Below, piece by piece: positions 1 through 64,000 of a stretch of DNA of 64,000 nucleotides. The stretch covers positions 62,001 through 126,000 of the forward strand of contig CALGLU010000041.1 in the NCBI GenBank assembly GCA_937959275.1. Reading direction: 5' to 3'. The notes under the pieces are model-generated. The model did no database searches, was not told the DNA's origin, and saw nothing but the letters and a program-made list of their open reading frames with translations. Position numbers and translations under genes: made by a program. Every line of letters begins with the position of its first letter. Within the stretch, counting starts at the first letter, position 1. The DNA comes from an uncultured Saprospiraceae bacterium (lineage in GTDB: Bacteria; Bacteroidota; Bacteroidia; Chitinophagales; Saprospiraceae).

Positions 1-1
1 C

Positions 2-148
2 TTTTTCCGGAGTGGAAAATCAGGAGGATACAAAGATGAGTTAAGTATTAACCAGGTGGATTCTATTTTAGATGCACATTATCAAGTCATGTCTAGTTTA
101 AAATACAATTTGCCTGAGTTTTCTTTTAATGCTAACACTGCATTGTAA
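2..148 (+). CDS. Sulfotransferase, C-terminal end only (gene runs off the left edge)
   Basis: The frame is open from the window edge to TAA at 146-148 and gives 48 residues beginning FFRSGKSGGYKDELS and ending in NTAL. Cytosolic-type and related sulfotransferases (PAPS-dependent, PF00685) end with an FRxGxxGxWK motif followed by an acidic helix that reads roughly 'eqvdxfdexyxxxmxxlxY'. This fragment has the same order: FFRSGKSGGYKDEL, then QVDSILDAHYQVMSSLKYN. The RxGxxG part is the PAPS 3'-phosphate-binding loop of that family. The PAPS-binding P-loop and the acceptor site are outside the window, so the substrate cannot be judged. It lies 160 bp upstream of a small peptide gene on the same strand. 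Confidence 0.6.
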   Translation, partial: FFRSGKSGGYKDELSINQVDSILDAHYQVMSSLKYNLPEFSFNANTAL

Positions 149-308
149 CTATTTAATTATAAGCATTTTAAACATTAGTAATTTATACAATGCGTAAAAG
201 CTTGACATTTATTTACGAATAAGTGCACATTTATTTCATAAACCCTTGAATAAAAATAAATATTGTTGATATATTACATCTGCTATACCTTAATTAACAT
301 CTAATTTT

Positions 309-569
309 ATGAAAAACTGGAAAAAACCAACTTTAATTGTTTTAAACCAAGAGCGAGTCCAAAGTGCGAATTTGCAAACTATGCCGTATTACGAGGAGCT
401 TCAATTTACTCTTCAGAATACTTGTACTTTTAATGGTGCAGATTGCACAACTGCTGATGGTGTTGTATATACGTTTGACTTTATGAATGGCGGATATTCA
501 GGTATGGTAGTTGGCTACCAACAATATGGTACATTATCTACTTGTACAGCTAGTCTACAATGTAGTTAG
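309..569 (+). CDS. Small peptide with lasso-type leader motif, possible RiPP precursor
   Basis: The product has 86 residues and no signal peptide. The N-terminus MKNWKKPTLIVLNQERVQSA follows the spacing of the lasso-peptide leader motif YxxPxLxxxGx5T, with W4, P7, L9, N13 and S19. Asn replaces the usual Gly and Ser replaces the usual Thr. If processed after A20, the core would start at N21 and has Glu at core position 9, which would suit a macrolactam ring. However, the remaining 66 residues are much longer than known lasso cores. They are rich in Tyr, Gly and Thr and have four Cys in two pairs (CTFNGADC and CTASLQC near the end). The sulfotransferase tail lies upstream. No leader peptidase, cyclase or transporter is visible, so function is unproven; it may be an unrelated small Bacteroidota peptide. 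Confidence 0.5.
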   Translation: MKNWKKPTLIVLNQERVQSANLQTMPYYEELQFTLQNTCTFNGADCTTADGVVYTFDFMNGGYSGMVVGYQQYGTLSTCTASLQCS

Positions 570-652
570 CGATTACTTTAGTTTACTTTTAATAAAAGGA
601 TATAGGTCTAGCGCTTTATGTTCTTTATGTTTAGTTAATCATTAGATTTATA

Positions 653-1075
653 ATGAAGTATATTTTCCTTATTCTACTTGGTTTTATCAACTATTCATTA
701 CATGCTCAAAATCAAGCAATGACGATGCGGTCGCTTGAAAAATCTCTTTTAGAGGATAATATGGATGATGAAGGTATTGCTCTTATTAAAGAACATTACA
801 AGTTTAAGGATGACTTATATGATTTTAGACAGGTAGCTTTAAATTCATACGTTGAAAGTTTGACCAAGAAAGAGAAATTGAAAATATTTAGAAAAGAATA
901 TGCGGAAAATTCAGATTATCTACAACTACTTGAGTTGGTTGAAAATTCAAATCTTTCCAAAATAGAGTACCTAAAAAGTAAATATCCAGAACACTTTATT
1001 AAGAAATCGAGACAATCCCAAAATAAAATGTTCTTTAAACGGAAGGTTAAAGCAAAAAGATTAAACTCAAATTAG
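653..1075 (+). CDS. Small secreted protein, unknown
   Basis: The product has 140 residues. Residues 1-18 (MKYIFLILLGFINYSLHA) form a Sec signal peptide with a typical Bacteroidota A-Q cleavage site. The mature part is charged, mostly helical and strongly basic at the C-terminus (KKSRQSQNK, FKRKVKAKR), without cysteines or recognisable catalytic motifs. It follows the small peptide gene by 83 bp on the same strand, and could share its transcript, but no promoter or terminator between them is clear. I do not recognise the family. Confidence 0.55.
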   Translation: MKYIFLILLGFINYSLHAQNQAMTMRSLEKSLLEDNMDDEGIALIKEHYKFKDDLYDFRQVALNSYVESLTKKEKLKIFRKEYAENSDYLQLLELVENSNLSKIEYLKSKYPEHFIKKSRQSQNKMFFKRKVKAKRLNSN

Positions 1076-1197
1076 TCTGTCAGTCTTCAATATTTTCTGG
1101 GTCAAGTATTCTAGTGTTTTATATTTTACGCTAATGTAGTTGACAGGTTTTTTGAATAATAATAATAATTGACTTTCAAGGATAATTAGTAGTTAAA

Positions 1198-2247
1198 TTA
1201 CTTGATCGACAATACATCATTATTTAAATATTGTGTAATTAATCTTGTAGGTAAACTTAATATTAACTTAGATTCCCTTGCTACATCTTGTACATTCTTA
1301 GAGCCATCCAGTTTTTTTAAAGCCATGTAGGTTTTTATGTTGACTTTGATCTTTTGTCCTTTTGGACTTGTCAGTTCATACTGGTTTGGATTCAATTGCT
1401 TCACTAAAACAGCCTCGTTTAGGATCAATCCATCTGGGATGATATTTTTCTTAGAGCTTTCTAATAATTCAAGACACTGGTGGTATCGCCACGTACCTTC
1501 TGAGCCCAAAATTTTATCTACTTGTTCTGAACTCAGCTTGACGATGACATCATAACATTCCTTGTAGAGCCGTGCTTCATTACCTTCCCACTGTTGCCAA
1601 AGGTTATGATATAACTTGTCTTTAAAGCTTCCATCTTTCTTGTAAAAATTGTAGCTATTGTGCTCTAGTAATTTAAAACTCAGATGCTTTTTAGGGTAGC
1701 CAATTTCGATCATTGCATACAGAGATAAAGTTCGCTCGATATAGCGAATGTATTGGAATAGATGATTCCAAAACTTATTGCCATGAGCACCTGATACTGG
1801 ATGGCAGAAATAGGTAATACATAATTCGCCTCTATATTTCCAAATAGAGCAACGGCCACTATCCAAATAGGGACAAGCATATTTGGCTCTGTCTTCAAAT
1901 GGTAAGGCAAGTGTATTGATCTTTCTGCGATTTTGATTAAATTCTAAGATATCTGGTGTACCTGCAATACCGTAGGGTGTGACACCAATCTTATTATTTA
2001 TTTTTAATTGTATCTTCTCTTTACCAGTTTCCCATTCATCTTCATCATCTGATAATAATGCACCTAGCATGTAATTAGGTAAAATAGCATGGTATGTACA
2101 GCATTTTGTCGTACTTACCGATAGTTTGTCAGATGCGCATAGATGGCAATTTGAACAATCAGCAAAGCGCTCATCCGGTACTTCCCACGAGACCAAATCA
2201 GGTAAAAGCTTATGATAAAATGCAGGAAATTTTGAGGTCAATTTCAT
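1198..2247 (-). CDS. YkgJ-type cysteine-cluster protein (FliB-like)
   Basis: The product has 349 residues and is cytoplasmic. Two cysteine clusters are visible. Near residues 30-50 there is CSNCHLC followed by a KCC motif, and near residues 124-148 there are CPYL, GRCSIW, LCITYF and CHP. This matches the putative zinc- or iron-chelating domain (PF03692, YkgJ/FliB) in which a CxxCxxC-type site and a later CxxY...C...RP.xC region coordinate metal. FliB members methylate flagellin lysines, but this organism shows no flagellar genes here, so that role is not implied. The second half has no recognisable domain. It stands alone on the minus strand; 121 bp separate it from the previous plus-strand gene. 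Confidence 0.6.
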   Translation of the reverse strand: MKLTSKFPAFYHKLLPDLVSWEVPDERFADCSNCHLCASDKLSVSTTKCCTYHAILPNYMLGALLSDDEDEWETGKEKIQLKINNKIGVTPYGIAGTPDILEFNQNRRKINTLALPFEDRAKYACPYLDSGRCSIWKYRGELCITYFCHPVSGAHGNKFWNHLFQYIRYIERTLSLYAMIEIGYPKKHLSFKLLEHNSYNFYKKDGSFKDKLYHNLWQQWEGNEARLYKECYDVIVKLSSEQVDKILGSEGTWRYHQCLELLESSKKNIIPDGLILNEAVLVKQLNPNQYELTSPKGQKIKVNIKTYMALKKLDGSKNVQDVARESKLILSLPTRLITQYLNNDVLSIK

Positions 2248-2380
2248 TCATCCAATATAATAGAATTTCATTGATTGGAGTCTATTGTAAACAAGAATTG
2301 ATCTATTGATACTTGAGGGAAAAATGAATCGATCCCTTTACGCTTGATGTTGATTTTTGTGGACTTATTTGTACATAAAA

Positions 2381-2410
2381 AATCAGAGAAAGAAAGACCC
2401 TTCTCTGATT
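2381..2410 (-). terminator. Rho-independent terminator of rny
   Basis: A perfect 10-bp stem (AATCAGAGAA with TTCTCTGATT) encloses a 10-nt loop. Read on the minus strand it is followed by a run of Ts (TTTTTTATG), about 50 nt past the rny stop codon. Confidence 0.75.
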
Positions 2411-2462
2411 CATTATTTTTAATGTGAGTGGAAATGGAATTTGGATTCCAATCTCTTAGGAC

Positions 2463-4121
2463 TTACCGCGCAAAACTAATCGCCCGCTTCTCCCGAATTA
2501 CCGTCACCTTCACCTGCCCTGGATACTGCATCTCATCCTCTATCTTCTTAGAGATCATAAAGGACAAATCATCCACATACTGATCACTCACCTTGTCACT
2601 CTCGACAATCACACGCAACTCCCGACCCGCTTGCATCGCATAGGCTTTTTGGACGCCATCATGTGCCATTGCTAATTCTTCTAACTCGCCGATACGCTTG
2701 AGGTAACTTTCTAAAATCTCACGTCTCGCTCCTGGCCGCGCACCAGATATGGCATCACAAGCCTGTACGAGTGGGGAGATGATATTATTCATTTCGATCT
2801 CGTCATGGTGAGCACCAACGGCATTTAAAATCACAGCGTGTTCTTTATATTTTTTGCACATTTCCATGCCTAATAAAGCATGTGGCAGTTCTGACTCTTC
2901 TTCTGCGACTTTTCCAATATCATGCAAGAGTCCGGCTCTTTTAGCCATTTTTATTTGCTTACTATTCAAACCAATCTCAGCAGCCATAGTCGATGCTAGC
3001 GTAGCGGTCTCAATAGAGTGCTTCAATAAGTTTTGTCCATAAGAAGATCTAAAACGCATACGACCCACCATCCGCACTAGGGCAGGGTGCAAGCCATGAA
3101 TATCAAGATCAATGACGGTTCGTTCGCCGATCTCTTTAATCTGTTCCTCTAATTGCTTTTTAACTTTTACAACAGTCTCTTCAATTTTGGCAGGATGTAT
3201 TCTACCATCTGATACAAGTCGTTTGAGTGACAGTCGACAGATCTCTCTTCTGATCGGATCAAAACTTGATATAACGATTGCTTCAGGCGTATCATCGACG
3301 ACGATTTCTGCTCCTGTCGCTGCCTCCAAGGCTCTAATGTTACGGCCTTCTCTACCAATGATCTGACCTTTGATATCATCTGAGTCTAGATTAAAGACTG
3401 ACACCGTATTCTCTATCGTATACTCTGCACACATCCGTTGTATACTTTGTATAATGATCTTCTTCGCTTCTTTGTTAGCGCTCTCTTTCGCTGTCGTGAT
3501 AGCTTCTCGTTCTATTGCCATGACATCATTTGCCGCTTTGGCTCTGACTGCTTCTAAGACTTGCTCTTTCGCTTCTGACTCTGTTAGATTGGAGACTTTC
3601 TCTAGCTCCTTGATGATCCGCTCGTTTGCATTCTCTAGCTCATCTTTTTTCTTAGCGACGATCTTCAGTTGTTTATCCAGATTTTCTTTAATCGCTTTGA
3701 CTTCAGCCTCTTTGTGCTCAATGGCTTCGACTTCTGAATGAAACTCTTTTCGCTTTTGTGCCAAATCCTTCTCCAAGGAGATAGCGGTCATTTCGCGCTC
3801 CTTAATCTGTACCTTTTGTTCAGACTTATAGGATTCGTAATCTGATTTTAGCTTTGAAAATTTATCCTTTGCTTCAGATATCTTTTTTTGTTTGATGCTC
3901 TCATTCTTAGCCTCTGCTTTAGAGACGATCTTGTCCGCTTTAATTTGTGCTTCATCTAGCACTCGCTTCGATGAGATGCGCGCTTCTTCTAAGGTGAGGT
4001 CAGCTTTTTTATTGACTTCTTCGATTCTTGATTCATTGGATTTACCCATGACAAATTTGCTCCCTAAAAAAGCAAGAATGGCACCTATAATAAAACCTCC
4101 AATTCCAGTAAGTGGATCCAT
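2463..4121 (-). CDS. rny: Ribonuclease Y
   Basis: This is an endoribonuclease that starts mRNA decay and is anchored to the inner membrane. The 552-residue product begins with one membrane segment (residues 4-24, [15 protein letters not shown]). A long coiled coil of Lys/Glu/Ala-rich helix follows to about residue 225, then a KH RNA-binding domain (GREGRN near 255-260), then an HD domain with the catalytic HDIGK near 396. Length and order are standard for the family. It is the last gene of a minus-strand block after a coiled-coil protein and zapA, an arrangement common in Bacteroidota, and ends at a clear terminator. The 128-bp gap upstream may encode a small RNA. Confidence 0.95.
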
Positions 4122-4134
4122 AATTCAAATTTTT

Positions 4135-4249
4135 TGTTCTCTAGCTTCCAAAGTCTTTGACAATGGGGTACTCAGAACAGTTAACAATAGCCCATAGCTT
4201 TTTATGAGCTTTATATAATCACAGGTCCGTTGGTAAAAAGTAGGTTGAA
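4135..4249 (-). ncRNA. Candidate 6S-like RNA between zapA and rny
   Basis: The gap between zapA and rny is longer than other spacers in this block and has no ORF. On the minus strand it can fold with CCAA near the start pairing to TTGG near the end, and an inner hairpin GGGCTA with GAGTACCC. A 6S RNA beside zapA is known from Proteobacteria, and I recall 6S-like RNAs in this position in Bacteroidota, but I cannot run a covariance search. The exact ends are guesses; it could simply be a 5' UTR of rny. Confidence 0.3.
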
Positions 4250-4543
4250 TTAGTAAGTGTCATTTAACATCTTATCGATGATGTTAAGTCTATCATGTAT
4301 GAGGAGCTTAGACTCCTCTGATTGAGTACGTTTAGAGAGATCGAACGCATATCTAAGTAATGTCATCGTCAACGCGTCTTGATGATCTATATCTTGAAAT
4401 TCTGTCTTGTAGAATTGTATTTTATCATTTAACTCCTTCTCCATTTGTTGTATTCGCGCCTCATCTTCATGATTTACTTTCACAGGATATGCTCTTCCTG
4501 CGATACGAATGGTGATGCTTTTCACGTCTCCTGAATCCATCAA
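4250..4543 (-). CDS. zapA: Cell division protein ZapA
   Basis: ZapA binds FtsZ and bundles its filaments at the division ring. The 97-residue product has the family pattern: an N-terminal beta segment (VKSITIRIAGRAYPVKV), then DEARIQQMEKELNDKI leading into a long helix, then ALTMTLLRYAFDL, then a C-terminal coiled coil. The start is either of two adjacent Met codons. Its start overlaps the stop of the upstream coiled-coil gene (4540-4543), so the two are translationally coupled. Confidence 0.85.
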   Translation of the reverse strand: MMDSGDVKSITIRIAGRAYPVKVNHEDEARIQQMEKELNDKIQFYKTEFQDIDHQDALTMTLLRYAFDLSKRTQSEESKLLIHDRLNIIDKMLNDTY

Positions 4544-4839
4544 TTCTTCAACAGTTCAATACAGTTATCTATTTCAGATATATAATCTCTTAATTTCTCT
4601 TTGACCTGCACGATATTTCCATCTCTACTCGATTCTTCACCTATTTCCTTCCCACTATTAGCTATTTGGGACTCAATACCCTGAATTTGATCTAATAATC
4701 GGACCTTTTCTGTATGCAAATTTTGGTTTTCTTCTGTAAGAACTTTATTTCTTTCGTTTGCATTATGTAACGACTGCAAGGTTTGTCTTAGTTTACCTTC
4801 TATGGCAATTATTCTATCTAAGATATCCTGCATCTTCAT
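4540..4839 (-). CDS. Small coiled-coil protein upstream of zapA (ZapB-like)
   Basis: The product has 99 residues, almost entirely coiled coil, with heptad-like leucines (LRQTLQSLHNANERNKVLTE, then LRDYISEIDNCIELL). It has no enzyme motif. Its overlap with zapA by 4 bp implies joint translation and suggests a division-ring partner similar in kind to ZapB, but homology to ZapB is not established. The first Met codon lies only 2 nt after a -7 promoter element, so translation may really begin at the second Met (4833) on a nearly leaderless message. Confidence 0.65.
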   Translation of the reverse strand: MKMQDILDRIIAIEGKLRQTLQSLHNANERNKVLTEENQNLHTEKVRLLDQIQGIESQIANSGKEIGEESSRDGNIVQVKEKLRDYISEIDNCIELLKN

Positions 4840-4840
4840 G

Positions 4841-4875
4841 CAAAGATAGTCATTTAGCTTGTGAATAGGGCAAAA
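4841..4875 (-). promoter_or_regulatory. Bacteroidota-type promoter for the zapA block
   Basis: On the minus strand TTTTG (4871-4875) is followed after 22 nt by TATCTTTG (4841-4848). This fits the Bacteroidota primary sigma consensus TTG-N17-23-TAnnTTTG. The expected transcription start falls at or inside the first codons of the next gene. Confidence 0.6.
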
Positions 4876-4942
4876 TAGAGGGCCAATGACTAGGCAATGA
4901 CAATGGTAATGGCAATTTCAATGTTAAGTTGAAAAATTAGTC

Positions 4943-4971
4943 CTTGTTGGTCTTGTGACAAGAACATCAAG
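4943..4971. other. Imperfect hairpin in the pheT/zapA-block gap
   Basis: CTTGTTGGTCTTG and CAAGAACATCAAG can pair at 11 of 13 positions around a 3-nt loop. It lies about 120 nt past the pheT stop on the minus strand, with a weak T5 run several bases later. It may end pheT transcription, but the distance and the weak T run make this uncertain. The rest of the 253-bp gap shows nothing else I can name. Confidence 0.3.
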
Positions 4972-5092
4972 ATTGATAGTTGATGCGATGACCGGTCGAT
5001 GAAAACACCATTAAGTGCGTTTAACCAACAATGGTATACTTGATTTTCAATGTCATTGGATCGGAGTCCAAATGGAGCATATTTCGTTTTAT

Positions 5093-7534
5093 CTAGCGAA
5101 TTTCAGCATTTAACTGATTCTTTAGATCTGCTATCAGCTTTGACATGACCTTTTCGACCTCCTTGTCTTTCAAAGTCTTTTCGGGATTTTCAAAATGGAT
5201 ACTAATGGCATAGGACTTTTTACCTTCTCCCAACTGCTCTTCATTCTTATACACATCAAATAAACCGACTTCTTTGATTAGCTTTTTATCCGCCTTTCTA
5301 ACGACTGATTCTATTTCACCAAAGGTATTTTGATGATTGACGACTAAAGCTAGATCTCTTTTGACAGCTGGATACTTATTGATGGCTTTGGTCTTTGTTT
5401 TAGCTTGCTGTGCCAGCTTATAGAGGAAGTCAAGACTAAATTCAGCATAATATACGGGCTGAGAAATATCCATTGCCGTACAAATAGTAGGGGAGACGAG
5501 TCCAAAACTGACGATGTGGTCTCTACCGCGCTCATATGTCAAACTATATGCCCATCTCTGGTCATCTTGCGTCTCTGTAATTTTATAGCCACTTCCACCG
5601 ACTTTGATCAAGAGCTCATCGACCATCCGACGTAAGTCATAAAAATTGGCTTCTCGATTGACGCCGTTCCAGTTTTGTTTTTCAATGGCGCCTGTTAATA
5701 CGAGGATGAGCTTATGGTCCTCTTTATGTTCACTGTCTACATTGCCATATTGCCGACCAATCTCGAAGTACTTGAGCTGCTTGTGTTGGCGATTTTGATT
5801 GTAGGCGACGGTTTGAAGCGCAGGTAAGAGCATCTCGGGCCGCATGACATTTAGATGGATATTTGAAGTATTGTTAATATAGATGAGCGTATCCATGTAT
5901 TCTGGTAATACTTTCTCATAGGTCTGAGATTGTATCAATGACAGATTCATCATTTCATTATATCCCTTACTTGTCAATAGTTGGCTTATCGATTCTTTGA
6001 CATCAATGGGTTGAGGGAAAGACAAATACGAAATCGAAGTTGTCATTTTATTAGAAATGGGTATGTTGTTAAATCCATAAATACGAAGAATTTCTTCAAT
6101 GACGTCGGCTTCACGTGTGACGTCTGCTTTGTTTGTTGGCACCTTGACGGTGAATGATTCATCATTTGAAGCTGTTATTTCAATATCCAAGGCATTTAAG
6201 ATCTGTGAGATTGACTCTTTTCCTATGTTGATCCCAATGATGTCATTGACTTTTTCGTAGCGGACGTTGATTTTTACTGGTTCTATCTCATTCGGATAGA
6301 CATCGATAATGTCAGAGCTAATCGAAGCATTTGCATATTTTTCCATAAGCATGGCTGCTCGCTTTAGCGCGAATAAGGTGGCATTGGGGTCAGTTCCTTT
6401 TTCAAAACGCATAGCTGCATCCGTCCTTAGTAAATGCTTAGTGCTCGTCACGCGTATGCGCTTAGCATTAAAGTGTGCAGATTCTAGAAAGATATTTTGT
6501 GTTTTTTCTGTGACACCACTATGCAAGCCTCCAAAGACACCAGCGATGCACATACCTTCATCCGAACCATTACAAATCATTAAATCATCAGCTCTTAGTT
6601 CTCGCTCTTTTTCATCCAACGATAAGAATTTACTTCCCGCAGGCAGATTTTTAACCACGATTTTGGATCCTTTAATTTGGTCTAAATCAAAAGCGTGTAG
6701 CGGTTGACCTGTCTCATGAAGTACATAATTCGTAATGTCAACTATATTATTAATTGCTCTAACACCAATCGATTGTAATCTTTGCTGCATCCAATCCGGT
6801 GAGTCCTTTACTTCGATTTGATTCAAAGACACAGCAGAGTAGCGTGGACAGCCCACTAGGTCTTCGATCTCGACTGATATATTATTATGTTCATTGCTCT
6901 TTATACTGAAGCTGAATACATCGGGCGTTTTCAATCCACTTTGGGCAATGTTGTGGACCTTAAAATAGGCCAATAGATCTCTAGCCACGCCTAGATGTGA
7001 AGTCGCATCAGACCGATTTGGTGTTAAGCCAATATCGTAGATCACATCTTCTTTCAGCTCTAACTGAATCTTAGCTGCTGTACCCGGAATCGCCGCATCA
7101 TCCAATACCATGATGCCGTCATGATCCTTGCCAATACCGATCTCATCTTCTGCGCAGATCATCCCTTCTGACACCTCGCCTCTAATTTTTCCTTTTTTGA
7201 TTTTAAATGGTTCTCCTCCCATCGGATGTAGCGTGGTCCCGATAGTGGCGACCAATACCTTTTGGCCTTGTGCTACATTAGGCGCACCACAGACGATTTG
7301 GACTGGTTCTCCTGTACCTAAGTCAACTTTCGTTAATGACAGGCGATCTGCATTTGGATGTTGTCCACATTCGATGACATGACCGACAACGATACCTGCT
7401 AATCCTCCAGGTACACCTTCAATTTTCTCCATGCCCTCTACCTCTAAGCCAAGATCTGTCAATATATCTGACAACTCCTCAGGACTTACAGGGATATCAA
7501 TATAGTCAGCTAACCAGTTCAATGAAATTTTCAT
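5093..7534 (-). CDS. pheT: Phenylalanine--tRNA ligase beta subunit
   Basis: This is the beta chain of the alpha2-beta2 synthetase that charges tRNA-Phe. The 813-residue product has the normal layout: an N-terminal EMAP/tRNA-binding domain (near 40-150, with HPNADRLSLTKVDLG), a B3/4 editing domain (near 215-390, with NNIVDITNYVLHETGQPLHA), a B5 domain (near 405-480, with ADVTREADVIEEI), a catalytic-like core, and a C-terminal FDX-ACB anticodon-binding domain (KYPAVKRDLALVV). The alpha-subunit gene pheS is not in the window. A TATCTTTG element lies 20 nt upstream of the start. Confidence 0.96.
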   Translation of the reverse strand: MKISLNWLADYIDIPVSPEELSDILTDLGLEVEGMEKIEGVPGGLAGIVVGHVIECGQHPNADRLSLTKVDLGTGEPVQIVCGAPNVAQGQKVLVATIGTTLHPMGGEPFKIKKGKIRGEVSEGMICAEDEIGIGKDHDGIMVLDDAAIPGTAAKIQLELKEDVIYDIGLTPNRSDATSHLGVARDLLAYFKVHNIAQSGLKTPDVFSFSIKSNEHNNISVEIEDLVGCPRYSAVSLNQIEVKDSPDWMQQRLQSIGVRAINNIVDITNYVLHETGQPLHAFDLDQIKGSKIVVKNLPAGSKFLSLDEKERELRADDLMICNGSDEGMCIAGVFGGLHSGVTEKTQNIFLESAHFNAKRIRVTSTKHLLRTDAAMRFEKGTDPNATLFALKRAAMLMEKYANASISSDIIDVYPNEIEPVKINVRYEKVNDIIGINIGKESISQILNALDIEITASNDESFTVKVPTNKADVTREADVIEEILRIYGFNNIPISNKMTTSISYLSFPQPIDVKESISQLLTSKGYNEMMNLSLIQSQTYEKVLPEYMDTLIYINNTSNIHLNVMRPEMLLPALQTVAYNQNRQHKQLKYFEIGRQYGNVDSEHKEDHKLILVLTGAIEKQNWNGVNREANFYDLRRMVDELLIKVGGSGYKITETQDDQRWAYSLTYERGRDHIVSFGLVSPTICTAMDISQPVYYAEFSLDFLYKLAQQAKTKTKAINKYPAVKRDLALVVNHQNTFGEIESVVRKADKKLIKEVGLFDVYKNEEQLGEGKKSYAISIHFENPEKTLKDKEVEKVMSKLIADLKNQLNAEIR

Positions 7535-7553
7535 TCAAAATCTATTTAGGGGG

Positions 7554-7561
7554 CAAAGATA
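7554..7561 (-). promoter_or_regulatory. -7 promoter element of pheT
   Basis: TATCTTTG on the minus strand matches TAnnTTTG and ends about 20 nt before the pheT start codon. No TTG at the preferred spacing is visible upstream, so the -33 part is weak. Confidence 0.5.
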
Positions 7562-7570
7562 ATGAATTAT

Positions 7571-7594
7571 GCTGTTGGTTTGGAGACCAACAGC
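7571..7594. terminator. Hairpin between sprE and pheT
   Basis: A perfect 9-bp stem, GCTGTTGGT with ACCAACAGC, encloses a 6-nt loop. It lies about 95 nt past the sprE stop and just ahead of the pheT -7 element on the minus strand. No T tract follows, so it is a structural boundary rather than a classic terminator. Confidence 0.35.
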
Positions 7595-7667
7595 GGCTTT
7601 TGGAAATCAATGTCATTCAACATTCAAAACTTAACATCCAGCATGTCAACTGTGCAGAAGGCACAGT

Positions 7668-7709
7668 TTATTGCACATAATGAATGTCTTATTGCACATA
7701 ATGAATGTC
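7668..7709 (-). repeat. Perfect 21-bp tandem duplication at the sprE 3' end
   Basis: Positions 7689-7709 and 7668-7688 are identical. Each copy, read on the minus strand, encodes D-I-H-Y-V-Q-stop. The upstream copy is the real end of sprE; the second lies outside the gene, in frame after the stop. Confidence 0.9.
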
Positions 7710-10700
7710 ATAAAATGCTTTGTAATTCTCAATCGTTTTTTGCTTGACGATTTCTCTATAATTATTTTGGGTGACGGCAAACATTTCATACTGAAATTCG
7801 TCGATGGAGAGAAAATCACCAACATTACGAGCTGCTATTGTCATGTAGTCCAGAGCTTTATCTTTATTTTCAAAGCTTCGAATAAGGATCATTTGAGACT
7901 TTTCTTCTGGATTTAAATACAGATTTGATATTCTGAGTTTAGCAAGTTTGAAGAACTTTGTGTTGTAGTTCGCAACTGCAATTTTTGCCTTTTTCATTTT
8001 AGCTAGATCACAATCAGAGATGACATAAACGATGTAGTGTAATTTCTCATCTTGCCTTGTGAAGTTAGCTATTTGCTCTTGATATAAATCAGCATCAAAT
8101 GCATTTTGATTACCTCTTAAGAACCTCAATATTTCACTTGCCCTTGTTGTCTCTTCTGTATTGGGATGTCGAGCAATAAAATCTCTGAGCCCTGTGATAT
8201 AAAAGTCTTTACCATCTAGGGCACCCTTGCTCATCACTGCTAGCAAGTCAAATTTTCTAACGTATTCATTTTTAGCTCCAAATATGTCTGTAGACTGCGT
8301 AGCGCTATCATAGGCGTTTTGATAATTAGATGCTTCAAACTGCCGATAAGTTTCTTCGTAGTAGTCGTCTAATTTTTTCTCTTCTGTCTCCATCCGCGCT
8401 GCATACGTCGGATCATCCAGTGCTTTAGCAAAGTCAGAATCAGGAAATTCAGATTTAATAAGAGAGAGATAAATATTTGCGCCAGCAGGATTATTAAGCT
8501 CTTGATGATTTAGATATAAGTAGTAATAGACGTCGATTAATTTTTCTGAATCAGGATAGCGTTCGATAAAACTGACAAAGGTTTCATTTGACTTTTCATA
8601 GTTACCTAAATTATTTCTAAGGTCTGTACCTAAGCCAAAAAGAGCCATTTGTAGTTTTTGATTGGCTACGTCTTTTTGAGCCTGAGTGATTGGGACATCT
8701 CTTAGGATTTTTTCTATTTCCTCATTTGGCTTTTTGTCATCTACCTGAGCCGCTTCTGCTGCTAAATCTTCACTTGGCAATGCTGTCGTTGATATGGCAC
8801 TTGATCGTCTCCAGTTATCTTGAGAAGGGCGATCACCCCATTTTCGTTCAAAGTCAAATTTTCCTTTATCCACAACGAGCTTGTTGTAGGCGAAAAAACT
8901 TGAGTTGCCTTGATTACCAAAACTAGGTTTTCTTATGTTTGGTGCTTGAATTTTCGGTGCGTTTTCTGTTGGTTCTTCGTCTACATTGTTTCGATCATAT
9001 TCTGCTTCTGCCCAAGCTTGTAACTGGTCTTCTGATAAGCTTGCAAGAGTTAAAAGAGAATCTTGAAGGACTACGATTGCAGAGTTTTCTGCGACTGAGG
9101 TCAAGTTGTCATTGAGTCTTTTGACATCAGCATAGCGTTCATCTTTTTCAGGAAGTACTTGCATTGTAGAGTCATAATAGAGCTTGGCGTTGACATAGTC
9201 ATCCGTGCTGTAAAATAAGCTTGCTAGTCTGTAAAACGATTCGGCTTTTCGTTCAGGTGATGACGAACCATATTTTGTTGCTTCTTGAAAATCAGCTAAT
9301 GCACCTTCCGTATCTCCATCAGCCAACTTTAACTCAGCTTTGGTAAAATAGATCTGATCAAGGAAATCATAATTTTTAATATCCTTGGTCAGTTTATTGA
9401 GTTGTTTTTGCGTATTGTCCATTGTTGCTAATCCACCTAGCCATGAGGTTCTGAGCATAGCTAATTGGGCATTAAACTTCATGCTATATTCACGACTCAA
9501 ATCTTTTGCTCGATCAAATGCATTACTTGCCTCAGCATATTGGCCTCGCTTTTCCATTAATTGGGCGAGGATAAATGCATATCGTGCTCTGTCTTGTTTT
9601 CGATTCGCTTTATCCATTGCAATTTCAAGAGCAGGTACGGCCTTGTCTTGTCTATTTTGCATGAGATAGAGATGTGCTTTGGCGGCAGGTATCTGTTTGG
9701 CGACATCTTTTGAGATCTCAGGATTTTCTTCTAAAGTTTTAAGAAGGTATTCTGCCAAGAAGAAGTTTTGTCGCTCTATATAGGTCATTGCTAACCAGAA
9801 TTGACCCTCCGCATATGCTGGGCGGTGTCTCATAAATCCTGATTTACCAATATTATCTCGTGTCTTTATCTTGTCTTCTTGTTTCTCTTCTTCACCTTCA
9901 GGGTTGGCTTCTGCTATAGCTTCATCAAATGGGTTTAATTCAGCGTCTTCGGGTTCTTCCTCCGTTTTTTTATTTCTGGTGGATTGAGCGGCGATGTCTT
10001 CTTCTTTTTTGACAATACTCTCTTCCAGTCGTGCTGTTTCTAATTTGTGGTCTTCTAGAGCTTTTTCATCGGCGGCTGCTTGGGCGGCTTTGTCTGCAAT
10101 TTCCTTTTCTCTTAGCGCTTCTAGTTCTGCTTCTTTCTGATCAACTTGTTGTTGCAGAGCTTCAGCTTTACTTAGTGGCACTGCGGTAGTCTGAGTAGTC
10201 GTTGTCCCCGTTGTTGTGTCTGTTTTCCGTGTTCTTGTGGTTCTTGTGTTTTCTTTCGCGGCTTTTTCTCTTTCTTTTAGTTTGCGCTCTCGTTCTGTTT
10301 CCCTTTCTTTTCTTTGGGCCTTAGTAAGGTCTTCTTTTAAACTTTTAATCTTATCCTTAAGACTTTTTTCTGCTTTATCATTATCCTTCTTTCGGCTGTC
10401 ACGTAGAGATCGTTGTTTATCTCTTAGGTCTGCATATTCCTTTCTACGCTTATCTAAAAACTCTCTTTTTTCTTCTTTAACATCTTTGATTTTACCCTTA
10501 ATTTTATCCTCAGCTTTTCTAAGTGCTTCTTTAATCTTATTGTCTTCTTCTTTTTCTTCTTCTGCCTTCTTGCGTTCTATATCTCTAATTTTCTTCTCGT
10601 CTTTCGCCTTCTGCCGTCTATCTGCATTAGGATCTTTCTTGGTATTGGCATTAAAAACTCTAGAATCTGGGTCGGCAGGATTAAAATTTTCTGAGAAAAA

Positions 10701-11105
10701 CTTAAGTGTTTCTTCCGCGGATTCGTAGTCTTGCTTCAAATATTGTGTCTTTCCCATCATGACATAACAGTCATCAACCCATTTGCTTCCTGGGTGTAAG
10801 TTGGATACAACCGCGACTTTTTCTATAGCTCTGTCTAATTCGGCCGCCTGTGACTCTGGATTTGTCACACTAATAGAGGGATAGATAGGGAGTAATTTGT
10901 TAAAGTTATCTTGATGTTCTAACTCAAGTGCTGCAATACTCTCATTATAGATGACATCTGCATTATAGTAGCCATTGAATCTAGAGTTCATGTCATGCCA
11001 ACTCTTACCTATCCGTCCCATTTCACCCTTTTTCTTAGTAGTTTTGCAGGAATGAATAGACAGAATCATGACCGATAGAAGGCTATATGTAATTAACTTT
11101 TTCAA
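7689..11105 (-). CDS. sprE: SprE/PorW-type TPR lipoprotein of type IX secretion
   Basis: The 1138-residue product starts with a lipoprotein signal (MKKLITYSLLSVMILSIHSC, lipobox Cys at 20). Next comes GKSWHDMNSRFNGYYNADVI, which resembles the conserved start of SprE (Flavobacterium) and PorW (Porphyromonas), outer-membrane lipoproteins needed for the type IX secretion motor and translocon. TPR-like helical repeats flank a very charged insert (about residues 155-390) of Lys/Glu/Arg coiled coil, with a TRTTRTRKTDTTTGTTTTQT-like linker. A second TPR array follows (QDKAVPALEIAMDKA, EGALADFQEATKYG). The gene ends in the 21-bp tandem duplication. Assignment rests on the N-terminal motif and architecture, not a search. 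Confidence 0.72.
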   Translation of the reverse strand: MKKLITYSLLSVMILSIHSCKTTKKKGEMGRIGKSWHDMNSRFNGYYNADVIYNESIAALELEHQDNFNKLLPIYPSISVTNPESQAAELDRAIEKVAVVSNLHPGSKWVDDCYVMMGKTQYLKQDYESAEETLKFFSENFNPADPDSRVFNANTKKDPNADRRQKAKDEKKIRDIERKKAEEEKEEDNKIKEALRKAEDKIKGKIKDVKEEKREFLDKRRKEYADLRDKQRSLRDSRKKDNDKAEKSLKDKIKSLKEDLTKAQRKERETERERKLKEREKAAKENTRTTRTRKTDTTTGTTTTQTTAVPLSKAEALQQQVDQKEAELEALREKEIADKAAQAAADEKALEDHKLETARLEESIVKKEEDIAAQSTRNKKTEEEPEDAELNPFDEAIAEANPEGEEEKQEDKIKTRDNIGKSGFMRHRPAYAEGQFWLAMTYIERQNFFLAEYLLKTLEENPEISKDVAKQIPAAKAHLYLMQNRQDKAVPALEIAMDKANRKQDRARYAFILAQLMEKRGQYAEASNAFDRAKDLSREYSMKFNAQLAMLRTSWLGGLATMDNTQKQLNKLTKDIKNYDFLDQIYFTKAELKLADGDTEGALADFQEATKYGSSSPERKAESFYRLASLFYSTDDYVNAKLYYDSTMQVLPEKDERYADVKRLNDNLTSVAENSAIVVLQDSLLTLASLSEDQLQAWAEAEYDRNNVDEEPTENAPKIQAPNIRKPSFGNQGNSSFFAYNKLVVDKGKFDFERKWGDRPSQDNWRRSSAISTTALPSEDLAAEAAQVDDKKPNEEIEKILRDVPITQAQKDVANQKLQMALFGLGTDLRNNLGNYEKSNETFVSFIERYPDSEKLIDVYYYLYLNHQELNNPAGANIYLSLIKSEFPDSDFAKALDDPTYAARMETEEKKLDDYYEETYRQFEASNYQNAYDSATQSTDIFGAKNEYVRKFDLLAVMSKGALDGKDFYITGLRDFIARHPNTEETTRASEILRFLRGNQNAFDADLYQEQIANFTRQDEKLHYIVYVISDCDLAKMKKAKIAVANYNTKFFKLAKLRISNLYLNPEEKSQMILIRSFENKDKALDYMTIAARNVGDFLSIDEFQYEMFAVTQNNYREIVKQKTIENYKAFYDIHYVQ

Positions 11106-11253
11106 AATCCAATGGCATTTAGCTCAGTGATGTAATTTTAATAGCAAGATTTATAACAGGATTTACATTATTTTTGGCAACAAAAGGGATCAATCCTGTA
11201 TTACATTACATTAACAAGAATTCTTAGAAAATATTTTACAAAATAGATAGTCA

Positions 11254-12069
11254 TTGGCATCAATAAAGGCATCAGAAAGGAAAAGACCTCTCAAAGAAAG
11301 ACTTCAAGATCGTTATCGCATGGTTATTTTGAATGATGACACGTTTGAAGAAGTATCATCATATAATCTTTCTCTACATAATATTTATGTATTGATTAGT
11401 TCTTTTATTGTAGCTTTGAGCCTCTTAATTGTATCCTTAATTGTCTTTACACCGGTCAAAAAGTTGATTCCGGGATATGCTGACTTCGAATCGAATCCAA
11501 AATTTATACAATTGATACAGGATTTTGAAGCTATTCAGGACTCAATTGAGTCTCAGCAAGTATATATACATGGGATTCGCCAATTATTAACTGCTGATGG
11601 GAGTTCGCTTCAAGGTGAATTGAATCCAAGAGCTAAACCGCCAGTTGAAGAGATTGAGATGAATGATATTGCTTCTCAAAAAGTTGTAACGACTCATGAG
11701 ATTTCATTGATTTCACCCCTTCAGGGCATAGTTAGCTTGGCATTTAACCCCAAAATAAACCATTTTGGGATTGACGTGTTAGCACCAAAGGGTTCACCGA
11801 TAAAGTCAACTACCGATGGACATGTGATTGTATCAGGATGGAATCTTGAAACAGGTCATACGATTGGCATACAGCATGAGGGAAACTTTATCTCCTTTTA
11901 CAAGCATAACTTGAAAAATCTTAAAAAAGAAGGAGATTTTGTGAAATCAGGAGAGGCTATTGCGATTATTGGGAATAGTGGCACCCTTTCAGATGGCCCT
12001 CATTTACATTTTGAATTATGGTACAACGGGATTCCGGTAAATCCGGAAGACTATTTAAATATAAAATAA
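11254..12069 (+). CDS. M23 (LytM-type) metallopeptidase, membrane-anchored
   Basis: The 271-residue product is probably a peptidoglycan endopeptidase or an activator of one, working in the periplasm. A basic cytoplasmic N-terminus with RYRMVILNDDTFEE precedes one membrane segment (near 45-68, IYVLISSFIVALSLLIVSLI), a short helix, and a C-terminal M23 domain. Zinc ligands are present: HFGID (HxxxD) and HLHFE (HxH), so it looks active. The start is TTG at 11254; a TAG two codons upstream in the same frame blocks longer forms, and no ATG occurs before the conserved RYRMVILNDD segment. A HAD hydrolase follows after 3 bp, so they form an operon. Confidence 0.82.
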   Translation: MASIKASERKRPLKERLQDRYRMVILNDDTFEEVSSYNLSLHNIYVLISSFIVALSLLIVSLIVFTPVKKLIPGYADFESNPKFIQLIQDFEAIQDSIESQQVYIHGIRQLLTADGSSLQGELNPRAKPPVEEIEMNDIASQKVVTTHEISLISPLQGIVSLAFNPKINHFGIDVLAPKGSPIKSTTDGHVIVSGWNLETGHTIGIQHEGNFISFYKHNLKNLKKEGDFVKSGEAIAIIGNSGTLSDGPHLHFELWYNGIPVNPEDYLNIK

Positions 12070-12072
12070 CAT

Positions 12073-12495
12073 ATGGATCATTCGCTTAAACAAATTACAA
12101 ACGATAAAGGAGAAACATTAAGTCCTATTTTAGAAGAGCATATCAAAAATTATCTGATAGATATTGATGGGACTATTTGTGATGATGTACCTAACGAGGA
12201 ACCAGAAAGAATGGTAACTGTTGATCACTATCCTGATGCTCTACAAATTTTAAATCAGTGGTATGATGAAGGTCATATCATTACCTTTTTTACGTCTAGA
12301 ACAGAGGAGCATAGAGCGATATCAGAGGCTTGGTTAAAAGAGCATGGCTTTAAATATCATGGCTTATTAATGGGCAAACCTCGTGGTGGAAATTATCATT
12401 GGATAGATAATCATATGGTTCGTGCGACTAGATTCAAAGGTAAATTCACTGATTTAGTGCTCAAGAACAAAGAGATAGAAGTTTTTGACCATTAA
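12073..12495 (+). CDS. HAD-superfamily phosphatase, small
   Basis: The product has 140 residues. HAD motif I is YLIDIDGTICDD, with two catalytic Asp. Motif II is FFTSRTEEH, and the C-terminal acidic motif is HWIDNHM. Close relatives in Bacteroidota are often auto-labelled phosphoheptose isomerase, but the sequence has no isomerase features. The substrate is unknown. It starts 3 bp after the M23 peptidase stop, so the two are almost certainly co-transcribed. Confidence 0.75.
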   Translation: MDHSLKQITNDKGETLSPILEEHIKNYLIDIDGTICDDVPNEEPERMVTVDHYPDALQILNQWYDEGHIITFFTSRTEEHRAISEAWLKEHGFKYHGLLMGKPRGGNYHWIDNHMVRATRFKGKFTDLVLKNKEIEVFDH

Positions 12496-12525
12496 TTAGA
12501 GCTGACGACAAATCAGTTGTGTGTT

Positions 12526-12660
12526 TAACAAATTAGTAAGTCGTAAGTCAAATTTTTCTTCGCAGGCCTTTAATTCCTAAAGGATAACAGGAATTTTACC
12601 CCTTTTAAGAATATAGGGTTACATAGCCTATTTAGACTTGATACTTTGTGTAATTTGTTA
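12526..12660. repeat. Imperfect palindrome between convergent genes
   Basis: The ends are a perfect 10-bp inverted repeat (TAACAAATTA at 12526-12535 and its complement at 12651-12660). Further pairing is patchy, with an inner hairpin AATTCCT/AGGAATT at 12572-12595. The element fills most of the gap between two gene 3' ends. It resembles the other long palindromes in this window in position and size, but is the weakest of them. Confidence 0.4.
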
Positions 12661-12670
12661 TTATTCCACT

Positions 12671-13606
12671 TTATTTATGAGTTGTCAATATATCTTCGAG
12701 CGCTGATTTTAATTGAGGATAGGTGAAGTTGAATCCTGCCTTTTGGATCAACTGGCTGGATACACTAGTACTATTAAGAATCGTGTTTGCCATTTCGCCT
12801 AACATCAATTTCATCATAAACGTTGGAGCAGGTACTTGAACTGCCTTGATATCCTTTACATCAATAATTTCTTTAACAAGTTCTTTATTCGAGACTGGAT
12901 GTGGGGCTACTGCATTGTAGATTCCAGCGTTGATAGTATTTGACATGAGGTCCACACACATGGTGCATAAATCATCGATGTGTATCCAGCTATAAATCAT
13001 AGACCCATCACCAAAATATGTGCCCATCCGACCTAAGCTAAGAGGCTTTAGGATTTCTTTTAGTGCGCCTCCTTTTGTTGATAGCACAATGCCAATACGT
13101 AAGATTGATAGTTTGTCAACAGATTCTGCAAGACTCAAATGTGCCTCTTCCCATTGCTTACACACGCGGACCATAAAATCAGAACTTGAGGAGATGTCGT
13201 CCTCCGTGAGTAGCTGTTTACTTGAATTTCCATATATGCCAATAGCTGAAGCACCGATATAGTGGCTCATGCGTTTTTTAGAATTGACTAAAGAATCACG
13301 AAGAAGCTTGGTGCTCAATGTTCGACTCTCTAAAATTTCGGTTTTACGGGCTGCAGTCCATCTTTTATCAGCAATCCCTGCACCAGCAAGATTTATAAGA
13401 ACATCTGCATCCAATGCATTCTGGTCAATCGTGCCATTGGCAACATCCCAATTGAAATACCTCACATTTGGACGCGTGTTCTTTAGAGACGATGATCGTG
13501 TCAAAATATGAACGTGATATCCCGCATCGACAAGGATTGAGGTTAATCTCTGACCAACCAGACCAGAACCTCCGGCAATGAGTACTGTTTTCGTTTTATC
13601 TTTCAT
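12671..13606 (-). CDS. TIGR01777-family NAD(P)-dependent epimerase-like protein
   Basis: The product has 311 residues. It has an atypical short-chain dehydrogenase fold with the Rossmann motif GGSGLVGQRL at residues 12-21, LINLAGAGIADKRW near 88-101, YIGASAIGIYG near 138, and a C-terminal DUF1731-like tail (ILNSTSVSSQLIQKAGFNF). This matches the family that includes YfcH and plant SULA-like proteins; their substrate is not known. It stands alone on the minus strand, 99 bp from the divergent binding-protein gene. Confidence 0.85.
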   Translation of the reverse strand: MKDKTKTVLIAGGSGLVGQRLTSILVDAGYHVHILTRSSSLKNTRPNVRYFNWDVANGTIDQNALDADVLINLAGAGIADKRWTAARKTEILESRTLSTKLLRDSLVNSKKRMSHYIGASAIGIYGNSSKQLLTEDDISSSSDFMVRVCKQWEEAHLSLAESVDKLSILRIGIVLSTKGGALKEILKPLSLGRMGTYFGDGSMIYSWIHIDDLCTMCVDLMSNTINAGIYNAVAPHPVSNKELVKEIIDVKDIKAVQVPAPTFMMKLMLGEMANTILNSTSVSSQLIQKAGFNFTYPQLKSALEDILTTHK

Positions 13607-13705
13607 TTTATATTCAAACAGACCTGCACTTGATTTGTTTTATGTAAATGGTGTTGATGTTGTATCTTGTCATACCTCTTCTATTAAAGTTATTGAACTT
13701 ACCCT

Positions 13706-15454
13706 ATGAAAAAAACGATATTTTTATGCGTAGTCATTGTAATTCAATTCTCTTGTAGAACTGATGCTCCTATTCAAAATGAAGATTTTACGATTAATGT
13801 AAGGATCCATGAAGATCCACAAAGAATTAATCCAATTTTTTCTACGAATACAGCTGCAAGAGAAATTTTTCCATACATTTTCTTACAATTAGCTGAATTT
13901 GACCCAAAGACCTTAGAGCTTTCACCCATACTTGCAACCGAGATTCCTAGCAAACAAAGCATTACTTCTGGCACTTTTGCTGGAGGAGAATCCTATACAT
14001 TTGAGATACTTGAAGAAGCTATTTGGTCAGATGGTAGCCCAATTCTGGCGAGCGATTATTTATTCACCTTTAAAGCTGTGAGTCATCCGGCTGTAAATGC
14101 CAATAGTTGGAAGAGTTATTTGAATCAAATTGCCGAGGTCCAACTAAATGAATCAAACCCCAAACAACTGACAGTGATTTTTGCAAAACCAATGAAGCAA
14201 GGTCTCGAAATCGCATCTTCCATTGAGTTTTTTCCAGAACATATTTATGACCCTAAAGGAGTCTTAGCTACTATTCCATTGGCGGATCTACGAAATCCTG
14301 AAAAACACACAGAGTTAGAATCAATCGATGGATTTAATGCGTTTGCAACACAATTCAATGATGTCAGATTTCAACAAGATAATTGCACTGGTTCAGGACC
14401 ATATACACTAGACGCTTGGGAAACGGACCAATTCATAAAAATTAGTCGAAAGGAAAATTGGTGGGGTGATAAATTTCCAGAACGAACCTTCCTCCAAGCA
14501 GAACCTAAAACCATAATTTTTAATGTTATTCCAGATGAGATTACTGCTATCACTCAATTAAAATCAGGTCAAATTGATTTTATGACCGTGAGTAATGGAG
14601 AAAATTTTAAAAATCTAATGAGTGAAAATCCAGAATTAAATTTTCATACGCCGCAATTGACGCACTTCTATTATATAGGTATGAATAATAAATCTCCAAA
14701 ATTAAGTGATAAGCGTGTCAGGAGAGCAATTAGTCATCTAGTCGATGTTGATGGTTTTATAGAGCAAATGGAATATGGAAAAGCGCAACGTACAGTTGGT
14801 GTCATTTTACCATTTAGAGAAGAATATAATAGTGACTTAAAACCTATCGAATTGGATGTTGAGAAAGCCAAAGAATTACTTGATGAGGCTGGATGGAAAG
14901 ATACAAATGGAGATGGGATAAGAGATAAAATTATACTTGGGCAAAGAGTTGAATTGGTACTCGATATGTTTGTGACCTCAGGTCTATTAGGTCAGCGACT
15001 TGCACTTTTTTTGAATGAAAAAGCGAAACCGATCGGCATTGGTATGAACACTGTTCAGAAAACAAATAGGACGATAGTGGCAGATCATCTTAATACAGGC
15101 GATTATGATTTATATCCTATGATAATCAGATCGGCTGTTACAGAATATGATCCGTATACAAGATGGCATTCAGACAATGCAACTCTCGGTGGACGCAATG
15201 TTGTGCAATATGTAAATCCAGAAGCGGATAGATTGATTGAAGAATTGCAGAAAGAATTGAATGCAGAAAAGCGAATCCAGTTATATGCTGAGTTGCAGGC
15301 TATCATGTACGAAGATCAGCCTGCTGTGTTTTTGTATTCGCCATTAGCTAAGCTAGTGTCCTCTCCTCGAATAGAACCATTGATAAGTGTAAAGCGTCCA
15401 GGTTATTTTTTACAAACAGCGAATGTAAATGAGTTTTCATTTTCTGAGAATTAA
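13706..15454 (+). CDS. ABC transporter solute-binding lipoprotein, peptide family (SBP_bac_5)
   Basis: The 582-residue product is the periplasmic binding part of a dipeptide/oligopeptide-type importer. A lipoprotein signal ends at Cys17 (VVIVIQFSC). The family 5 fold is visible in SDGSPILASDYLFTFKAV, GSGPYTLDAWE, DKRVRRAISHLVDVDGFIEQ and the late AELQAIMYEDQPAVFLYSP. The ligand cannot be told from sequence alone. The stop is 3 bp from the start of the permease gene, and the second permease overlaps the first, so the three genes form one operon. Confidence 0.87.
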   Translation: MKKTIFLCVVIVIQFSCRTDAPIQNEDFTINVRIHEDPQRINPIFSTNTAAREIFPYIFLQLAEFDPKTLELSPILATEIPSKQSITSGTFAGGESYTFEILEEAIWSDGSPILASDYLFTFKAVSHPAVNANSWKSYLNQIAEVQLNESNPKQLTVIFAKPMKQGLEIASSIEFFPEHIYDPKGVLATIPLADLRNPEKHTELESIDGFNAFATQFNDVRFQQDNCTGSGPYTLDAWETDQFIKISRKENWWGDKFPERTFLQAEPKTIIFNVIPDEITAITQLKSGQIDFMTVSNGENFKNLMSENPELNFHTPQLTHFYYIGMNNKSPKLSDKRVRRAISHLVDVDGFIEQMEYGKAQRTVGVILPFREEYNSDLKPIELDVEKAKELLDEAGWKDTNGDGIRDKIILGQRVELVLDMFVTSGLLGQRLALFLNEKAKPIGIGMNTVQKTNRTIVADHLNTGDYDLYPMIIRSAVTEYDPYTRWHSDNATLGGRNVVQYVNPEADRLIEELQKELNAEKRIQLYAELQAIMYEDQPAVFLYSPLAKLVSSPRIEPLISVKRPGYFLQTANVNEFSFSEN

Positions 15455-15457
15455 TGT

Positions 15458-16846
15458 ATGATTACTTACATTATCAAGCGCATATTAGCGATGCTTCCGG
15501 TCCTAGCTATTATTCTAATTCTATCCTTTGTATTATTTGAATATTCTGGTGCCGACCCCGTTAAAAGTCTGCTTACCCTACAAGGCATAACAGATGATGA
15601 TCAGGTAAATCTTGATTATCAAGTAGAATATAAAAACATCGCAAGAGATCTGTCCAGAGATTTGCCCTTGTTTTATTTTTCAATTATCCCTTCGTATTTT
15701 CCAGACACATTACATCGAATTCTTCTGCCAGAAAAACGAAGACGGGCTGAAACATTATTGACGCAATATAAAAATTGGGATCGAGTCAATGATTATGTAG
15801 GTAACTTGGCAGCATTGACTGAATTTGAAAATGATCCAAATTTACGATCATCTCTTAAACAAGCTATTTATCAGTATAATCGAGGTGTAGGAATTGAAGA
15901 TGCAGAACGCATACAGCAAGCGATAATTCCAGATATAGATCAATCCAATCTGCTGATTCAAGAACGGTTTGCGTCATTCTTTAAAAGTCAACAATTGTTG
16001 TTTTCAAATCAAACTCCATTTTATTATCCAAAGCTTACATTTCATGGTGGGCAATCCCAATTTCATCAATGGTTTAAAAGGGTCATTGTTGGGGATTTTG
16101 GCTTAGCGATGACAGATGGGAGGCCTGTATTGGCGAAGCTTTCTAAATCAATCGGGTGGTCTATTATGTTGGCGTTATTGTCAATTTTCTTTGCCAGCAT
16201 ATTGTCAATCCTAGTTGGTTTATTGACAGCCTATAAAAAGGATACCATAATTGATTCATCTACATACCTCGTCTTATTTAGTATTTTTTCTACGCCTTTA
16301 TTTTGGTTCGCAACATTAATGATTGTGTTTTTCACTTCTAAAGATTTTGGAGCTTTAACGGATATTTTTCCTTCAGTTGGACGTTTTTATACGGGAGATG
16401 GAAGTATGCTTCAGCAGTTAAGTCACAATTTAAAATTATTGATTCTACCTATATTTTGTTTGTCTATTCATAACACGGCTTTGTTGGGTAGACAGATAAG
16501 AGCCTCACTTTTACAGCAGTCAGCCATTGCCTATAATCTAACAGCGATTGGAAAAGGTATGTCTCAAAAATCGGCACTCATTAAGCACGTTTTACCTAAT
16601 GCCTTATTGCCATTTATTACGATCATTATTGGAGCTATACCAGCAGCAATCGCAGGAACTTTAATCATCGAAGTTATATTTAATATTCCTGGCATGGGAC
16701 GGTTGATGTTTCAGTCTATATTAAATGATGATTGGAATATAATTTCAGCTATTTTGATTGTGATCTCGCTGGCAACTATGATTTTCTATTTAATTGGTGA
16801 CATCTTATATGCTTATGTCAATCCTAAAATAAAATTAGCAGAATGA
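15458..16846 (+). CDS. ABC permease, DppB/OppB-like, with large insertion
   Basis: The product has 462 residues; DppB relatives are normally about 310-340. TM1 is near 8-28 (ILAMLPVLAIILILSFVLF). An external segment of about 190 residues follows before TM2 (near 228), mostly helical and charged, where DppB has roughly 70-80. The core then has the permease segments and the EAA loop (TAIGKGMSQKSALIKHVLPN near 361), which contacts the ATPase. It joins the binding-protein gene upstream (3 bp) and overlaps the next permease by 4 bp. Confidence 0.87.
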   Translation: MITYIIKRILAMLPVLAIILILSFVLFEYSGADPVKSLLTLQGITDDDQVNLDYQVEYKNIARDLSRDLPLFYFSIIPSYFPDTLHRILLPEKRRRAETLLTQYKNWDRVNDYVGNLAALTEFENDPNLRSSLKQAIYQYNRGVGIEDAERIQQAIIPDIDQSNLLIQERFASFFKSQQLLFSNQTPFYYPKLTFHGGQSQFHQWFKRVIVGDFGLAMTDGRPVLAKLSKSIGWSIMLALLSIFFASILSILVGLLTAYKKDTIIDSSTYLVLFSIFSTPLFWFATLMIVFFTSKDFGALTDIFPSVGRFYTGDGSMLQQLSHNLKLLILPIFCLSIHNTALLGRQIRASLLQQSAIAYNLTAIGKGMSQKSALIKHVLPNALLPFITIIIGAIPAAIAGTLIIEVIFNIPGMGRLMFQSILNDDWNIISAILIVISLATMIFYLIGDILYAYVNPKIKLAE

Positions 16847-17886
16847 ATCAGCTGATTAAACAAATAGTAGGGACGGGCAAAGGCAAAGCAGCAATTTTTA
16901 TTTTATTCGTGTTTGGGAGTGTTGCTTTATTTGCGCCATTTATAGCAAGCAATCCAGCAAGTATACAAGAGGGCGCAGTAGCCTATCAGGCACCTGGTTT
17001 TAAAAGTTCAGTTACAGATGATACTTTTTTATTGGGTACAGATCAAATAGGTCGGGATGTGTGGGCAGGTATTGTGTACGGGACTCGATGGGCATTGTTG
17101 GTCGGATTTCTTGCTACACTAATTTCTAGTTTTATTGGTGTCAGCATAGGCTTGTTAGGCGGCTATTTTGGTGATGAGAGGATGAAGGTGAATGGATGGT
17201 TGTTGTTGCTGGCAATATTCACTTTAAGCATTTTGACATTTTATATATACTATTTTAATTGGCCAGCAGGGCTGAAAGCAATGGTGTGGTTTGGTAGTTT
17301 TTGCGCAGTTGTTTTTCTGTTCTTAATTTATCTACCTAAACGGACAAAAGTGCAATCTGTATTAGGTCGACCAAGTATTAAATTACCTCTAGATTTTTTA
17401 TTGCAGAGACTGATAGAGATATGGCGAGCGGTACCAGGATTATTTATACTGCTTGCTTTATTAGCAGCGGTCAAGCACCCTTCACTTTGGACTTTGATTG
17501 TCATTTTGGGCTTACTGCGATGGACAGGTATTGCGAGACTTGTAAGAGCAGAATTACTCCATATTCGGGAGCAGAATTATATAAAATCTGCCCAGTCTCT
17601 TGGTTTTTCAGATTGGCACATTGTCGGTAAACATGTCTTACCAAATGCCTTGATTCCATTATTCGTTGTGTTTGCATTTAGTATTTCTGGAGCAATTATC
17701 ATGGAAGCCACCATTTCATTTCTAGGTATAGGCATGAGTTCTGATACTGTTACTTGGGGATCATTAATGAGTGCAGCTAGACAAAACTACAGAGCTTGGT
17801 GGTTGGCAGTCTTCCCAGGGCTATGCATTTTCTTTCTCTTGATGTCTTTGAATATCATTGGAGATGAGCTTTCAAAAGACGGTTGA
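16843..17886 (+). CDS. ABC permease, DppC/OppC-like
   Basis: The product has 347 residues. N-terminal OppC region: a membrane segment near 17-38, then LLGTDQIGRDVWAGIVYGTR near 63-82. Two extra hydrophobic segments (near 122-165) lie between the first permease helices and the rest. The EAA loop reads SAQSLGFSDWHIVGKHVLPN near 245, and the C-terminus ends in NIIGDELSKDG, which is family-typical. ATG overlaps the stop of the previous permease. No ATPase gene is nearby, so the energising subunits must be encoded elsewhere. Confidence 0.87.
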   Translation: MNQLIKQIVGTGKGKAAIFILFVFGSVALFAPFIASNPASIQEGAVAYQAPGFKSSVTDDTFLLGTDQIGRDVWAGIVYGTRWALLVGFLATLISSFIGVSIGLLGGYFGDERMKVNGWLLLLAIFTLSILTFYIYYFNWPAGLKAMVWFGSFCAVVFLFLIYLPKRTKVQSVLGRPSIKLPLDFLLQRLIEIWRAVPGLFILLALLAAVKHPSLWTLIVILGLLRWTGIARLVRAELLHIREQNYIKSAQSLGFSDWHIVGKHVLPNALIPLFVVFAFSISGAIIMEATISFLGIGMSSDTVTWGSLMSAARQNYRAWWLAVFPGLCIFFLLMSLNIIGDELSKDG

Positions 17887-18032
17887 TTGAATTTTGTACG
17901 CCGATAGCAAACCTTCATTACATTAAAATCTCAAGTAAACCCTTGATTAATGCCATTGAGTCTAAGTTTGCTTGGATAAGGTCGTTGTTTCTTATTACTC
18001 TATGTATAATGTATAGCTCTATGATATCAACT
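17887..18032. other. Gap before the palindromic element
   Basis: No ORF of note, promoter or terminator was seen in these 146 bases. They lead from the permease stop to the left end of the palindromic repeat. Confidence 0.4.
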
Positions 18033-18197
18033 AGTGTCTCAAGCACTAAATAAATGGCTGTATGAAAGCAGTTATTTTTCGTCTACTCAAGGCACAGGTT
18101 CGCTTTGATAGCCTTAGCTATCAAGGCCGGTTCTGTAACGCAGAGAAGGCGGAAAAGAACAATTTAATATGGCTGTATATTTAGTTCTTGAGGCACT
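18033..18197. repeat. Palindromic element, copy A (165 bp)
   Basis: The two arms (18033-18112 and 18117-18197) are inverted copies along their whole length. The outer 20 bases match at 18 of 20 positions (AGTGTCTCAAGCACTAAATA against AGTGCCTCAAGAACTAAATA) and the apex is GATAGC-ctta-GCTATC. A near-identical copy lies at 55678-55841, with only a few substitutions and a 1-base indel. The flanks here are CT and AG, making CTAGTG...CACTAG. It encodes nothing and sits between two convergent gene ends. It looks like a hairpin-type MITE or a REP/ERIC-like repeat. Confidence 0.85.
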
Positions 18198-18429
18198 AGT
18201 TTCTCCTTCGTTTGGACTTTTTATCATCAAAAAGCTTTGTCTTGCCTCGTTTCATAGACAATTCGCCGTTTTTATCGGTTTTGATCTTATAAGCTTCAGT
18301 TGTCTTACATCCATAGCCAGTTTTACAGCTATTCAAGCTGATTCCAGCTAATATTAGAAAGACGATAAGAGCTGGAACTGTAAGTCCTTTGTCCACTAAT
18401 AATCTACGCTGAGTGAGTTTAAAAGACAT
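18196..18429 (-). CDS. Small lipoprotein, unknown
   Basis: The product has 77 residues. A hydrophobic segment (VPALIVFLILAGISLNSC) ends in a lipobox with Cys35, so the mature lipoprotein is about 43 residues. It is very basic, with a KTGYGCKTTEAYKIKT start and a KKSKRRRN end. Similar tiny 'CKTGYGC'-type lipoproteins are common in Bacteroidota, with no known role. Its TAG stop straddles the right edge of palindromic element A, so the insertion may have trimmed or replaced the original C-terminus. Confidence 0.6.
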   Translation of the reverse strand: MSFKLTQRRLLVDKGLTVPALIVFLILAGISLNSCKTGYGCKTTEAYKIKTDKNGELSMKRGKTKLFDDKKSKRRRN

Positions 18430-18581
18430 AACTTATGTTTTATTGACTATAATATCGCAAAAACCTATGGCAATCCCCATAAATACTAGCTTTTCCTTGC
18501 ATTAAAGTTGTATAACAAAATATTATAATATATTTTGTGCTCGATTTAATAACGTATAAAAAATATAAACTTTTAAACATT

Positions 18582-18854
18582 ATGAATAAAGGTGATTTAA
18601 TTGATTCAGTAGCAGCTGCTACAGATCTAACTAAAGCTGACGCAACTGGTGCTGTCAATGCATTATTTGCAAGTATTGAGAAATGTCTTAAAAAAGGTGA
18701 TGATTTATCTTTACCTGGTTTTGGCAAGTTTTCAGTCAATAAAAGAGCTGCTAGAATGGGAGTGAATCCAGCTACAGGTGAAAAAATAAAAATTAAAGCT
18801 AAGAAAGTAGTTAAATTCAAAGCTGGTAAAGGTTTAGCTGAAGCTGTCAACTAA
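18582..18854 (+). CDS. hup: HU-family DNA-binding protein
   Basis: The product has 90 residues, a nucleoid protein that bends DNA. The sequence runs MNKGDLIDSVAAATDLTKAD, then the conserved LPGFGKFSV at about 45-53 and the DNA-binding arm with MGVNPATGEKI (Pro at the tip). Start chosen at ATG 18582 because it gives the standard HU length; an upstream TTG at 18537 would add 15 unconserved residues. Upstream, TTG-N18-TATATTTTG (about 18509-18538) resembles the Bacteroidota promoter. A strong terminator follows. Confidence 0.92.
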   Translation: MNKGDLIDSVAAATDLTKADATGAVNALFASIEKCLKKGDDLSLPGFGKFSVNKRAARMGVNPATGEKIKIKAKKVVKFKAGKGLAEAVN

Positions 18855-18883
18855 GATTTCTTCTAGTAAAATTATACTCTTAA

Positions 18884-18914
18884 GGCCTGATGTTTTTACA
18901 TCAGGTCTTTTTTT
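18884..18914 (+). terminator. Rho-independent terminator of HU
   Basis: A 10-bp stem (GGCCTGATGT with ACATCAGGTC, one G-T pair) has a TTT loop and is followed by seven Ts, 30 nt after the HU stop. Confidence 0.9.
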
Positions 18915-18978
18915 GTGCCGATTCATCACTTATTCGCTAAACATTACATGTTATACTGTGCTATGAATCCTTAAATCA

Positions 18979-18986
18979 TATCTTTG
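18979..18986 (+). promoter_or_regulatory. -7 promoter element of the transketolase pair
   Basis: TATCTTTG matches TAnnTTTG, 36 nt before the ATG at 19022. No good TTG element is visible at the usual distance. Confidence 0.5.
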
Positions 18987-19021
18987 CGCACTTAATTCCT
19001 TCTAGATAAAAATTGCTTACT

Positions 19022-19864
19022 ATGATAGAAACAATTGATCTTAAACGGCATGCTACTCAAGTACGCAGAGATATTGTTAGACAAGTTCATGCATGTCAAT
19101 CTGGCCATCCTGGTGGTTCGCTTGGATGTGCTGATTTCTTAGTCGCCTTATACTTTAAAGTCATGAACCATAAGGTTGCTTTTAATATGAAGGGGGATGG
19201 CGAAGACTTATTTTTCTTATCGAATGGACATATCTCGCCCTTGTGGTATAGTGTACTAGCTAGGTCAGGGTATTTCCCAGTTTCAGAATTGTCAACGTTT
19301 AGACAACTTAATTCAAGATTACAAGGTCATCCAGCAACCCATGAAGGCTTGCCTGGGATTCGTGTTGCCTCTGGATCATTAGGTCAGGGTATGTCTGTGG
19401 CGATTGGAGCAGCACTAGCCAAAAAGATGGATGGTGATAAGCATCTGGTCTATGTGCTGACAGGTGACGGTGAGTTGCAGGAGGGTCAAGTATGGGAAGC
19501 TGCCATGTTTGCTCCACATAATAAAGTAGATAATCTAATCGTAACTGTTGATTGGAATGGTCAACAAATTGATGGATCGAATGAAGAGGTACTTTCTCTT
19601 GGCGATTTGGAAGGTAAATGGAAATCCTTTGGATGGGATGTCTTACATATGAATGGTCATGATTTTGATGAGATATTGCAAACCTTGGAGCTTGCAAAAT
19701 CTAAAACAGGTCAAGGCAAACCTATCTGTATCCTAATGAAAACGGAAATGGGGCAAGGAGTAGACTATATGATGGGGAGCCATGCATGGCATGGGAAACC
19801 ACCAAATGATGAACAATTAGAAGTCGCTCTAGCGCAATTAGAAGAAACACTTGGAGATTTTTAA
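19022..19864 (+). CDS. Transketolase, N-terminal subunit
   Basis: The 280-residue product carries the thiamine-diphosphate pyrophosphate-binding half. GHPGGSLGCADFLVALYF, then FLSNGHISP, the SGSLGQGMSVAIGAAL helix and the ThDP/Mg motif TGDGELQEGQVWEAA are present, as is GSHAWHGKPP near the end. Bacteroidota commonly split transketolase into two genes. ATG at 19022 is preferred over a TTG three codons upstream because the conserved N-terminus follows directly. The second subunit begins 23 bp after the stop. Role: transfer of two-carbon units in the non-oxidative pentose phosphate pathway. Confidence 0.93.
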   Translation: MIETIDLKRHATQVRRDIVRQVHACQSGHPGGSLGCADFLVALYFKVMNHKVAFNMKGDGEDLFFLSNGHISPLWYSVLARSGYFPVSELSTFRQLNSRLQGHPATHEGLPGIRVASGSLGQGMSVAIGAALAKKMDGDKHLVYVLTGDGELQEGQVWEAAMFAPHNKVDNLIVTVDWNGQQIDGSNEEVLSLGDLEGKWKSFGWDVLHMNGHDFDEILQTLELAKSKTGQGKPICILMKTEMGQGVDYMMGSHAWHGKPPNDEQLEVALAQLEETLGDF

Positions 19865-19887
19865 AATCAGAGATTTTATTTTAACCT

Positions 19888-20850
19888 ATGATAGATATAA
19901 CAACACTTAATCCGACAGAAAAAAAAGCAACTCGCGATGGCTTTGGTGCCGGTTTTTATGAAGTGGCCAAGTCAAATCCAGATGTGATAGCTCTCTGTGC
20001 AGATCTCATTGGATCTTTGAAAATTCAACCCTTCATTAATGAGCATCCGGAGCGATTTATACAAGTCGGAATTGCGGAAGCAAATATGATGGGTATAGCT
20101 GCTGGTTTAGCAATTGGTGGCAAAATTCCATACGCATGTACGTTTGCCAATTTTGCTACAGGAAGGGTGTATGACCAAATACGACAATCCATTGCCTACT
20201 CTCATAAAAATGTAAAAATATGTGCTTCACACGCAGGTGTGACACTAGGAGAAGATGGGGCAACTCACCAGATATTAGAAGATTTAGGGATGATGAAAAT
20301 GCTTCCTGGATTTACAGTGATTAATCCTTGTGATGCACAGCAAACCAAAGAAGCTGCGATTGCCATTGCAGAACACGATGGTCCAGTCTATCTTCGTTTT
20401 GGTCGACCAAGTTGGCCTATGTTCACTACACCTGGTTCCTTTAAAATAGGAAAAGCAATACAATTTAGTGAAGGCTCTGATGTCAGTATTTTTGCGATCG
20501 GGCATTTGATGTGGTATGCAATCGAAGCCAGCAAAAAATTAATAAAAGAAGGTATCTCTGTTGATCTACATAACATACATACAATCAAACCTCTTGATGA
20601 AGACGCCATCTTAAATTCAGTTGCTAAGACTGGATGTGTCGTCTCAGCTGAGGAGCACCAACGCAATGGAGGCTTAGGGGATAGCATCGCTCAGGTACTT
20701 ATGCAAAACAATCCAGTCCCCATGGAGTACGTTGCTGTCAATGATTCATTTGGAGAAAGCGGAAAGCCAAACCAACTGCTAGATAAGTATGGGATGGGTA
20801 TTGATCACATTTATCAAGCAGCTAAAAAGGCTCTAAAGCGGAAGTCATAA
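19888..20850 (+). CDS. Transketolase, C-terminal subunit
   Basis: The 320-residue product carries the pyrimidine-binding and C-terminal domains. ATRDGFGAGFYEVA, then the catalytic Glu region QVGIAEANMMGIAAGLA, TFANFATGRVYDQIR, HAGVTLGEDGATHQ and LRFGRPSWP are all family-typical. It completes the enzyme encoded by the gene 23 bp upstream. A small stem with a T run about 40 nt downstream may end the operon. Confidence 0.93.
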   Translation: MIDITTLNPTEKKATRDGFGAGFYEVAKSNPDVIALCADLIGSLKIQPFINEHPERFIQVGIAEANMMGIAAGLAIGGKIPYACTFANFATGRVYDQIRQSIAYSHKNVKICASHAGVTLGEDGATHQILEDLGMMKMLPGFTVINPCDAQQTKEAAIAIAEHDGPVYLRFGRPSWPMFTTPGSFKIGKAIQFSEGSDVSIFAIGHLMWYAIEASKKLIKEGISVDLHNIHTIKPLDEDAILNSVAKTGCVVSAEEHQRNGGLGDSIAQVLMQNNPVPMEYVAVNDSFGESGKPNQLLDKYGMGIDHIYQAAKKALKRKS

Positions 20851-20892
20851 TTTTTCATCTATAGTTGCAAGCCAAAACTTTCATGCTTAGTC

Positions 20893-20914
20893 AGATTTAG
20901 AAATCTATTTTTTT
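20893..20914 (+). terminator. Weak terminator after the transketolase pair
   Basis: AGATTT-AG-AAATCT forms a 6-bp stem followed by A and seven Ts. The stem is short and AT-rich, so the strength is doubtful. Confidence 0.45.
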
Positions 20915-20977
20915 GATTCTGAATTCACTTGGTTATCCAATTTTGTATGATATTGAGGGGAATCACACTCCTTTAAT

Positions 20978-22468
20978 ATGAAACACATTATTGCAATCCT
21001 ATTAATCAGTTCTTGGATCATAAGCTCTGCTTATTCACAAGGCAGACACTTACCAATCGATACGACAGTTATTACATCTCATAGCTCTATGATCAATGGT
21101 CAGACTGTCTCCTATACAGCAACAACTGGAACACAGCCACTTTGGGATGATATGGGCAAACCAATAGCTAGTTTATTTTACACTTACTATAAGCGAAACA
21201 ATATAGGTGATAATGCTGATCGCCCCTTACTTATCTCTTTTAATGGTGGACCAGGTTCTGCATCAGTGTGGATGCATGTGGCTTATACAGGCCCCAAAGT
21301 TTTAAATATTGATGAAGAAGGCTATCCTGTCCAGCCATATGGTGTTCAGGATAACCCTTACTCGGTTTTAGATGTGGCAGATATTGTCTTTGTGAATCCT
21401 GTCAATACAGCCTATTCTCGGACTATCCCTGAATCAGGAAAAGATGTTGATAAGACGAAGTTTTTTGGTATCAATGCAGATATCAAATATTTAGCTGATT
21501 GGTTAAATACGTTTGTCACTCGCCATAATCGATGGTTGTCTCCAAAGTATATCGTTGGGGAAAGTTATGGAGGTACACGTGTGATGGGATTGGCATTAGA
21601 ATTACAAGACCAACAATGGATGTATCTGAATGGAGTTATCATGGTCTCTCCAGCAGATTACAAATCTTATAGTGCAGATAACGCCTTGTCATCAGCTTTA
21701 AATGTGCCTTACATGGCGGCAGCGGCATGGTATCATAACGTACTGCCGGCTGATCTGCAGAGCAAAGATTTGCTAGATGTATTACCCGAAGTTGAGGATT
21801 TTGCAATCAATGAGTTGATACCTGCTCTTGCTAAAGGGGGCTTCATTTCTGATGAAGAGCGCGATGCCTGCGCAACTAAAATGGCGAGGTATACGACTAT
21901 TGACAAAGAGTCAATTCTCCAACATAATTTGGATGTGCCGCCGCGGTATTTTTGGAAAGAACTATTGCGCGATGAGTCGGGCATGACAGTAGGCCGATTA
22001 GATTCAAGATATTTAGGTATTGATAAAAAGAATATCGGAACCTCTCCAGATTACAATGCTGAGTTGAAATCTTGGCTTCATTCCTTTACACCAGCGATTA
22101 ATTATTATCTCAGAGAGCACCTAGAGTTTAAGACGGATATTAAATATAATATGTTTGGGCCTGTGCATCCGTGGGATAGACGCAATGATAATACAAGAGA
22201 TAATCTACGACAGGCGATGGCTAATAATCCGTATTTAAATGTCTTAGTGCAGTCAGGTTATTATGATGGAGCAACAACCTATTTTAATGCCAAGTATACG
22301 ATGTGGCAATTAGACCCGAGCGGCAGGATGAAAGACCGCATGGATTTCAAAGGTTACCGCAGTGGCCACATGATGTATTTGAGACGTGAAGATTTAAAAT
22401 TAGCTAATGATGATTTAAGGTCATTTATTAAAAAGTCATTACCTGGAGAAAAATCTGCGAAGTATTAA
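20978..22468 (+). CDS. Serine carboxypeptidase-like S10 peptidase, secreted
   Basis: The product has 496 residues. A Sec signal (MKHIIAILLISSWIISSAYS, then QG) is followed by an alpha/beta-hydrolase of MEROPS family S10. SFNGGPGSASVWMH forms the oxyanion region, GESYGG holds the nucleophile Ser (about residue 196), QSGYYDGAT the Asp, and RSGHMMYL the His. It should remove C-terminal residues from peptides in the periplasm or outside. The gene stands alone, with a strong palindromic terminator 120 bp downstream. Confidence 0.88.
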   Translation: MKHIIAILLISSWIISSAYSQGRHLPIDTTVITSHSSMINGQTVSYTATTGTQPLWDDMGKPIASLFYTYYKRNNIGDNADRPLLISFNGGPGSASVWMHVAYTGPKVLNIDEEGYPVQPYGVQDNPYSVLDVADIVFVNPVNTAYSRTIPESGKDVDKTKFFGINADIKYLADWLNTFVTRHNRWLSPKYIVGESYGGTRVMGLALELQDQQWMYLNGVIMVSPADYKSYSADNALSSALNVPYMAAAAWYHNVLPADLQSKDLLDVLPEVEDFAINELIPALAKGGFISDEERDACATKMARYTTIDKESILQHNLDVPPRYFWKELLRDESGMTVGRLDSRYLGIDKKNIGTSPDYNAELKSWLHSFTPAINYYLREHLEFKTDIKYNMFGPVHPWDRRNDNTRDNLRQAMANNPYLNVLVQSGYYDGATTYFNAKYTMWQLDPSGRMKDRMDFKGYRSGHMMYLRREDLKLANDDLRSFIKKSLPGEKSAKY

Positions 22469-22587
22469 AATAAACTGTAGATTTGTTTTTCAATTAATTA
22501 AAATGAATACATCGAGAAATAATTGGTCAGATCCAGCAGACGTAATGTCAGGCTAAGATGTGTCTATTATTTTTTTGAGTAAAATAT

Positions 22588-22618
22588 AGCCTTGTCGAAG
22601 CTTCGACAGGGCTTTTTT
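22588..22618 (+). terminator. Strong terminator just upstream of the MFS gene
   Basis: AGCCTTGTCGAAG and CTTCGACAGGGCT pair along 13 bp with no spare loop, centred on AAGCTT, followed by six Ts. It ends S10 transcription. The T run is only 5 nt from the start codon of the next gene. Confidence 0.8.
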
Positions 22619-22623
22619 AGTAT

Positions 22624-23826
22624 ATGAAGCTATTTGAATTATATAAGAGTTCTTTTCAGGGATTGTCGAAAGATGTCTGGTATTTGGCTGTCATTTATTT
22701 AGTCAATCGATGCGGTGAGATGGTGATCCCATTTATGAGTGTATATTTAACACAACAGTTGGGCTTTTCTAAAACACAGACGGGAGTTGTGCTGACTTGT
22801 TATGGACTTGGGGCACTTTGTGGTTCTAATATTGGAGGCTATTTGTCAGATAGTATAGGGAATTTTAAGGTGATGGCTATAAGTTTGTCAGGCACAGGGG
22901 TTGCCTTCATGTGTATTTTATTTTTTAAAACATTTTACTTGCTCAGCGCATGGCTTTTTCTTTCTGCAATCTTCTCTAGTATGTTTAGCCCAGCAGCATT
23001 TAGTGCTGTGAGCATGTGGGGAGATCCAGCCAATAAAACGAGAGGCTATTCATTATTGAGGATGGCGATTAATTTGGGTTTTGCAATTGGGCCTGCCGTT
23101 GGTGGCATATTGGCTAAAACTGTTGGTTACAATTGGTTGTTTATTTTGGATGGCATGACATGTTTGATGGCTCTTGTAGTCTTGTTTTTATTATTAAGGC
23201 ATCGGAATATAAAGTTTAATCGGACTAAGCAAAAAGTAGTGATAAAAGAGTCGCCATATAAGGATCCTATACTTATCCTGTTTCTATTTTCTAATTTAAT
23301 TAATATGATTGCCTTTTTTCAGGTTCTATTTTCAGTTCCTGTTTATTTTAAAGAGGTTGTCTTAATGGATGAATTTTTAATAGGCATGTTTTTTACTGCA
23401 AATGGCTTGCTGGTCCTATTTTTAGAGATGCCCTTAGTATATATGATTGAAGAGAAGAAAAAATATTTTAGACCGATGATTTGGGGAGCAATTTTAATTG
23501 GACTTTCTTATGCGTCATTAAGTTTATTTTCAAATCCGATAGTTGCTATAATAATGTACAGTCTTTTGTTGGCCTTAGGAGAAGTGATTAATTTTCCATT
23601 GATTCCATCTTTAGCGATGCGTAGAGCGAATGAGGACAATCAAGGCAAGTATATGGGAATGGTATCGATGATGTTTGCAATGGCATTTTTGTTTGCGCCG
23701 ATTACAGGCTTACCAATTGTTGAATTAATTGACTTTCATTTGTATTGGTATCTTGCTGCTTTATGCTCTATTGTTTCTGGATTGTGTTTGTGGTTGCTGA
23801 AACCGTATTTTGCAGAAGCTGATTAA
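22624..23826 (+). CDS. MFS transporter
   Basis: The product has 400 residues and about 12 membrane segments. The loop between helices 2 and 3 reads GGYLSDSIGNFKVM, close to the MFS signature GxLxDrxGrrxxl, and a second domain begins near residue 215. The N-terminus (SSFQGLSKDVWYLAVIYLVN) fits multidrug or amino-acid exporter-like MFS proteins of Bacteroidota. The substrate is unknown. The start is fixed by conservation of this N-terminus, which puts ATG just 5 nt beyond the T run of the preceding terminator hairpin. Confidence 0.85.
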   Translation: MKLFELYKSSFQGLSKDVWYLAVIYLVNRCGEMVIPFMSVYLTQQLGFSKTQTGVVLTCYGLGALCGSNIGGYLSDSIGNFKVMAISLSGTGVAFMCILFFKTFYLLSAWLFLSAIFSSMFSPAAFSAVSMWGDPANKTRGYSLLRMAINLGFAIGPAVGGILAKTVGYNWLFILDGMTCLMALVVLFLLLRHRNIKFNRTKQKVVIKESPYKDPILILFLFSNLINMIAFFQVLFSVPVYFKEVVLMDEFLIGMFFTANGLLVLFLEMPLVYMIEEKKKYFRPMIWGAILIGLSYASLSLFSNPIVAIIMYSLLLALGEVINFPLIPSLAMRRANEDNQGKYMGMVSMMFAMAFLFAPITGLPIVELIDFHLYWYLAALCSIVSGLCLWLLKPYFAEAD

Positions 23827-23839
23827 ATGGGAGCTGTGG

Positions 23840-25204
23840 TTATTTATTCCTTTTTTCAATTTCAGAAAGTCGTTCGTCGATCATGTCTCTAGATAGCCAA
23901 TGACCTCTGACCATCACGCCATGAATATTTTGTGCCTGTTTTAAATTGTCTAATGGATTACCGTTAACTAAAATGAGATCTGCTGATGCACCTTCTTTAA
24001 TCACACCATATTCTCCTGTAGCATTGAAGAAGATAGAAGGATTAATTGTGCCGCTTTCTAATATTTTTTGATTTGATATGCCCGCTTGTGCCATGGCTTC
24101 CATTTCGTGGTGAATTGAAAATCCCGGTACATTCATGACTTGTGGTGCATCGGATCCTAATAAAAAAGTTACGCCTTGATTATCCATTTCCTTTAAAATT
24201 TTCTTTCTAGTCTCAATGAAGTTTTGCCATTGTTCAGTTGAGAATTCCTCGTCTCCGATTAATCTTTCTTTATTTTGTCGCCAAGCGAATCTTGTTTTTG
24301 AAGGCATGTATTTCATTTCGGGCTCTTGCATCATAAGGGCAGGATCCGTAGGAGAAAACCATCTCGTGAACAGTGTTTGGGTCGGGACGGAGGCAATGTT
24401 GTGAAGCTTGGTTTTGGCAACTAGAGTTTTAATCTTAGAGTCATCAAGTATAGGCGTAAAGAGATAGCCAAAGAAACCTCCACTTGCTGGGTCTGCGTTT
24501 GAATTATCAGCCACTAAGCCTTCTACGTATCCATCTAGATGGTCAATCGTTGCATAGCCAGCTTCGATAGCTCTTTCGATACCTACTTCAATAGGCACAT
24601 GGCCTGCGAATGGTATACCGACTTCTTTGGCGGTCTTTTCAATGATATGCCAATTGGCAAGTGTAATGCCTGGATGTATTTTTAAAAAGTCATAACCATC
24701 ATTTTTATATTGTGTTACTTTCTGCTTTGCTTCTTCGGGTGTCGTAATGGTATTACCATTTAGTGATGGACTTGATGTATAGATTCTGGGAGATACTATG
24801 TCATTTGATTTGATAAGCTCTTTCAGTGTCAAATGATATGGATCTCCTAACATACCTCTGATAGTTGTGACACCTTGAGATAAATATAAAAACAAGGTTT
24901 CTCTTACAAGTGTATCGTCTTCCTCTATTGGAGTTGGAATGTGCGCGTGCATTTCAGTTAAGCCGGGCATTAGATATTTACCTGTGCCATCAATAATGGT
25001 AGCGTTTTTATGTAAGGTCGCCGTTCCTATTTTAGTAATATTTCCATCCTGTATGACAACATCAGCTGTTTGTAGATTCTGTCCTCCTTTAAGACTGATG
25101 ATAGTGGTATTTCTAATGATGGTCTCTTGACCTTGGTTCTTTTTAGGGCAGGACGTAAGGATGCAAGAAAAGAGGCTAGCGACAATCAAGAGAAATTTTA
25201 ACAT
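23840..25204 (-). CDS. Amidohydrolase-family lipoprotein
   Basis: The product has 454 residues. The lipobox gives Cys19 (SLFSCILTSC). The TIM-barrel amidohydrolase signature is complete: TEMHAHIP (HxH metal site), FLKIHPG (bridging Lys), FAGHVP and TIDHLDG (His ligands), and LGSDAP (catalytic Asp). This suits imidazolonepropionase- or prolidase-like metal hydrolases anchored outside the cytoplasm. The substrate is not evident. It is convergent with the MFS gene (13 bp between stops). Confidence 0.85.
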   Translation of the reverse strand: MLKFLLIVASLFSCILTSCPKKNQGQETIIRNTTIISLKGGQNLQTADVVIQDGNITKIGTATLHKNATIIDGTGKYLMPGLTEMHAHIPTPIEEDDTLVRETLFLYLSQGVTTIRGMLGDPYHLTLKELIKSNDIVSPRIYTSSPSLNGNTITTPEEAKQKVTQYKNDGYDFLKIHPGITLANWHIIEKTAKEVGIPFAGHVPIEVGIERAIEAGYATIDHLDGYVEGLVADNSNADPASGGFFGYLFTPILDDSKIKTLVAKTKLHNIASVPTQTLFTRWFSPTDPALMMQEPEMKYMPSKTRFAWRQNKERLIGDEEFSTEQWQNFIETRKKILKEMDNQGVTFLLGSDAPQVMNVPGFSIHHEMEAMAQAGISNQKILESGTINPSIFFNATGEYGVIKEGASADLILVNGNPLDNLKQAQNIHGVMVRGHWLSRDMIDERLSEIEKRNK

Positions 25205-25247
25205 TGCTGAAGCTTTAATTCTCCGTAAATTACTAAAATGTCTGTAG

Positions 25248-26942
25248 CTATGTGAGTACTTGTTGTAATATGCGAGTGGTTATTAAATATGTAGGTTTAA
25301 TGCCATCTTGACCTAAGCCTCCTGATGCTAAGGTGCTACCAGTTTTTAAGGGGTTGTCAGATGCATAATAAGCATATCGTAGTTTGATATTTTTATCTAC
25401 ATGCTTCCTTATTTTTGAAGCAGACTGAATTGCTTTTTGATAGTGCGCACCTTCCATTTCTAATCCGATACCCTTCCAACTTGAACTTTGAAAATAAGTG
25501 AGGATGTCTTTGTTTTGGAGAGATGTGCCCAATACAGTGACCATTAGACCTTCAAAAACATCTAAGCCATGCCCTTCAAAATCATTTTGAGAGAATTCAT
25601 TTTTAAATGGATAATTATCTGCAGTGCCTTCAAAAATATGTGCTTGTGGAATCATAATGTCACCTTTATCTCCCTCTAGAATGCCAGCCTTCCCCATTAT
25701 ATTAATTGACTTAACATTAAGTGATTCAGTAGATTTGCTGGATAGAATTGGTTTGAGAAGTTCATCCATCGTTTCATAGGCTTGCTCACCAAATGCATAA
25801 TCCATCACAATGATGATTTGATTAGATTTTTGTTTTTTAGCTGATTTTTTTGGATTAAATTTTTCGATCAATTTAGGATCGACTTTGTCACATTCAAAAA
25901 TTTGGACTGTAATGTTAGTTCCACTGCTGTCAGTTAATTCATGCATCCCATGAGCTAGTGCATATTTTTTTATGGTTTGACGATGTCTCTCATTTTTAGA
26001 TTTGCTAATCTGAGACATGAGGTCTTCAAAGTTTTTATATTTTAATTTTTTACCAATTGCTTTTGTGGCATATAGGCAATTCATCACACTATGTAGGTTG
26101 GCACTGATAATATGAGTTGGGCGCTGTGACAACCCTTTTTCGAATAAAAAATGTTTTATTCTATTTGCCCATTGCTCACCGTAAATGTGGTGACCCAGGA
26201 CTTCTGTCAAGGAGGAAGAGAATGTGATTTCCCGATCTTGTTGATTGACAAATTCTTCAATACTCAATCTGCCCATCCAATAGATGATTTCAAAAAGTGA
26301 GTTGACTTTGCTTGCCTTTTCGAAAATCAAACAGGCTTCTAATGTTTCTGCATAGGTCCTACCGATAACAGTACTTAAGTAAGTGCAACCAATTTCTCTG
26401 TCATAAGGCTCACCCTTTCGAATCAGCTGAACTATTTCTTCCAGTTTTTTCCAATCCCTTTTTTTCTTATTTCTTGAATCTAGACTATGTCGACGGATTT
26501 TTTCTGACTCTATGAACATAAAGGTTAAGTGAGTCAAGACGTCATATATATCACTTCTACCACGTGTCATTTCGATATACATCTGATACTTATCGATACG
26601 ATAGCAATTTCTGCGTCGTTTGGATGGAATGATCGGTGTGAATGACGATTTTTCCAAACCTTCTCGACTGATAAGTTTGATAAACTTACACTGCTCAATA
26701 CCAATAGGAAGCCGTTGGAAAATATACAAGAGCCCGTTTAATTCTACGCGATCAGGGTCAGCAATCGAACCGTAAATTTCAGGCTTCAATGCTAATAAAG
26801 ATTCGATCATCGCTTCACCTGATGTGCCCAGGGGTTTATAGTGCCCCCTGATTAAAAGGTGGCGCATAGAGATATAAAGTTTCTGTATTGATGAGCTTGA
26901 AATTCTTGCTCTTACTTGATTTACTGACGGTTTGTTTTCCAA
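25248..26942 (-). CDS. DUF6909-like protein with nucleoside-phosphorylase-type C-terminus
   Basis: The product has 564 residues. The N-terminal 370 residues are helical with no motif I recognise. The C-terminal part resembles the AMP nucleosidase/purine phosphorylase fold: INIMGKAGILEGDKGDIMIP, then HIFEGTADNYPF, then GIGLEMEGAHYQKAI (the EMEG-type ribose-binding region), then YYASDNPL. I believe this is the family named DUF6909, but I cannot confirm by search. The start is TTG at 26942; a TAA a few codons upstream excludes a longer form, and the next Met is residue 27. It likely hydrolyses a nucleotide or nucleoside, or binds one without catalysis. Confidence 0.65.
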   Translation of the reverse strand: MENKPSVNQVRARISSSSIQKLYISMRHLLIRGHYKPLGTSGEAMIESLLALKPEIYGSIADPDRVELNGLLYIFQRLPIGIEQCKFIKLISREGLEKSSFTPIIPSKRRRNCYRIDKYQMYIEMTRGRSDIYDVLTHLTFMFIESEKIRRHSLDSRNKKKRDWKKLEEIVQLIRKGEPYDREIGCTYLSTVIGRTYAETLEACLIFEKASKVNSLFEIIYWMGRLSIEEFVNQQDREITFSSSLTEVLGHHIYGEQWANRIKHFLFEKGLSQRPTHIISANLHSVMNCLYATKAIGKKLKYKNFEDLMSQISKSKNERHRQTIKKYALAHGMHELTDSSGTNITVQIFECDKVDPKLIEKFNPKKSAKKQKSNQIIIVMDYAFGEQAYETMDELLKPILSSKSTESLNVKSINIMGKAGILEGDKGDIMIPQAHIFEGTADNYPFKNEFSQNDFEGHGLDVFEGLMVTVLGTSLQNKDILTYFQSSSWKGIGLEMEGAHYQKAIQSASKIRKHVDKNIKLRYAYYASDNPLKTGSTLASGGLGQDGIKPTYLITTRILQQVLT

Positions 26943-27101
26943 AAAACTGATTTAGAAGTTAGAGTTTCAAATATTATACCATAAATAAAACGATATCACT
27001 CTACATGTGACGATATATCGGATTAATATTTATTAATCTAATGCTAAAGAAATTGTTATGCGGCTCATATATTTTACATCTATAAAGGATTCTTTTAAAA
27101 A

Positions 27102-28268
27102 CTAAATTTTTAAGAAAAGAGAGATAATGACTGCGCCTAACATGACAATTGCTAGAAAGAAAAAACTGGTTTGCAATGAATAGGCTTCAGAAATAAAACC
27201 AATTATTGGTGGACCTGCTAAAAATCCTGTATAACCAAAGGTTGATACAGAGGCGATTCCTAAACTAGGTGGTACTCCAGGGAGTAAGCCAGCTTCTCGA
27301 AATAGTATGGGGATTAATATTGAACAACCCAAACCCGTTAAAGCCATCGCAGCTGTAGATAGAATGATGGAATGGCCTAAAGAGAATAGATAAACACCGA
27401 TGGATACAATTAAACAGCCGACTGCCACAATATGCTGTGCCTTAAATCTTGCAAATAATCTATCACCATAAAATCGTGCTATCGCCATCGTAAATGAAAA
27501 GGCAGCGAATCCAAAACCCATCATAGAAACAGGACTTGACAGAACTTCTGTGTAAAAGAGTGAATTCCAATCCATGATACCGCCTTCTACTAAAAAGACA
27601 ATAAAGGCAATTATGATTAGAAGAAAGACGGTTATTCCAGGCCACTGCCATTTAAATCGAGGTTCCTTTGTATACTGTATGTTATGAATTTGTCTAACAG
27701 TTACAAGTAATATGACGAGTGCTAGTAGTGCGCAGAATAAAAAATGAGTTGTATACGGAATGCCTCTTCCTGCTATTAATCCCGCAATTAAGGAAGCTCC
27801 CATCGCTGTTAAGCTCCAGAACCCATGTGTCATAGACATGATAATTGTTGATGTCTCTTTTTCTATTGACGAGGCTAGGGTATTCATGCTTATATCCATA
27901 GATCCATTGGCAATACCTAAAACAAAGAGTGCGACAACTAGCTCTTGAAATGATGAAGGGAACGAAATCAAAGCAATTGAAAATGCGAAACAGCAAGCAC
28001 CTAAAAATGACACTTTACCGGGACCAAAACGATTTAATAAATAAGCTACAATCGGAGTGCTTACAACAACTCCTAAAGGAGAGGCCAACAGGGCCCATCC
28101 TAAATCTGCATCACTCAATGACAAGGCAATCTTAACATCTGGTATGCGGACTGCCCAATTGCTAAAGAGGATAGCGTTAATAGCGAAAAGGATACCAAGT
28201 GATCGTGTCAGCGGATTTTGTAAATATGCTTTTATCGAGAGCTGATTTGAAGTGATGTTGATGTCCAA
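27102..28268 (-). CDS. MFS transporter, YbjJ-like
   Basis: The product has 388 residues and about 12 membrane segments. The N-terminus reads FAINAILFSNWAVRIPDVK, then LSLSDADLGWALLASPLG, then IANGSMDISMNTLASSIE and MTHGFWSLTAMGASL. These are hallmarks of the YbjJ/fucose-permease-like MFS branch. The substrate is unknown. It is divergent from the large histidine kinase gene, with 151 bp between the start codons. Confidence 0.82.
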   Translation of the reverse strand: MDINITSNQLSIKAYLQNPLTRSLGILFAINAILFSNWAVRIPDVKIALSLSDADLGWALLASPLGVVVSTPIVAYLLNRFGPGKVSFLGACCFAFSIALISFPSSFQELVVALFVLGIANGSMDISMNTLASSIEKETSTIIMSMTHGFWSLTAMGASLIAGLIAGRGIPYTTHFLFCALLALVILLVTVRQIHNIQYTKEPRFKWQWPGITVFLLIIIAFIVFLVEGGIMDWNSLFYTEVLSSPVSMMGFGFAAFSFTMAIARFYGDRLFARFKAQHIVAVGCLIVSIGVYLFSLGHSIILSTAAMALTGLGCSILIPILFREAGLLPGVPPSLGIASVSTFGYTGFLAGPPIIGFISEAYSLQTSFFFLAIVMLGAVIISLFLKI

Positions 28269-28419
28269 CCTGTTATATATTATTAGTTATCATAATGTTG
28301 TGTAAATGTAGGTATAATGAAGTGTATTTGCAGTGTTTTTGTAGTAAGTATGTTTAGGCTTAGTTGACTGGGATTTGCGTATTTTGTAGATGCATAACGT
28401 ATTAAAATATCCGTAGTTA

Positions 28420-31400
28420 ATGAAAGGATCATTAGAAGTAATTCTGAATCATATAAAATCTTTAGTCGGCAGTATATTGCATTTTTTATCTGCACAAATG
28501 GATCGATTGAAGAGAGTCAAACCTCAACAAGGAGATAGCGGTATAGATGGAGAAGTCAGTACAACTGAAAGCGCGGCGAAAGAAGGACTCTTTGGTAAAA
28601 TGAAGGCACTTTCTAGTAGTATTAATATTGCAGAGAAAAAGGAGGCACTTCAACAAAAGACAGCAAGTCTTCGAGATAAAGCGAAAACTCAATTTGAAGA
28701 AAGGCAGAATCTAGTTGATAAAATTAAATCAACTTCTCAAGGCATAGTTGATAAAACTGGATCAGCGATTGATCAAATTAAACTGTCTGAGGATGAAAGC
28801 AATACCGAAGGAAAAATATCAGTAGAGACATCCAAGGATAAATTATTAGAGACTAAAAATGCACTTCAATCAAAGCTTAAAAATCTTAAATCGGATGACG
28901 CAAGTGACATAGCAAAAGAAGCAATCGCGCAATCAAAGGATAAATTATCTAAATCAACGTCTGCGTTAAAAGAAAAATTAAGTAAACTCAAAAAGGAAGA
29001 TTATTTAAATCAAGACACATTAGCAAAGTCTAAAGAAAAGTTGTCGGGAGCAGCTTCTTCTCTCAAGGATAAAATAAAATCCCTAAGCGATTCTGATTCT
29101 GGCATGATTGAAAAATTAAAAGCTCTTCCTGCTTTCGCGTTAGGGTTATTGCAACAAGCAGCTTCTCGGACAAAGCAAGCCATTGTGCATATAAAAAATG
29201 CAGATGTTAGTGAAATTGGAAAAGCGACCAATCCTATATTTACTAAATGGAGTCAATTTTCTTTAAAGGTAGCCAGTCTGCCTTGGATTACTTCGCTGAT
29301 TGATAAGTGGATGTCACTTAAGTTATGGGGTAAAGAAAAATTATTTTATAGGTATACGATGCCAACCTTAGTAGGTGTCTGTGGTGTGTTTTTGATCATT
29401 GCTTCTACTATGTATTTTTTATCACGAACTAACATCGTTGGCTTAAGAAATAGCACTGTCGAAGAATTAGCTGAAAGTCGTATACAGGAAAAAATACAAA
29501 ATTATACAGCTCATGTCAACGAACGATCAGATGAAATTCAGCAAATCTTAAGAGATAATGTGAATAAGACAAAGCTAATTGCTGACTCCCCAACATTTAA
29601 GGAATTGAATGTACAAGGGATGGAAGAATTTAGCAGGACACTGTTGCAGCAGGATACGAATTTGTTAAATGTTGTTGTCTTAACCCACGAAGAAGTAAAA
29701 GCTAATATCAGAACAAGGCGGATCGGCGAGGAAACAGATTTTATTTTTAGTTGCTGTGAACTCAATGAAGATAGGGCTATCAATTATGAAGAAATTGAAG
29801 AAGTCGAGTGGCTTTCTAGTTTAGATACCACACGTCAAATCATTACTGATGTCTATAAAAATCCTGTCAATGGCGAGCAGTTCTTTTATCATGGGAATAA
29901 TATAGTTGACTTGAAGGGAGGCCAAAACGGCGCTGTTCTTTTAAGATATAATTTGAATTTTGCAGTAAGAAATTTGCAAAAATCTAATATTACTGGTGTT
30001 AATTTCTTAGTCACAAATGATTCATTGGTCATCGCTTCCTCACAGGATACTATATATCCTTCTATTGAAACGCTATCAATGACAGAAGCGGCAGCAGCTG
30101 GTCCTGTAGATTATTTTTCAAAAATAGTAGAAATCATAAAGAAATCTAAAACTCATGAGCAGGCAGTTCGTCGTATCACAGATGCTTCATTTATAGGTGA
30201 TCCCATAAAGTTTAATCGAAAGTTTGGAAGTATTATGCCAAATGCAATTGCAGCAGAACCAACGCTAGACACACTAGGTAAGGGAACTTGGTTGACCTCT
30301 GATCAAGCGGAAGCTCTCTTAGATTTATCTTTTGGAAAACTGCTGAAGTTGAACAGTGAAGGTGTCGATGATAGCGGACTAAGTCCTGATGAAATGGTAT
30401 TTATTACAGGAAGAGAATTGGCATATGCGTATATGGATTCCATTAAGATTGCAGAGAATGGATATATTTTGGATGAGAATTATTTGTTGACATTTTCTAC
30501 AAATGAATTTGGATGGACCTTAGTCAACCAATCAACCTCGGATGAGTTTTATCATGATATTGTACAGGCTAAGCAGCAAATGCATGGCAATTTCAATAGT
30601 TTGCTGAATCATTCATTTTGGTCGTATATTTTGTCGTCGTTAGTATTGATCACGTTGTTTTCTCTTCTTATCACTGGTTTTATGAGGAATTTCACAAAAC
30701 CGATAAAAGATTTATTTGAAGAAGTCCAACAAGGCAGTTCAAACACAGACAACTCTGAGTTGCAGTTGTCTTCTGGTAATGAAATGGAGATGTTGGGTCA
30801 AAAATTTCAGTCGATGAATCAAGAAATTACCTCTTATGTTAATCAATTGGAACAATCCAATACGGAGTTGGAGCAATATGCACATGTTGTGTCTCATGAT
30901 CTAAGAGCTCCACTCAGAACCATCAGCTCCTTTACACAATTGTTGGAACAGAAACTGGATGATGAGAAAACAGATGATAAGACCAAGTCTTATATGAGCT
31001 ACATTCAAAAAGGTGCAATGCAAATGGAGGAAATGATTAAAGGGATGTTGACATATGCCACGCTTAAACGAAAATTAGCCACTGATGATTTTTCAGAAAT
31101 AGACCTCAATGTTGAATTGCAGCAAGCATTAGATAATTTAAAAACTAAGATCGATAAAGTATCACCTGAGATAAAGGTAAATCATTTGCCTATTGTCCGA
31201 TTCAAAGGCAATAATGTAGTTTCTGTCTTTCAGAATCTCATTGATAATTCAATAAAGTATAAGCAGCCGGATAAGGAATTGACCATTGATATAAAAGCCG
31301 AGCATATAGGTGAGAACTATATCGTTTCTATTGAAGATAATGGACTTGGTATAGAAAAGGAAGACAGGAATAGAGTCTTCGATATGTTTTATAGAACTGG

Positions 31401-31683
31401 TAGCCAAGATGAAAGTATAGGGATTGGCTTAGCTTCTTGTAAGACTATCATTGAAAATGGTGGTGGTAAAATTTGGTTGGACAATAACATAGATCAAAAA
31501 AGCGGTACTACTTTTTTTATTTCTTTTCCTAACGGAGTTAAACAGCATATAACGGAGGATACTCGACAAGAAGATTTGGGCGATTTAAATGGTAGTCCTG
31601 AAAACGTTAGTGCAGAAAAGACTTCTGTTGACAATCGTGTTGATACTCAGACAGATGTTAATTTGCCAAAGGTCGGAGGCTAA
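28420..31683 (+). CDS. Large membrane histidine kinase with helical N-terminal extension
   Basis: The product has 1087 residues. About 310 residues of Lys/Ser/Ala-rich amphipathic helix come first (repeated LKEKLSKLK, SLKDKIKSL, LRDKAK blocks). TM1 follows (near 315-337), a periplasmic sensor of nearly 400 residues, TM2 (near 733-757), a HAMP-like linker (FTKPIKDLFEEV), a coiled coil, HisKA with VVSHDLRAPLRT (phospho-acceptor His826), and HATPase with QNLIDNSIKYK, EDNGLGIE and IGIGLASCKTI. The kinase core looks active. It resembles phytochrome-type or light/stress kinases in its HisKA motif. There is no response regulator next to it. The ligand and the role of the long helix are unknown. Confidence 0.85.
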   Translation: MKGSLEVILNHIKSLVGSILHFLSAQMDRLKRVKPQQGDSGIDGEVSTTESAAKEGLFGKMKALSSSINIAEKKEALQQKTASLRDKAKTQFEERQNLVDKIKSTSQGIVDKTGSAIDQIKLSEDESNTEGKISVETSKDKLLETKNALQSKLKNLKSDDASDIAKEAIAQSKDKLSKSTSALKEKLSKLKKEDYLNQDTLAKSKEKLSGAASSLKDKIKSLSDSDSGMIEKLKALPAFALGLLQQAASRTKQAIVHIKNADVSEIGKATNPIFTKWSQFSLKVASLPWITSLIDKWMSLKLWGKEKLFYRYTMPTLVGVCGVFLIIASTMYFLSRTNIVGLRNSTVEELAESRIQEKIQNYTAHVNERSDEIQQILRDNVNKTKLIADSPTFKELNVQGMEEFSRTLLQQDTNLLNVVVLTHEEVKANIRTRRIGEETDFIFSCCELNEDRAINYEEIEEVEWLSSLDTTRQIITDVYKNPVNGEQFFYHGNNIVDLKGGQNGAVLLRYNLNFAVRNLQKSNITGVNFLVTNDSLVIASSQDTIYPSIETLSMTEAAAAGPVDYFSKIVEIIKKSKTHEQAVRRITDASFIGDPIKFNRKFGSIMPNAIAAEPTLDTLGKGTWLTSDQAEALLDLSFGKLLKLNSEGVDDSGLSPDEMVFITGRELAYAYMDSIKIAENGYILDENYLLTFSTNEFGWTLVNQSTSDEFYHDIVQAKQQMHGNFNSLLNHSFWSYILSSLVLITLFSLLITGFMRNFTKPIKDLFEEVQQGSSNTDNSELQLSSGNEMEMLGQKFQSMNQEITSYVNQLEQSNTELEQYAHVVSHDLRAPLRTISSFTQLLEQKLDDEKTDDKTKSYMSYIQKGAMQMEEMIKGMLTYATLKRKLATDDFSEIDLNVELQQALDNLKTKIDKVSPEIKVNHLPIVRFKGNNVVSVFQNLIDNSIKYKQPDKELTIDIKAEHIGENYIVSIEDNGLGIEKEDRNRVFDMFYRTGSQDESIGIGLASCKTIIENGGGKIWLDNNIDQKSGTTFFISFPNGVKQHITEDTRQEDLGDLNGSPENVSAEKTSVDNRVDTQTDVNLPKVGG

Positions 31684-31703
31684 ACAAGTTTGTTTGAAGT
31701 ACA

Positions 31704-31878
31704 TATACCCAACGCACTTGAATTTGCCTATTTACTGCTGCGCTATTTTTACAATCTCTCGTTACAAAGCCTCGTAATAGCAGCTTTGAGGAAGCCTGCG
31801 ACTATTTCTACGTTATGTGCCTCGATCCAAAAAATATCCTTACATTAAAACAGGTCAAACCCAAATCACTTGGGTATA
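31704..31878. repeat. Imperfect palindrome, 175 bp
   Basis: The ends share a 9-bp inverted repeat (TATACCCAA at 31704-31712 and its complement at 31870-31878). Pairing continues discontinuously to an apex near 31791, where CGTAATAGCAGCTT faces AAGCCTGCGACTAT. It fills most of the gap between the kinase and the GH20-type gene. The inner part (CTCTCGTTACAAAGCC) resembles the arm of element A (CTCTGCGTTACAGAACC), which hints at a common family. Confidence 0.55.
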
Positions 31879-31968
31879 GAATCTTAAATCTGATTAGCTT
31901 TCGATGTGCCAGACTTTGTATTTAAAAATCAATTTCTTGTCGTACCTTCAAGAAAAAGCTATGACGAG

Positions 31969-33069
31969 ATGAAAATGTATTTATGCGTACTGGTTCTGTT
32001 GTTCACAATGTCTAATGTTGCAATAGCTCAGTCTGCATTGGATAGTTTGCTCCCTGTAAGAGGCTTATGTATCAAATCGCCAAATACACTTGAGTTAGAT
32101 CGATTCACAAAATTTATCGATGAAGAATTAAGTCACCTTAAAGTAAATGTCCTGATCCTTCGGGTGGATTATAATTACCAATACAAACGAAGACCAGAAT
32201 TGGCAAATGAAAAAGGCTTGTCAGAAATTCAGGTTAAGCAACTCGTAGCAGTTTGTAAACAGCACGGGATTCAACTCATCCCACAGGTTAATTTACTTGG
32301 ACATCAATCATGGCATGGTAAGTTAGAAAATCTCTTAACAGTCTATCCTCAATTTGATGAAACGCCTTGGGTAAAATTACCACAGGGTGAATATAAGTGG
32401 CCTAACGATGATGGACTCTATTGCAAGAGTTATTGTCCTTTACATCCAGATGTTCACGACGTGGTGTTTGACCTTGTCGATGAGATTGTTGAGGTATTCG
32501 AAGCGAAAGCTTTTCATGCAGGTATGGACGAGGTATTTTATATTGGAGAAGATAATTGTCCTCGTTGTAGTGGGCTTGACAAAGCGGAATTATTCGCAGG
32601 AGAAGTGACGAAAATTAGAAATCACCTAGCGAGTAGTGGGAAGGAATTATGGATTTGGGGTGATCGCCTTATCGATGGTAAAACGACAGGCATTGGGATG
32701 TGGGAAGCAAGTATGAACAACACACATCGCGCTATAGATTTGATCCCTAAAGATGTCGTGATCAATGACTGGCACTATGAACGAGCTGATCCCACTGCTG
32801 CGATTTTTGCAGCTAAAGGATTTAAAGTTGCCACATGTCCTTGGCGCACAAGATCTATAGCTGTAAAGCAATTGCATCAAACACTAGCTTTCAGAGAAGC
32901 TGCTACGCCTCAATTAAAAGATAGATACTTAGGCATGCTACAAACTGTCTGGACAAGCCCGACTCATTTTCTTGATTTGTATTATGGTATCAAAGAGAAT
33001 ACGGATCCGAAAGGAGACCAGGCTGGTTGTTTTAAAGACTTGTTTTCAGAGATTGTAAAATTGGATTAA
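31969..33069 (+). CDS. GH20-type glycosidase (beta-N-acetylhexosaminidase-like), secreted
   Basis: The product has 366 residues from ATG 31969, giving a clean signal peptide (MKMYLCVLVLLFTMSNVAIA, then QS). A GTG at 31906 would hide the signal behind 21 extra residues. The TIM barrel shows GLCIKSPNTLELDRF, PQVNLLGHQSW, and the GH20 catalytic pair in FHAGMDEVFYIGE (Asp and Glu near 186-187). The N-terminal domain usual in large GH20 enzymes is missing, so it is a compact form. A pair of cysteines in CPRCSG follows. The substrate could be chitin, peptidoglycan or glycan fragments. Confidence 0.72.
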   Translation: MKMYLCVLVLLFTMSNVAIAQSALDSLLPVRGLCIKSPNTLELDRFTKFIDEELSHLKVNVLILRVDYNYQYKRRPELANEKGLSEIQVKQLVAVCKQHGIQLIPQVNLLGHQSWHGKLENLLTVYPQFDETPWVKLPQGEYKWPNDDGLYCKSYCPLHPDVHDVVFDLVDEIVEVFEAKAFHAGMDEVFYIGEDNCPRCSGLDKAELFAGEVTKIRNHLASSGKELWIWGDRLIDGKTTGIGMWEASMNNTHRAIDLIPKDVVINDWHYERADPTAAIFAAKGFKVATCPWRTRSIAVKQLHQTLAFREAATPQLKDRYLGMLQTVWTSPTHFLDLYYGIKENTDPKGDQAGCFKDLFSEIVKLD

Positions 33070-33119
33070 CAGTAACCAAGTTATTATTTTGGTTTTAATT
33101 CCAATTTTGATTTTAATTC

Positions 33120-35021
33120 CTAGGACATGTATTCCCAAGCAGATTGATAATTACCTGTCGCTTCTACATGCTCAGCTAAGTCATTGAATAAGGTATGATT
33201 GGCTAAAGTCGTCATGTCGCCAATAATAATTAATTTTTTCCGCGCTCTAGTCATCGCTACATTTAGTCTGCGCTCGTCTGCTACAAAACCAATCTCTCCT
33301 TTATCATTGGATCGAACCAAGCTAATAATAATGAAGTCTTTTTCTTGACCTTGAAACCCATCGACTGTATTTACTTCAATATCTAATTCTCTAAAGACTT
33401 CTTCCGCTTCTTTCTTTTCTCGAATGAGCTTGACTTGTGCAGCATAAGGACTTATGATTCCAATTGAAATGCTTGGATTTAATAAAGTTTTATGGCGAAT
33501 AAACCATTCATTTATAATAAAGAGCTCACCCTCATTAAAGGTGCTTAAGGTATCTGGATTTTTCTTTTCTTCAAAACCACAGCCACTCGTATCAATAAAT
33601 GTCAATGGGTGTTCATCAATCGACCAGTTCGCAATATCCGGTCCTGATTTTAATTTATTATCATAGAAATTTTTATTCGAGAATGCTAATATCTTATCAT
33701 TCATTCTGTACTGAGTCGTCAATAGATAGCTGTGATGAATCACACTTGTCATCCGATCTAACAATGTAATATCCAGACCTAGGTCTTTAGCTTGTTTTGA
33801 TTTGACAGTTGGTGGTAGTTGTAAATGATCACCAGCAAAAATGACTTTTTTAGCTTTTAGTATCGCATTCCAACATTCAGCTTCTAAGGATTGTGATGCC
33901 TCATCTATGATGACAGTATCAAATTGTAATCCCTTAATATGAGAACTGCTTAATCCTATCAACGTTGTACAAACTGCCTGCGCACCTGTGATGATAGAAT
34001 CCAATAATTTATCTTCTAGATCTCTAGCCCACTTCCTTAACTCTCTAGATTCTTGGTACATCGCATTCCGATTGGAGCGCTCTTTATAGCCAAACTTCCT
34101 TTTAAAGCCACCAGCTTGTTTTCGCGCCTCATTCGCTTCTATCTTCACCTTTTTAATATGCTTCCAATCTTCGTGATTAGCGGTCTTATCAGCTAGCGTT
34201 AAGTGCGCAATAGAGTCTCCGATGCGCGTGACATTACCTATACGTAAGGTGTTAACACCAGCTTTGTCTAGTTGTCTAGCTAAGAGGTCTACAGCGTTGT
34301 TGCTTGGTGCGCAGACAAGAACCCGTTTTTCAGTTTTTAGCAACTGATGAATTAATGCTACTAAGGTAGTTGTCTTGCCAGTACCTGGAGGTCCATGAAT
34401 GATGGCGATGTGTTCTGACTGCCGACATCCTAAAATAGCAGCGTTCTGAGAGTCATTCAATGAAGAATTATGTATTTCTTGGATAGCATCCTGTTTTAAG
34501 TAGGGCGCGAATGAATCCTTTTTTCGAATACCTTCTCTCAACACTTTAATATGTTCTTCTTTACTGTTTTTGGCTTCAACGATAGCTGATTTCATAATCC
34601 GATAGGGTCTCTCATCATAGACCATTTCTACACCTGATTTAAATCTATCTTCGATATCATCAATATGCTGGACACTCCCTCCAAAAAGAATACCCATTTT
34701 ATATTTTCGAACGAAAGAAATGACACCAGAGAAACTTAGCTTTTCACCATTGGATTTGATTGTAAAAAATTCGCAACCAACACCAGATTTAAATTTATGG
34801 GTGCCAAGATTATTACCAGTACGCTCGACGATGATTTCTATATATTCTCCAATCGTATAATATTTTTTAACAACTTGTACTGGATACCACAAAATACCAG
34901 CCTCCACTTTTTCTTTTAAATTTTTCTTGGCTTGCAGATTTCTGAAGTAGGCTTCCTCTGCAGCTCGCTCGGCTTCGATGGCATCTATGATTTGTTCGTA
35001 TCTATCGTCTTGATCACTCAT
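33120..35021 (-). CDS. SF1 helicase, DNA2/NAM7 (IGHMBP2-like) type
   Basis: The product has 633 residues. An N-terminal beta-barrel region (WYPVQVVKKYYTIGEYIEII) is followed by two RecA folds. Walker A is GPPGTGKTTTLVAL (near 208), Walker B is VIIDEASQSLE, motif III is FAGDHLQLPPTV, motif V/Va is VNTVDGFQGQEKDFII, and motif VI is VAMTRARKKLIII. It matches the Upf1-like family of RNA/DNA helicases, common as a housekeeping gene in Bacteroidota. It is convergent with the GH20-type gene 50 bp away. Confidence 0.9.
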   Translation of the reverse strand: MSDQDDRYEQIIDAIEAERAAEEAYFRNLQAKKNLKEKVEAGILWYPVQVVKKYYTIGEYIEIIVERTGNNLGTHKFKSGVGCEFFTIKSNGEKLSFSGVISFVRKYKMGILFGGSVQHIDDIEDRFKSGVEMVYDERPYRIMKSAIVEAKNSKEEHIKVLREGIRKKDSFAPYLKQDAIQEIHNSSLNDSQNAAILGCRQSEHIAIIHGPPGTGKTTTLVALIHQLLKTEKRVLVCAPSNNAVDLLARQLDKAGVNTLRIGNVTRIGDSIAHLTLADKTANHEDWKHIKKVKIEANEARKQAGGFKRKFGYKERSNRNAMYQESRELRKWARDLEDKLLDSIITGAQAVCTTLIGLSSSHIKGLQFDTVIIDEASQSLEAECWNAILKAKKVIFAGDHLQLPPTVKSKQAKDLGLDITLLDRMTSVIHHSYLLTTQYRMNDKILAFSNKNFYDNKLKSGPDIANWSIDEHPLTFIDTSGCGFEEKKNPDTLSTFNEGELFIINEWFIRHKTLLNPSISIGIISPYAAQVKLIREKKEAEEVFRELDIEVNTVDGFQGQEKDFIIISLVRSNDKGEIGFVADERRLNVAMTRARKKLIIIGDMTTLANHTLFNDLAEHVEATGNYQSAWEYMS

Positions 35022-35320
35022 AAGGTGAGTAAAAGTAAGATTTAAATGTTTTTCGTAAGCATTAACTGGGTGAATTGAGATAATGAGCTGAGGTCTTGCT
35101 TGTAGCTTAACTGCCTGAACAGGTTTTATTTAATGATTACGATAGACATGATTTTAGTTTAAGTTGATGACACTATCTGAGTCCAGTCGCCTAACTTCTT
35201 CAAGTAAACAATTAGTATGGTATAAATCGATTTAGAGGTGATAAAAATTATTTCAGTGCCAAGAATTGTCGATCTTTAAAGATTAGCTATCAATTTTTTT
35301 AATTCTTACTAACGATAAAA
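35022..35320. other. Gap between divergent helicase and hydroxylase genes
   Basis: These 299 bases should hold both promoters. I see no confident TAnnTTTG element, hairpin or small ORF. Confidence 0.4.
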
Positions 35321-37561
35321 ATGACATTCGTAAAAACATCCTATAACCGACGTTCATTTATAAAAGCAAATGCCATCGCAGGTAGCGGCTTGATGCTTAA
35401 CTTTTGTTGGTTTGCTTCTTGTCAAACATCAATAGACAATGAAGTGTTGAACATGCCAAAGGAATGGTTTGATTTCAATGGCTTTTTGAAAATAGGCGAT
35501 ACCGGTGTTGTCACAATTATGTCTCCCAATCCAGAAGGTGGTCAAAATGTAAAAACGTCAATGCCAATGATCGTGGCAGAAGAATTAGATGTCGGCTGGA
35601 AAGATGTCATTGTCGAACAAGCACCGCTCAATACTGATTTATATAGTCGTCAATTTATTGGAGGTAGTCAGGCGATTCGGCGCGGCTGGAGTGGCTTGCG
35701 CATGGCCGGTGCTGCTGCGCGACATATGCTGAGACAAGCTGCAGCACTAGAATGGGATGTGCCCATAGAAGAGGTGTCAACTGATGCTGGCATATTGAGT
35801 CATCTAGGGAGTGGTCGGTCGTCGAGCTATGGAGACATGGCTGCAGACGCTTCTACTATTTCAGTACCAAAGGAAGTAGAACTCAAAGAACTGTCGGATT
35901 TCAAAATCATTGGTACCTCTCAAAAAAATGTTGATGGATTGAACATTGTGACTGGTAAACCCTTGTTTGGGATTGACACGCATCGCGAGGGGATGTTGAT
36001 CGCAATGATCGCTCACCCGCCCGCATTTGGGATGCGGCTAAAATCCATTGATGCGACTAAGGCTAAAGGTATGCCTGGCATTAAAGATGTCTTCATGATC
36101 AAAGCGTTAAACAGTGATTATGAAAAGCAATTTTTTGATACCTGCCAATTTCCAGATGTTGCCGTTATTGTGGGTAACACGACATGGGAAGTGATGAATG
36201 CTAAGAAAGCTCTAGAGCTCAAGTATGAACCAATACAAGCCGTAACTGAAACCTACAATCGGTTTGGGACAAAGTTGCAAAGACATATTCCTGCGGGACT
36301 TGAAAATACCACTGAACATTACACACAAATGAAAGCAAAGGCTGCTAAGTTGGGGAATGTTCGCAGGAGAGACGGAGATCCAGAGGCAGCGTTTAAACGT
36401 GCAGCGAAGGTGATTGAGCGTACATATACTGCGCCATTTTTAGCTCATAATTGTATGGAGCCAATGAATTTCTTCGCAGACGTTAAGGCTGATCGAGCAG
36501 AGTTAATCGGCCCCTTGCAAAAACCTGAATTTACAGAGCAAGCCTTGTCTGCACGGATCGGCATGCCAGTTGAGAATATCGATATTAAAATGACTAGACT
36601 TGGTGGAGGATACGGCAGACGTTCATACGCGCATTGGTTATTGGAGGCTGCGTTGATTAGTCAAAAAATGAAGGCTCCAATTAAGCTCATCTATTCGCGC
36701 GAGGATGATATGACTGGTGGTATATATCGACCAGCTTATCATGTAAGACTCAGGGCAGGTTTGGATGTTGATAATAAACTAATTGCATTTCATGTCAATG
36801 CAGGTGGCGTGCCAGAAAGCCCATTGGCAGCGAATCGATTTCCGGCGGGTGCTGTTGATCATTATTTAGCCGAAGACTGGACGATTGATTCGAATATTAC
36901 GGTTGGGTCATTTAGAGCTCCACGGTCAAATTTTATGGCGAGTTCTGAGCAATCCTTTTTGGATGAGGTGGCGGAATTGGCTGGTAAAGATCCAATAGAT
37001 TTTCGATTAGAATTATTGGATAGGGCCGCTAAACATCCGGTAGGAGAGAACAATGATTATGATGCAAAGCGCTATGCTGGTGTATTGGAATTGGTGAAGG
37101 AGAAGTCGGGTTGGGGAAGCACGGCTTCAAATGTTAGTCGAGGTGTCTCAGCTTATTTTTGTCATAATTCGTATTCTGCGCAGGTCTTGGATTTGACGAT
37201 GGAGGAGGGGAGGCCTGTGGTGGAGCGAGTTTGCTGTGCGGTGGATTGTGGTATCATCATTAATCCGGATGCGGCAGCGAATTTGGCTGAAGGTGCGATT
37301 GTTGATGGCATTGGAAATGCTTTATATGGTGAGTTGACCTTTGAGAATGGAGTGCCGACTAAAACGAATTTTGATCAATATCGGATGATTCGGATGGGTG
37401 AAGCACCTAAGCAAATTGATGTTCATTTTGTGGAGAGTGAGATTGATCCGACGGGAATGGGAGAGCCTACATTTCCGCCTGTGTTTGCAGCGTTGGCGAA
37501 TGCTTTGTATCAAGCGAATGGTGAGCGGTATTATGATCAGCCGTATTTTAGAGACGCATAA
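35321..37561 (+). CDS. Xanthine dehydrogenase-family molybdopterin-binding subunit (IorB-like), Tat-exported
   Basis: The product has 746 residues. The N-terminus has a twin-arginine signal (RRSFIK at 10-15, then AIAGSGLMLNFCWF). The body is the aldehyde oxidase/xanthine dehydrogenase large-subunit fold as in isoquinoline 1-oxidoreductase beta: SPNPEGGQNVKTSMPMIVAE, GGSQAIRRGW, TRLGGGYGRRSYAHW, GSFRAPRSN and the catalytic Glu in PTGMGEPTFPP near the C-terminus. It hydroxylates an N-heterocycle or aldehyde with Mo-cytosine-dinucleotide cofactor. The normal partner, a small [2Fe-2S] IorA subunit, is not adjacent. A mocA-like gene for the cofactor lies 0.8 kb downstream. Confidence 0.85.
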   Translation: MTFVKTSYNRRSFIKANAIAGSGLMLNFCWFASCQTSIDNEVLNMPKEWFDFNGFLKIGDTGVVTIMSPNPEGGQNVKTSMPMIVAEELDVGWKDVIVEQAPLNTDLYSRQFIGGSQAIRRGWSGLRMAGAAARHMLRQAAALEWDVPIEEVSTDAGILSHLGSGRSSSYGDMAADASTISVPKEVELKELSDFKIIGTSQKNVDGLNIVTGKPLFGIDTHREGMLIAMIAHPPAFGMRLKSIDATKAKGMPGIKDVFMIKALNSDYEKQFFDTCQFPDVAVIVGNTTWEVMNAKKALELKYEPIQAVTETYNRFGTKLQRHIPAGLENTTEHYTQMKAKAAKLGNVRRRDGDPEAAFKRAAKVIERTYTAPFLAHNCMEPMNFFADVKADRAELIGPLQKPEFTEQALSARIGMPVENIDIKMTRLGGGYGRRSYAHWLLEAALISQKMKAPIKLIYSREDDMTGGIYRPAYHVRLRAGLDVDNKLIAFHVNAGGVPESPLAANRFPAGAVDHYLAEDWTIDSNITVGSFRAPRSNFMASSEQSFLDEVAELAGKDPIDFRLELLDRAAKHPVGENNDYDAKRYAGVLELVKEKSGWGSTASNVSRGVSAYFCHNSYSAQVLDLTMEEGRPVVERVCCAVDCGIIINPDAAANLAEGAIVDGIGNALYGELTFENGVPTKTNFDQYRMIRMGEAPKQIDVHFVESEIDPTGMGEPTFPPVFAALANALYQANGERYYDQPYFRDA

Positions 37562-37724
37562 TTCTTATAAAACGACTGAACATTAAATAAGTGAAGCAAA
37601 TGTAAGTTTTGCTATGCATAATTTAATCAGTAAATGAATCATAAAAGAAATTAGTAATTGAAAGAAATATTTGTCCTTGACTTTTGTGACTATATAATGG
37701 ATCTTCAAAACTATATTAACATAA

Positions 37725-38117
37725 AGTATTAATGAAGAATTTGCCTTAAAAGAAAAGTTTTATTTTAAGTTAATATTTCTAAATGATGTCCTAACAAGTA
37801 TACAAGAATTCCGTGATAATAACCTTTATAGAGAAATCAGCAACGAACAAATTGGGAAATTCACACTTCGCACTTTACATGATCTCAAGTTTTATGGTAT
37901 AAATAAAATAAATTATGGAATCTCATACCTGGGTGGCAAATGTCCAAAAGATTTCATGTTGCCAAATTTGGAAGTAGGTCCTATTCAATATATGGGTAAA
38001 CTGTCAAACAATGAAGTACCATGGTCTTGGCTTCCTTTTGAGATTCACCTTTGTTGGCCGGCTCTATTAGAATTCGATTTTACCTCGTTTTATTATGCAT
38101 TACTTAAAAAGGAGTAA
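37725..38117 (+). pseudogene. Open frame without a normal start, possible gene remnant
   Basis: From just after a TAA (37722-37724) to TAA at 38115-38117 one frame stays open for 130 codons. Translation reads like real protein: EFALKEKFYFKLIFLNDVL, then FTLRTLHDLKFYG, then GISYLGGKCPKDFMLPNLE, then PWSWLPFEIHLCWPALLEFD. No ATG, GTG or TTG occurs near its beginning; the nearest candidate is ATT at 37728, and the first ATG comes about 70 codons in. It may be a 5'-truncated gene or one using ATT. The family is not recognised. Confidence 0.4.
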
Positions 38118-38165
38118 ACTTGATGTTTTATGAAGTGCTTAATCTAATTAAATTATCAGTTGCTG

Positions 38166-38337
38166 AATAGAGAAGTGGCGGCTGCCTGCTCATTATGCGG
38201 AGCAGATTAATGAGCATAGCTTTTTTGCTTCGTTTTTCAGCGACTGGAAAAATGAAGGCCTGCCTGGCGAAGGCATTTTAGCTTTGTATGTCTTACTTCC
38301 GAACACTCCAGGTATAGAGTACTCTTATTTAGAAATA
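38166..38337 (+). pseudogene. Second reading-frame fragment after the 37.7 kb frame
   Basis: After a TGA the frame starting TGG at 38175 reads WRLPAHYAEQINEHSFFAS, then FFSDWKNEGLPGEGILALY, then VLLPNTPGIEYSYLEIL, and runs to the mocA end. It has no start codon of its own, and a 15-codon ATG frame (MFYEVLNLIKLSVAE) precedes it in another phase. This pattern fits a frameshifted or decayed gene. An alternative is chance openness, since the stretch is short. Confidence 0.3.
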
Positions 38338-38925
38338 TTAAACGAGCTTCTGCTGATCCTCTGGCGTATCAATATCAACCAAATAGTTTTGCTTGGCAGA
38401 TTTGAATTTCACATACTTCTCTTTGTGTTTTAAAATAACACTCCGACAGCCATCTACATAGGTTTCAGAAAGAATATCATCTTTATAGGCAGCATCAAAA
38501 ATAACAGGATGGCCAGGCTTATCATTTACCCAAGGTCTAATGATACGTCCATTGCCAGACTGATGCCAAAACTGGATGAGCGCTTCATAATCCTCTGCTT
38601 GAATGAAGGGCATGTCTCCTAGGCAAATCATATAACCCGTCGCTTCATGTCTAGTAGCTAGCACACCAGTCTGAATGCTTGAGGTCTGTCCAGTCTGATA
38701 CTTTTTGTTTTCAACTGTTTTGATATGTTTGTTCTGGATGTGTTGACGAACTAAATCAGCTTCGTGCCCAAGAACGATAATGATCTCGTCAATCCCTTTT
38801 GTATTTGACAATTGTAAAATGGTCTCATTGACTAAGGTTGAATCTTTGTGTTTCAGCAATAATTTATTTTCTGCACCCATGCGAGTTGACATACCAGCAG
38901 CTAATATGATGGCTGATAATTTCAT
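38338..38925 (-). CDS. MocA-like molybdenum cofactor cytidylyltransferase
   Basis: The product has 195 residues. It is a nucleotidyltransferase of the MobA/MocA fold: the NTP-binding ILAAGMSTRMGAENKLLLKH at the start, ICLGDMPFIQAEDY (Asp of the metal site) and KPGHPVIFDA. Such enzymes attach CMP or GMP to molybdopterin. A cytidylyltransferase role suits the nearby hydroxylase, whose family uses the cytosine form. ATG 38925 gives the fold its normal start; a GTG at 38952 would overlap hemB by 7 bp. It begins 20 bp after hemB on the same strand. Confidence 0.75.
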   Translation of the reverse strand: MKLSAIILAAGMSTRMGAENKLLLKHKDSTLVNETILQLSNTKGIDEIIIVLGHEADLVRQHIQNKHIKTVENKKYQTGQTSSIQTGVLATRHEATGYMICLGDMPFIQAEDYEALIQFWHQSGNGRIIRPWVNDKPGHPVIFDAAYKDDILSETYVDGCRSVILKHKEKYVKFKSAKQNYLVDIDTPEDQQKLV

Positions 38926-38945
38926 ATTGCTCTGCTCATTATCAG

Positions 38946-39941
38946 TTAACACTTACCGTCTTTGACGAGCTGTGCATAGTCTTTGGCAAAATAGGTGATG
39001 ATAGCGTCTGCACCAGCTCTTCGTAAGGATAGTAATGTTTCCGGCATTGCTTTCTCAAAATCTAGCCATCCTTTTTGACAGGCCGCTGTAAGCATTGCAC
39101 ATTCTCCACTAACATGGTAGGCTGCTATTGGTAAGTTGAAATTGTTCTTCATTAAGTGAATCACATCCATGTAGTGAATCGCAGGCTTAACCATTAAAAA
39201 ATCTGCCCCTTCAAATTCGTCTAACTCGCCTTCGATGAGTGCCTCCTGCTTATTTGCAGGATCCATCTGATACGACTTTTTATCTTTTGGAATAGACGGA
39301 TCATCAACTGGCGCAGAATCAAGAGCGTCTCTAAATGGGCCATAAAATGCGCTGGCATATTTAGCCGTGTAAGACATGATCGAGGTGTTGTGAAATTCCT
39401 GTTCGTCCAAACCTTCTCTAATCGCCCCAACTCTCCCGTCCATCATATCTGATGGGCCTATAATGTCAAAGCCCGCGTGTGCCTGAGCTATTGCCATTCT
39501 CACTAAAACATCTACAGTATCATCATTGACTATTGCGCCATCTCTAACTATCCCATCGTGGCCATGGATGCTATACGGATCAAGCGCGACATCGCTGATT
39601 AAAGTAATATCTGGAAACTTCGCTTTTATTTCTTTGGCTGCCTGTAGATATATATTGCGATCATCATAGCTATGAGTTCCTGTAGCGTCCTTGTATTCAT
39701 CTTTGATTTTGGGGAATAATATGAATGTTTGGAGACCTAGATTTATACATGATTCTATCTCATGAAGCATGGTATCTAAAGACCATCTATAATTTCCCGG
39801 CAGGGATAATACTTCATCTTTAATATGCTCACCATCCACTAAAAAAAGAGGATAGATTAAATTAGATAAGGATAAGATGGTCTCTCTTGTTAAAGCGCGG
39901 ATGGCTTTTGATTTACGATTTCGTCGTGGTCTTTGTAGCAT
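38946..39941 (-). CDS. hemB: Delta-aminolevulinic acid dehydratase (porphobilinogen synthase)
   Basis: The 331-residue product joins two 5-aminolevulinate molecules into porphobilinogen for haem. ATG 39941 starts at [20 protein letters not shown], as in the family; a longer form would lie wholly over yidD in another frame. The active-site Schiff-base Lys is in [10 protein letters not shown]. The metal site reads [14 protein letters not shown], with Asp/Ala where zinc enzymes have three Cys, so it should be of the Mg/K-dependent kind. Its start overlaps the yidD 3' end by 29 bp, and mocA follows after 20 bp. Confidence 0.94.
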
Positions 39942-40179
39942 GATCAGCTTTATTTCGTTTGGGATTTGGTGGTACCGGATCTGGGCCATGTGGTCCCCAG
40001 GGATGGCATCGACCAATTCTTCTAGCACCCAAATATACGCCTTTAAAAATACCCCATTCATTGATGGCTTGGATCATGTAGTTTGAACAACTGGGTTCAA
40101 AGCGACAGGTGGGACCGAGTAGGGGAGAAATCAATACTTGGTATACACGAATTGGAAAAATGAGAATCTTTTTAAACAT
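39913..40179 (-). CDS. yidD: YidD, membrane protein insertion efficiency factor
   Basis: The product has 88 residues. It is a short amphipathic protein that helps YidC-dependent insertion at the inner membrane. The family motif is clear: [20 protein letters not shown] then [12 protein letters not shown], with [15 protein letters not shown] near the end. The last residues are Lys/Thr-rich. Here it is the first gene of a hemB-mocA run and overlaps hemB, not rnpA/yidC as in many bacteria. Confidence 0.93.
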
Positions 40180-40226
40180 GATCTAATCAGTTCTATGAAG
40201 TGATTTAAGAATGTATGTTAAACTAG

Positions 40227-40328
40227 TTTGTATGTGCTTGATTTTCAAGATGATGCTCTTTTGGAGATGCATAGCCTTGGCTATGGATCGAGAAAAAGCA
40301 GAAGTATTGGGGATCAATGACATGCAAA
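40227..40328. repeat. Imperfect palindrome, 102 bp
   Basis: The two 50-nt arms (40227-40276 and 40279-40328) match as inverted copies at about 31 of 50 positions, around a 2-nt loop. The apex is CATAGCC-tt-GGCTATG, similar to the GATAGC apex of elements A and B. It lies in the 179-bp gap between yidD and the DUF6702 gene, and is preceded by CTAG. Confidence 0.55.
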
Positions 40329-40358
40329 ATAATTAACAATATATTCTTTAAATCACTT

Positions 40359-40859
40359 CTATAACTGAATCTCTCCTTTAAAATCTGTTGGATCGAATAA
40401 GAAGTGCCCCTTCTTAGTCTTTGATAATTTGACTTTGACAATGTTACGCTGATCATCGTACAGGTCCATCAATATTCTATTTTCAATGGATAGTGAAGTG
40501 TTGATGTCAACGTCTTCTATTTCCAGATAGCACCACACAGCAGCTAGGTCATCGGACATTTCCTTACCGATATAGTTGTATTCGATGGCTTGACCATCAA
40601 CCTCTAGTTTCACCATATCATGGATGTAGGCTATTATTTTATCTTCTGCTTCTGCATGTTCCTTCTTAGTAAACAAATACAAGTCTTCTGCACCTCTATT
40701 CACCAAAGCAGTTTCTAAGTCATCAATAAATATTCTCAAACTAATTTGTAGCGTGGTATCCTCTGCTTTGTATTCTATTTCACAATTGCTGATATGCAAA
40801 TCATGGACAGCCAGGTTTGGCAATAAGAATAGACAATATAGTAATGCGGTGAATTTCAT
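40359..40859 (-). CDS. DUF6702-family exported protein
   Basis: The product has 166 residues. A signal peptide (MKFTALLYCLFLLPNLAV) precedes a beta-rich protein: HDLHISNCEIEYKAEDTTLQ, ISLRIFIDDLETAL, LEVDGQAIEYNYIGKE and a C-terminal GHFLFDPTDF. The 'S.ceieyn....lqislriF.DDle.al' pattern is that of Bacteroidota DUF6702 proteins; their function is not known. Usually these sit near M1-type peptidases; here none is adjacent. Confidence 0.75.
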   Translation of the reverse strand: MKFTALLYCLFLLPNLAVHDLHISNCEIEYKAEDTTLQISLRIFIDDLETALVNRGAEDLYLFTKKEHAEAEDKIIAYIHDMVKLEVDGQAIEYNYIGKEMSDDLAAVWCYLEIEDVDINTSLSIENRILMDLYDDQRNIVKVKLSKTKKGHFLFDPTDFKGEIQL

Positions 40860-41086
40860 AGTCTGTATGTGAAGATAACGAAGAGTTACACAAATTGATT
40901 CGAAATAGGAGTCTTAGCATTTTGTTAATTCGACGTGTATTTCGATCCGTTCATCGAGATTAGTTGCAACGCCCTTACATTATGAGATATATTTGAGTAT
41001 CAAAACAAATTAAATACTGTGAAAGTAATTTAATGCAGAAATAAAATTTATAAAATAGTAATAATAAAATATTAAAAACTTAAACT

Positions 41087-41248
41087 ATGAGAAGTCAAGG
41101 AGCATTTCCAATACACACAGATGGGCTTAGGCCACGTAGATTTTTAGCAGACAGACGAGCTATGATGAGGCTTGATGCTGTGATACATGGTGCTAAGGCA
41201 ACAGATTATCAACTGATCCATAAAACAGAAAAGAGCAATGGTGAATAA
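41087..41248 (+). CDS. Tiny basic protein (53 aa), unknown
   Basis: ATG 41087 to TAA 41248 gives MRSQGAFPIHTDGLRPRRFL followed by ADRRAMMRLDAVIHGAKATD and a short charged tail ending KSNGE. It has no signal peptide or membrane segment and is rich in Arg. Its last 11 bases overlap the start of a second tiny gene in another phase, which suggests the two are translated together. An AT-rich leader of over 200 bp precedes it. It is short, so chance cannot be excluded, but the coupling and the shared hairpin at the end favour a real gene. Confidence 0.45.
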   Translation: MRSQGAFPIHTDGLRPRRFLADRRAMMRLDAVIHGAKATDYQLIHKTEKSNGE

Positions 41249-41426
41249 GGTAGAACCTGACGAATGGTGGTTCAAGATTAGACACACAATCGGCCATTCT
41301 CAATTTAAGATAAGCCCTGAAAAAGCAAAACACTTCCAACTCAACCCTGAACCTTTTGAAACTGCCTTTCTGTTTGCTGATTTTAAAAGACAACGTTTAA
41401 CTACTTTTCGTAGAGCACCGTTTTAA
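41238..41426 (+). CDS. Tiny protein (62 aa), overlapping partner, unknown
   Basis: It starts with ATG 41238 inside the end of the 53-residue gene. The product contains DEWWFKIRHTIGHSQFKISP, FQLNPEPFETAFLFADF and ends RLTTFRRAPF; it is aromatic and basic with no membrane segment. The stop codon overlaps the base of a 12-bp hairpin. I do not recognise the family. Confidence 0.45.
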   Translation: MVNKVEPDEWWFKIRHTIGHSQFKISPEKAKHFQLNPEPFETAFLFADFKRQRLTTFRRAPF

Positions 41427-41453
41427 GAAGCCTTTCCTTGTGAAGGGCTTCTT
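41425..41453 (+). terminator. Hairpin ending the tiny gene pair
   Basis: AAGAAGCC-T-TTC pairs with GAA-G-GGCTTCTT (12 pairs, one G-T) around a 5-nt loop. No long T run follows directly, but its place at the stop codon suggests an end-of-transcript role. Confidence 0.55.
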
Positions 41454-41556
41454 GCGTATGAGGATTTTTGGTTCTGAATTTTGAATATTTCGTTTTAAGA
41501 AAGATTCTAGATTTTTTTTTAGTTACCTTAATGATGTCACACAAACATAGCACATC

Positions 41557-43140
41557 ATGAAACTGCAATTTATCGTTTTTATCATTTTTATTTCCTTCTC
41601 TCTATCATCTCAAGAATCCAAACTCGAAGCCTTAAAAAAAGAAGTCGCGATGACGATTGACGGCCAGGCAAAGCAAGCCCAAGTCATGGTCGATAAAGTC
41701 TTCAGTTTTGCGGAACTGGGTTTTCAGGAATATGAAACATCAAAGTACATTACCGATATCTTAAAAGAGAATGGCTTTAGTGTTGAAGATAGTATATCAG
41801 GGATTCCAACAGCCTGGTGGGCAAAGTGGGGGAGCGGCAAACCCGTTATTGCAGTAGGGTCTGATCTAGATTGCATCCCAAAGGCATCACAGGTGCCAGG
41901 CGTCGCCTATCATAAACCAATCGTTGAAGGAGCGCCAGGCCATGGTGAAGGGCATAATTCTGGGACGCCATTAAATGTGATTGCCGTACTAGCAGTCAAG
42001 GAACTTATGGAGCGCGAAAATATACAAGGTACATTAATCGTGTGGCCAGGCGTTGCTGAAGAATTGGTGGGGACGAAAGCATATTACACGCGGGATGGTT
42101 ATTTTGATGATGTTGATATTTCCATTTTTACACACGTGTCGAGTAATTTGTCAGTGTCCTATGGGCAGGCGAGAGGCACTGGTTTAATTTCTGTTGAATA
42201 CGAATTTGAAGGAGAGGCCGCGCACTCTGCGGGTTCGCCGTGGCGTGGTCGGAGCGCAGCAGATGCGGTGGAGTTAATGAATATTGGATGGCAATATCAG
42301 CGGGAGCATTTGGATCCGCTACATCGATCTCATTCAATTATCAATTATGGAGGTGACCAGCCAAATGTTGTGCCATCAAAAGCAAAAATCTGGTACTACT
42401 TTCGTCACGTAACCTATCCCAAAATTATGGAGGTATATGAACGTGCAAATAAAATGGCGGAAGGTGCAGCGTTGATGTCTAATACAACATATAAGAAAAA
42501 AGTATTGGGCTCTGCGTGGCCTCGTCATTTTAATCAAGTGATTGCTGAAGAGATGTATGAAAATATTCGAGAAATAGGATTACCTGAATGGTCTGAAAAT
42601 GATCAGGTTCTTGCGCGCGCTGTGCAAAAGGAAGTTGGTTCTCCAGATATCTTTGATGGATTATCTGAGAAGTTAGATACGATTGGCATTCCAACTACTC
42701 GATTTATCAGCGGAGGTTCAGATGATATCGGGGATATCTCCTGGAAGCTGCCGACTGTCACCTTAAGATTTCCTTCTAATATTCCTGGACTCCAAGGACA
42801 CCACTGGTCCAATGCAATCGCTATGGCAACACCAATCGCACACAAAGGTGTAGTCGCTGGTGCAAAGGTTGAGGCGATGACCATACTTGATTTTTTATTG
42901 CAGCCAGAAAAAGTTGAAGCTGCTTGGACGTATTTCACAGAAGAGCAAGGGATGAAAGAAGAGTATGTGCCGATGGTGACTAAGGACGATTCTCCCGCTA
43001 TTTATTTAAATACGGAAATCCAGGGAGAGTTTAGGGAGCGCTTGGAGAAGTATTATTATGATGAGAATAAATTTGATAGTTATTTGAATCAGCTTGGGGT
43101 GACTTATCCGACTTTAAAAACTATTGAGGGTGAAGAATAA
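41557..43140 (+). CDS. M20-family amidohydrolase, exported (AbgB-like)
   Basis: The product has 527 residues. A signal peptide (MKLQFIVFIIFISFSLSS, then QE) is followed by an M20D dizinc hydrolase similar to p-aminobenzoyl-glutamate hydrolase subunit B. AVGSDLDCIPKAS replaces the usual HxDxDxxP, then APGHGEGHNSG (GHGxGHN) and VWPGVAEELVGTKAY supply zinc ligands and the catalytic Glu. A lid domain (AHSAGSPWRGRSAADAVELM) and a final GLQGHHWSNAIAMATP His follow. It likely cleaves N-acyl or peptide amides in the periplasm. Confidence 0.87.
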   Translation: MKLQFIVFIIFISFSLSSQESKLEALKKEVAMTIDGQAKQAQVMVDKVFSFAELGFQEYETSKYITDILKENGFSVEDSISGIPTAWWAKWGSGKPVIAVGSDLDCIPKASQVPGVAYHKPIVEGAPGHGEGHNSGTPLNVIAVLAVKELMERENIQGTLIVWPGVAEELVGTKAYYTRDGYFDDVDISIFTHVSSNLSVSYGQARGTGLISVEYEFEGEAAHSAGSPWRGRSAADAVELMNIGWQYQREHLDPLHRSHSIINYGGDQPNVVPSKAKIWYYFRHVTYPKIMEVYERANKMAEGAALMSNTTYKKKVLGSAWPRHFNQVIAEEMYENIREIGLPEWSENDQVLARAVQKEVGSPDIFDGLSEKLDTIGIPTTRFISGGSDDIGDISWKLPTVTLRFPSNIPGLQGHHWSNAIAMATPIAHKGVVAGAKVEAMTILDFLLQPEKVEAAWTYFTEEQGMKEEYVPMVTKDDSPAIYLNTEIQGEFRERLEKYYYDENKFDSYLNQLGVTYPTLKTIEGEE

Positions 43141-43247
43141 TAATGTTGATTGACTTAAATGACTTCCTACTTCTAATGCGAAGTTATTTAGCTGTAATCG
43201 TGATTTGTAAATAACTCATTAATTGCTTCTGAGGGCCTAATTTCATT

Positions 43248-44282
43248 ATGAAAAGAAGATCATTTAATAACCTTGTTGCGAAAGGAACGATCATGACAAG
43301 TATAGTACAAAGAGATCTCATGACAAACGAATTATTAAACGATAAAAAAAAGAATGCAGCGCTAAAAAGAGGGAGTAAGATTGGCCTGGTTACGCCTGCA
43401 GGGAAAATAAATGCAGATAGACTTGTAAAGACAAAAGTGAATCTAGATGCGCTAGGGCTGGAGTCTTACCATACTGACAATGTCCTTTTACAAGATGGGT
43501 ATATGGCGGGGAGTGACTCAATAAGAAAACAAGAGCTGCATGACATGTATGCAGATTCTTCAATTGATGGCATCTGGTGTATTAGAGGGGGCTATGGCGC
43601 CACAAGACTATTAGATGATCTAGATTTTGATCTGATTAAAAAGAATAAGAAGCCACTCATAGGTTATAGTGACATTACAGCACTACTCAATACGATTCAT
43701 CAAAAAACGGGCAGCCCCTGTTTTCATGGACCGGTTGCTTCATCTACAATGACAGATTACACGATTCAGAATCTTGCACCATTATTTGGTTTGAGCGATG
43801 ATCATATAATCCAGTTGTCTGATGAGAATATATCGAGAGGACAGGAGGAAGACGTATTCAAATGTAAGACAATTACGTCTGGAATAGCAAGAGGTGAACT
43901 CGTAGGTGGTAATCTCTCTTTATTAGTCTCACTCTTAGGTACGGACCATGAAGTGAAAACAAAAAATAAAATAGTTTTCATAGAAGATATAGGCGAAGCC
44001 CCTTATAGAATAGATAGAATGCTCACCCAATTGATTTCAACTGGCTTTTTTGATAAAGTAAAAGGAATTGTGTTAGGCGTTTTTGCTGGCTGTGAACGAA
44101 AAGATGACAAGACTCAGACCTTACATGAAGTCGTTGTCGAGAGAGTCAAACGATTGAATATTCCTGCTATCTATGGATTTTCATTTGGACATATAGATAA
44201 TCAATGTACATTTCCTATTGGAGCAAAAGCAGAAATTGATACAGGTAAGGCTCTGATAACATTACTTGAGGATGGGTATTAA
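43248..44282 (+). CDS. LD-carboxypeptidase (S66 family)
   Basis: The product has 344 residues. S66 peptidases trim the terminal D-Ala from murein tetrapeptide during recycling, or self-immunity peptides in the MccF branch. The catalytic triad is visible: nucleophile Ser in IGYSDITALL (about 141), Glu in VFIEDIGEAPYRIDRML, and His in FSFGHIDNQ. IRGGYGATRLLDDLDF is the conserved region before Ser. The N-terminal 35 residues (MKRRSFNNLVAKGTI...) are extra and carry an RRSF that looks like a decayed Tat signal; a later Met at 16 is an alternative start. Confidence 0.88.
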   Translation: MKRRSFNNLVAKGTIMTSIVQRDLMTNELLNDKKKNAALKRGSKIGLVTPAGKINADRLVKTKVNLDALGLESYHTDNVLLQDGYMAGSDSIRKQELHDMYADSSIDGIWCIRGGYGATRLLDDLDFDLIKKNKKPLIGYSDITALLNTIHQKTGSPCFHGPVASSTMTDYTIQNLAPLFGLSDDHIIQLSDENISRGQEEDVFKCKTITSGIARGELVGGNLSLLVSLLGTDHEVKTKNKIVFIEDIGEAPYRIDRMLTQLISTGFFDKVKGIVLGVFAGCERKDDKTQTLHEVVVERVKRLNIPAIYGFSFGHIDNQCTFPIGAKAEIDTGKALITLLEDGY

Positions 44283-44353
44283 TCTGAGTTTGATGCTAAC
44301 TCACAATTATGTAGTGATTTGTCAATGCTCCGGTTTAGAAACGATCAAAAAAA

Positions 44354-44382
44354 TAGCTTAACCAATATGAATCAGTTAAGCC
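44354..44382. terminator. Hairpin between convergent genes
   Basis: TAGCTTAAC and GTTAAGCCA pair over 7-8 bp with an 11-nt loop and A/T runs on both sides. It probably ends both the S66 peptidase gene and the fasciclin gene. Confidence 0.55.
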
Positions 44383-44412
44383 ATTTATAATATTTAATTA
44401 AATCTTACTCTT

Positions 44413-45348
44413 TTATAAAGAAGGAATAATCACGCTGCTTAAGGCGTGGATGACTCCATTAGTTGCTTGCACATCAGTGATAATAACATCAGATGTATTG
44501 CCACCAGCATCCTGTATTTGTACACTGTCACCAATAAGAACCGTAAAATCTTGACCATTTACAGCAGTGACTGTCATATTATTGGATAGGTCTGTGGACA
44601 AAACATTAGCACCACTAACAACATGATAAGTTAATACGGATGCTAATTGATCAGCTGTCAAGGTGGCTATAACATCTGCAATCGCGTCGAAACCCGAATT
44701 GACTGGAGCGAATACTGTATATGGTCCAGTAGCTTGTAATACACTGACTAATTCACCAGGTGCGCCAGCAAGTGCACCGACTAAACTTGAAAAATTTGAA
44801 TTGGCCTGTGCATGACCTACAAGGTCAAGAGGCGTAATGACATTGTCTACAATATGTATAACTCCATTGTCGGCACTCACATCTGCGGTTGTGACTGTGG
44901 CAGAGCCATTAACAATGACGCCAGATCCAGACTTTTCGACAAGCATGGATAAGGCATTTCCACCAGGTCCTGTTGCCGCAGCTGTAGAGGCATAGGTTTG
45001 ACCAGTGGCTAGATCAGTGCTTTTGATCTCAGCACCAAGGACGTGGTATAATAAAATTTCAGTTAGAGCTTCATCCGTGATAGTAGTCAGATCAACACCC
45101 AGAGCCGTAAAGGCAGCATTAGTTGGTGCAAACACTGTAAAAGGACCATCTCCTTGAAGTGTGGTGACTAAGTCTGTTCTTTGTAAAGCCGAAACCAATG
45201 TGCTGAACTGTGCATCTCCAGAAGCGATGTCTACAATTGTGTTTGTCTCTTCCACAGGCGGCGTTACCACTGGCTCATCGTCATCTCCACATGAGACTAT
45301 TGAAATTGATAGAAAAACTAATAGTAATAATTTGAAAATAGAGTTCAT
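44413..45348 (-). CDS. Lipoprotein with two fasciclin (FAS1) domains
   Basis: The product has 311 residues. Lipobox: VFLSISIVSC then GDDDEP, an acidic start typical of surface-exposed Bacteroidota lipoproteins. FAS1 domain 1 (near 40-170): FSTLVSALQRTDLVTTLQGD, GPFTVFAPTNAAFTALG, YHVL, NGVIHIVDNVI. Domain 2 (near 175-310): FSSLVGALAGAP, GPYTVFAPVNSGFDAIA, YHVVSG, NGVIHALSSVI. FAS1 proteins mediate adhesion. A single-FAS1 protein linked to a sigma factor lies 8 kb away. Confidence 0.92.
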   Translation of the reverse strand: MNSIFKLLLLVFLSISIVSCGDDDEPVVTPPVEETNTIVDIASGDAQFSTLVSALQRTDLVTTLQGDGPFTVFAPTNAAFTALGVDLTTITDEALTEILLYHVLGAEIKSTDLATGQTYASTAAATGPGGNALSMLVEKSGSGVIVNGSATVTTADVSADNGVIHIVDNVITPLDLVGHAQANSNFSSLVGALAGAPGELVSVLQATGPYTVFAPVNSGFDAIADVIATLTADQLASVLTYHVVSGANVLSTDLSNNMTVTAVNGQDFTVLIGDSVQIQDAGGNTSDVIITDVQATNGVIHALSSVIIPSL

Positions 45349-45638
45349 TCAAAATGATTTAATAGAAATTAATAATGCTACCTATAACTCTAAAGTCTAG
45401 ATTTTGTTTAAGAAATATGTCATTATAGTTAAACAAAAGTCCTAAAGACTTACTATTATCAAGTAATTAGTTTTTGAGGCAACCCTTGCTAATTGCAGAC
45501 ATAAGCAACGACCATAATGGGAATGATGATGATAATAACGGGGCTATTTTACGGGCTAAGTAATTAGCGTTAATGGAAAGGAAGGGTTACTCAAAGAATG
45601 AGATTGTAGAAGGCACCTGGTTTTATCTCACATAACAG
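45349..45638. other. Gap between the fasciclin gene and ahcY
   Basis: No supported gene. A 16-codon plus-strand frame at 45517-45567 is rich in Met and Ile but has no gene behind it. The ahcY terminator follows at its right edge. Confidence 0.4.
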
Positions 45639-45675
45639 AAAAAGCGGCTCTCTCAGTCAGAGAAAGCCGCTTTTT
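45639..45675 (-). terminator. Rho-independent terminator of ahcY
   Basis: AAAAAGCGGC pairs with GCCGCTTTTT, with an inner TCTCT/AGAGA stem. On the minus strand it ends in a T tract, 30 nt after the ahcY stop. Confidence 0.9.
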
Positions 45676-45705
45676 AAGTATTCTTTAAATTCCTAGAGCC
45701 TAGTA

Positions 45706-47022
45706 CTAGTATCTATAATATTCTGGCTTATATGGACCTTCAGGTTTAACGCTGATATAGTCCGCTTGATCTTGAGACAATTCTTCAAGTTCTACGCCAA
45801 TTTTTTCTAAGTGAAGTCTAGCTACTTTCTCATCAAGATGTTTAGGTAGCATGTATACTTTGTTTTCGTATTTATCTGTGTTTTGCCATAATTCTAACTG
45901 AGCGAGTACTTGATTTGTAAATGAATTAGACATCACGAATGAAGGGTGGCCTGTTGCACAGCCTAAATTAACTAATCTTCCTTCTGCAAGGATCAAGACG
46001 TCTTTTCCATCGATTGTGTATTTGTCAACCTGAGGTTTGATTTCGATTTTTGATGCACCGTGATTATCATTTAACCATGCCATATCGATTTCATTATCAA
46101 AGTGACCGATGTTACAAACAATCGTTTTGTCCTTCATGCCTTTAAAATGTTCTGCTGTTAGGATATTCTTATTCCCTGTCGCCGTGACAATGATGTTTGC
46201 ATCTTTAATTGCATTCACCATTTTCTTAACAGCGAAACCGTCCATCGCTGCCTGTAAAGCACAGATAGGATCAATTTCAGTTATGACAACTCTACAGCCA
46301 GCGCCTGCTAAAGAAGCAGCAGATCCTTTCCCAACATCACCATATCCAGCGACAACAGCGACCTTACCTGCCATCATCACATCCGTTGCTCTTCTGATCG
46401 CATCAACACACGATTCTTTACAACCGTATTTATTATCGAACTTTGACTTTGTTACTGAGTCATTAATGTTGATTGCTGGTAAAGCAAGTGTTCCATTAAT
46501 TTCTCTCTCGTAAAGTCTGTGTACACCAGTTGTTGTTTCTTCACTTATTCCTCTAATATCAGCTACTAATTCTGGGAATTTATCCAAAACCATATTCGTC
46601 AAATCACCACCATCATCAAGGATCATATTTAAAGGCTTGTCACCTTCAAATGCAAATAATGTCTGCTCGATACACCATTCAAATTCTTCTTCATTCATGC
46701 CTTTCCAAGCATATACTGGAATACCTGCTTCTGCAATTGCTGCAGCTGCATGGTCTTGTGTAGAGAAGATATTACATGATGACCAGCTAACTTCTGCACC
46801 TAGTGCTAGTAAGGTCTCTATCAATACGGCAGTTTGAATTGTCATATGAAGACAGCCTGCAATACGTGCACCTTTCAGTGGTTGTGTTGAGCCGAACTCT
46901 TCTCTAAGTGCCATTAAGCCTGGCATTTCTGCTTCTGCAAGCTCCATTTCCTTGCGTCCCCAAGAGGCAAGATTAATGTCTTTGACTTTGTATTTTGCTT
47001 TTGTCTGTGTTGACGTTGTCAT
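45706..47022 (-). CDS. ahcY: Adenosylhomocysteinase
   Basis: The 438-residue product splits S-adenosylhomocysteine into adenosine and homocysteine in the methyl cycle, with bound NAD. Landmarks: [20 protein letters not shown] near 58, [17 protein letters not shown], the Rossmann motif [25 protein letters not shown], and the C-terminal [13 protein letters not shown] typical of the bacterial tetrameric enzyme. Length is normal. It is a single gene with its own promoter and terminator. Confidence 0.97.
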
Positions 47023-47042
47023 ATGGTATTTGATTTAAGCCG

Positions 47043-47069
47043 CAAAGGTACATAATTCATAAATAACAA
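47043..47069 (-). promoter_or_regulatory. Promoter of ahcY
   Basis: On the minus strand TTG (47067-47069) is followed by TACCTTTG (47043-47050) after 16 nt, close to the TTG-N17-23-TAnnTTTG consensus. The start codon is 20 nt downstream. Confidence 0.6.
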
Positions 47070-47339
47070 GAAAACAAACTCTTTCATCATTTAATCAAAA
47101 GAAAAAGTGCTTTGCGTCTGTTTAACACTCTATTGCTTCTTTAAAGAAAATAAATCAGTTATCAATAGATGGGAATCATTCTCCTAATACCTGCTAAATA
47201 CTTATATTTAGAGTAAGATGACATTAAAAAGCCTTAAAGTCATTTTGATTTAACTAATCACAACAGTTCGAGATTCACTATCCCTTCCTCATTATTAGAC
47301 TAATGTCTTTATACTGTTGAATCATTAAATTAAACTGTT
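47070..47339. other. Gap upstream of the LRR gene
   Basis: It should hold the promoter of the LRR gene. No clear TAnnTTTG element, hairpin or small gene was seen. Confidence 0.35.
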
Positions 47340-50300
47340 ATGATGAAAACTCTCACCGCCACAATCTTATGTATTCTTCTAAGTAGTGCCGCAACATATA
47401 CACAATGCCATATGGATGACTGGTCTGCATTAAAGGCACTCTATACCAGTACAAATGGGGATAATTGGACAAACAACAGCGGATGGTCGCAGGTGACTGG
47501 AACGACTCCTCCAGCTAATTGTAATTTAGGGAATATGCACAGAGTCATACTTGATGCAAATAACCGGGTGTCTAAGTTGCTTTTATATACAAATAACTTA
47601 ACAGGAAGTATCCCAGCAGAACTCGGCGGGTTAACTCATTTGAAGGACTTAACTCTATCTTCAAATAGTCTTACTGGATCCATTCCTGTAGAGCTAGGAG
47701 ATTTGGCTGATTTGACAAAATTGAATTTGAACTCCAATGATCTTAGCGGTACCATTCCTTCAGAATTGGGAAATTTAGACAATCTCGAAATTTTGGTCTT
47801 GGGTCTCAATCAACTAACTGGTCCGATACCTGCAGAGCTTGGTGATTTAGCCAATTTGATTAATTTGAATTTGCGCACAAATCAACTTAGTGGACCGATT
47901 CCTCCAGAGCTTGGAGGTTTAGCTAATTTGACAATTATGTCATTAGGCATTAATCAGCTCAGCGGATCTATACCTTCAGAGCTTGGCGGTTTAGCTAATT
48001 TGACAAACCTGAGTCTATACACCAATATGCTCAACGGAAATATACCACCTGAACTTGGCGATTTAAATAATTTGGGCTTGTTGTGGTTGTATGGCAATCA
48101 ACTTGCAGGGGCTATTCCACCTGAACTTGGAGATTTAAGTAACTTGACTACCTTGAGATTAAACTCAAATCAGCTTACTGGGGATATTCCTGCTGACCTG
48201 AGTGATTTGAGCAGTTTAGCTGAGTTGCACTTGCAAACTAATCTACTCACTGGAAATTTTCCTCCAGTATTTGGCAACTTAGGAAGTTTGACTGATTTGC
48301 AAATAGGCTCAAATCAATTAGTCGGTTGTTACGATCCAAATCTATTAACCCTTTGTACCCAGTTAGATGATATAAGGAACATCTTTGTTTCTAACGGGAA
48401 TAATTTTGATGCAGACTGGGAAGATTTTTGTGCAAGTGGGGCTGGTGAATGTGTACCGGCGTCACAAGCTGAACTTGATTATTTGGCCTTACGTGCTTTG
48501 TATCTATGTACTGACGGTGATAACTGGACCAGCCAACTAGATGGGAATGCTGAATGGCCTTCAGCAGCTGATTTTATGTCGAACCCCACAACGCCAACAG
48601 TTGGTTTTGAGAATTTAGATTTATGGTATGGGGTAGGCTTAAATGCTAATGGCAATGTCGATGATTTAAATCTTGCTGATAATAATTTAATTGGATGTGT
48701 CCCATCTGAGTTAGGTGACTTAACAGATTTGCTGTATTTGGAGCTGAACAATAATCAATTAATAGGGTCAATCCCAATAGAACTCGGAAATTTAAATCAG
48801 CTTATTCGGCTATATCTAGATGACAACCAGTTGAATGGCAGTATACCAATCGAACTTGCTAACCTCACTCAACTTGCTGAACTTGATCTTAGTGTAAATC
48901 AACTCGTAGGTAATATCCCACCTGAATTAGGGAGTCTCTCAAATTTAATTTATTTGATTTTGTATAATAACCAATTGACAGGTACTATCCCATCAGAATT
49001 GGGGAATCTGATTAATCTTGAATTACTCGGATTAATGAATAATCAATTAACGGGGACTATCCCGATAGAATTAGGGTATCTAGTAAATCTAATTGAGCTT
49101 AGTTTAACGAATAATCAATTAACCGGAACAATTCCTTCAGAATTAGAGAATTTACACAATGTGACCTATTTAAATTTAGGTAATAACCAATTAGTAGGTA
49201 ATATTCCTGCTGGTCTAGGTAACTTAACAAGCCTGGAAATTTTTATTCTAAAAAATAACGGATTAAGTGGATGTCTGGATGAAAGTTTTTGGGATCTGTG
49301 CTCTGACCTTGAAAATATTGAAATAACGGAAGGTAATAGTATTGATTGGGAAAATTATTGCGAAACTGGAGCTGGCTCATGTAGCCAACTTTCTGCATGT
49401 GAGATAGATCAATACATTATTCTTCGAGAATTATATCTAAGTACAGCTGGCGATAGTTGGTTTAGCAATACAGGATGGCCTTCGGCTTCAGAATTTCTTA
49501 TGCACCCAACATCGGCACCTCCAGGATCTAGTCCACTTAGTGCTTGGGCGGGAGTCTTTTTAGATGTCAATGGTTGTATTGTTAAATTGAATTTAAGTTC
49601 AAATAATCTTTCAGGTCCAATACCTATATCGATAGGTAATTTGTCCTATTTGACAGAGTTGTGGTTAGACGACAACAAACTTACTGGCAAAATACCAACG
49701 TCAATTGGGGATTTAACAAATCTGGAACTTTTGCTTTTAGATCATAATCAACTACAAGGAAATATACCGGCAAGCATAGGAAATCTAAGTCTTAATTTTC
49801 TTGAATTAAATGATAATAATTTAAATGAATGTTATGATGCAAATTTAAGCAACTTATGCACACAGCTCCCTATAGCTTTAAATTCATGGATGTCTGATGG
49901 CAATAACTTTACTGCCACATGGGAGGACTTTTGTAATGATGAATCGGGAGTATGTAGCAATACACAGGAAATTCAAGATGATAGAATTTGCGATTGGTCC
50001 AAAGCAGGACTTGTCTCAGAATTTTGTCACCCACAGATGTTTATAAATATCGTAGACGACCATCAAGCTGATAATACGGGTGTGCAAGCTGTAGATGTCG
50101 CTGTTTCAGCTGCAATCACTTCTGCAGGTCAAAATGGTGCGATTATATTTTTTCCACAGGGCACCTATCTATTTAAAGATCCCATTGTTTTGGAAGACGG
50201 GATTGTTTTGAAGGGAGCAGGTGCTAGTACCACAATATTTAATGCAGATTTAGATGGAGATGAAGATTTTATAATTGCCCATGGCGATGGGCCTGTTATG

Positions 50301-51707
50301 TCTACTAGTCTCAAAAACGATGCGCCTCGATTTCAAGATTTTATTGAAGTGGATAATCCTTCAATGTTTCAGGTAGGGAGTTATATTAAGTTGGATTTTG
50401 ATGATGATCATTTACTTTGGAATAGCTGGGGTTCTGTAGGTCAAATTGTTCGAGTTGTATCAAAAGAATCAAATGGCAAACTCAACTTACATAGTCCATT
50501 GAGAAGGACCTACACCACAAGTGAAAATACAATGGCTCAAAAAATTGATATGATCGAACGAGTTGGTGTTGAATGTTTAAGAATTAATTTGAATGATGAG
50601 ATTAAAAACAACGGATATAATATTTCGTTTGAATATGCTGCGGATTCATGGGTGCATGCGATAGAAAGTAATAAATGCAATAAGGCGCATATTGGGTTTA
50701 TTCAAAGTGCATTCTGCCAGGTTGGTGCTTCTTACTTCCATGATGCACACTTTTTCGGTACAGGAGGAAACGCTTATGGTATTGAAGTTGGACCAGGTAC
50801 GGCAGATGTGAAAATTGAGAATAATATGTTTAAAACACTCCGGCATAGTATTTTGGTACAAGGAGGTGCGAATGGAAATGTTATAGCTTACAATTATTCC
50901 ACCTCACCAAATAAAAAGATTCATAATACAATTGGCTTTGACGAAGGAGGAATCTTTAATAATGTAACAGCCGATCTAGTCTGTCATGGCAATTATCCTT
51001 ATTTGAATTTGTTTGAATCTAATATTTGCCACTATGCAATTGTCGATGCCTCGCATGGAGACAATGGACCATTCAATACCTTTTTTAGAAATAGGACAGA
51101 GTTTAGAAGAGGGATGCGGATATCACGAAGAGAAAAAACTCTTGTTGTAAATATTGCTGGTTGGGAGGAAACTTATCCAAGAACAATTAATGACAATCAA
51201 AACATAGTAGGAAATGAAATTAGCCTTAAAGGCAGAGGCTCAAATTATAAGCTTAAAGGGGATGGCCATTTTGAATATGGAAATCATGTGGATAAAAGAT
51301 TTGGATCGAGAACCGAACCAGATGGAACTGATGACATTGCAGATGTCTCATATTATTTTAGTCCTTCTGATCCCCCTTTATTTTTAGAGTCATATCAACT
51401 GCCATCTATTGGCTACCCTAATGGTATGAATGATAGTAATAATCCTGTCAAGGACAGGAATGATCAGTTTGGTCAAACTTATGATGCATGCATCCCCGAT
51501 TGTCCGCCCAACAGAGTCATCGATGAGAATGACATATTACCCAGTGGCACCTATGCAGCTAAACAAACTATTTTTTTTAATGGGAAGCTTGAAACAGCAG
51601 CTAATGTCACATTTTGTGCGGGAGATAATGTCGTCGTCGGGGATCTATTTGAAATTGAACTAGCTCAGGCATTTAGAGTTGTTATAAAGGGTTGTGCTGT
51701 TCCTTGA
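47340..51707 (+). CDS. Giant secreted LRR protein with beta-helix domain
   Basis: The product has 1455 residues. A signal peptide (about 1-21, ending in TYTQ) leads into three blocks, each opening with a cap motif such as LKALYTSTNGDNWTNNSGW. Plant-type 24-residue leucine-rich repeats follow (pattern NQLTGSIPxELGxLxxL): about 11 in block 1 (75-325), 9 in block 2 (440-645) and 4 in block 3 (745-835). Near 900 a parallel beta-helix like pectate-lyase/phage tail-spike proteins begins (GAIIFFPQGTYLFKDPIVLE, then GIVLKGAGAST). The final 60 residues (SGTYAAKQTIFFNG to FRVVIKGC) look like the '3-coathanger stack' end domain of Bacteroidota. No kinase or T9SS type-A sorting end is seen. Confidence 0.85.
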   Translation: MMKTLTATILCILLSSAATYTQCHMDDWSALKALYTSTNGDNWTNNSGWSQVTGTTPPANCNLGNMHRVILDANNRVSKLLLYTNNLTGSIPAELGGLTHLKDLTLSSNSLTGSIPVELGDLADLTKLNLNSNDLSGTIPSELGNLDNLEILVLGLNQLTGPIPAELGDLANLINLNLRTNQLSGPIPPELGGLANLTIMSLGINQLSGSIPSELGGLANLTNLSLYTNMLNGNIPPELGDLNNLGLLWLYGNQLAGAIPPELGDLSNLTTLRLNSNQLTGDIPADLSDLSSLAELHLQTNLLTGNFPPVFGNLGSLTDLQIGSNQLVGCYDPNLLTLCTQLDDIRNIFVSNGNNFDADWEDFCASGAGECVPASQAELDYLALRALYLCTDGDNWTSQLDGNAEWPSAADFMSNPTTPTVGFENLDLWYGVGLNANGNVDDLNLADNNLIGCVPSELGDLTDLLYLELNNNQLIGSIPIELGNLNQLIRLYLDDNQLNGSIPIELANLTQLAELDLSVNQLVGNIPPELGSLSNLIYLILYNNQLTGTIPSELGNLINLELLGLMNNQLTGTIPIELGYLVNLIELSLTNNQLTGTIPSELENLHNVTYLNLGNNQLVGNIPAGLGNLTSLEIFILKNNGLSGCLDESFWDLCSDLENIEITEGNSIDWENYCETGAGSCSQLSACEIDQYIILRELYLSTAGDSWFSNTGWPSASEFLMHPTSAPPGSSPLSAWAGVFLDVNGCIVKLNLSSNNLSGPIPISIGNLSYLTELWLDDNKLTGKIPTSIGDLTNLELLLLDHNQLQGNIPASIGNLSLNFLELNDNNLNECYDANLSNLCTQLPIALNSWMSDGNNFTATWEDFCNDESGVCSNTQEIQDDRICDWSKAGLVSEFCHPQMFINIVDDHQADNTGVQAVDVAVSAAITSAGQNGAIIFFPQGTYLFKDPIVLEDGIVLKGAGASTTIFNADLDGDEDFIIAHGDGPVMSTSLKNDAPRFQDFIEVDNPSMFQVGSYIKLDFDDDHLLWNSWGSVGQIVRVVSKESNGKLNLHSPLRRTYTTSENTMAQKIDMIERVGVECLRINLNDEIKNNGYNISFEYAADSWVHAIESNKCNKAHIGFIQSAFCQVGASYFHDAHFFGTGGNAYGIEVGPGTADVKIENNMFKTLRHSILVQGGANGNVIAYNYSTSPNKKIHNTIGFDEGGIFNNVTADLVCHGNYPYLNLFESNICHYAIVDASHGDNGPFNTFFRNRTEFRRGMRISRREKTLVVNIAGWEETYPRTINDNQNIVGNEISLKGRGSNYKLKGDGHFEYGNHVDKRFGSRTEPDGTDDIADVSYYFSPSDPPLFLESYQLPSIGYPNGMNDSNNPVKDRNDQFGQTYDACIPDCPPNRVIDENDILPSGTYAAKQTIFFNGKLETAANVTFCAGDNVVVGDLFEIELAQAFRVVIKGCAVP

Positions 51708-51771
51708 TGAGAAATTTCAAAAGCGCAAGTGTCCATGAGTAGATCAGCTTACTGATTCCCATTGGTGTTAG

Positions 51772-52560
51772 CTACACAGATGTGCTAAGTATCAGCTGAG
51801 AAATCGTTGGATGTTCACTCCCTCCCTCAGGCTCTATGGTCATATTGAGAGAACTGATATTGTCCAAATGCTTGATGTCTATGAATTGTTGATTCTCCTT
51901 AGAGAAAAGTGCGATAGAGATCATTTCTCCTGCTACATCGGCCCATAATTGGTATGTCTGGCTAGAGGTTATTGGGTCTAGATGTTGAATAGATGCGATA
52001 GCTTTCTTTTGTTGGTCATTCCAGTAAATACTGACATGGTTTTGCTTTGCAGCACTTTCACTTTTTAAGATGATGACCTGGGTGTTCTCATCTTTTAGGT
52101 AGTCAAGCATGAGTTGATTGCTCGCATACATCTCCTTCGTTTGTAAACAATCCAATTCAAGTTGAGCATATTGTTTTTTGGATTCAGTAAGTTCTTGTTT
52201 TAATTTGCCGTAGGCTAAGGTGACAGTCAATATTCCGCCGAAGAGACAGGCTACTATTATCTGTGGCCAAGTCATTGAATGACTTAATATGGGTTTATTT
52301 TTTTCTTCAATAGGTTTTGATTGATTCGATTGACTGAACGTAGTCTGGTCGACGATATCTGTTTTCCATAAAGCCGGTGGCTTGACGGCATTTTCTGTAG
52401 CGATCTTAGCTGTTAAATCCTCAAGTTGAAAAATGTAATCCTTGAGCTCAGGGTATTCAGCAACATAGGTATTTATATCCTTGATTTGTTGGTCTGTTGG
52501 ATTGCCAAATACAAACTCTTCGATCAGGCCCGACTCTATTATTTCTTTTAAGTTCTTCAT
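51772..52560 (-). CDS. Anti-sigma factor, RskA family
   Basis: The product has 262 residues. A cytoplasmic N-terminus (IIESGLIEEFVFGNPTDQQI) should bind the sigma factor. One membrane segment lies near 97-117 (QIIVACLFGGILTVTLAYG), and a periplasmic RskA domain carries SVYW-like IYWNDQQKKAIASIQHLDPI and TYQLWADVAGEMISIALF. RskA-type anti-sigmas are released by regulated proteolysis. ATG overlaps the stop of the sigma gene by 4 bp, so the pair is coupled. The divergent fasciclin gene next to the sigma gene is the likely target. Confidence 0.85.
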   Translation of the reverse strand: MKNLKEIIESGLIEEFVFGNPTDQQIKDINTYVAEYPELKDYIFQLEDLTAKIATENAVKPPALWKTDIVDQTTFSQSNQSKPIEEKNKPILSHSMTWPQIIVACLFGGILTVTLAYGKLKQELTESKKQYAQLELDCLQTKEMYASNQLMLDYLKDENTQVIILKSESAAKQNHVSIYWNDQQKKAIASIQHLDPITSSQTYQLWADVAGEMISIALFSKENQQFIDIKHLDNISSLNMTIEPEGGSEHPTISQLILSTSV

Positions 52561-53141
52561 ATCAAGGATACCATTAATAAAGTCATTGCAATGGTTGCTG
52601 TATCAAGAGACGGCTTGACATCTTCTAAGTAAATAGCTTTTAGTTGGCTCATCGCACTTCTGATTCTTGTTTTAACAGTGCCTAAAGGGATAGATAATTT
52701 GTCACTTACCTCTTTTTGTGTATACCCTTGAAAGTACAGTAAGTCTATGAGCTGTTTATATTTAAATTCTAATTGATTCACTTTACCTCTTATATCTAAT
52801 ACATCAATATTTGGAGTTTGGATTTCTCGGTTGGCATCTACTTTTTCTAAGCAAATAGTCTGGCCCTGTTTTTTTTCACTTTTTAAATTTATGTAATTAA
52901 TGGCAGTATTTTTCGCAATCCGAGATGCCCATGTAAAAAAGCGTCCTTTTGTATCATCATAGGAGTTTGCGTTCTTCCAAATTTTGATATAGGTTTCCTG
53001 TAATACTTCTTTGGCAATATCTTCTGTTTTTACAATGCGCAAAATGATTCCCAATAAGGAAGGTGAACAGACATCGTAGATTTTCTCTAGCGCTTTTGGG
53101 TCACCAGCCTTGAGCTTATTAATATCCGAAGAATTTATCAT
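52557..53141 (-). CDS. ECF RNA polymerase sigma factor (SigK-like)
   Basis: The product has 194 residues. Region 2: KIYDVCSPSLLGIILRIV, EVLQETYIKIWKNA and GRFFTWASRIAKNTAINY. Region 4: LIDLLYFQGYTQKEVSDKLS, then IPLGTVKTRIRSAMSQLK (the -35 helix). The last 16 residues (ATIAMTLLMVSLI) are hydrophobic, which is unusual for a sigma factor. The gene is coupled to the RskA-type anti-sigma and divergent from a fasciclin gene 134 bp away, the arrangement of a SigK-RskA system. Confidence 0.88.
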   Translation of the reverse strand: MINSSDINKLKAGDPKALEKIYDVCSPSLLGIILRIVKTEDIAKEVLQETYIKIWKNANSYDDTKGRFFTWASRIAKNTAINYINLKSEKKQGQTICLEKVDANREIQTPNIDVLDIRGKVNQLEFKYKQLIDLLYFQGYTQKEVSDKLSIPLGTVKTRIRSAMSQLKAIYLEDVKPSLDTATIAMTLLMVSLI

Positions 53142-53275
53142 TAGGTAGTCGACTTAATGTGTACGTGCTAAAAACGACAAATAAATTAAATGGTTGCATC
53201 TAAATCCAAACTCATAAAACTCTGGTATATGATACTGTAAGACTTTTATTTTTTAATTCTAAATCATTTAATTTT

Positions 53276-53833
53276 ATGAAAAAGGTTCTAATTTTTTGTT
53301 TCGCAGTTGTCATGACGAGTACAACAATGATAGCCCAATGCAGTAGTAAAAAGACCGCTCATTATACATCGTATTCAAATAGCCATCACCAAGATATTGT
53401 AGATGTTGCAGCTAGTTCTGGCGACTTCGCTACGTTAGTGACAGCTGTAAAAGCAGCTGGTCTTGTAGATGTATTAAAAAGTGAGGGTCCATTCACCGTT
53501 TTCGCACCTAATAATATAGCATTTGCAAAACTACCAGAGGGAACTGTTGAATCGCTTTTGCAAAAGGAAAATAAAAAAACCTTGGTGTCAATCTTAAGCT
53601 ATCATGTCATCCCTGCAAAAATTACAGCTGAATCGTTGGTTAATACCATTAAAGCGACTGGTGGGATGGTAGAGTATAAGACAGTTCAAGGTGAAACGAT
53701 AGTTGCTAAAATAATAAATGGGAATCCAGTCTTAATAGATCAAAAAGGAAATAAATCCTTTATATTAAAAACAGATATCAATGGATCTAATGGTGTTATC
53801 CATATCATTGATCGTGTGGTTATGCCCAGTTGA
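53276..53833 (+). CDS. Secreted single-domain fasciclin protein
   Basis: The product has 185 residues. A signal peptide (MKKVLIFCFAVVMTSTTMIA, then QC) is followed by one FAS1 domain: DIVDVAASSGDFATLVTAVK, GPFTVFAPNNIAFAKLP, SYHVIPAKITAESL, NGVIHIIDRVVMPS. It is divergent from the ECF sigma gene. In Mycobacterium the SigK/RskA pair controls the FAS1 proteins MPT70 and MPT83, so the same circuit is likely here (inference). A strong bidirectional terminator follows. Confidence 0.92.
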   Translation: MKKVLIFCFAVVMTSTTMIAQCSSKKTAHYTSYSNSHHQDIVDVAASSGDFATLVTAVKAAGLVDVLKSEGPFTVFAPNNIAFAKLPEGTVESLLQKENKKTLVSILSYHVIPAKITAESLVNTIKATGGMVEYKTVQGETIVAKIINGNPVLIDQKGNKSFILKTDINGSNGVIHIIDRVVMPS

Positions 53834-53846
53834 TGAATTTTTTTAA

Positions 53847-53880
53847 AAAAAAACTGAGGTAATAAAGCCTCAGTTTTTTT
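53847..53880. terminator. Bidirectional terminator
   Basis: AAAAAAACTGAGG pairs with CCTCAGTTTTTTT (13 bp, 8-nt loop), with A and T runs on each side. It serves the fasciclin gene on the plus strand and can serve the photolyase gene on the minus strand. Confidence 0.88.
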
Positions 53881-53917
53881 CTTAGTAGATTTATTGACCG
53901 TTAGTCGTTAGATCGTA

Positions 53918-55396
53918 CTATGTTATTTTAGTTAAGAACTCTTCTGCATGTTTTAGATGAGTATTTCTTTTTTCTGGAGACATTCGATTCAGCGAATAAT
54001 ACATCATCGATGTTCTTGGGTTCGCTTTAAAAAAATCTTGATGTTTATGGACGAAGCGCCAGAAGAGTCCATTCCAGGTATCCTGCCATGGACCGGGTTT
54101 ATAATTACTCATTTTTTTTATGTAATTCGCTCCACCGATGTAAGGTTTTGTCGCGAATGTTCCACCATCAGAAAATTGGCTCATCCCATATACATTCGGT
54201 ACCATCACCCAGTCATATGCGTCAATAAATAACTCCATGAACCATTGATAGACTTGATCTGGATGAAATTCACACAAGAGCATGAAATTACCTAACACCA
54301 TAAGTCTCTCGATATGATGGCAATAACCAGTTTTTAATACTCTTTGAATCGTATCGTCTATAGGATCTATCCCTGTACTGCCATCGTAAAAACACTTTGG
54401 AATAGGCTTTTCAAAATTCCAAAAGTTTTGAGTTCTAGAGTAACTGCCTTTGCACTCATACATGCCTCTCATAAATTCGCGCCAACCAATAATTTGTCTA
54501 ATAAATCCCTCTGTTGAATTTATTGGGATATTATTTTTGTCAGCAAAAGATAAACTGTGATCAACTATGTGATATGGCAACAGTAAGCCAACATTGAGAA
54601 GGGGAGAAAGTAAACTATGATTTAGATAAGATTGATGTTTGACTATTGCATCTTCGTAACTACCAAATTCATGAAGTCTATAGTCTAAGAACTGGATAAA
54701 CCAATCTTGAGCTTGTCTATGATTAATCGGATAAATTGGATCTGTCGTTATTTCTCCATAATTGTCTTTAAAGTGAGTGTAGGTATAGTTTACTGCTTCA
54801 GACCAATACTGACATGATTGTGGAAAATGAATAGTTGGCGGAGTTTTCCCTTTCGGATATTTTTTTCTGTTTTCGGTATCATAGGTCCATTTTCCTCCAA
54901 TTGGTTTCTGGTCATCATCTAATAGGATATCAAGACGTTTTCTTTGTTGTTTATAGAAGGTCGTCTGAAAAAACGACTTTTTATCTGCTCTGAAGAAAGA
55001 TGCTAGATCTTCTTTTGTATTTAAAAAGGAAGGGCTATCAAAAATATTTAATTGTATAGAACCTAGATGTTTCTTTATTCTTTTTTCAAGCCAATTGTCT
55101 ATTGGGTCGATGATGTTTATTTCTGTGACTTTTTCACTGATGAGTGTGTCAATACATAATCTTATATCTGAAAGTTGATTTGTAGATTCTATGTAATGAA
55201 CGTTTATACTGAGACCTTCAACATAAGCTTGATAACTCTTCATAGAAGCTCTATGAAATGCAATTTTTTGTTTGTGAAAGTTATATTGTTTAAAGAAAAG
55301 ATATTCCTCTATTAAATATACGTCATGTCCATTTTTGAGTAAAGGACTTTCAGCAAAGAGTTGGTGTGGAAATATAAGGTTAATTGTTTGACTCAC
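53918..55396 (-). CDS. Cryptochrome/photolyase-related protein (DPRP family), apparently without Fe-S cysteines
   Basis: The product has 492 residues. The DPRP/PhrB-type family, which includes bacterial (6-4) photolyases, is clear: NLIFPHQLF start, IIGWREFMRGMYE, TGYCHHIERLMVLGNF, DAYDWVMVPNVYGMSQFSDG and GTFATKPYIGGANYIKKMSNY. Normal members have a Cys trio after 'MSxY' that, with an earlier Cys, binds a [4Fe-4S] cluster. Here MSNYKPGPWQDTWNGLFWRF has no Cys and is shortened. The start is GTG, overlapping the DUF2256 gene by 17 bp. It likely binds FAD and repairs or senses DNA damage/light. Confidence 0.85.
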   Translation of the reverse strand: MSQTINLIFPHQLFAESPLLKNGHDVYLIEEYLFFKQYNFHKQKIAFHRASMKSYQAYVEGLSINVHYIESTNQLSDIRLCIDTLISEKVTEINIIDPIDNWLEKRIKKHLGSIQLNIFDSPSFLNTKEDLASFFRADKKSFFQTTFYKQQRKRLDILLDDDQKPIGGKWTYDTENRKKYPKGKTPPTIHFPQSCQYWSEAVNYTYTHFKDNYGEITTDPIYPINHRQAQDWFIQFLDYRLHEFGSYEDAIVKHQSYLNHSLLSPLLNVGLLLPYHIVDHSLSFADKNNIPINSTEGFIRQIIGWREFMRGMYECKGSYSRTQNFWNFEKPIPKCFYDGSTGIDPIDDTIQRVLKTGYCHHIERLMVLGNFMLLCEFHPDQVYQWFMELFIDAYDWVMVPNVYGMSQFSDGGTFATKPYIGGANYIKKMSNYKPGPWQDTWNGLFWRFVHKHQDFFKANPRTSMMYYSLNRMSPEKRNTHLKHAEEFLTKIT

Positions 55397-55526
55397 GATT
55401 TTTATTGCGTCTACATTTTTCGCTACAATACTTTACGTCGTCCCAGTTCTTTTGCCACTTTTTACGCCAATTAAATGGACGGTTGCATAGCACACATAAT
55501 TTAAAAGGCAAATCACTTTTCTTCAT
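55380..55526 (-). CDS. DUF2256 small zinc-finger-like protein
   Basis: The product has 48 residues: MKKSDLPFKLCVLCNRPFNW, then RKKWQKNWDDVKYCSEKCRR, ending in NKNRESNN. CxxC (11, 14) and CxxxC (34, 38) frame the family pattern CxxCxRPFxWRKKWxxxWdxVkYCSxxCR. DUF2256 genes are typical neighbours of cryptochrome/photolyase genes. It ends 17 bp inside the photolyase gene and is thus co-translated with it. Likely a metal-binding helper; function unknown. Confidence 0.88.
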   Translation of the reverse strand: MKKSDLPFKLCVLCNRPFNWRKKWQKNWDDVKYCSEKCRRNKNRESNN

Positions 55527-55592
55527 GAAATAGATAAACAAGCTCTTTGGGAAATTGTTCTTAAGTCTCGAAGATTTGAGTTTGATGTATAG

Positions 55593-55925
55593 CTAGTGCT
55601 TTGTCAAATATATATTGACTTGTTGAATTTGAGTGTAGTTTGTGCATGAACTAGGCGCAGGTTTGGTCTGATAGCCAAGTGTCTCAAGCACTAAATAAAT
55701 GGTTGTATGAAAGCAGTTATTTTCGTCTACTCAAGGCACAGGTTCGCTTTGATAACCATAGCTATCAAGGCCGGTTCTGTAACGCAGAGAAGGCGGAAAA
55801 GAACAATTTAATATGGCTGTATATTTAGTTCATGAGGCACTAACTATCAAGGCCGGTTCTGTAACGACGTTCATGTGCAAAATACGCCAAAAGCACTAGT
55901 CAATTTTATTTTGACAAACCACTAG
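55593..55925. mobile_element. Older palindromic element split by a younger one
   Basis: The outer arms (55593-55677 and 55842-55925) are inverted copies: CTAGTGCTTTGTCAAA matches CTAGTGGTTTGTCAAA and the 28-nt ends agree at 23 positions. Both arms run inward through TGCATGAAC/CACATGAAC to the apex parts TGATAGCC and CTATCAAGG. Without the inner copy it would be about 168 nt, the size of element A. Its right arm shares 23 identical bases (CTATCAAGGCCGGTTCTGTA then ACG) with the inner element. Confidence 0.7.
55678..55841. mobile_element. Palindromic element, copy B (164 bp)
   Basis: It is nearly identical to copy A at 18033-18197, with a handful of substitutions and one deleted T. It keeps AGTGTCTCAAGCACTAAATA at the left end and GAGGCACT at the right. 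It sits precisely at the apex of another palindrome. Confidence 0.85.
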
Positions 55926-55929
55926 AATA

Positions 55930-55962
55930 AAAATGGCTACCTATTCAATAGGTAGCCATTTT
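55930..55962 (-). terminator. Terminator of gyrB
   Basis: A perfect 15-bp stem (AAAATGGCTACCTAT with ATAGGTAGCCATTTT) and a 3-nt loop lie 28 nt after the gyrB stop; the minus-strand copy ends in TTTTTATTC. Confidence 0.9.
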
Positions 55963-55990
55963 CTTAATTATAGTTTAAGCCAATCTCTTT

Positions 55991-57967
<1,977 letters not shown>

Positions 57968-58059
57968 TTAACGGCTCTTTTTCTTTGATTTTGGTGGATA
58001 AAGGGTTAATTATGAGGAACTTTTGTAGTATTAAATTTAATTATACTCGTTTGAGTTTA

Positions 58060-58482
58060 ATGAACACGAAAAGCTATATCATTCAAGCTGAAAACCAGCT
58101 GCTTTCAATAGCTGAGTCGATTTTACAATCTGACCTAAACAACAGGATTTTCTGCTTTTATGGCGACTTAGGTGCAGGAAAAACGAGCTTTATCAAGGCA
58201 TTTGGTCAGTGTCTTCAGATTCAAGATTCGATTGTTAGCCCCACATATTCAATTATTAACGAATATGAGGGCAAAACGGGACTGATTTACCACATGGATC
58301 TGTATCGACTTAATTCGCTAGAAGAGGCATTTAACATCGGTATTGAAGATTATTTATATAGCGGTCAATATAACTTTATAGAATGGCCAGAGTTGATCGA
58401 TACGATCCTTCCTAATCATCATAAAATCAAAATAGAACAGGAAGCTCAATCCACTCGAAAAATTGTACATTTATATAACTAG
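58060..58482 (+). CDS. tsaE: TsaE, tRNA threonylcarbamoyladenosine synthesis ATPase
   Basis: The 140-residue product powers the TsaBDE complex that makes t6A37 in ANN-decoding tRNAs. Walker A is YGDLGAGKTSFIKAF; then SPTYSIINEYEG and YHMDLYRL, then FIEWPE, all diagnostic. ATG 58060 gives the normal length; an upstream ATG at 57952 would overlap the gyrB promoter and add 36 unconserved residues. The alanine dehydrogenase gene follows after 20 bp. Confidence 0.92.
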   Translation: MNTKSYIIQAENQLLSIAESILQSDLNNRIFCFYGDLGAGKTSFIKAFGQCLQIQDSIVSPTYSIINEYEGKTGLIYHMDLYRLNSLEEAFNIGIEDYLYSGQYNFIEWPELIDTILPNHHKIKIEQEAQSTRKIVHLYN

Positions 58483-58502
58483 CATTTAAATACCAAGCGT
58501 GT

Positions 58503-59729
58503 ATGGATGAATCTGTAAAGAACTATCGCTTCTCCACTTTTTTTTCTAAAGGTCAATACGAGACTCAGGTAGATACCCTTGAAGTTGGCCTTTCAGACCA
58601 CAATATCTCCATTGGTATACCTGCCGAAAAGGACTCTAATGAACATCGAGTACCGATAGTGCCACCTTCGATCAGAACAATCACCGGATATGGACACAAG
58701 GTTGTTGTAGAGAATAACGCTGGAAAAGACTCGAGTTATGATGACCACCATTACAGCGAAGCTGGTGCAATGTTAACTGATATAAAGACTGTGTATGAAT
58801 CAGATATTATCATTAAAGCGTCTCCTCCATCATTGGATGAGTTAGATTATCTAAAACCAGATCAGATCCTCATTACGCCCTTACACATGCCTGTTGTGAA
58901 TGAGGCATATCTCCAAAAACTGATGTCAAAAAAGGTAGTAGCTCTTTCGTTTAGCATGTATCGTGCAGAAGATGGCTCTTACCCGATTATCAAAATCCAT
59001 AGCGAAATAGCTGGTAAGAGCGCAATTTTGACAGCTGCAGAACTGCTTAATAATTTAAATGGCGGGCGAGGTGCATTATTAGGTAGTGTAGTCGGTGTCC
59101 CACCAGCTAAAGTTTTAATCATTGGTGCTGGGGTGGTTGGCGAATATGCTACTAAGACGGCGATTGCCTTAGGGGCTTCTGTGCGCATTTTTGATAATGA
59201 TATTAATAAATTGAGTCGTATACAAGCACGTGTTGGCAGACACTTACACACTTCATCACTGAATCCCGAATACTTGGCTTATCAGCTAATGAGTGCCGAT
59301 GTTGTAATAGGAGCTGTGCATTCTAAGACTGGACGGTCTCCTGTCGTTGTGACGGAAGAGATGGTTAGCCATATGAAACCAGGCTCTGTGATCATAGATG
59401 TATGCATTGACCAAGGTGGCTGTATCGAGACCTCTGAAATGACAACCCATTCGAGTCCAACGGTTATTAAACACGATGTGATTCATTATGGTGTACCAAA
59501 TATTGCTTCGAAAGTTGCTAGAACCGCCTCTCAAGCCATGAGTAATATTCTGACACCTTTGATCTTGAAAATGGGAAGTAAAAAAGATATAAATCAACTC
59601 TTGTACGAATATGGCGGCATCCGTAATGCGGTGTATGTCTACAAAGGACGAATGACGAATGAATATTTAGCCAAGCGATTTAAAATTAAACATACTGCAT
59701 TGGAATTGTTATTGACGGCGAGTTTGTAA
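58503..59729 (+). CDS. ald: Alanine dehydrogenase
   Basis: The product has 408 residues. It interconverts alanine and pyruvate plus ammonia with NAD. IGIPAEKDSNEHRVPIVPPS near 38-57 is the conserved start after an N-terminal extension of about 35 residues. Substrate-site segments include PLHMP and SMYRAEDGS, the Rossmann motif reads VLIIGAGVVGEYATKTAIAL, and the late region has IDVCIDQGGCIETS and HYGVPNIASKVARTAS. The family can also include NADP transhydrogenase alpha relatives, but the single-domain length supports Ald. Probably co-transcribed with tsaE. Confidence 0.9.
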   Translation: MDESVKNYRFSTFFSKGQYETQVDTLEVGLSDHNISIGIPAEKDSNEHRVPIVPPSIRTITGYGHKVVVENNAGKDSSYDDHHYSEAGAMLTDIKTVYESDIIIKASPPSLDELDYLKPDQILITPLHMPVVNEAYLQKLMSKKVVALSFSMYRAEDGSYPIIKIHSEIAGKSAILTAAELLNNLNGGRGALLGSVVGVPPAKVLIIGAGVVGEYATKTAIALGASVRIFDNDINKLSRIQARVGRHLHTSSLNPEYLAYQLMSADVVIGAVHSKTGRSPVVVTEEMVSHMKPGSVIIDVCIDQGGCIETSEMTTHSSPTVIKHDVIHYGVPNIASKVARTASQAMSNILTPLILKMGSKKDINQLLYEYGGIRNAVYVYKGRMTNEYLAKRFKIKHTALELLLTASL

Positions 59730-59770
59730 TGATTTAGTAGAATTAGCATTGAAATAAACTTTACAATGGC

Positions 59771-60235
59771 ATGAACATCAAAATTGTCGAAAGTAAATCA
59801 GATATTTTTACGTTAAGAAATTTCCTTTTAATCTTGGTAATTGTACTATTTAGCTTAACCCAGCTTATGGATTTGCCTGACAGTGTTCAATTCTTTTCAA
59901 TGATCGCTTATATGCTTTTATTGGGTCTATCTTTAACTGGAATCTTGGAAAGATCTCATAGTTTAAAGTGGAATGATAAAACTGAAGCTATAGAGGTGTT
60001 AAAGTTAAATGGAGGAAGCATATTTAATCTAAAGTTTAGTGATATCACAAAGGCTTCTGCATTTAATAATATCCTGACACTGCGATTAAAAAAGATTACA
60101 TGGACTGGCAAGTTTGTTTTTATGAAAAAGCATTTTAACTTATCCGAGTATAATCATAATGATAAACTTGAATTATATAAATTTATAGCGACTAATATTA
60201 ATCAATTAGAGGGAGATTTAGTTAAGATACAATAG
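59771..60235 (+). CDS. Small membrane protein, unknown
   Basis: The product has 154 residues. Two hydrophobic segments near 17-38 (FLLILVIVLFSLTQLMDL) and 45-66 (MIAYMLLLGLSLTGIL) form a hairpin in the inner membrane. A soluble C-terminal part follows, resembling a small PH-like or bPH domain (HSLKWNDKTEAIEVLKLNGG and ITKASAFNNILTLRLKK). I do not recognise a named family. It lies 41 bp after ald and 18 bp before the next gene. Confidence 0.6.
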   Translation: MNIKIVESKSDIFTLRNFLLILVIVLFSLTQLMDLPDSVQFFSMIAYMLLLGLSLTGILERSHSLKWNDKTEAIEVLKLNGGSIFNLKFSDITKASAFNNILTLRLKKITWTGKFVFMKKHFNLSEYNHNDKLELYKFIATNINQLEGDLVKIQ

Positions 60236-60253
60236 ACTTTAAAAATTACATTC

Positions 60254-60964
60254 ATGAGAAACTTTATGCTGTTATTTATTTTCACGTTTTGTGTAGTCTC
60301 TATTTATGGTCAAAGTTTTATCGGAGCTTGGGAAGGGGACCATACTTCTGAAGATGGAGACAATGTAAAAAGTGTTGTTATTTTTTCAGACGGATATCAA
60401 GTGATGACAAACTATGATGCGACGACTGGCAAATTTATGGATACAAATGGAGGCACCTGGCTATTAGATGGTGATACGATGACGGAGACTGTAGAATTCG
60501 ATTCTAAAAATCCAGATCGAGTTGGAACTGAAGTGAGCTTTAAAGTCTATATCAATGATGATGAGATGGGGATTGTTGGTCGTGATCTAAAAATGAAACG
60601 AATAGATGATGGCACTCCAGGGGATTTGCATGGTGCTTGGCTTATGTCAGGTCGGGTTAGAGATGGCAAAACACAATCTAGGGATACGAACAGGCCCAGA
60701 AAAACAATGAAAATTTTATCAGGTACACGCTTCCAATGGATAGCTTACAATACTGAAACGAAGGAATTCAAAGGAACAGGTGGAGGTACATACACAACGG
60801 TCAATGGAGAGTACACGGAAAACATAAAATTCTTCTCAAGGGATGATACGAGAGCAGGGCAAAGTTTAAAATTTAATTATGAACTAATTGATGGTGCATG
60901 GCATCACTCGGGTTTGTCTAGCAAAGGAAACCCGATTCACGAAATTTGGAGCGTGCGCGAATAG
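60254..60964 (+). CDS. Secreted protein with internal duplication, unknown
   Basis: The product has 236 residues with a signal peptide (MRNFMLLFIFTFCVVSIYG, then QS). Two similar halves follow. Half 1 has FIGAWEGDHTSEDG, YDATTGKFMDTNGGTWLLDG and TMTETVEF. Half 2 has LHGAWLMSGRVRDG, YNTETKEFKGTGGGTYTTVN and EYTENIKFFS. The G-A-W start plus beta strands is lipocalin-like, so it may be two small beta-barrel units. Function unknown. It follows the membrane-protein gene by 18 bp. Confidence 0.7.
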   Translation: MRNFMLLFIFTFCVVSIYGQSFIGAWEGDHTSEDGDNVKSVVIFSDGYQVMTNYDATTGKFMDTNGGTWLLDGDTMTETVEFDSKNPDRVGTEVSFKVYINDDEMGIVGRDLKMKRIDDGTPGDLHGAWLMSGRVRDGKTQSRDTNRPRKTMKILSGTRFQWIAYNTETKEFKGTGGGTYTTVNGEYTENIKFFSRDDTRAGQSLKFNYELIDGAWHHSGLSSKGNPIHEIWSVRE

Positions 60965-60983
60965 GGGAGGTGTGAATACCATA

Positions 60984-61484
60984 TTATTTAAAGTAATAGG
61001 GCCACAGCAATCCATCCAATAATAGAGTATGTCCAATAAACCCTAATACACCAATTAAAGCGAAAAGGTATATAGAAGATTGTTGAACTTTAAATTCTTT
61101 TTTCATTCTCATGTAAATAAGAATAGCACCAACAGCAACAAGTATAAGAACAAGTCTGATGACCAACCACAGCAGTTCGTTGGGATTATTGATGTAAGAC
61201 ACTGTCAACGGCATCCACATAATCGAAGGCACTAAAATGAATACATAAGGAAGGATGTAGCGCTTTGGATCAGCGGATTTAAAAACAGTTAAATAGGTGA
61301 ATGGAAAAAATCCAATTGTGGCGATCAGCATGCCAATCGGATAATAGATTTTTATATGTTCAGGAATGTTGCCCCATAAAGCATCGATGCCTTTTGTGTT
61401 GTATTGGGCCGCGATGTAGTAGCTGAGCAAAACACAAGGGCCTAGAATGGCGATAATTGAAATGAGCTTATTACGATCCGACAT
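60984..61484 (-). CDS. Five-helix membrane protein, unknown
   Basis: The product has 166 residues and five hydrophobic segments (near 7-25, 44-66, 73-95, 104-125 and 138-158), with short loops and a charged patch MRMKKEFKVQ after the fourth. It has no known motif. Its stop is 20 bp from the convergent secreted-protein gene; the function is unknown. Confidence 0.65.
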   Translation of the reverse strand: MSDRNKLISIIAILGPCVLLSYYIAAQYNTKGIDALWGNIPEHIKIYYPIGMLIATIGFFPFTYLTVFKSADPKRYILPYVFILVPSIMWMPLTVSYINNPNELLWLVIRLVLILVAVGAILIYMRMKKEFKVQQSSIYLFALIGVLGFIGHTLLLDGLLWPYYFK

Positions 61485-61625
61485 GTTGTATTAAGTCCAA
61501 ATCTGCTAAATTGTTCAAATATCCAAACTATATTATTTCTCCTTAAGGGATTTATGAGACGGATTTTAATTAATCCGCATCCCAGCTTCCTCAAGTAGGA
61601 AAACAGTGTTGTTTCTTAACGAATT

Positions 61626-61700
61626 ACAAATCCACAAATCACAAATCCACAAACCACAAATCCACAAATCACAAATCAACAAATCACAAACTCAAATCAA
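61626..61700. repeat. 15-bp tandem repeat at the ilvA 3' end
   Basis: About five copies of ACAAATCCACAAATC in a row, the last two degraded. It runs to the ilvA stop codon (61692-61694) and slightly into the gene. There are no unique spacers, so it is not a CRISPR. It looks like slippage-prone simple sequence. Confidence 0.85.
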
Positions 61701-62948
61701 CATCTCAAATAACATGGGATTATTGTTCAAGTGTTCATATTTGATGTCTGCCTCATCCATTCGTAAGAGCAAGGATTGAAAATCGTCTTTATGCTGTAAT
61801 TCTATACCAACGAGTGCTGGTCCACTTTCTCGATTGTTCTTCTTGGTGTATTCAAAGTGAGCAATATCATCATTTGGACCTAGTACATTCAGAAATTCTT
61901 TTAAGGCACCTGCCCGCTGCGGAAAGCGAATAACAAAATAATGTTTCTTGCCTTCGTATAACAAGGACCGCTCTTTGATCTCCTCTGTTCTCGTGATGTC
62001 ATTATTGCCTCCGCTCAACACCGCAACGACATTTTTGCCCTTAATCTCATCGGCCAGATCATCTAATGCTGCTATGACACTCGCACAAGCCGGCTCCACA
62101 ACGATCGCTTCTTCATTATATAATTCTAGAATCTTAGTACACATTTTTCCTTCTGGGACCAAGATGACTCGATCCACTATGTCTTTGCAGATGTCATAGG
62201 TGATGTCACCAATACTCTGGGTAGCAATCCCGTCTGCAAAGCCATCAATTCTCTCTAACACCTTGACACCGCCATGCTCCAAAGCTGCTTTCAATGATGG
62301 TGCTCCCTCTGCTTCGACAGCTATCAGTTTTGTGCTCGGACTTAAGACCTTAAAATAGGATCCAATCCCAGACATCAAGCCGCCACCACCAACTGACACA
62401 ATCATATAATCGATGGGCTCTTCCATATCTTCTAAAATCTCTACACCGACAGTGCCTTGTCCAGCGATGATTTGACGATCGTTGAATGGATGGATATAAG
62501 GAAGTTTAGATGAGTCTGATAATTGCTTTGCTTTGACCGATGATTCATCAAACGTGTCACCTTCTAATATAATCGTGACGAAGTCTTTACCAAACTGTTT
62601 GACTTTATTGATTTTTTGATTTGGCGTTGTGCTAGGCATAAAGATCGTACCCTTGACCTTTAATATGGCACAAGCCAATGCGACGCCTTGCGCATGATTG
62701 CCAGCGCTCGCACAGACGATCCCATGTTGAAGCTCTCCTTCAGTCATAGACTTCATTTTGTTGTACGCACCTCTGATTTTGAAAGAACGAACAACCTGCA
62801 TATCCTCTCGCTTAAGAAAGAGATTACAGTCAAATTGATCTGAAAGATTTTGGTTGCGAAGTAAAGGTGTTTTTATGGCAACGCCCTTGAGGCGTTGCCG
62901 TGCTGTCATGATATCTTCTACAGGAATGAGAGATGACTGTAAACTCAC
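61692..62948 (-). CDS. ilvA: Threonine ammonia-lyase (threonine deaminase)
   Basis: The 418-residue product makes 2-oxobutanoate, the first isoleucine step. It is PLP-dependent: Lys in RSFKIRGAYNKM binds PLP, then ASAGNHAQGVALAC, IAGQGTVGVEI and the phosphate loop SVGGGGLMSGIG. The end (FPQRAGALKEFLNVLGPNDD, then LLRMDEADIKYEHLNNNP) is an ACT-like regulatory domain in short form. The start is GTG directly after the ilvC TAG, so the two are one operon and translationally coupled. Confidence 0.93.
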   Translation of the reverse strand: MSLQSSLIPVEDIMTARQRLKGVAIKTPLLRNQNLSDQFDCNLFLKREDMQVVRSFKIRGAYNKMKSMTEGELQHGIVCASAGNHAQGVALACAILKVKGTIFMPSTTPNQKINKVKQFGKDFVTIILEGDTFDESSVKAKQLSDSSKLPYIHPFNDRQIIAGQGTVGVEILEDMEEPIDYMIVSVGGGGLMSGIGSYFKVLSPSTKLIAVEAEGAPSLKAALEHGGVKVLERIDGFADGIATQSIGDITYDICKDIVDRVILVPEGKMCTKILELYNEEAIVVEPACASVIAALDDLADEIKGKNVVAVLSGGNNDITRTEEIKERSLLYEGKKHYFVIRFPQRAGALKEFLNVLGPNDDIAHFEYTKKNNRESGPALVGIELQHKDDFQSLLLRMDEADIKYEHLNNNPMLFEMLI

Positions 62949-63995
62949 CTACTTGTTTTGTGGACGTAAGCCTCTCACAGTTCTTCCCGCTCTCCACATT
63001 TCTGACTCTCTTAATTCTTCTAATTCCTTTTCTAATTTTTCTCTGTAGTCTGCCTGACTATTACTATCGATTGATAGTTGTGCTTCATTTCCTGATTCGA
63101 CACTATCATATAATTCTTCAAATACAGGACGTGTTGCATCTCTGAATTTTTTCCACCAATCCAAAGCGCCTCTCTGAGCAGTCGTCGAGCAGTTAGCATA
63201 CATCCAGTCCATGCCGTTTTCTGCGATTAATGGGTAGAGTGATTCTGTAGCTTCTTCTACTGTCTCATTAAAGGCTTCAGAAGGGGAGTGGCCTCTACTT
63301 CTTAATAAATCATATTGAGCTGCAAATAATCCTTGAATAGCGCCCATTAATGTACCACGCTCACCCGTTAAATCAGAATACACTTCTCTTTTGAATGTTG
63401 TTTCGAATAAATAGCCTGAACCAATGCCGATACCAAGAGCAACAACTTTTTCTCTAGCTTTACCAGTCGCATCTTGGAAGATCGCAAAGCTTGAGTTTAG
63501 TCCTTTCCCTGCTAAGAATAATCGTCGCAAACTTGTACCACTACCTTTTGGTGCAGCAAGAATAACATCAATATCTTCTGGCGGAATGATACCCGTTCTG
63601 TCTTTATATGTAATCCCAAAACCATGAGAAAAATAGAGTGATTTGCCTGCTGTTAAATATGGTTTTAGTGTCGGCCAAACAGAGATCTGTGCTGCGTCTG
63701 AAAGTAAATATTGAATGATTGTACCTTTTTCGGCAGCTTCTTCGATTGAGAATAAGGTCTCACCTGGCACCCAGCCATCAGCAACAGCTTTGTCGTAGGT
63801 TTTAGAAGGACTTCGCTGACCGATAATCACATTAAATCCGTTATCTCTCAGATTTAAAGCCTGCCCAGGACCTTGGACGCCATAACCAATAATTGCAATC
63901 GTTTCGTCTTTTAAGACCTCTCTTGCTTTGTCTAAAGGAAACTCTTCCCGAGTCACTACATTTTCTTCCTGCCCGCCAAAATTAAGTAATGCCAT
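62949..63995 (-). CDS. ilvC: Ketol-acid reductoisomerase
   Basis: The 348-residue product converts 2-acetolactate or 2-aceto-2-hydroxybutyrate in valine/isoleucine synthesis, using NAD(P)H and Mg. Rossmann motif: IAIIGYGVQGPGQALNLRDN near 34. The substrate/metal part contains AAPKGSGTSLRRLF, LTGERGTLMGAIQGLFAAQY and NETVEEATESLYPL. The gene is complete; its ATG lies 6 bp from the window edge. ilvA follows without any gap. Upstream ilv genes, if any, are outside the window. Confidence 0.95.
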   Translation of the reverse strand: MALLNFGGQEENVVTREEFPLDKAREVLKDETIAIIGYGVQGPGQALNLRDNGFNVIIGQRSPSKTYDKAVADGWVPGETLFSIEEAAEKGTIIQYLLSDAAQISVWPTLKPYLTAGKSLYFSHGFGITYKDRTGIIPPEDIDVILAAPKGSGTSLRRLFLAGKGLNSSFAIFQDATGKAREKVVALGIGIGSGYLFETTFKREVYSDLTGERGTLMGAIQGLFAAQYDLLRSRGHSPSEAFNETVEEATESLYPLIAENGMDWMYANCSTTAQRGALDWWKKFRDATRPVFEELYDSVESGNEAQLSIDSNSQADYREKLEKELEELRESEMWRAGRTVRGLRPQNK

Positions 63996-64000
63996 TGTAT

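What the first reader, a model, noticed from the sequence alone, without database searches (positions are those of the whole stretch)
55593..55925. A palindromic element inserted exactly at the apex of another
The outer arms (55593-55677 and 55842-55925) are inverted copies from their CTAGTG ends to the apex, and would make a 168-nt hairpin. In place of its loop sits a 164-bp element almost identical to one at 18033-18197. Inner and outer also share 23 identical bases beside the apex, so they belong to one family. Insertion of a hairpin element into the loop of its relative suggests loop-targeted transposition, as for single-strand transposases acting on REP-like hairpins, or gene-conversion. 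The mechanism is inference; the nesting is seen.
Basis: partly seen in the sequence, partly recalled or inferred. Interest (0 to 1): 0.68.

Follow-up and report, generated by a model that had tools for sequence, protein, structure and literature searches.

The report
Hairpin mini-transposons nested at the tip
Two families of short, gene-less jumping DNA that fold into hairpins share this genome with the IS630-type transposons that probably move them, and one family sits, the same way round in every case found, in the exact tip of the other; insertion is the best explanation, and the single-strand hairpin transposase that was first proposed is not needed.

Summary
The nesting is real and recurrent. 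Outer (A) and inner (B) elements are two MITE families sharing a hairpin core (119 core matches, control 0). B sits in an A-like tip at 15 places (14 if two contig ends are one nest), all in one orientation; 46 A copies lack B there. A single-strand (Y1/RAYT) transposase is not supported. The assembly's only two IS630 (DDE_3) matches carry matching ends: a complete ~1.27 kb element with A-type ends and a cut one with a B-type right end. In Phaeodactylibacter luteus, empty sites carry one CTAN (27 of 28) and 5 filled ones CTAG on both sides, fitting IS630 duplication of TA. The A tip reads CTAG in 33 of 46 copies, so it offers that target. An IS110 element uses the same tips. Against simple repeated jumping: 10 of 10 right junctions read CTAA, no A tip does, and orientation never varies; few insertions followed by recombination between A copies is at least as likely. 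Beyond the finding: the core, with strong covariation, matches 86 of 199 genomes of the taxonomic family, and the plus strand folded better in 32 of 32 foreign loci, arms alone included, pointing to single-strand (RNA-like) constraint.

The parts
55593..55679 (+). Left half of the outer type A element: CTAG flank, TIR TGCTTTGTCAA, arm, left half of core, tip left junction GATAGCCAAG
55680..55839 (+). Inner type B element (TGTCTCAAG...GAGGCA), inserted in the tip of A, same orientation as the outer element; flanks CAAG and CTAA
55844..55925 (+). Right half of the outer type A element: core right half CTATCAAGGCCGGTTCTGTAACG, arm, TIR TTTTGACAAACCA, CTAG flank
18031..18199 (+). Un-nested type B element with CTAG on both sides (TG 18035 to CA 18195)

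Best explanation
A and B are non-autonomous hairpin MITEs of the IS630 (Tc1/mariner-like) kind. Their ends are recognised by IS630 transposases present in the same genome, which insert at TA, preferably inside CTAG, and duplicate the TA. The tip of type A mostly reads GCCTAGCTA, so each such copy offers a target in its middle, and insertion there leaves both A arms pairable. A B element went in there at least once, probably a few times; the nested copy may then also have spread from A to A by recombination between the dispersed arms, which would keep one orientation and one right-hand junction. Shown: family, ends, matching IS630 elements, one-CTAN empty sites against two-CTAG filled sites in a relative, recurrence of the nest. 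Inferred: that these transposases move these MITEs, and how the nested state multiplied.
For: A search of the own assembly for the IS630 domain gives only two matches (7 of 7 candidates scored). One lies in a complete element, CTAG-TGCTCTGTCAAG...CTTGACAGAGCA-CTAG, with two overlapping open frames (166 and 231 codons stop to stop) that match NCBIfam IS630 (50.8 bits, below the 100-bit cut-off, and 108.8, above it) and Pfam HTH_32 and DDE_3; its terminal repeats equal the A ends, and it sits at the CTAG in the right arm of an A copy. The other is cut by a contig end and finishes in TTCTTGATGCACTAG: the B right end TTCTTGAGGCACTAG with one change, and identical to the end of one B copy, L082. 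Empty sites: 27 of 28 empty copies of an unrelated P. luteus repeat have a single CTAN (16 of them CTAG; one has CTGT) where 5 of 5 filled copies have CTAG on both sides. The A tip reads CTAG in 33 of 46 copies. Nested B: 12 left and 10 right junctions, all in one orientation. Of 8 nested right arms compared, 7 are closest to a copy without B.
Against: No excision or insertion was observed. TA duplication is not clean in the nests: left tetranucleotides are CCAG 6, CTAG 3, CAAG 2, CCTG 1 of 12, right CTAA 10 of 10, while 0 of 46 A tips end in AA. A CTAG target is nearly symmetric, so one orientation in every nest is not predicted by independent insertions. Solo copies with an altered left tetranucleotide usually keep CTAG on the right, so left and right do not agree there either. 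The B-type IS630 is seen only as a fragment, and its match to B is 15 nt. No nest of this form was found in 397 other genomes of the family with a strict pattern.
Confidence: 0.8

Rival explanations
1. One or very few B insertions into an A tip, followed by copying of the insert into other A copies by ectopic recombination (gene conversion) through the A arms. This is a variant of the best explanation in which spread is recombination rather than transposition.
For: Right junction CTAA in 10 of 10 and one orientation throughout; nested inner copies form small groups containing no solo copy, L013/L016/L043 and L006/L019/L055, whose outers differ in their right arms where they could be read (subtypes judged by eye); a single nested clade is not rejected (p-AU 0.121); B/A hybrids and arm-to-arm copying (L090, L019) suggest that these repeats recombine.
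Against: The arms are only about 80 bp and differ between copies at several positions; one nest (L203) holds an older B type and the outer of L101 is of type C, so more than one founding event is likely; the best tree needs 6 label changes, although it is weakly supported.
Confidence: 0.5
2. Single-strand hairpin-loop targeting by an IS200/IS605 or RAYT-type Y1 transposase.
For: All nests found have one orientation and could be read as insertions after CNAG with no duplication; the plus strand folds much better than the minus strand; Y1 genes exist in the genome.
Against: 0 of 11 Y1 loci show A/B ends in the held flanks; IS630 elements with matching ends do exist; the filled/empty comparison fits TA duplication, though it would also fit an element that carries CTAG at one end.
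Confidence: 0.07
3. The tip is a general recombination hotspot (hairpin or cruciform breakage or template switching) that takes up many elements, and the B nests are one outcome.
For: An IS110-family element, and a second short element (D), also sit at the same point; B/A hybrids occur.
Against: IS110 enzymes choose targets by sequence (NCBIfam names this one RNA-guided); in the nests with both junctions the right junction falls at the end of B each time, and the left one too except in damaged copies, unlike random breakage.
Confidence: 0.1

Closest known systems
IS630-family elements and their MITEs: IS630 of Shigella sonnei (Tenzen and Ohtsubo 1991; only its title seen, in the reference list of PMC2170065) and ISY100 (PMC2170065, passages read)
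   Same: TIR-bearing short elements, DDE_3 transposase with matching ends in the same genome, TA target inside CTAG, CTAG on both sides at filled sites.
   Different: Long full-length hairpin with a core conserved across genera; recurrent self-nesting at the tip; activity not shown here.
IS elements that target REP palindromes (IS621, ISPpu9, ISPpu10, ISPa11 of IS110; IS1397, ISKpn1 of IS3; PMC1525189, passages read)
   Same: A palindromic repeat used as landing site; the IS110 element of this genome behaves this way at these tips (6 of 6 right ends found).
   Different: Here the palindrome is itself an IS630-type MITE, and another MITE of the same superfamily lands in it.
Nested MITEs of plants (carrot DcSto, PMC3695323, passages read; Jiang and Wessler 2001, cited there, not read)
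   Same: MITEs inserted in members of their own or a related family, with TA duplication.
   Different: No fixed position at a hairpin tip and no fixed orientation were mentioned in the passages read.
Correia/NEMIS elements of Neisseria (recalled; PMC2229807 seen only in search listings)
   Same: From recall: about 100-160 bp hairpin MITEs with TA duplication that can act as RNA hairpins.
   Different: Different ends and core; I did not compare their strand bias.
IS1272 'inverted-repeat-replacing' transposition (PMC5678879, abstract read)
   Same: Inverted repeats act as target, and equal flanking duplications are missing.
   Different: By its title and abstract that mechanism replaces the target inverted repeat; here both A arms are kept.

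Membership tests
IS630-related MITE | Terminal inverted repeats shared with an IS630 element of the same genome | tested here: met
   Type A: complete IS630 element with the same ends. Type B: right end of a cut IS630 element, one change in the terminal 15 nt; its left end is not in the assembly stretch held.
IS630-related MITE | TA target duplicated (within CTAG) | tested here: met
   Met in a relative, not in the nests. P. luteus: 27 of 28 empty sites with one CTAN, 5 of 5 filled sites with CTAG on both sides; an element carrying CTAG at one end would look the same. In the own-genome nests the two flanks do not match each other.
IS630-related MITE | Too short to code for a transposase | tested here: met
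   About 160 nt between ends.
IS630-related MITE | Mobilised by that transposase | not testable with these tools
   needs an experiment
REP/REPIN with RAYT, or IS200/IS605 (PATE) | Cognate Y1 transposase gene flanked by the repeat | tested here: not met
   0 of 11 Y1 loci with A/B ends in the held flanks, up to about 1.5 kb each side.
REP/REPIN with RAYT, or IS200/IS605 (PATE) | Insertion without target duplication | tested here: inconclusive
   Filled and empty sites in P. luteus fit either a TA/CTAG duplication or an element carrying CTAG; own-genome nests show unequal flanks.
Known RNA family (Rfam 15) | Score above a family's gathering threshold | tested here: not met
   0 matches in the window. 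In four loci with hairpins of types A, E and two foreign ones, at E up to 10, the only match over its threshold was a tRNA gene away from the hairpin.

The most novel reading that the evidence does not exclude
The hairpins form a superfamily spread through a bacterial family (named relatives are Saprospiria), in which the plus-strand single-stranded molecule, most simply an RNA, is under selection over the whole hairpin: a 63-nt core with a conserved GGUUC/GGUUC internal mismatch and covarying stems, carried on IS630-type ends that change from genus to genus, with the tip used as a docking site by an RNA-guided IS110 and by sister MITEs that leave the hairpin intact.
Probability: 0.4. Interest if true: 0.75.

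Novelty: new variant of a known kind. Interest (0 to 1): 0.52.

Why it matters
It turns an odd nested palindrome into a testable system: a transposase type, a defined TA/CTAG target at a hairpin tip, and a second unrelated recombinase (IS110) that uses the same tip. It also brings out a hairpin superfamily, for which my searches found no description, with a conserved, strand-biased core; that raises the question why IS630-type MITEs should be selected as single-stranded structures. For genome readers it shows that fixed orientation and fixed junctions need not mean single-strand transposition.

Tried and rejected
Exact core scan of genome contigs found nothing (own genome may be left out there). 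Empty sites in the two genus mates could not be used: the matching stretches around the outer element are 65-77% identical and the spacer that holds it did not align. Flank-against-flank BLAST in the held own DNA: 72 copies, output cut; in the part seen, and in the follow-up of 13 copies, the contiguous matches were the nests and self or tandem matches, with no clean empty site for a solo copy. Y1 transposases as partner: not supported. Group II intron reading: considered from the GTG start and lack of duplication, dropped because of size and the IS630 partner. Gene orientation: of 53 copies the left neighbour points at the element in 38, the right one in 30 of 50; contexts read through on the plus strand (13) against the minus strand (7) are not convincing (neighbours are bare open frames), so I do not claim a 3'-UTR role. 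Nests in other genomes: 0 of 397 with a strict pattern that fits only CACTA ends, and none among 57 core right halves in 95 fetched foreign loci (its one 'orphan' is a diverged core). Of the 500-shuffle measures for the core, 'further standard pair types' was reached by 69 shuffles, so it does not support the structure; the others do. Literature: searches listed no title or abstract start describing these elements in Saprospiraceae or tip-nested bacterial MITEs; subscription papers are mostly not in that library. PMC8024623 (passages) had nothing on IS630 targets.

Full report
Observation. The window holds an outer inverted repeat at 55593-55925 with a second hairpin element exactly at its tip, and a near copy of the inner one at 18031-18199. 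The outer arms score 63 as inverted copies against a maximum of 40 in 1000 shuffles. The inner element is 160 nt from TG (55680) to CA (55839), flanked by CAAG and CTAA.

Family. The tract beside the tip, CTATCAAGGCCGGTTCTGTAACG, occurs 119 times (3 mismatches or fewer) in the own genome of 6.79 Mb in 144 contigs, with 0 for the reversed control; the listing was cut at about 100. Of 111 core entries read in fetched stretches, 46 are A on both sides, 38 B on both sides, and 27 mixed, cut or not classed. These are assembly places: many lie at contig ends, so a real copy may appear as two ends, and at least one place was entered twice. A: CTAG-TGCTCTGTCAAG...tip...CTTGACAGAGCA-CTAG, the tip reading CTAG in 33 of 46. 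B: CTAG-TGTCTCAAG...TTCTTGAGGCA-CTAG. A BLAST with B alone gave 57 match rows, with 40 of 143 candidates scored.

Nests. In the held own DNA 12 left junctions and 10 right junctions of B in an A-like tip were found (two of its 14 left rows and 17 of its 27 right rows are other matches, dropped by reading). They make 15 places: seven with both junctions (window, L006, L016, L018, L019, L101, L102), five with the left one only (L203, L055, L021, L024, L090), three with the right one only (L013, L043, L064). L203 and L064 are contig ends broken at an IS110 inside B and could be two sides of one nest, which would make 14. Some are damaged: L102 lacks the left half of B, L090 is B-left fused to A-right, L024 keeps only a piece of B, L021 has lost the right half of the outer. 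All have the same orientation. Left tetranucleotides: CCAG 6, CTAG 3, CAAG 2, CCTG 1; right: CTAA 10 of 10. Of 46 A copies without B, 45 end in AG before CTATC and none in AA. Eight nested right arms were compared with 46 others: they fall in several subtypes by eye, and 7 of 8 are closest to a copy without B. L101 sits in a type C outer. Inner copies form small exclusive groups, but a tree of 38 B copies, 10 labelled nested, is weak: 6 label changes, a single nested clade not rejected (p-AU 0.121). L203 reads A, then B, then IS110.

Partner. Of 11 Y1 matches none has A/B ends in the held flanks. A search for the IS630 domain found two matches. L039:1553-2825 is a complete element of about 1.27 kb with A-type ends; it sits at the CTAG in the right arm of an A copy, and the contig ends just after it. 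Its two overlapping frames match NCBIfam IS630 (50.8 bits, below the 100-bit cut-off, and 108.8, above it) and Pfam HTH_32 and DDE_3. The other match, at a contig end, is followed by TTCTTGATGCACTAG, a B-type right end. That a frameshift joins the two frames is recalled knowledge of this family, not shown.

Target. In G122, identified as Phaeodactylibacter luteus by matching contig lengths, five fetched copies of a relative of these elements sit in another repeat, one of them (L262) as a tandem pair. A search with the joined flanks listed 40 matches (40 of 709 candidates scored). Thirty were fetched and gave 29 parses: 28 empty sites (CTAG 16, CTAA 7, CTAT 4, CTGT 1) and one left-end remnant; all five filled copies have CTAG on both sides. 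This fits IS630: ISY100 duplicates TA (PMC2170065, passages read), and the title of Tenzen and Ohtsubo 1991, seen in its reference list, states preference for TA in CTAG. The sequence alone cannot separate TA from CTAG duplication, or from an element carrying CTAG at one end. The A tip mostly has CTAG, so it is a possible target; the P. luteus tip (CCCGAG) has no TA, which may be why no nest was seen there. Held own DNA has 2,676 CTAG, about 15,600 if scaled to the genome, so even a few independent tip hits are many; this is rough because the held stretches are rich in elements.

Other users of the tip. An IS110-family element (NCBIfam 'RNA-guided'; Pfam) has its 6 right ends found all at such tips: 5 next to a core right half, and the sixth (L133) with an A left half on its other side. 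Its junctions read TAG|GTACTGTG on the left (L133, L135, L203, L226) and GGTAAAAG|CTATC on the right. A short element D sits at the same point in L060 and L092, and an inverted D fragment lies at the corresponding place in L065.

Superfamily. A 63-nt covariance model of the core matches 86 of 199 genomes of the taxonomic family (own genome included), in 56 of 112 genera, at E up to 0.001, with at most 26 candidates scored per genome. No match was found in the two genus mates. A pattern scan of named genomes listed 80 of 111 stretches before its limit, all with titles of Saprospiria (Phaeodactylibacter, Lewinella, Aureispira, Saprospiraceae or Saprospirales MAGs), most of them P. luteus; that the window's genome belongs there too is inference. 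On 45 distinct aligned cores 91.6% of cells pair (shuffled 75.2%), covariation score 0.441 (shuffled 0.152; slid structures 0.067-0.110), pairs with both sides changed 13 (shuffled 10.1), further pair types 41 (shuffled 38.3, reached by 69 of 500); the alignment was fitted to the model, which favours it. The plus strand folds better in 73 of 73 full A/B copies (related copies) and in 32 of 32 loci from other genomes, also with the core removed (mean -41.1 against -30.8 kcal/mol for the arms), with 6.7 G-U pairs on the plus and 2.6 on the minus strand; some of the 32 come from one genome or genus. Strand-biased mutation could contribute, but selection on a single strand, RNA or ssDNA, is the simplest reading. 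No Rfam family matches the hairpins.

Verdict. Nested IS630-type MITEs at a CTAG tip: the kind is known; this arrangement and the conserved core did not appear in the searches made. Repeated insertion and spread by recombination cannot be told apart with these data.

Noticed in passing
L133:149-1318 and ends in L130-L135, L203, L226: An IS110-family (RNA-guided type) element whose 6 right ends found all lie at the tips of these hairpins; in L203 it adds a third layer.
   Followed up: partly
L060:122-333, L092, L065: A short element D (CTACTGTGA...GATTCCAAAG) containing REP-like TCAGCCTGAAGGGCTGA units also lies at the same tips; its left end resembles that of the IS110 element.
   Followed up: no
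L069:400-425: A tip with GTAAAAG left between the two halves, looking like a scar of the IS110 right end.
   Followed up: no
L121:1018-2347: Array of TCATCAGCCTGAAGGGCTGAGATTC palindromes around a Y1 transposase gene, possibly a REP/RAYT-like locus.
   Followed up: no
L177, L185, L191:8269-8433: A third hairpin subfamily (E); in two of the three copies CATAG/CTATG replaces GATAG/CTATC in the tip stem, and in L185 CGTAG/CTACG does: compensatory changes.
   Followed up: partly
L019:1650-1676: The right end of the inner B carries the left-end sequence, as if copied across the hairpin from the other arm.
   Followed up: no
L277-L306: An abundant repeat in P. luteus (40 matches listed, 40 of 709 candidates scored) that serves as insertion site for the hairpin elements at its CTAN.
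   Followed up: partly
L019:1390-1422, L040:1128-1175, L024, L025, L045: Very short end-only derivatives (about 30-50 bp) and head-to-tail elements sharing one CTAG.
   Followed up: no
L039:1553-2825: The complete IS630 element itself is nested in this family: it sits at the CTAG in the right arm, not the tip, of an A copy.
   Followed up: partly
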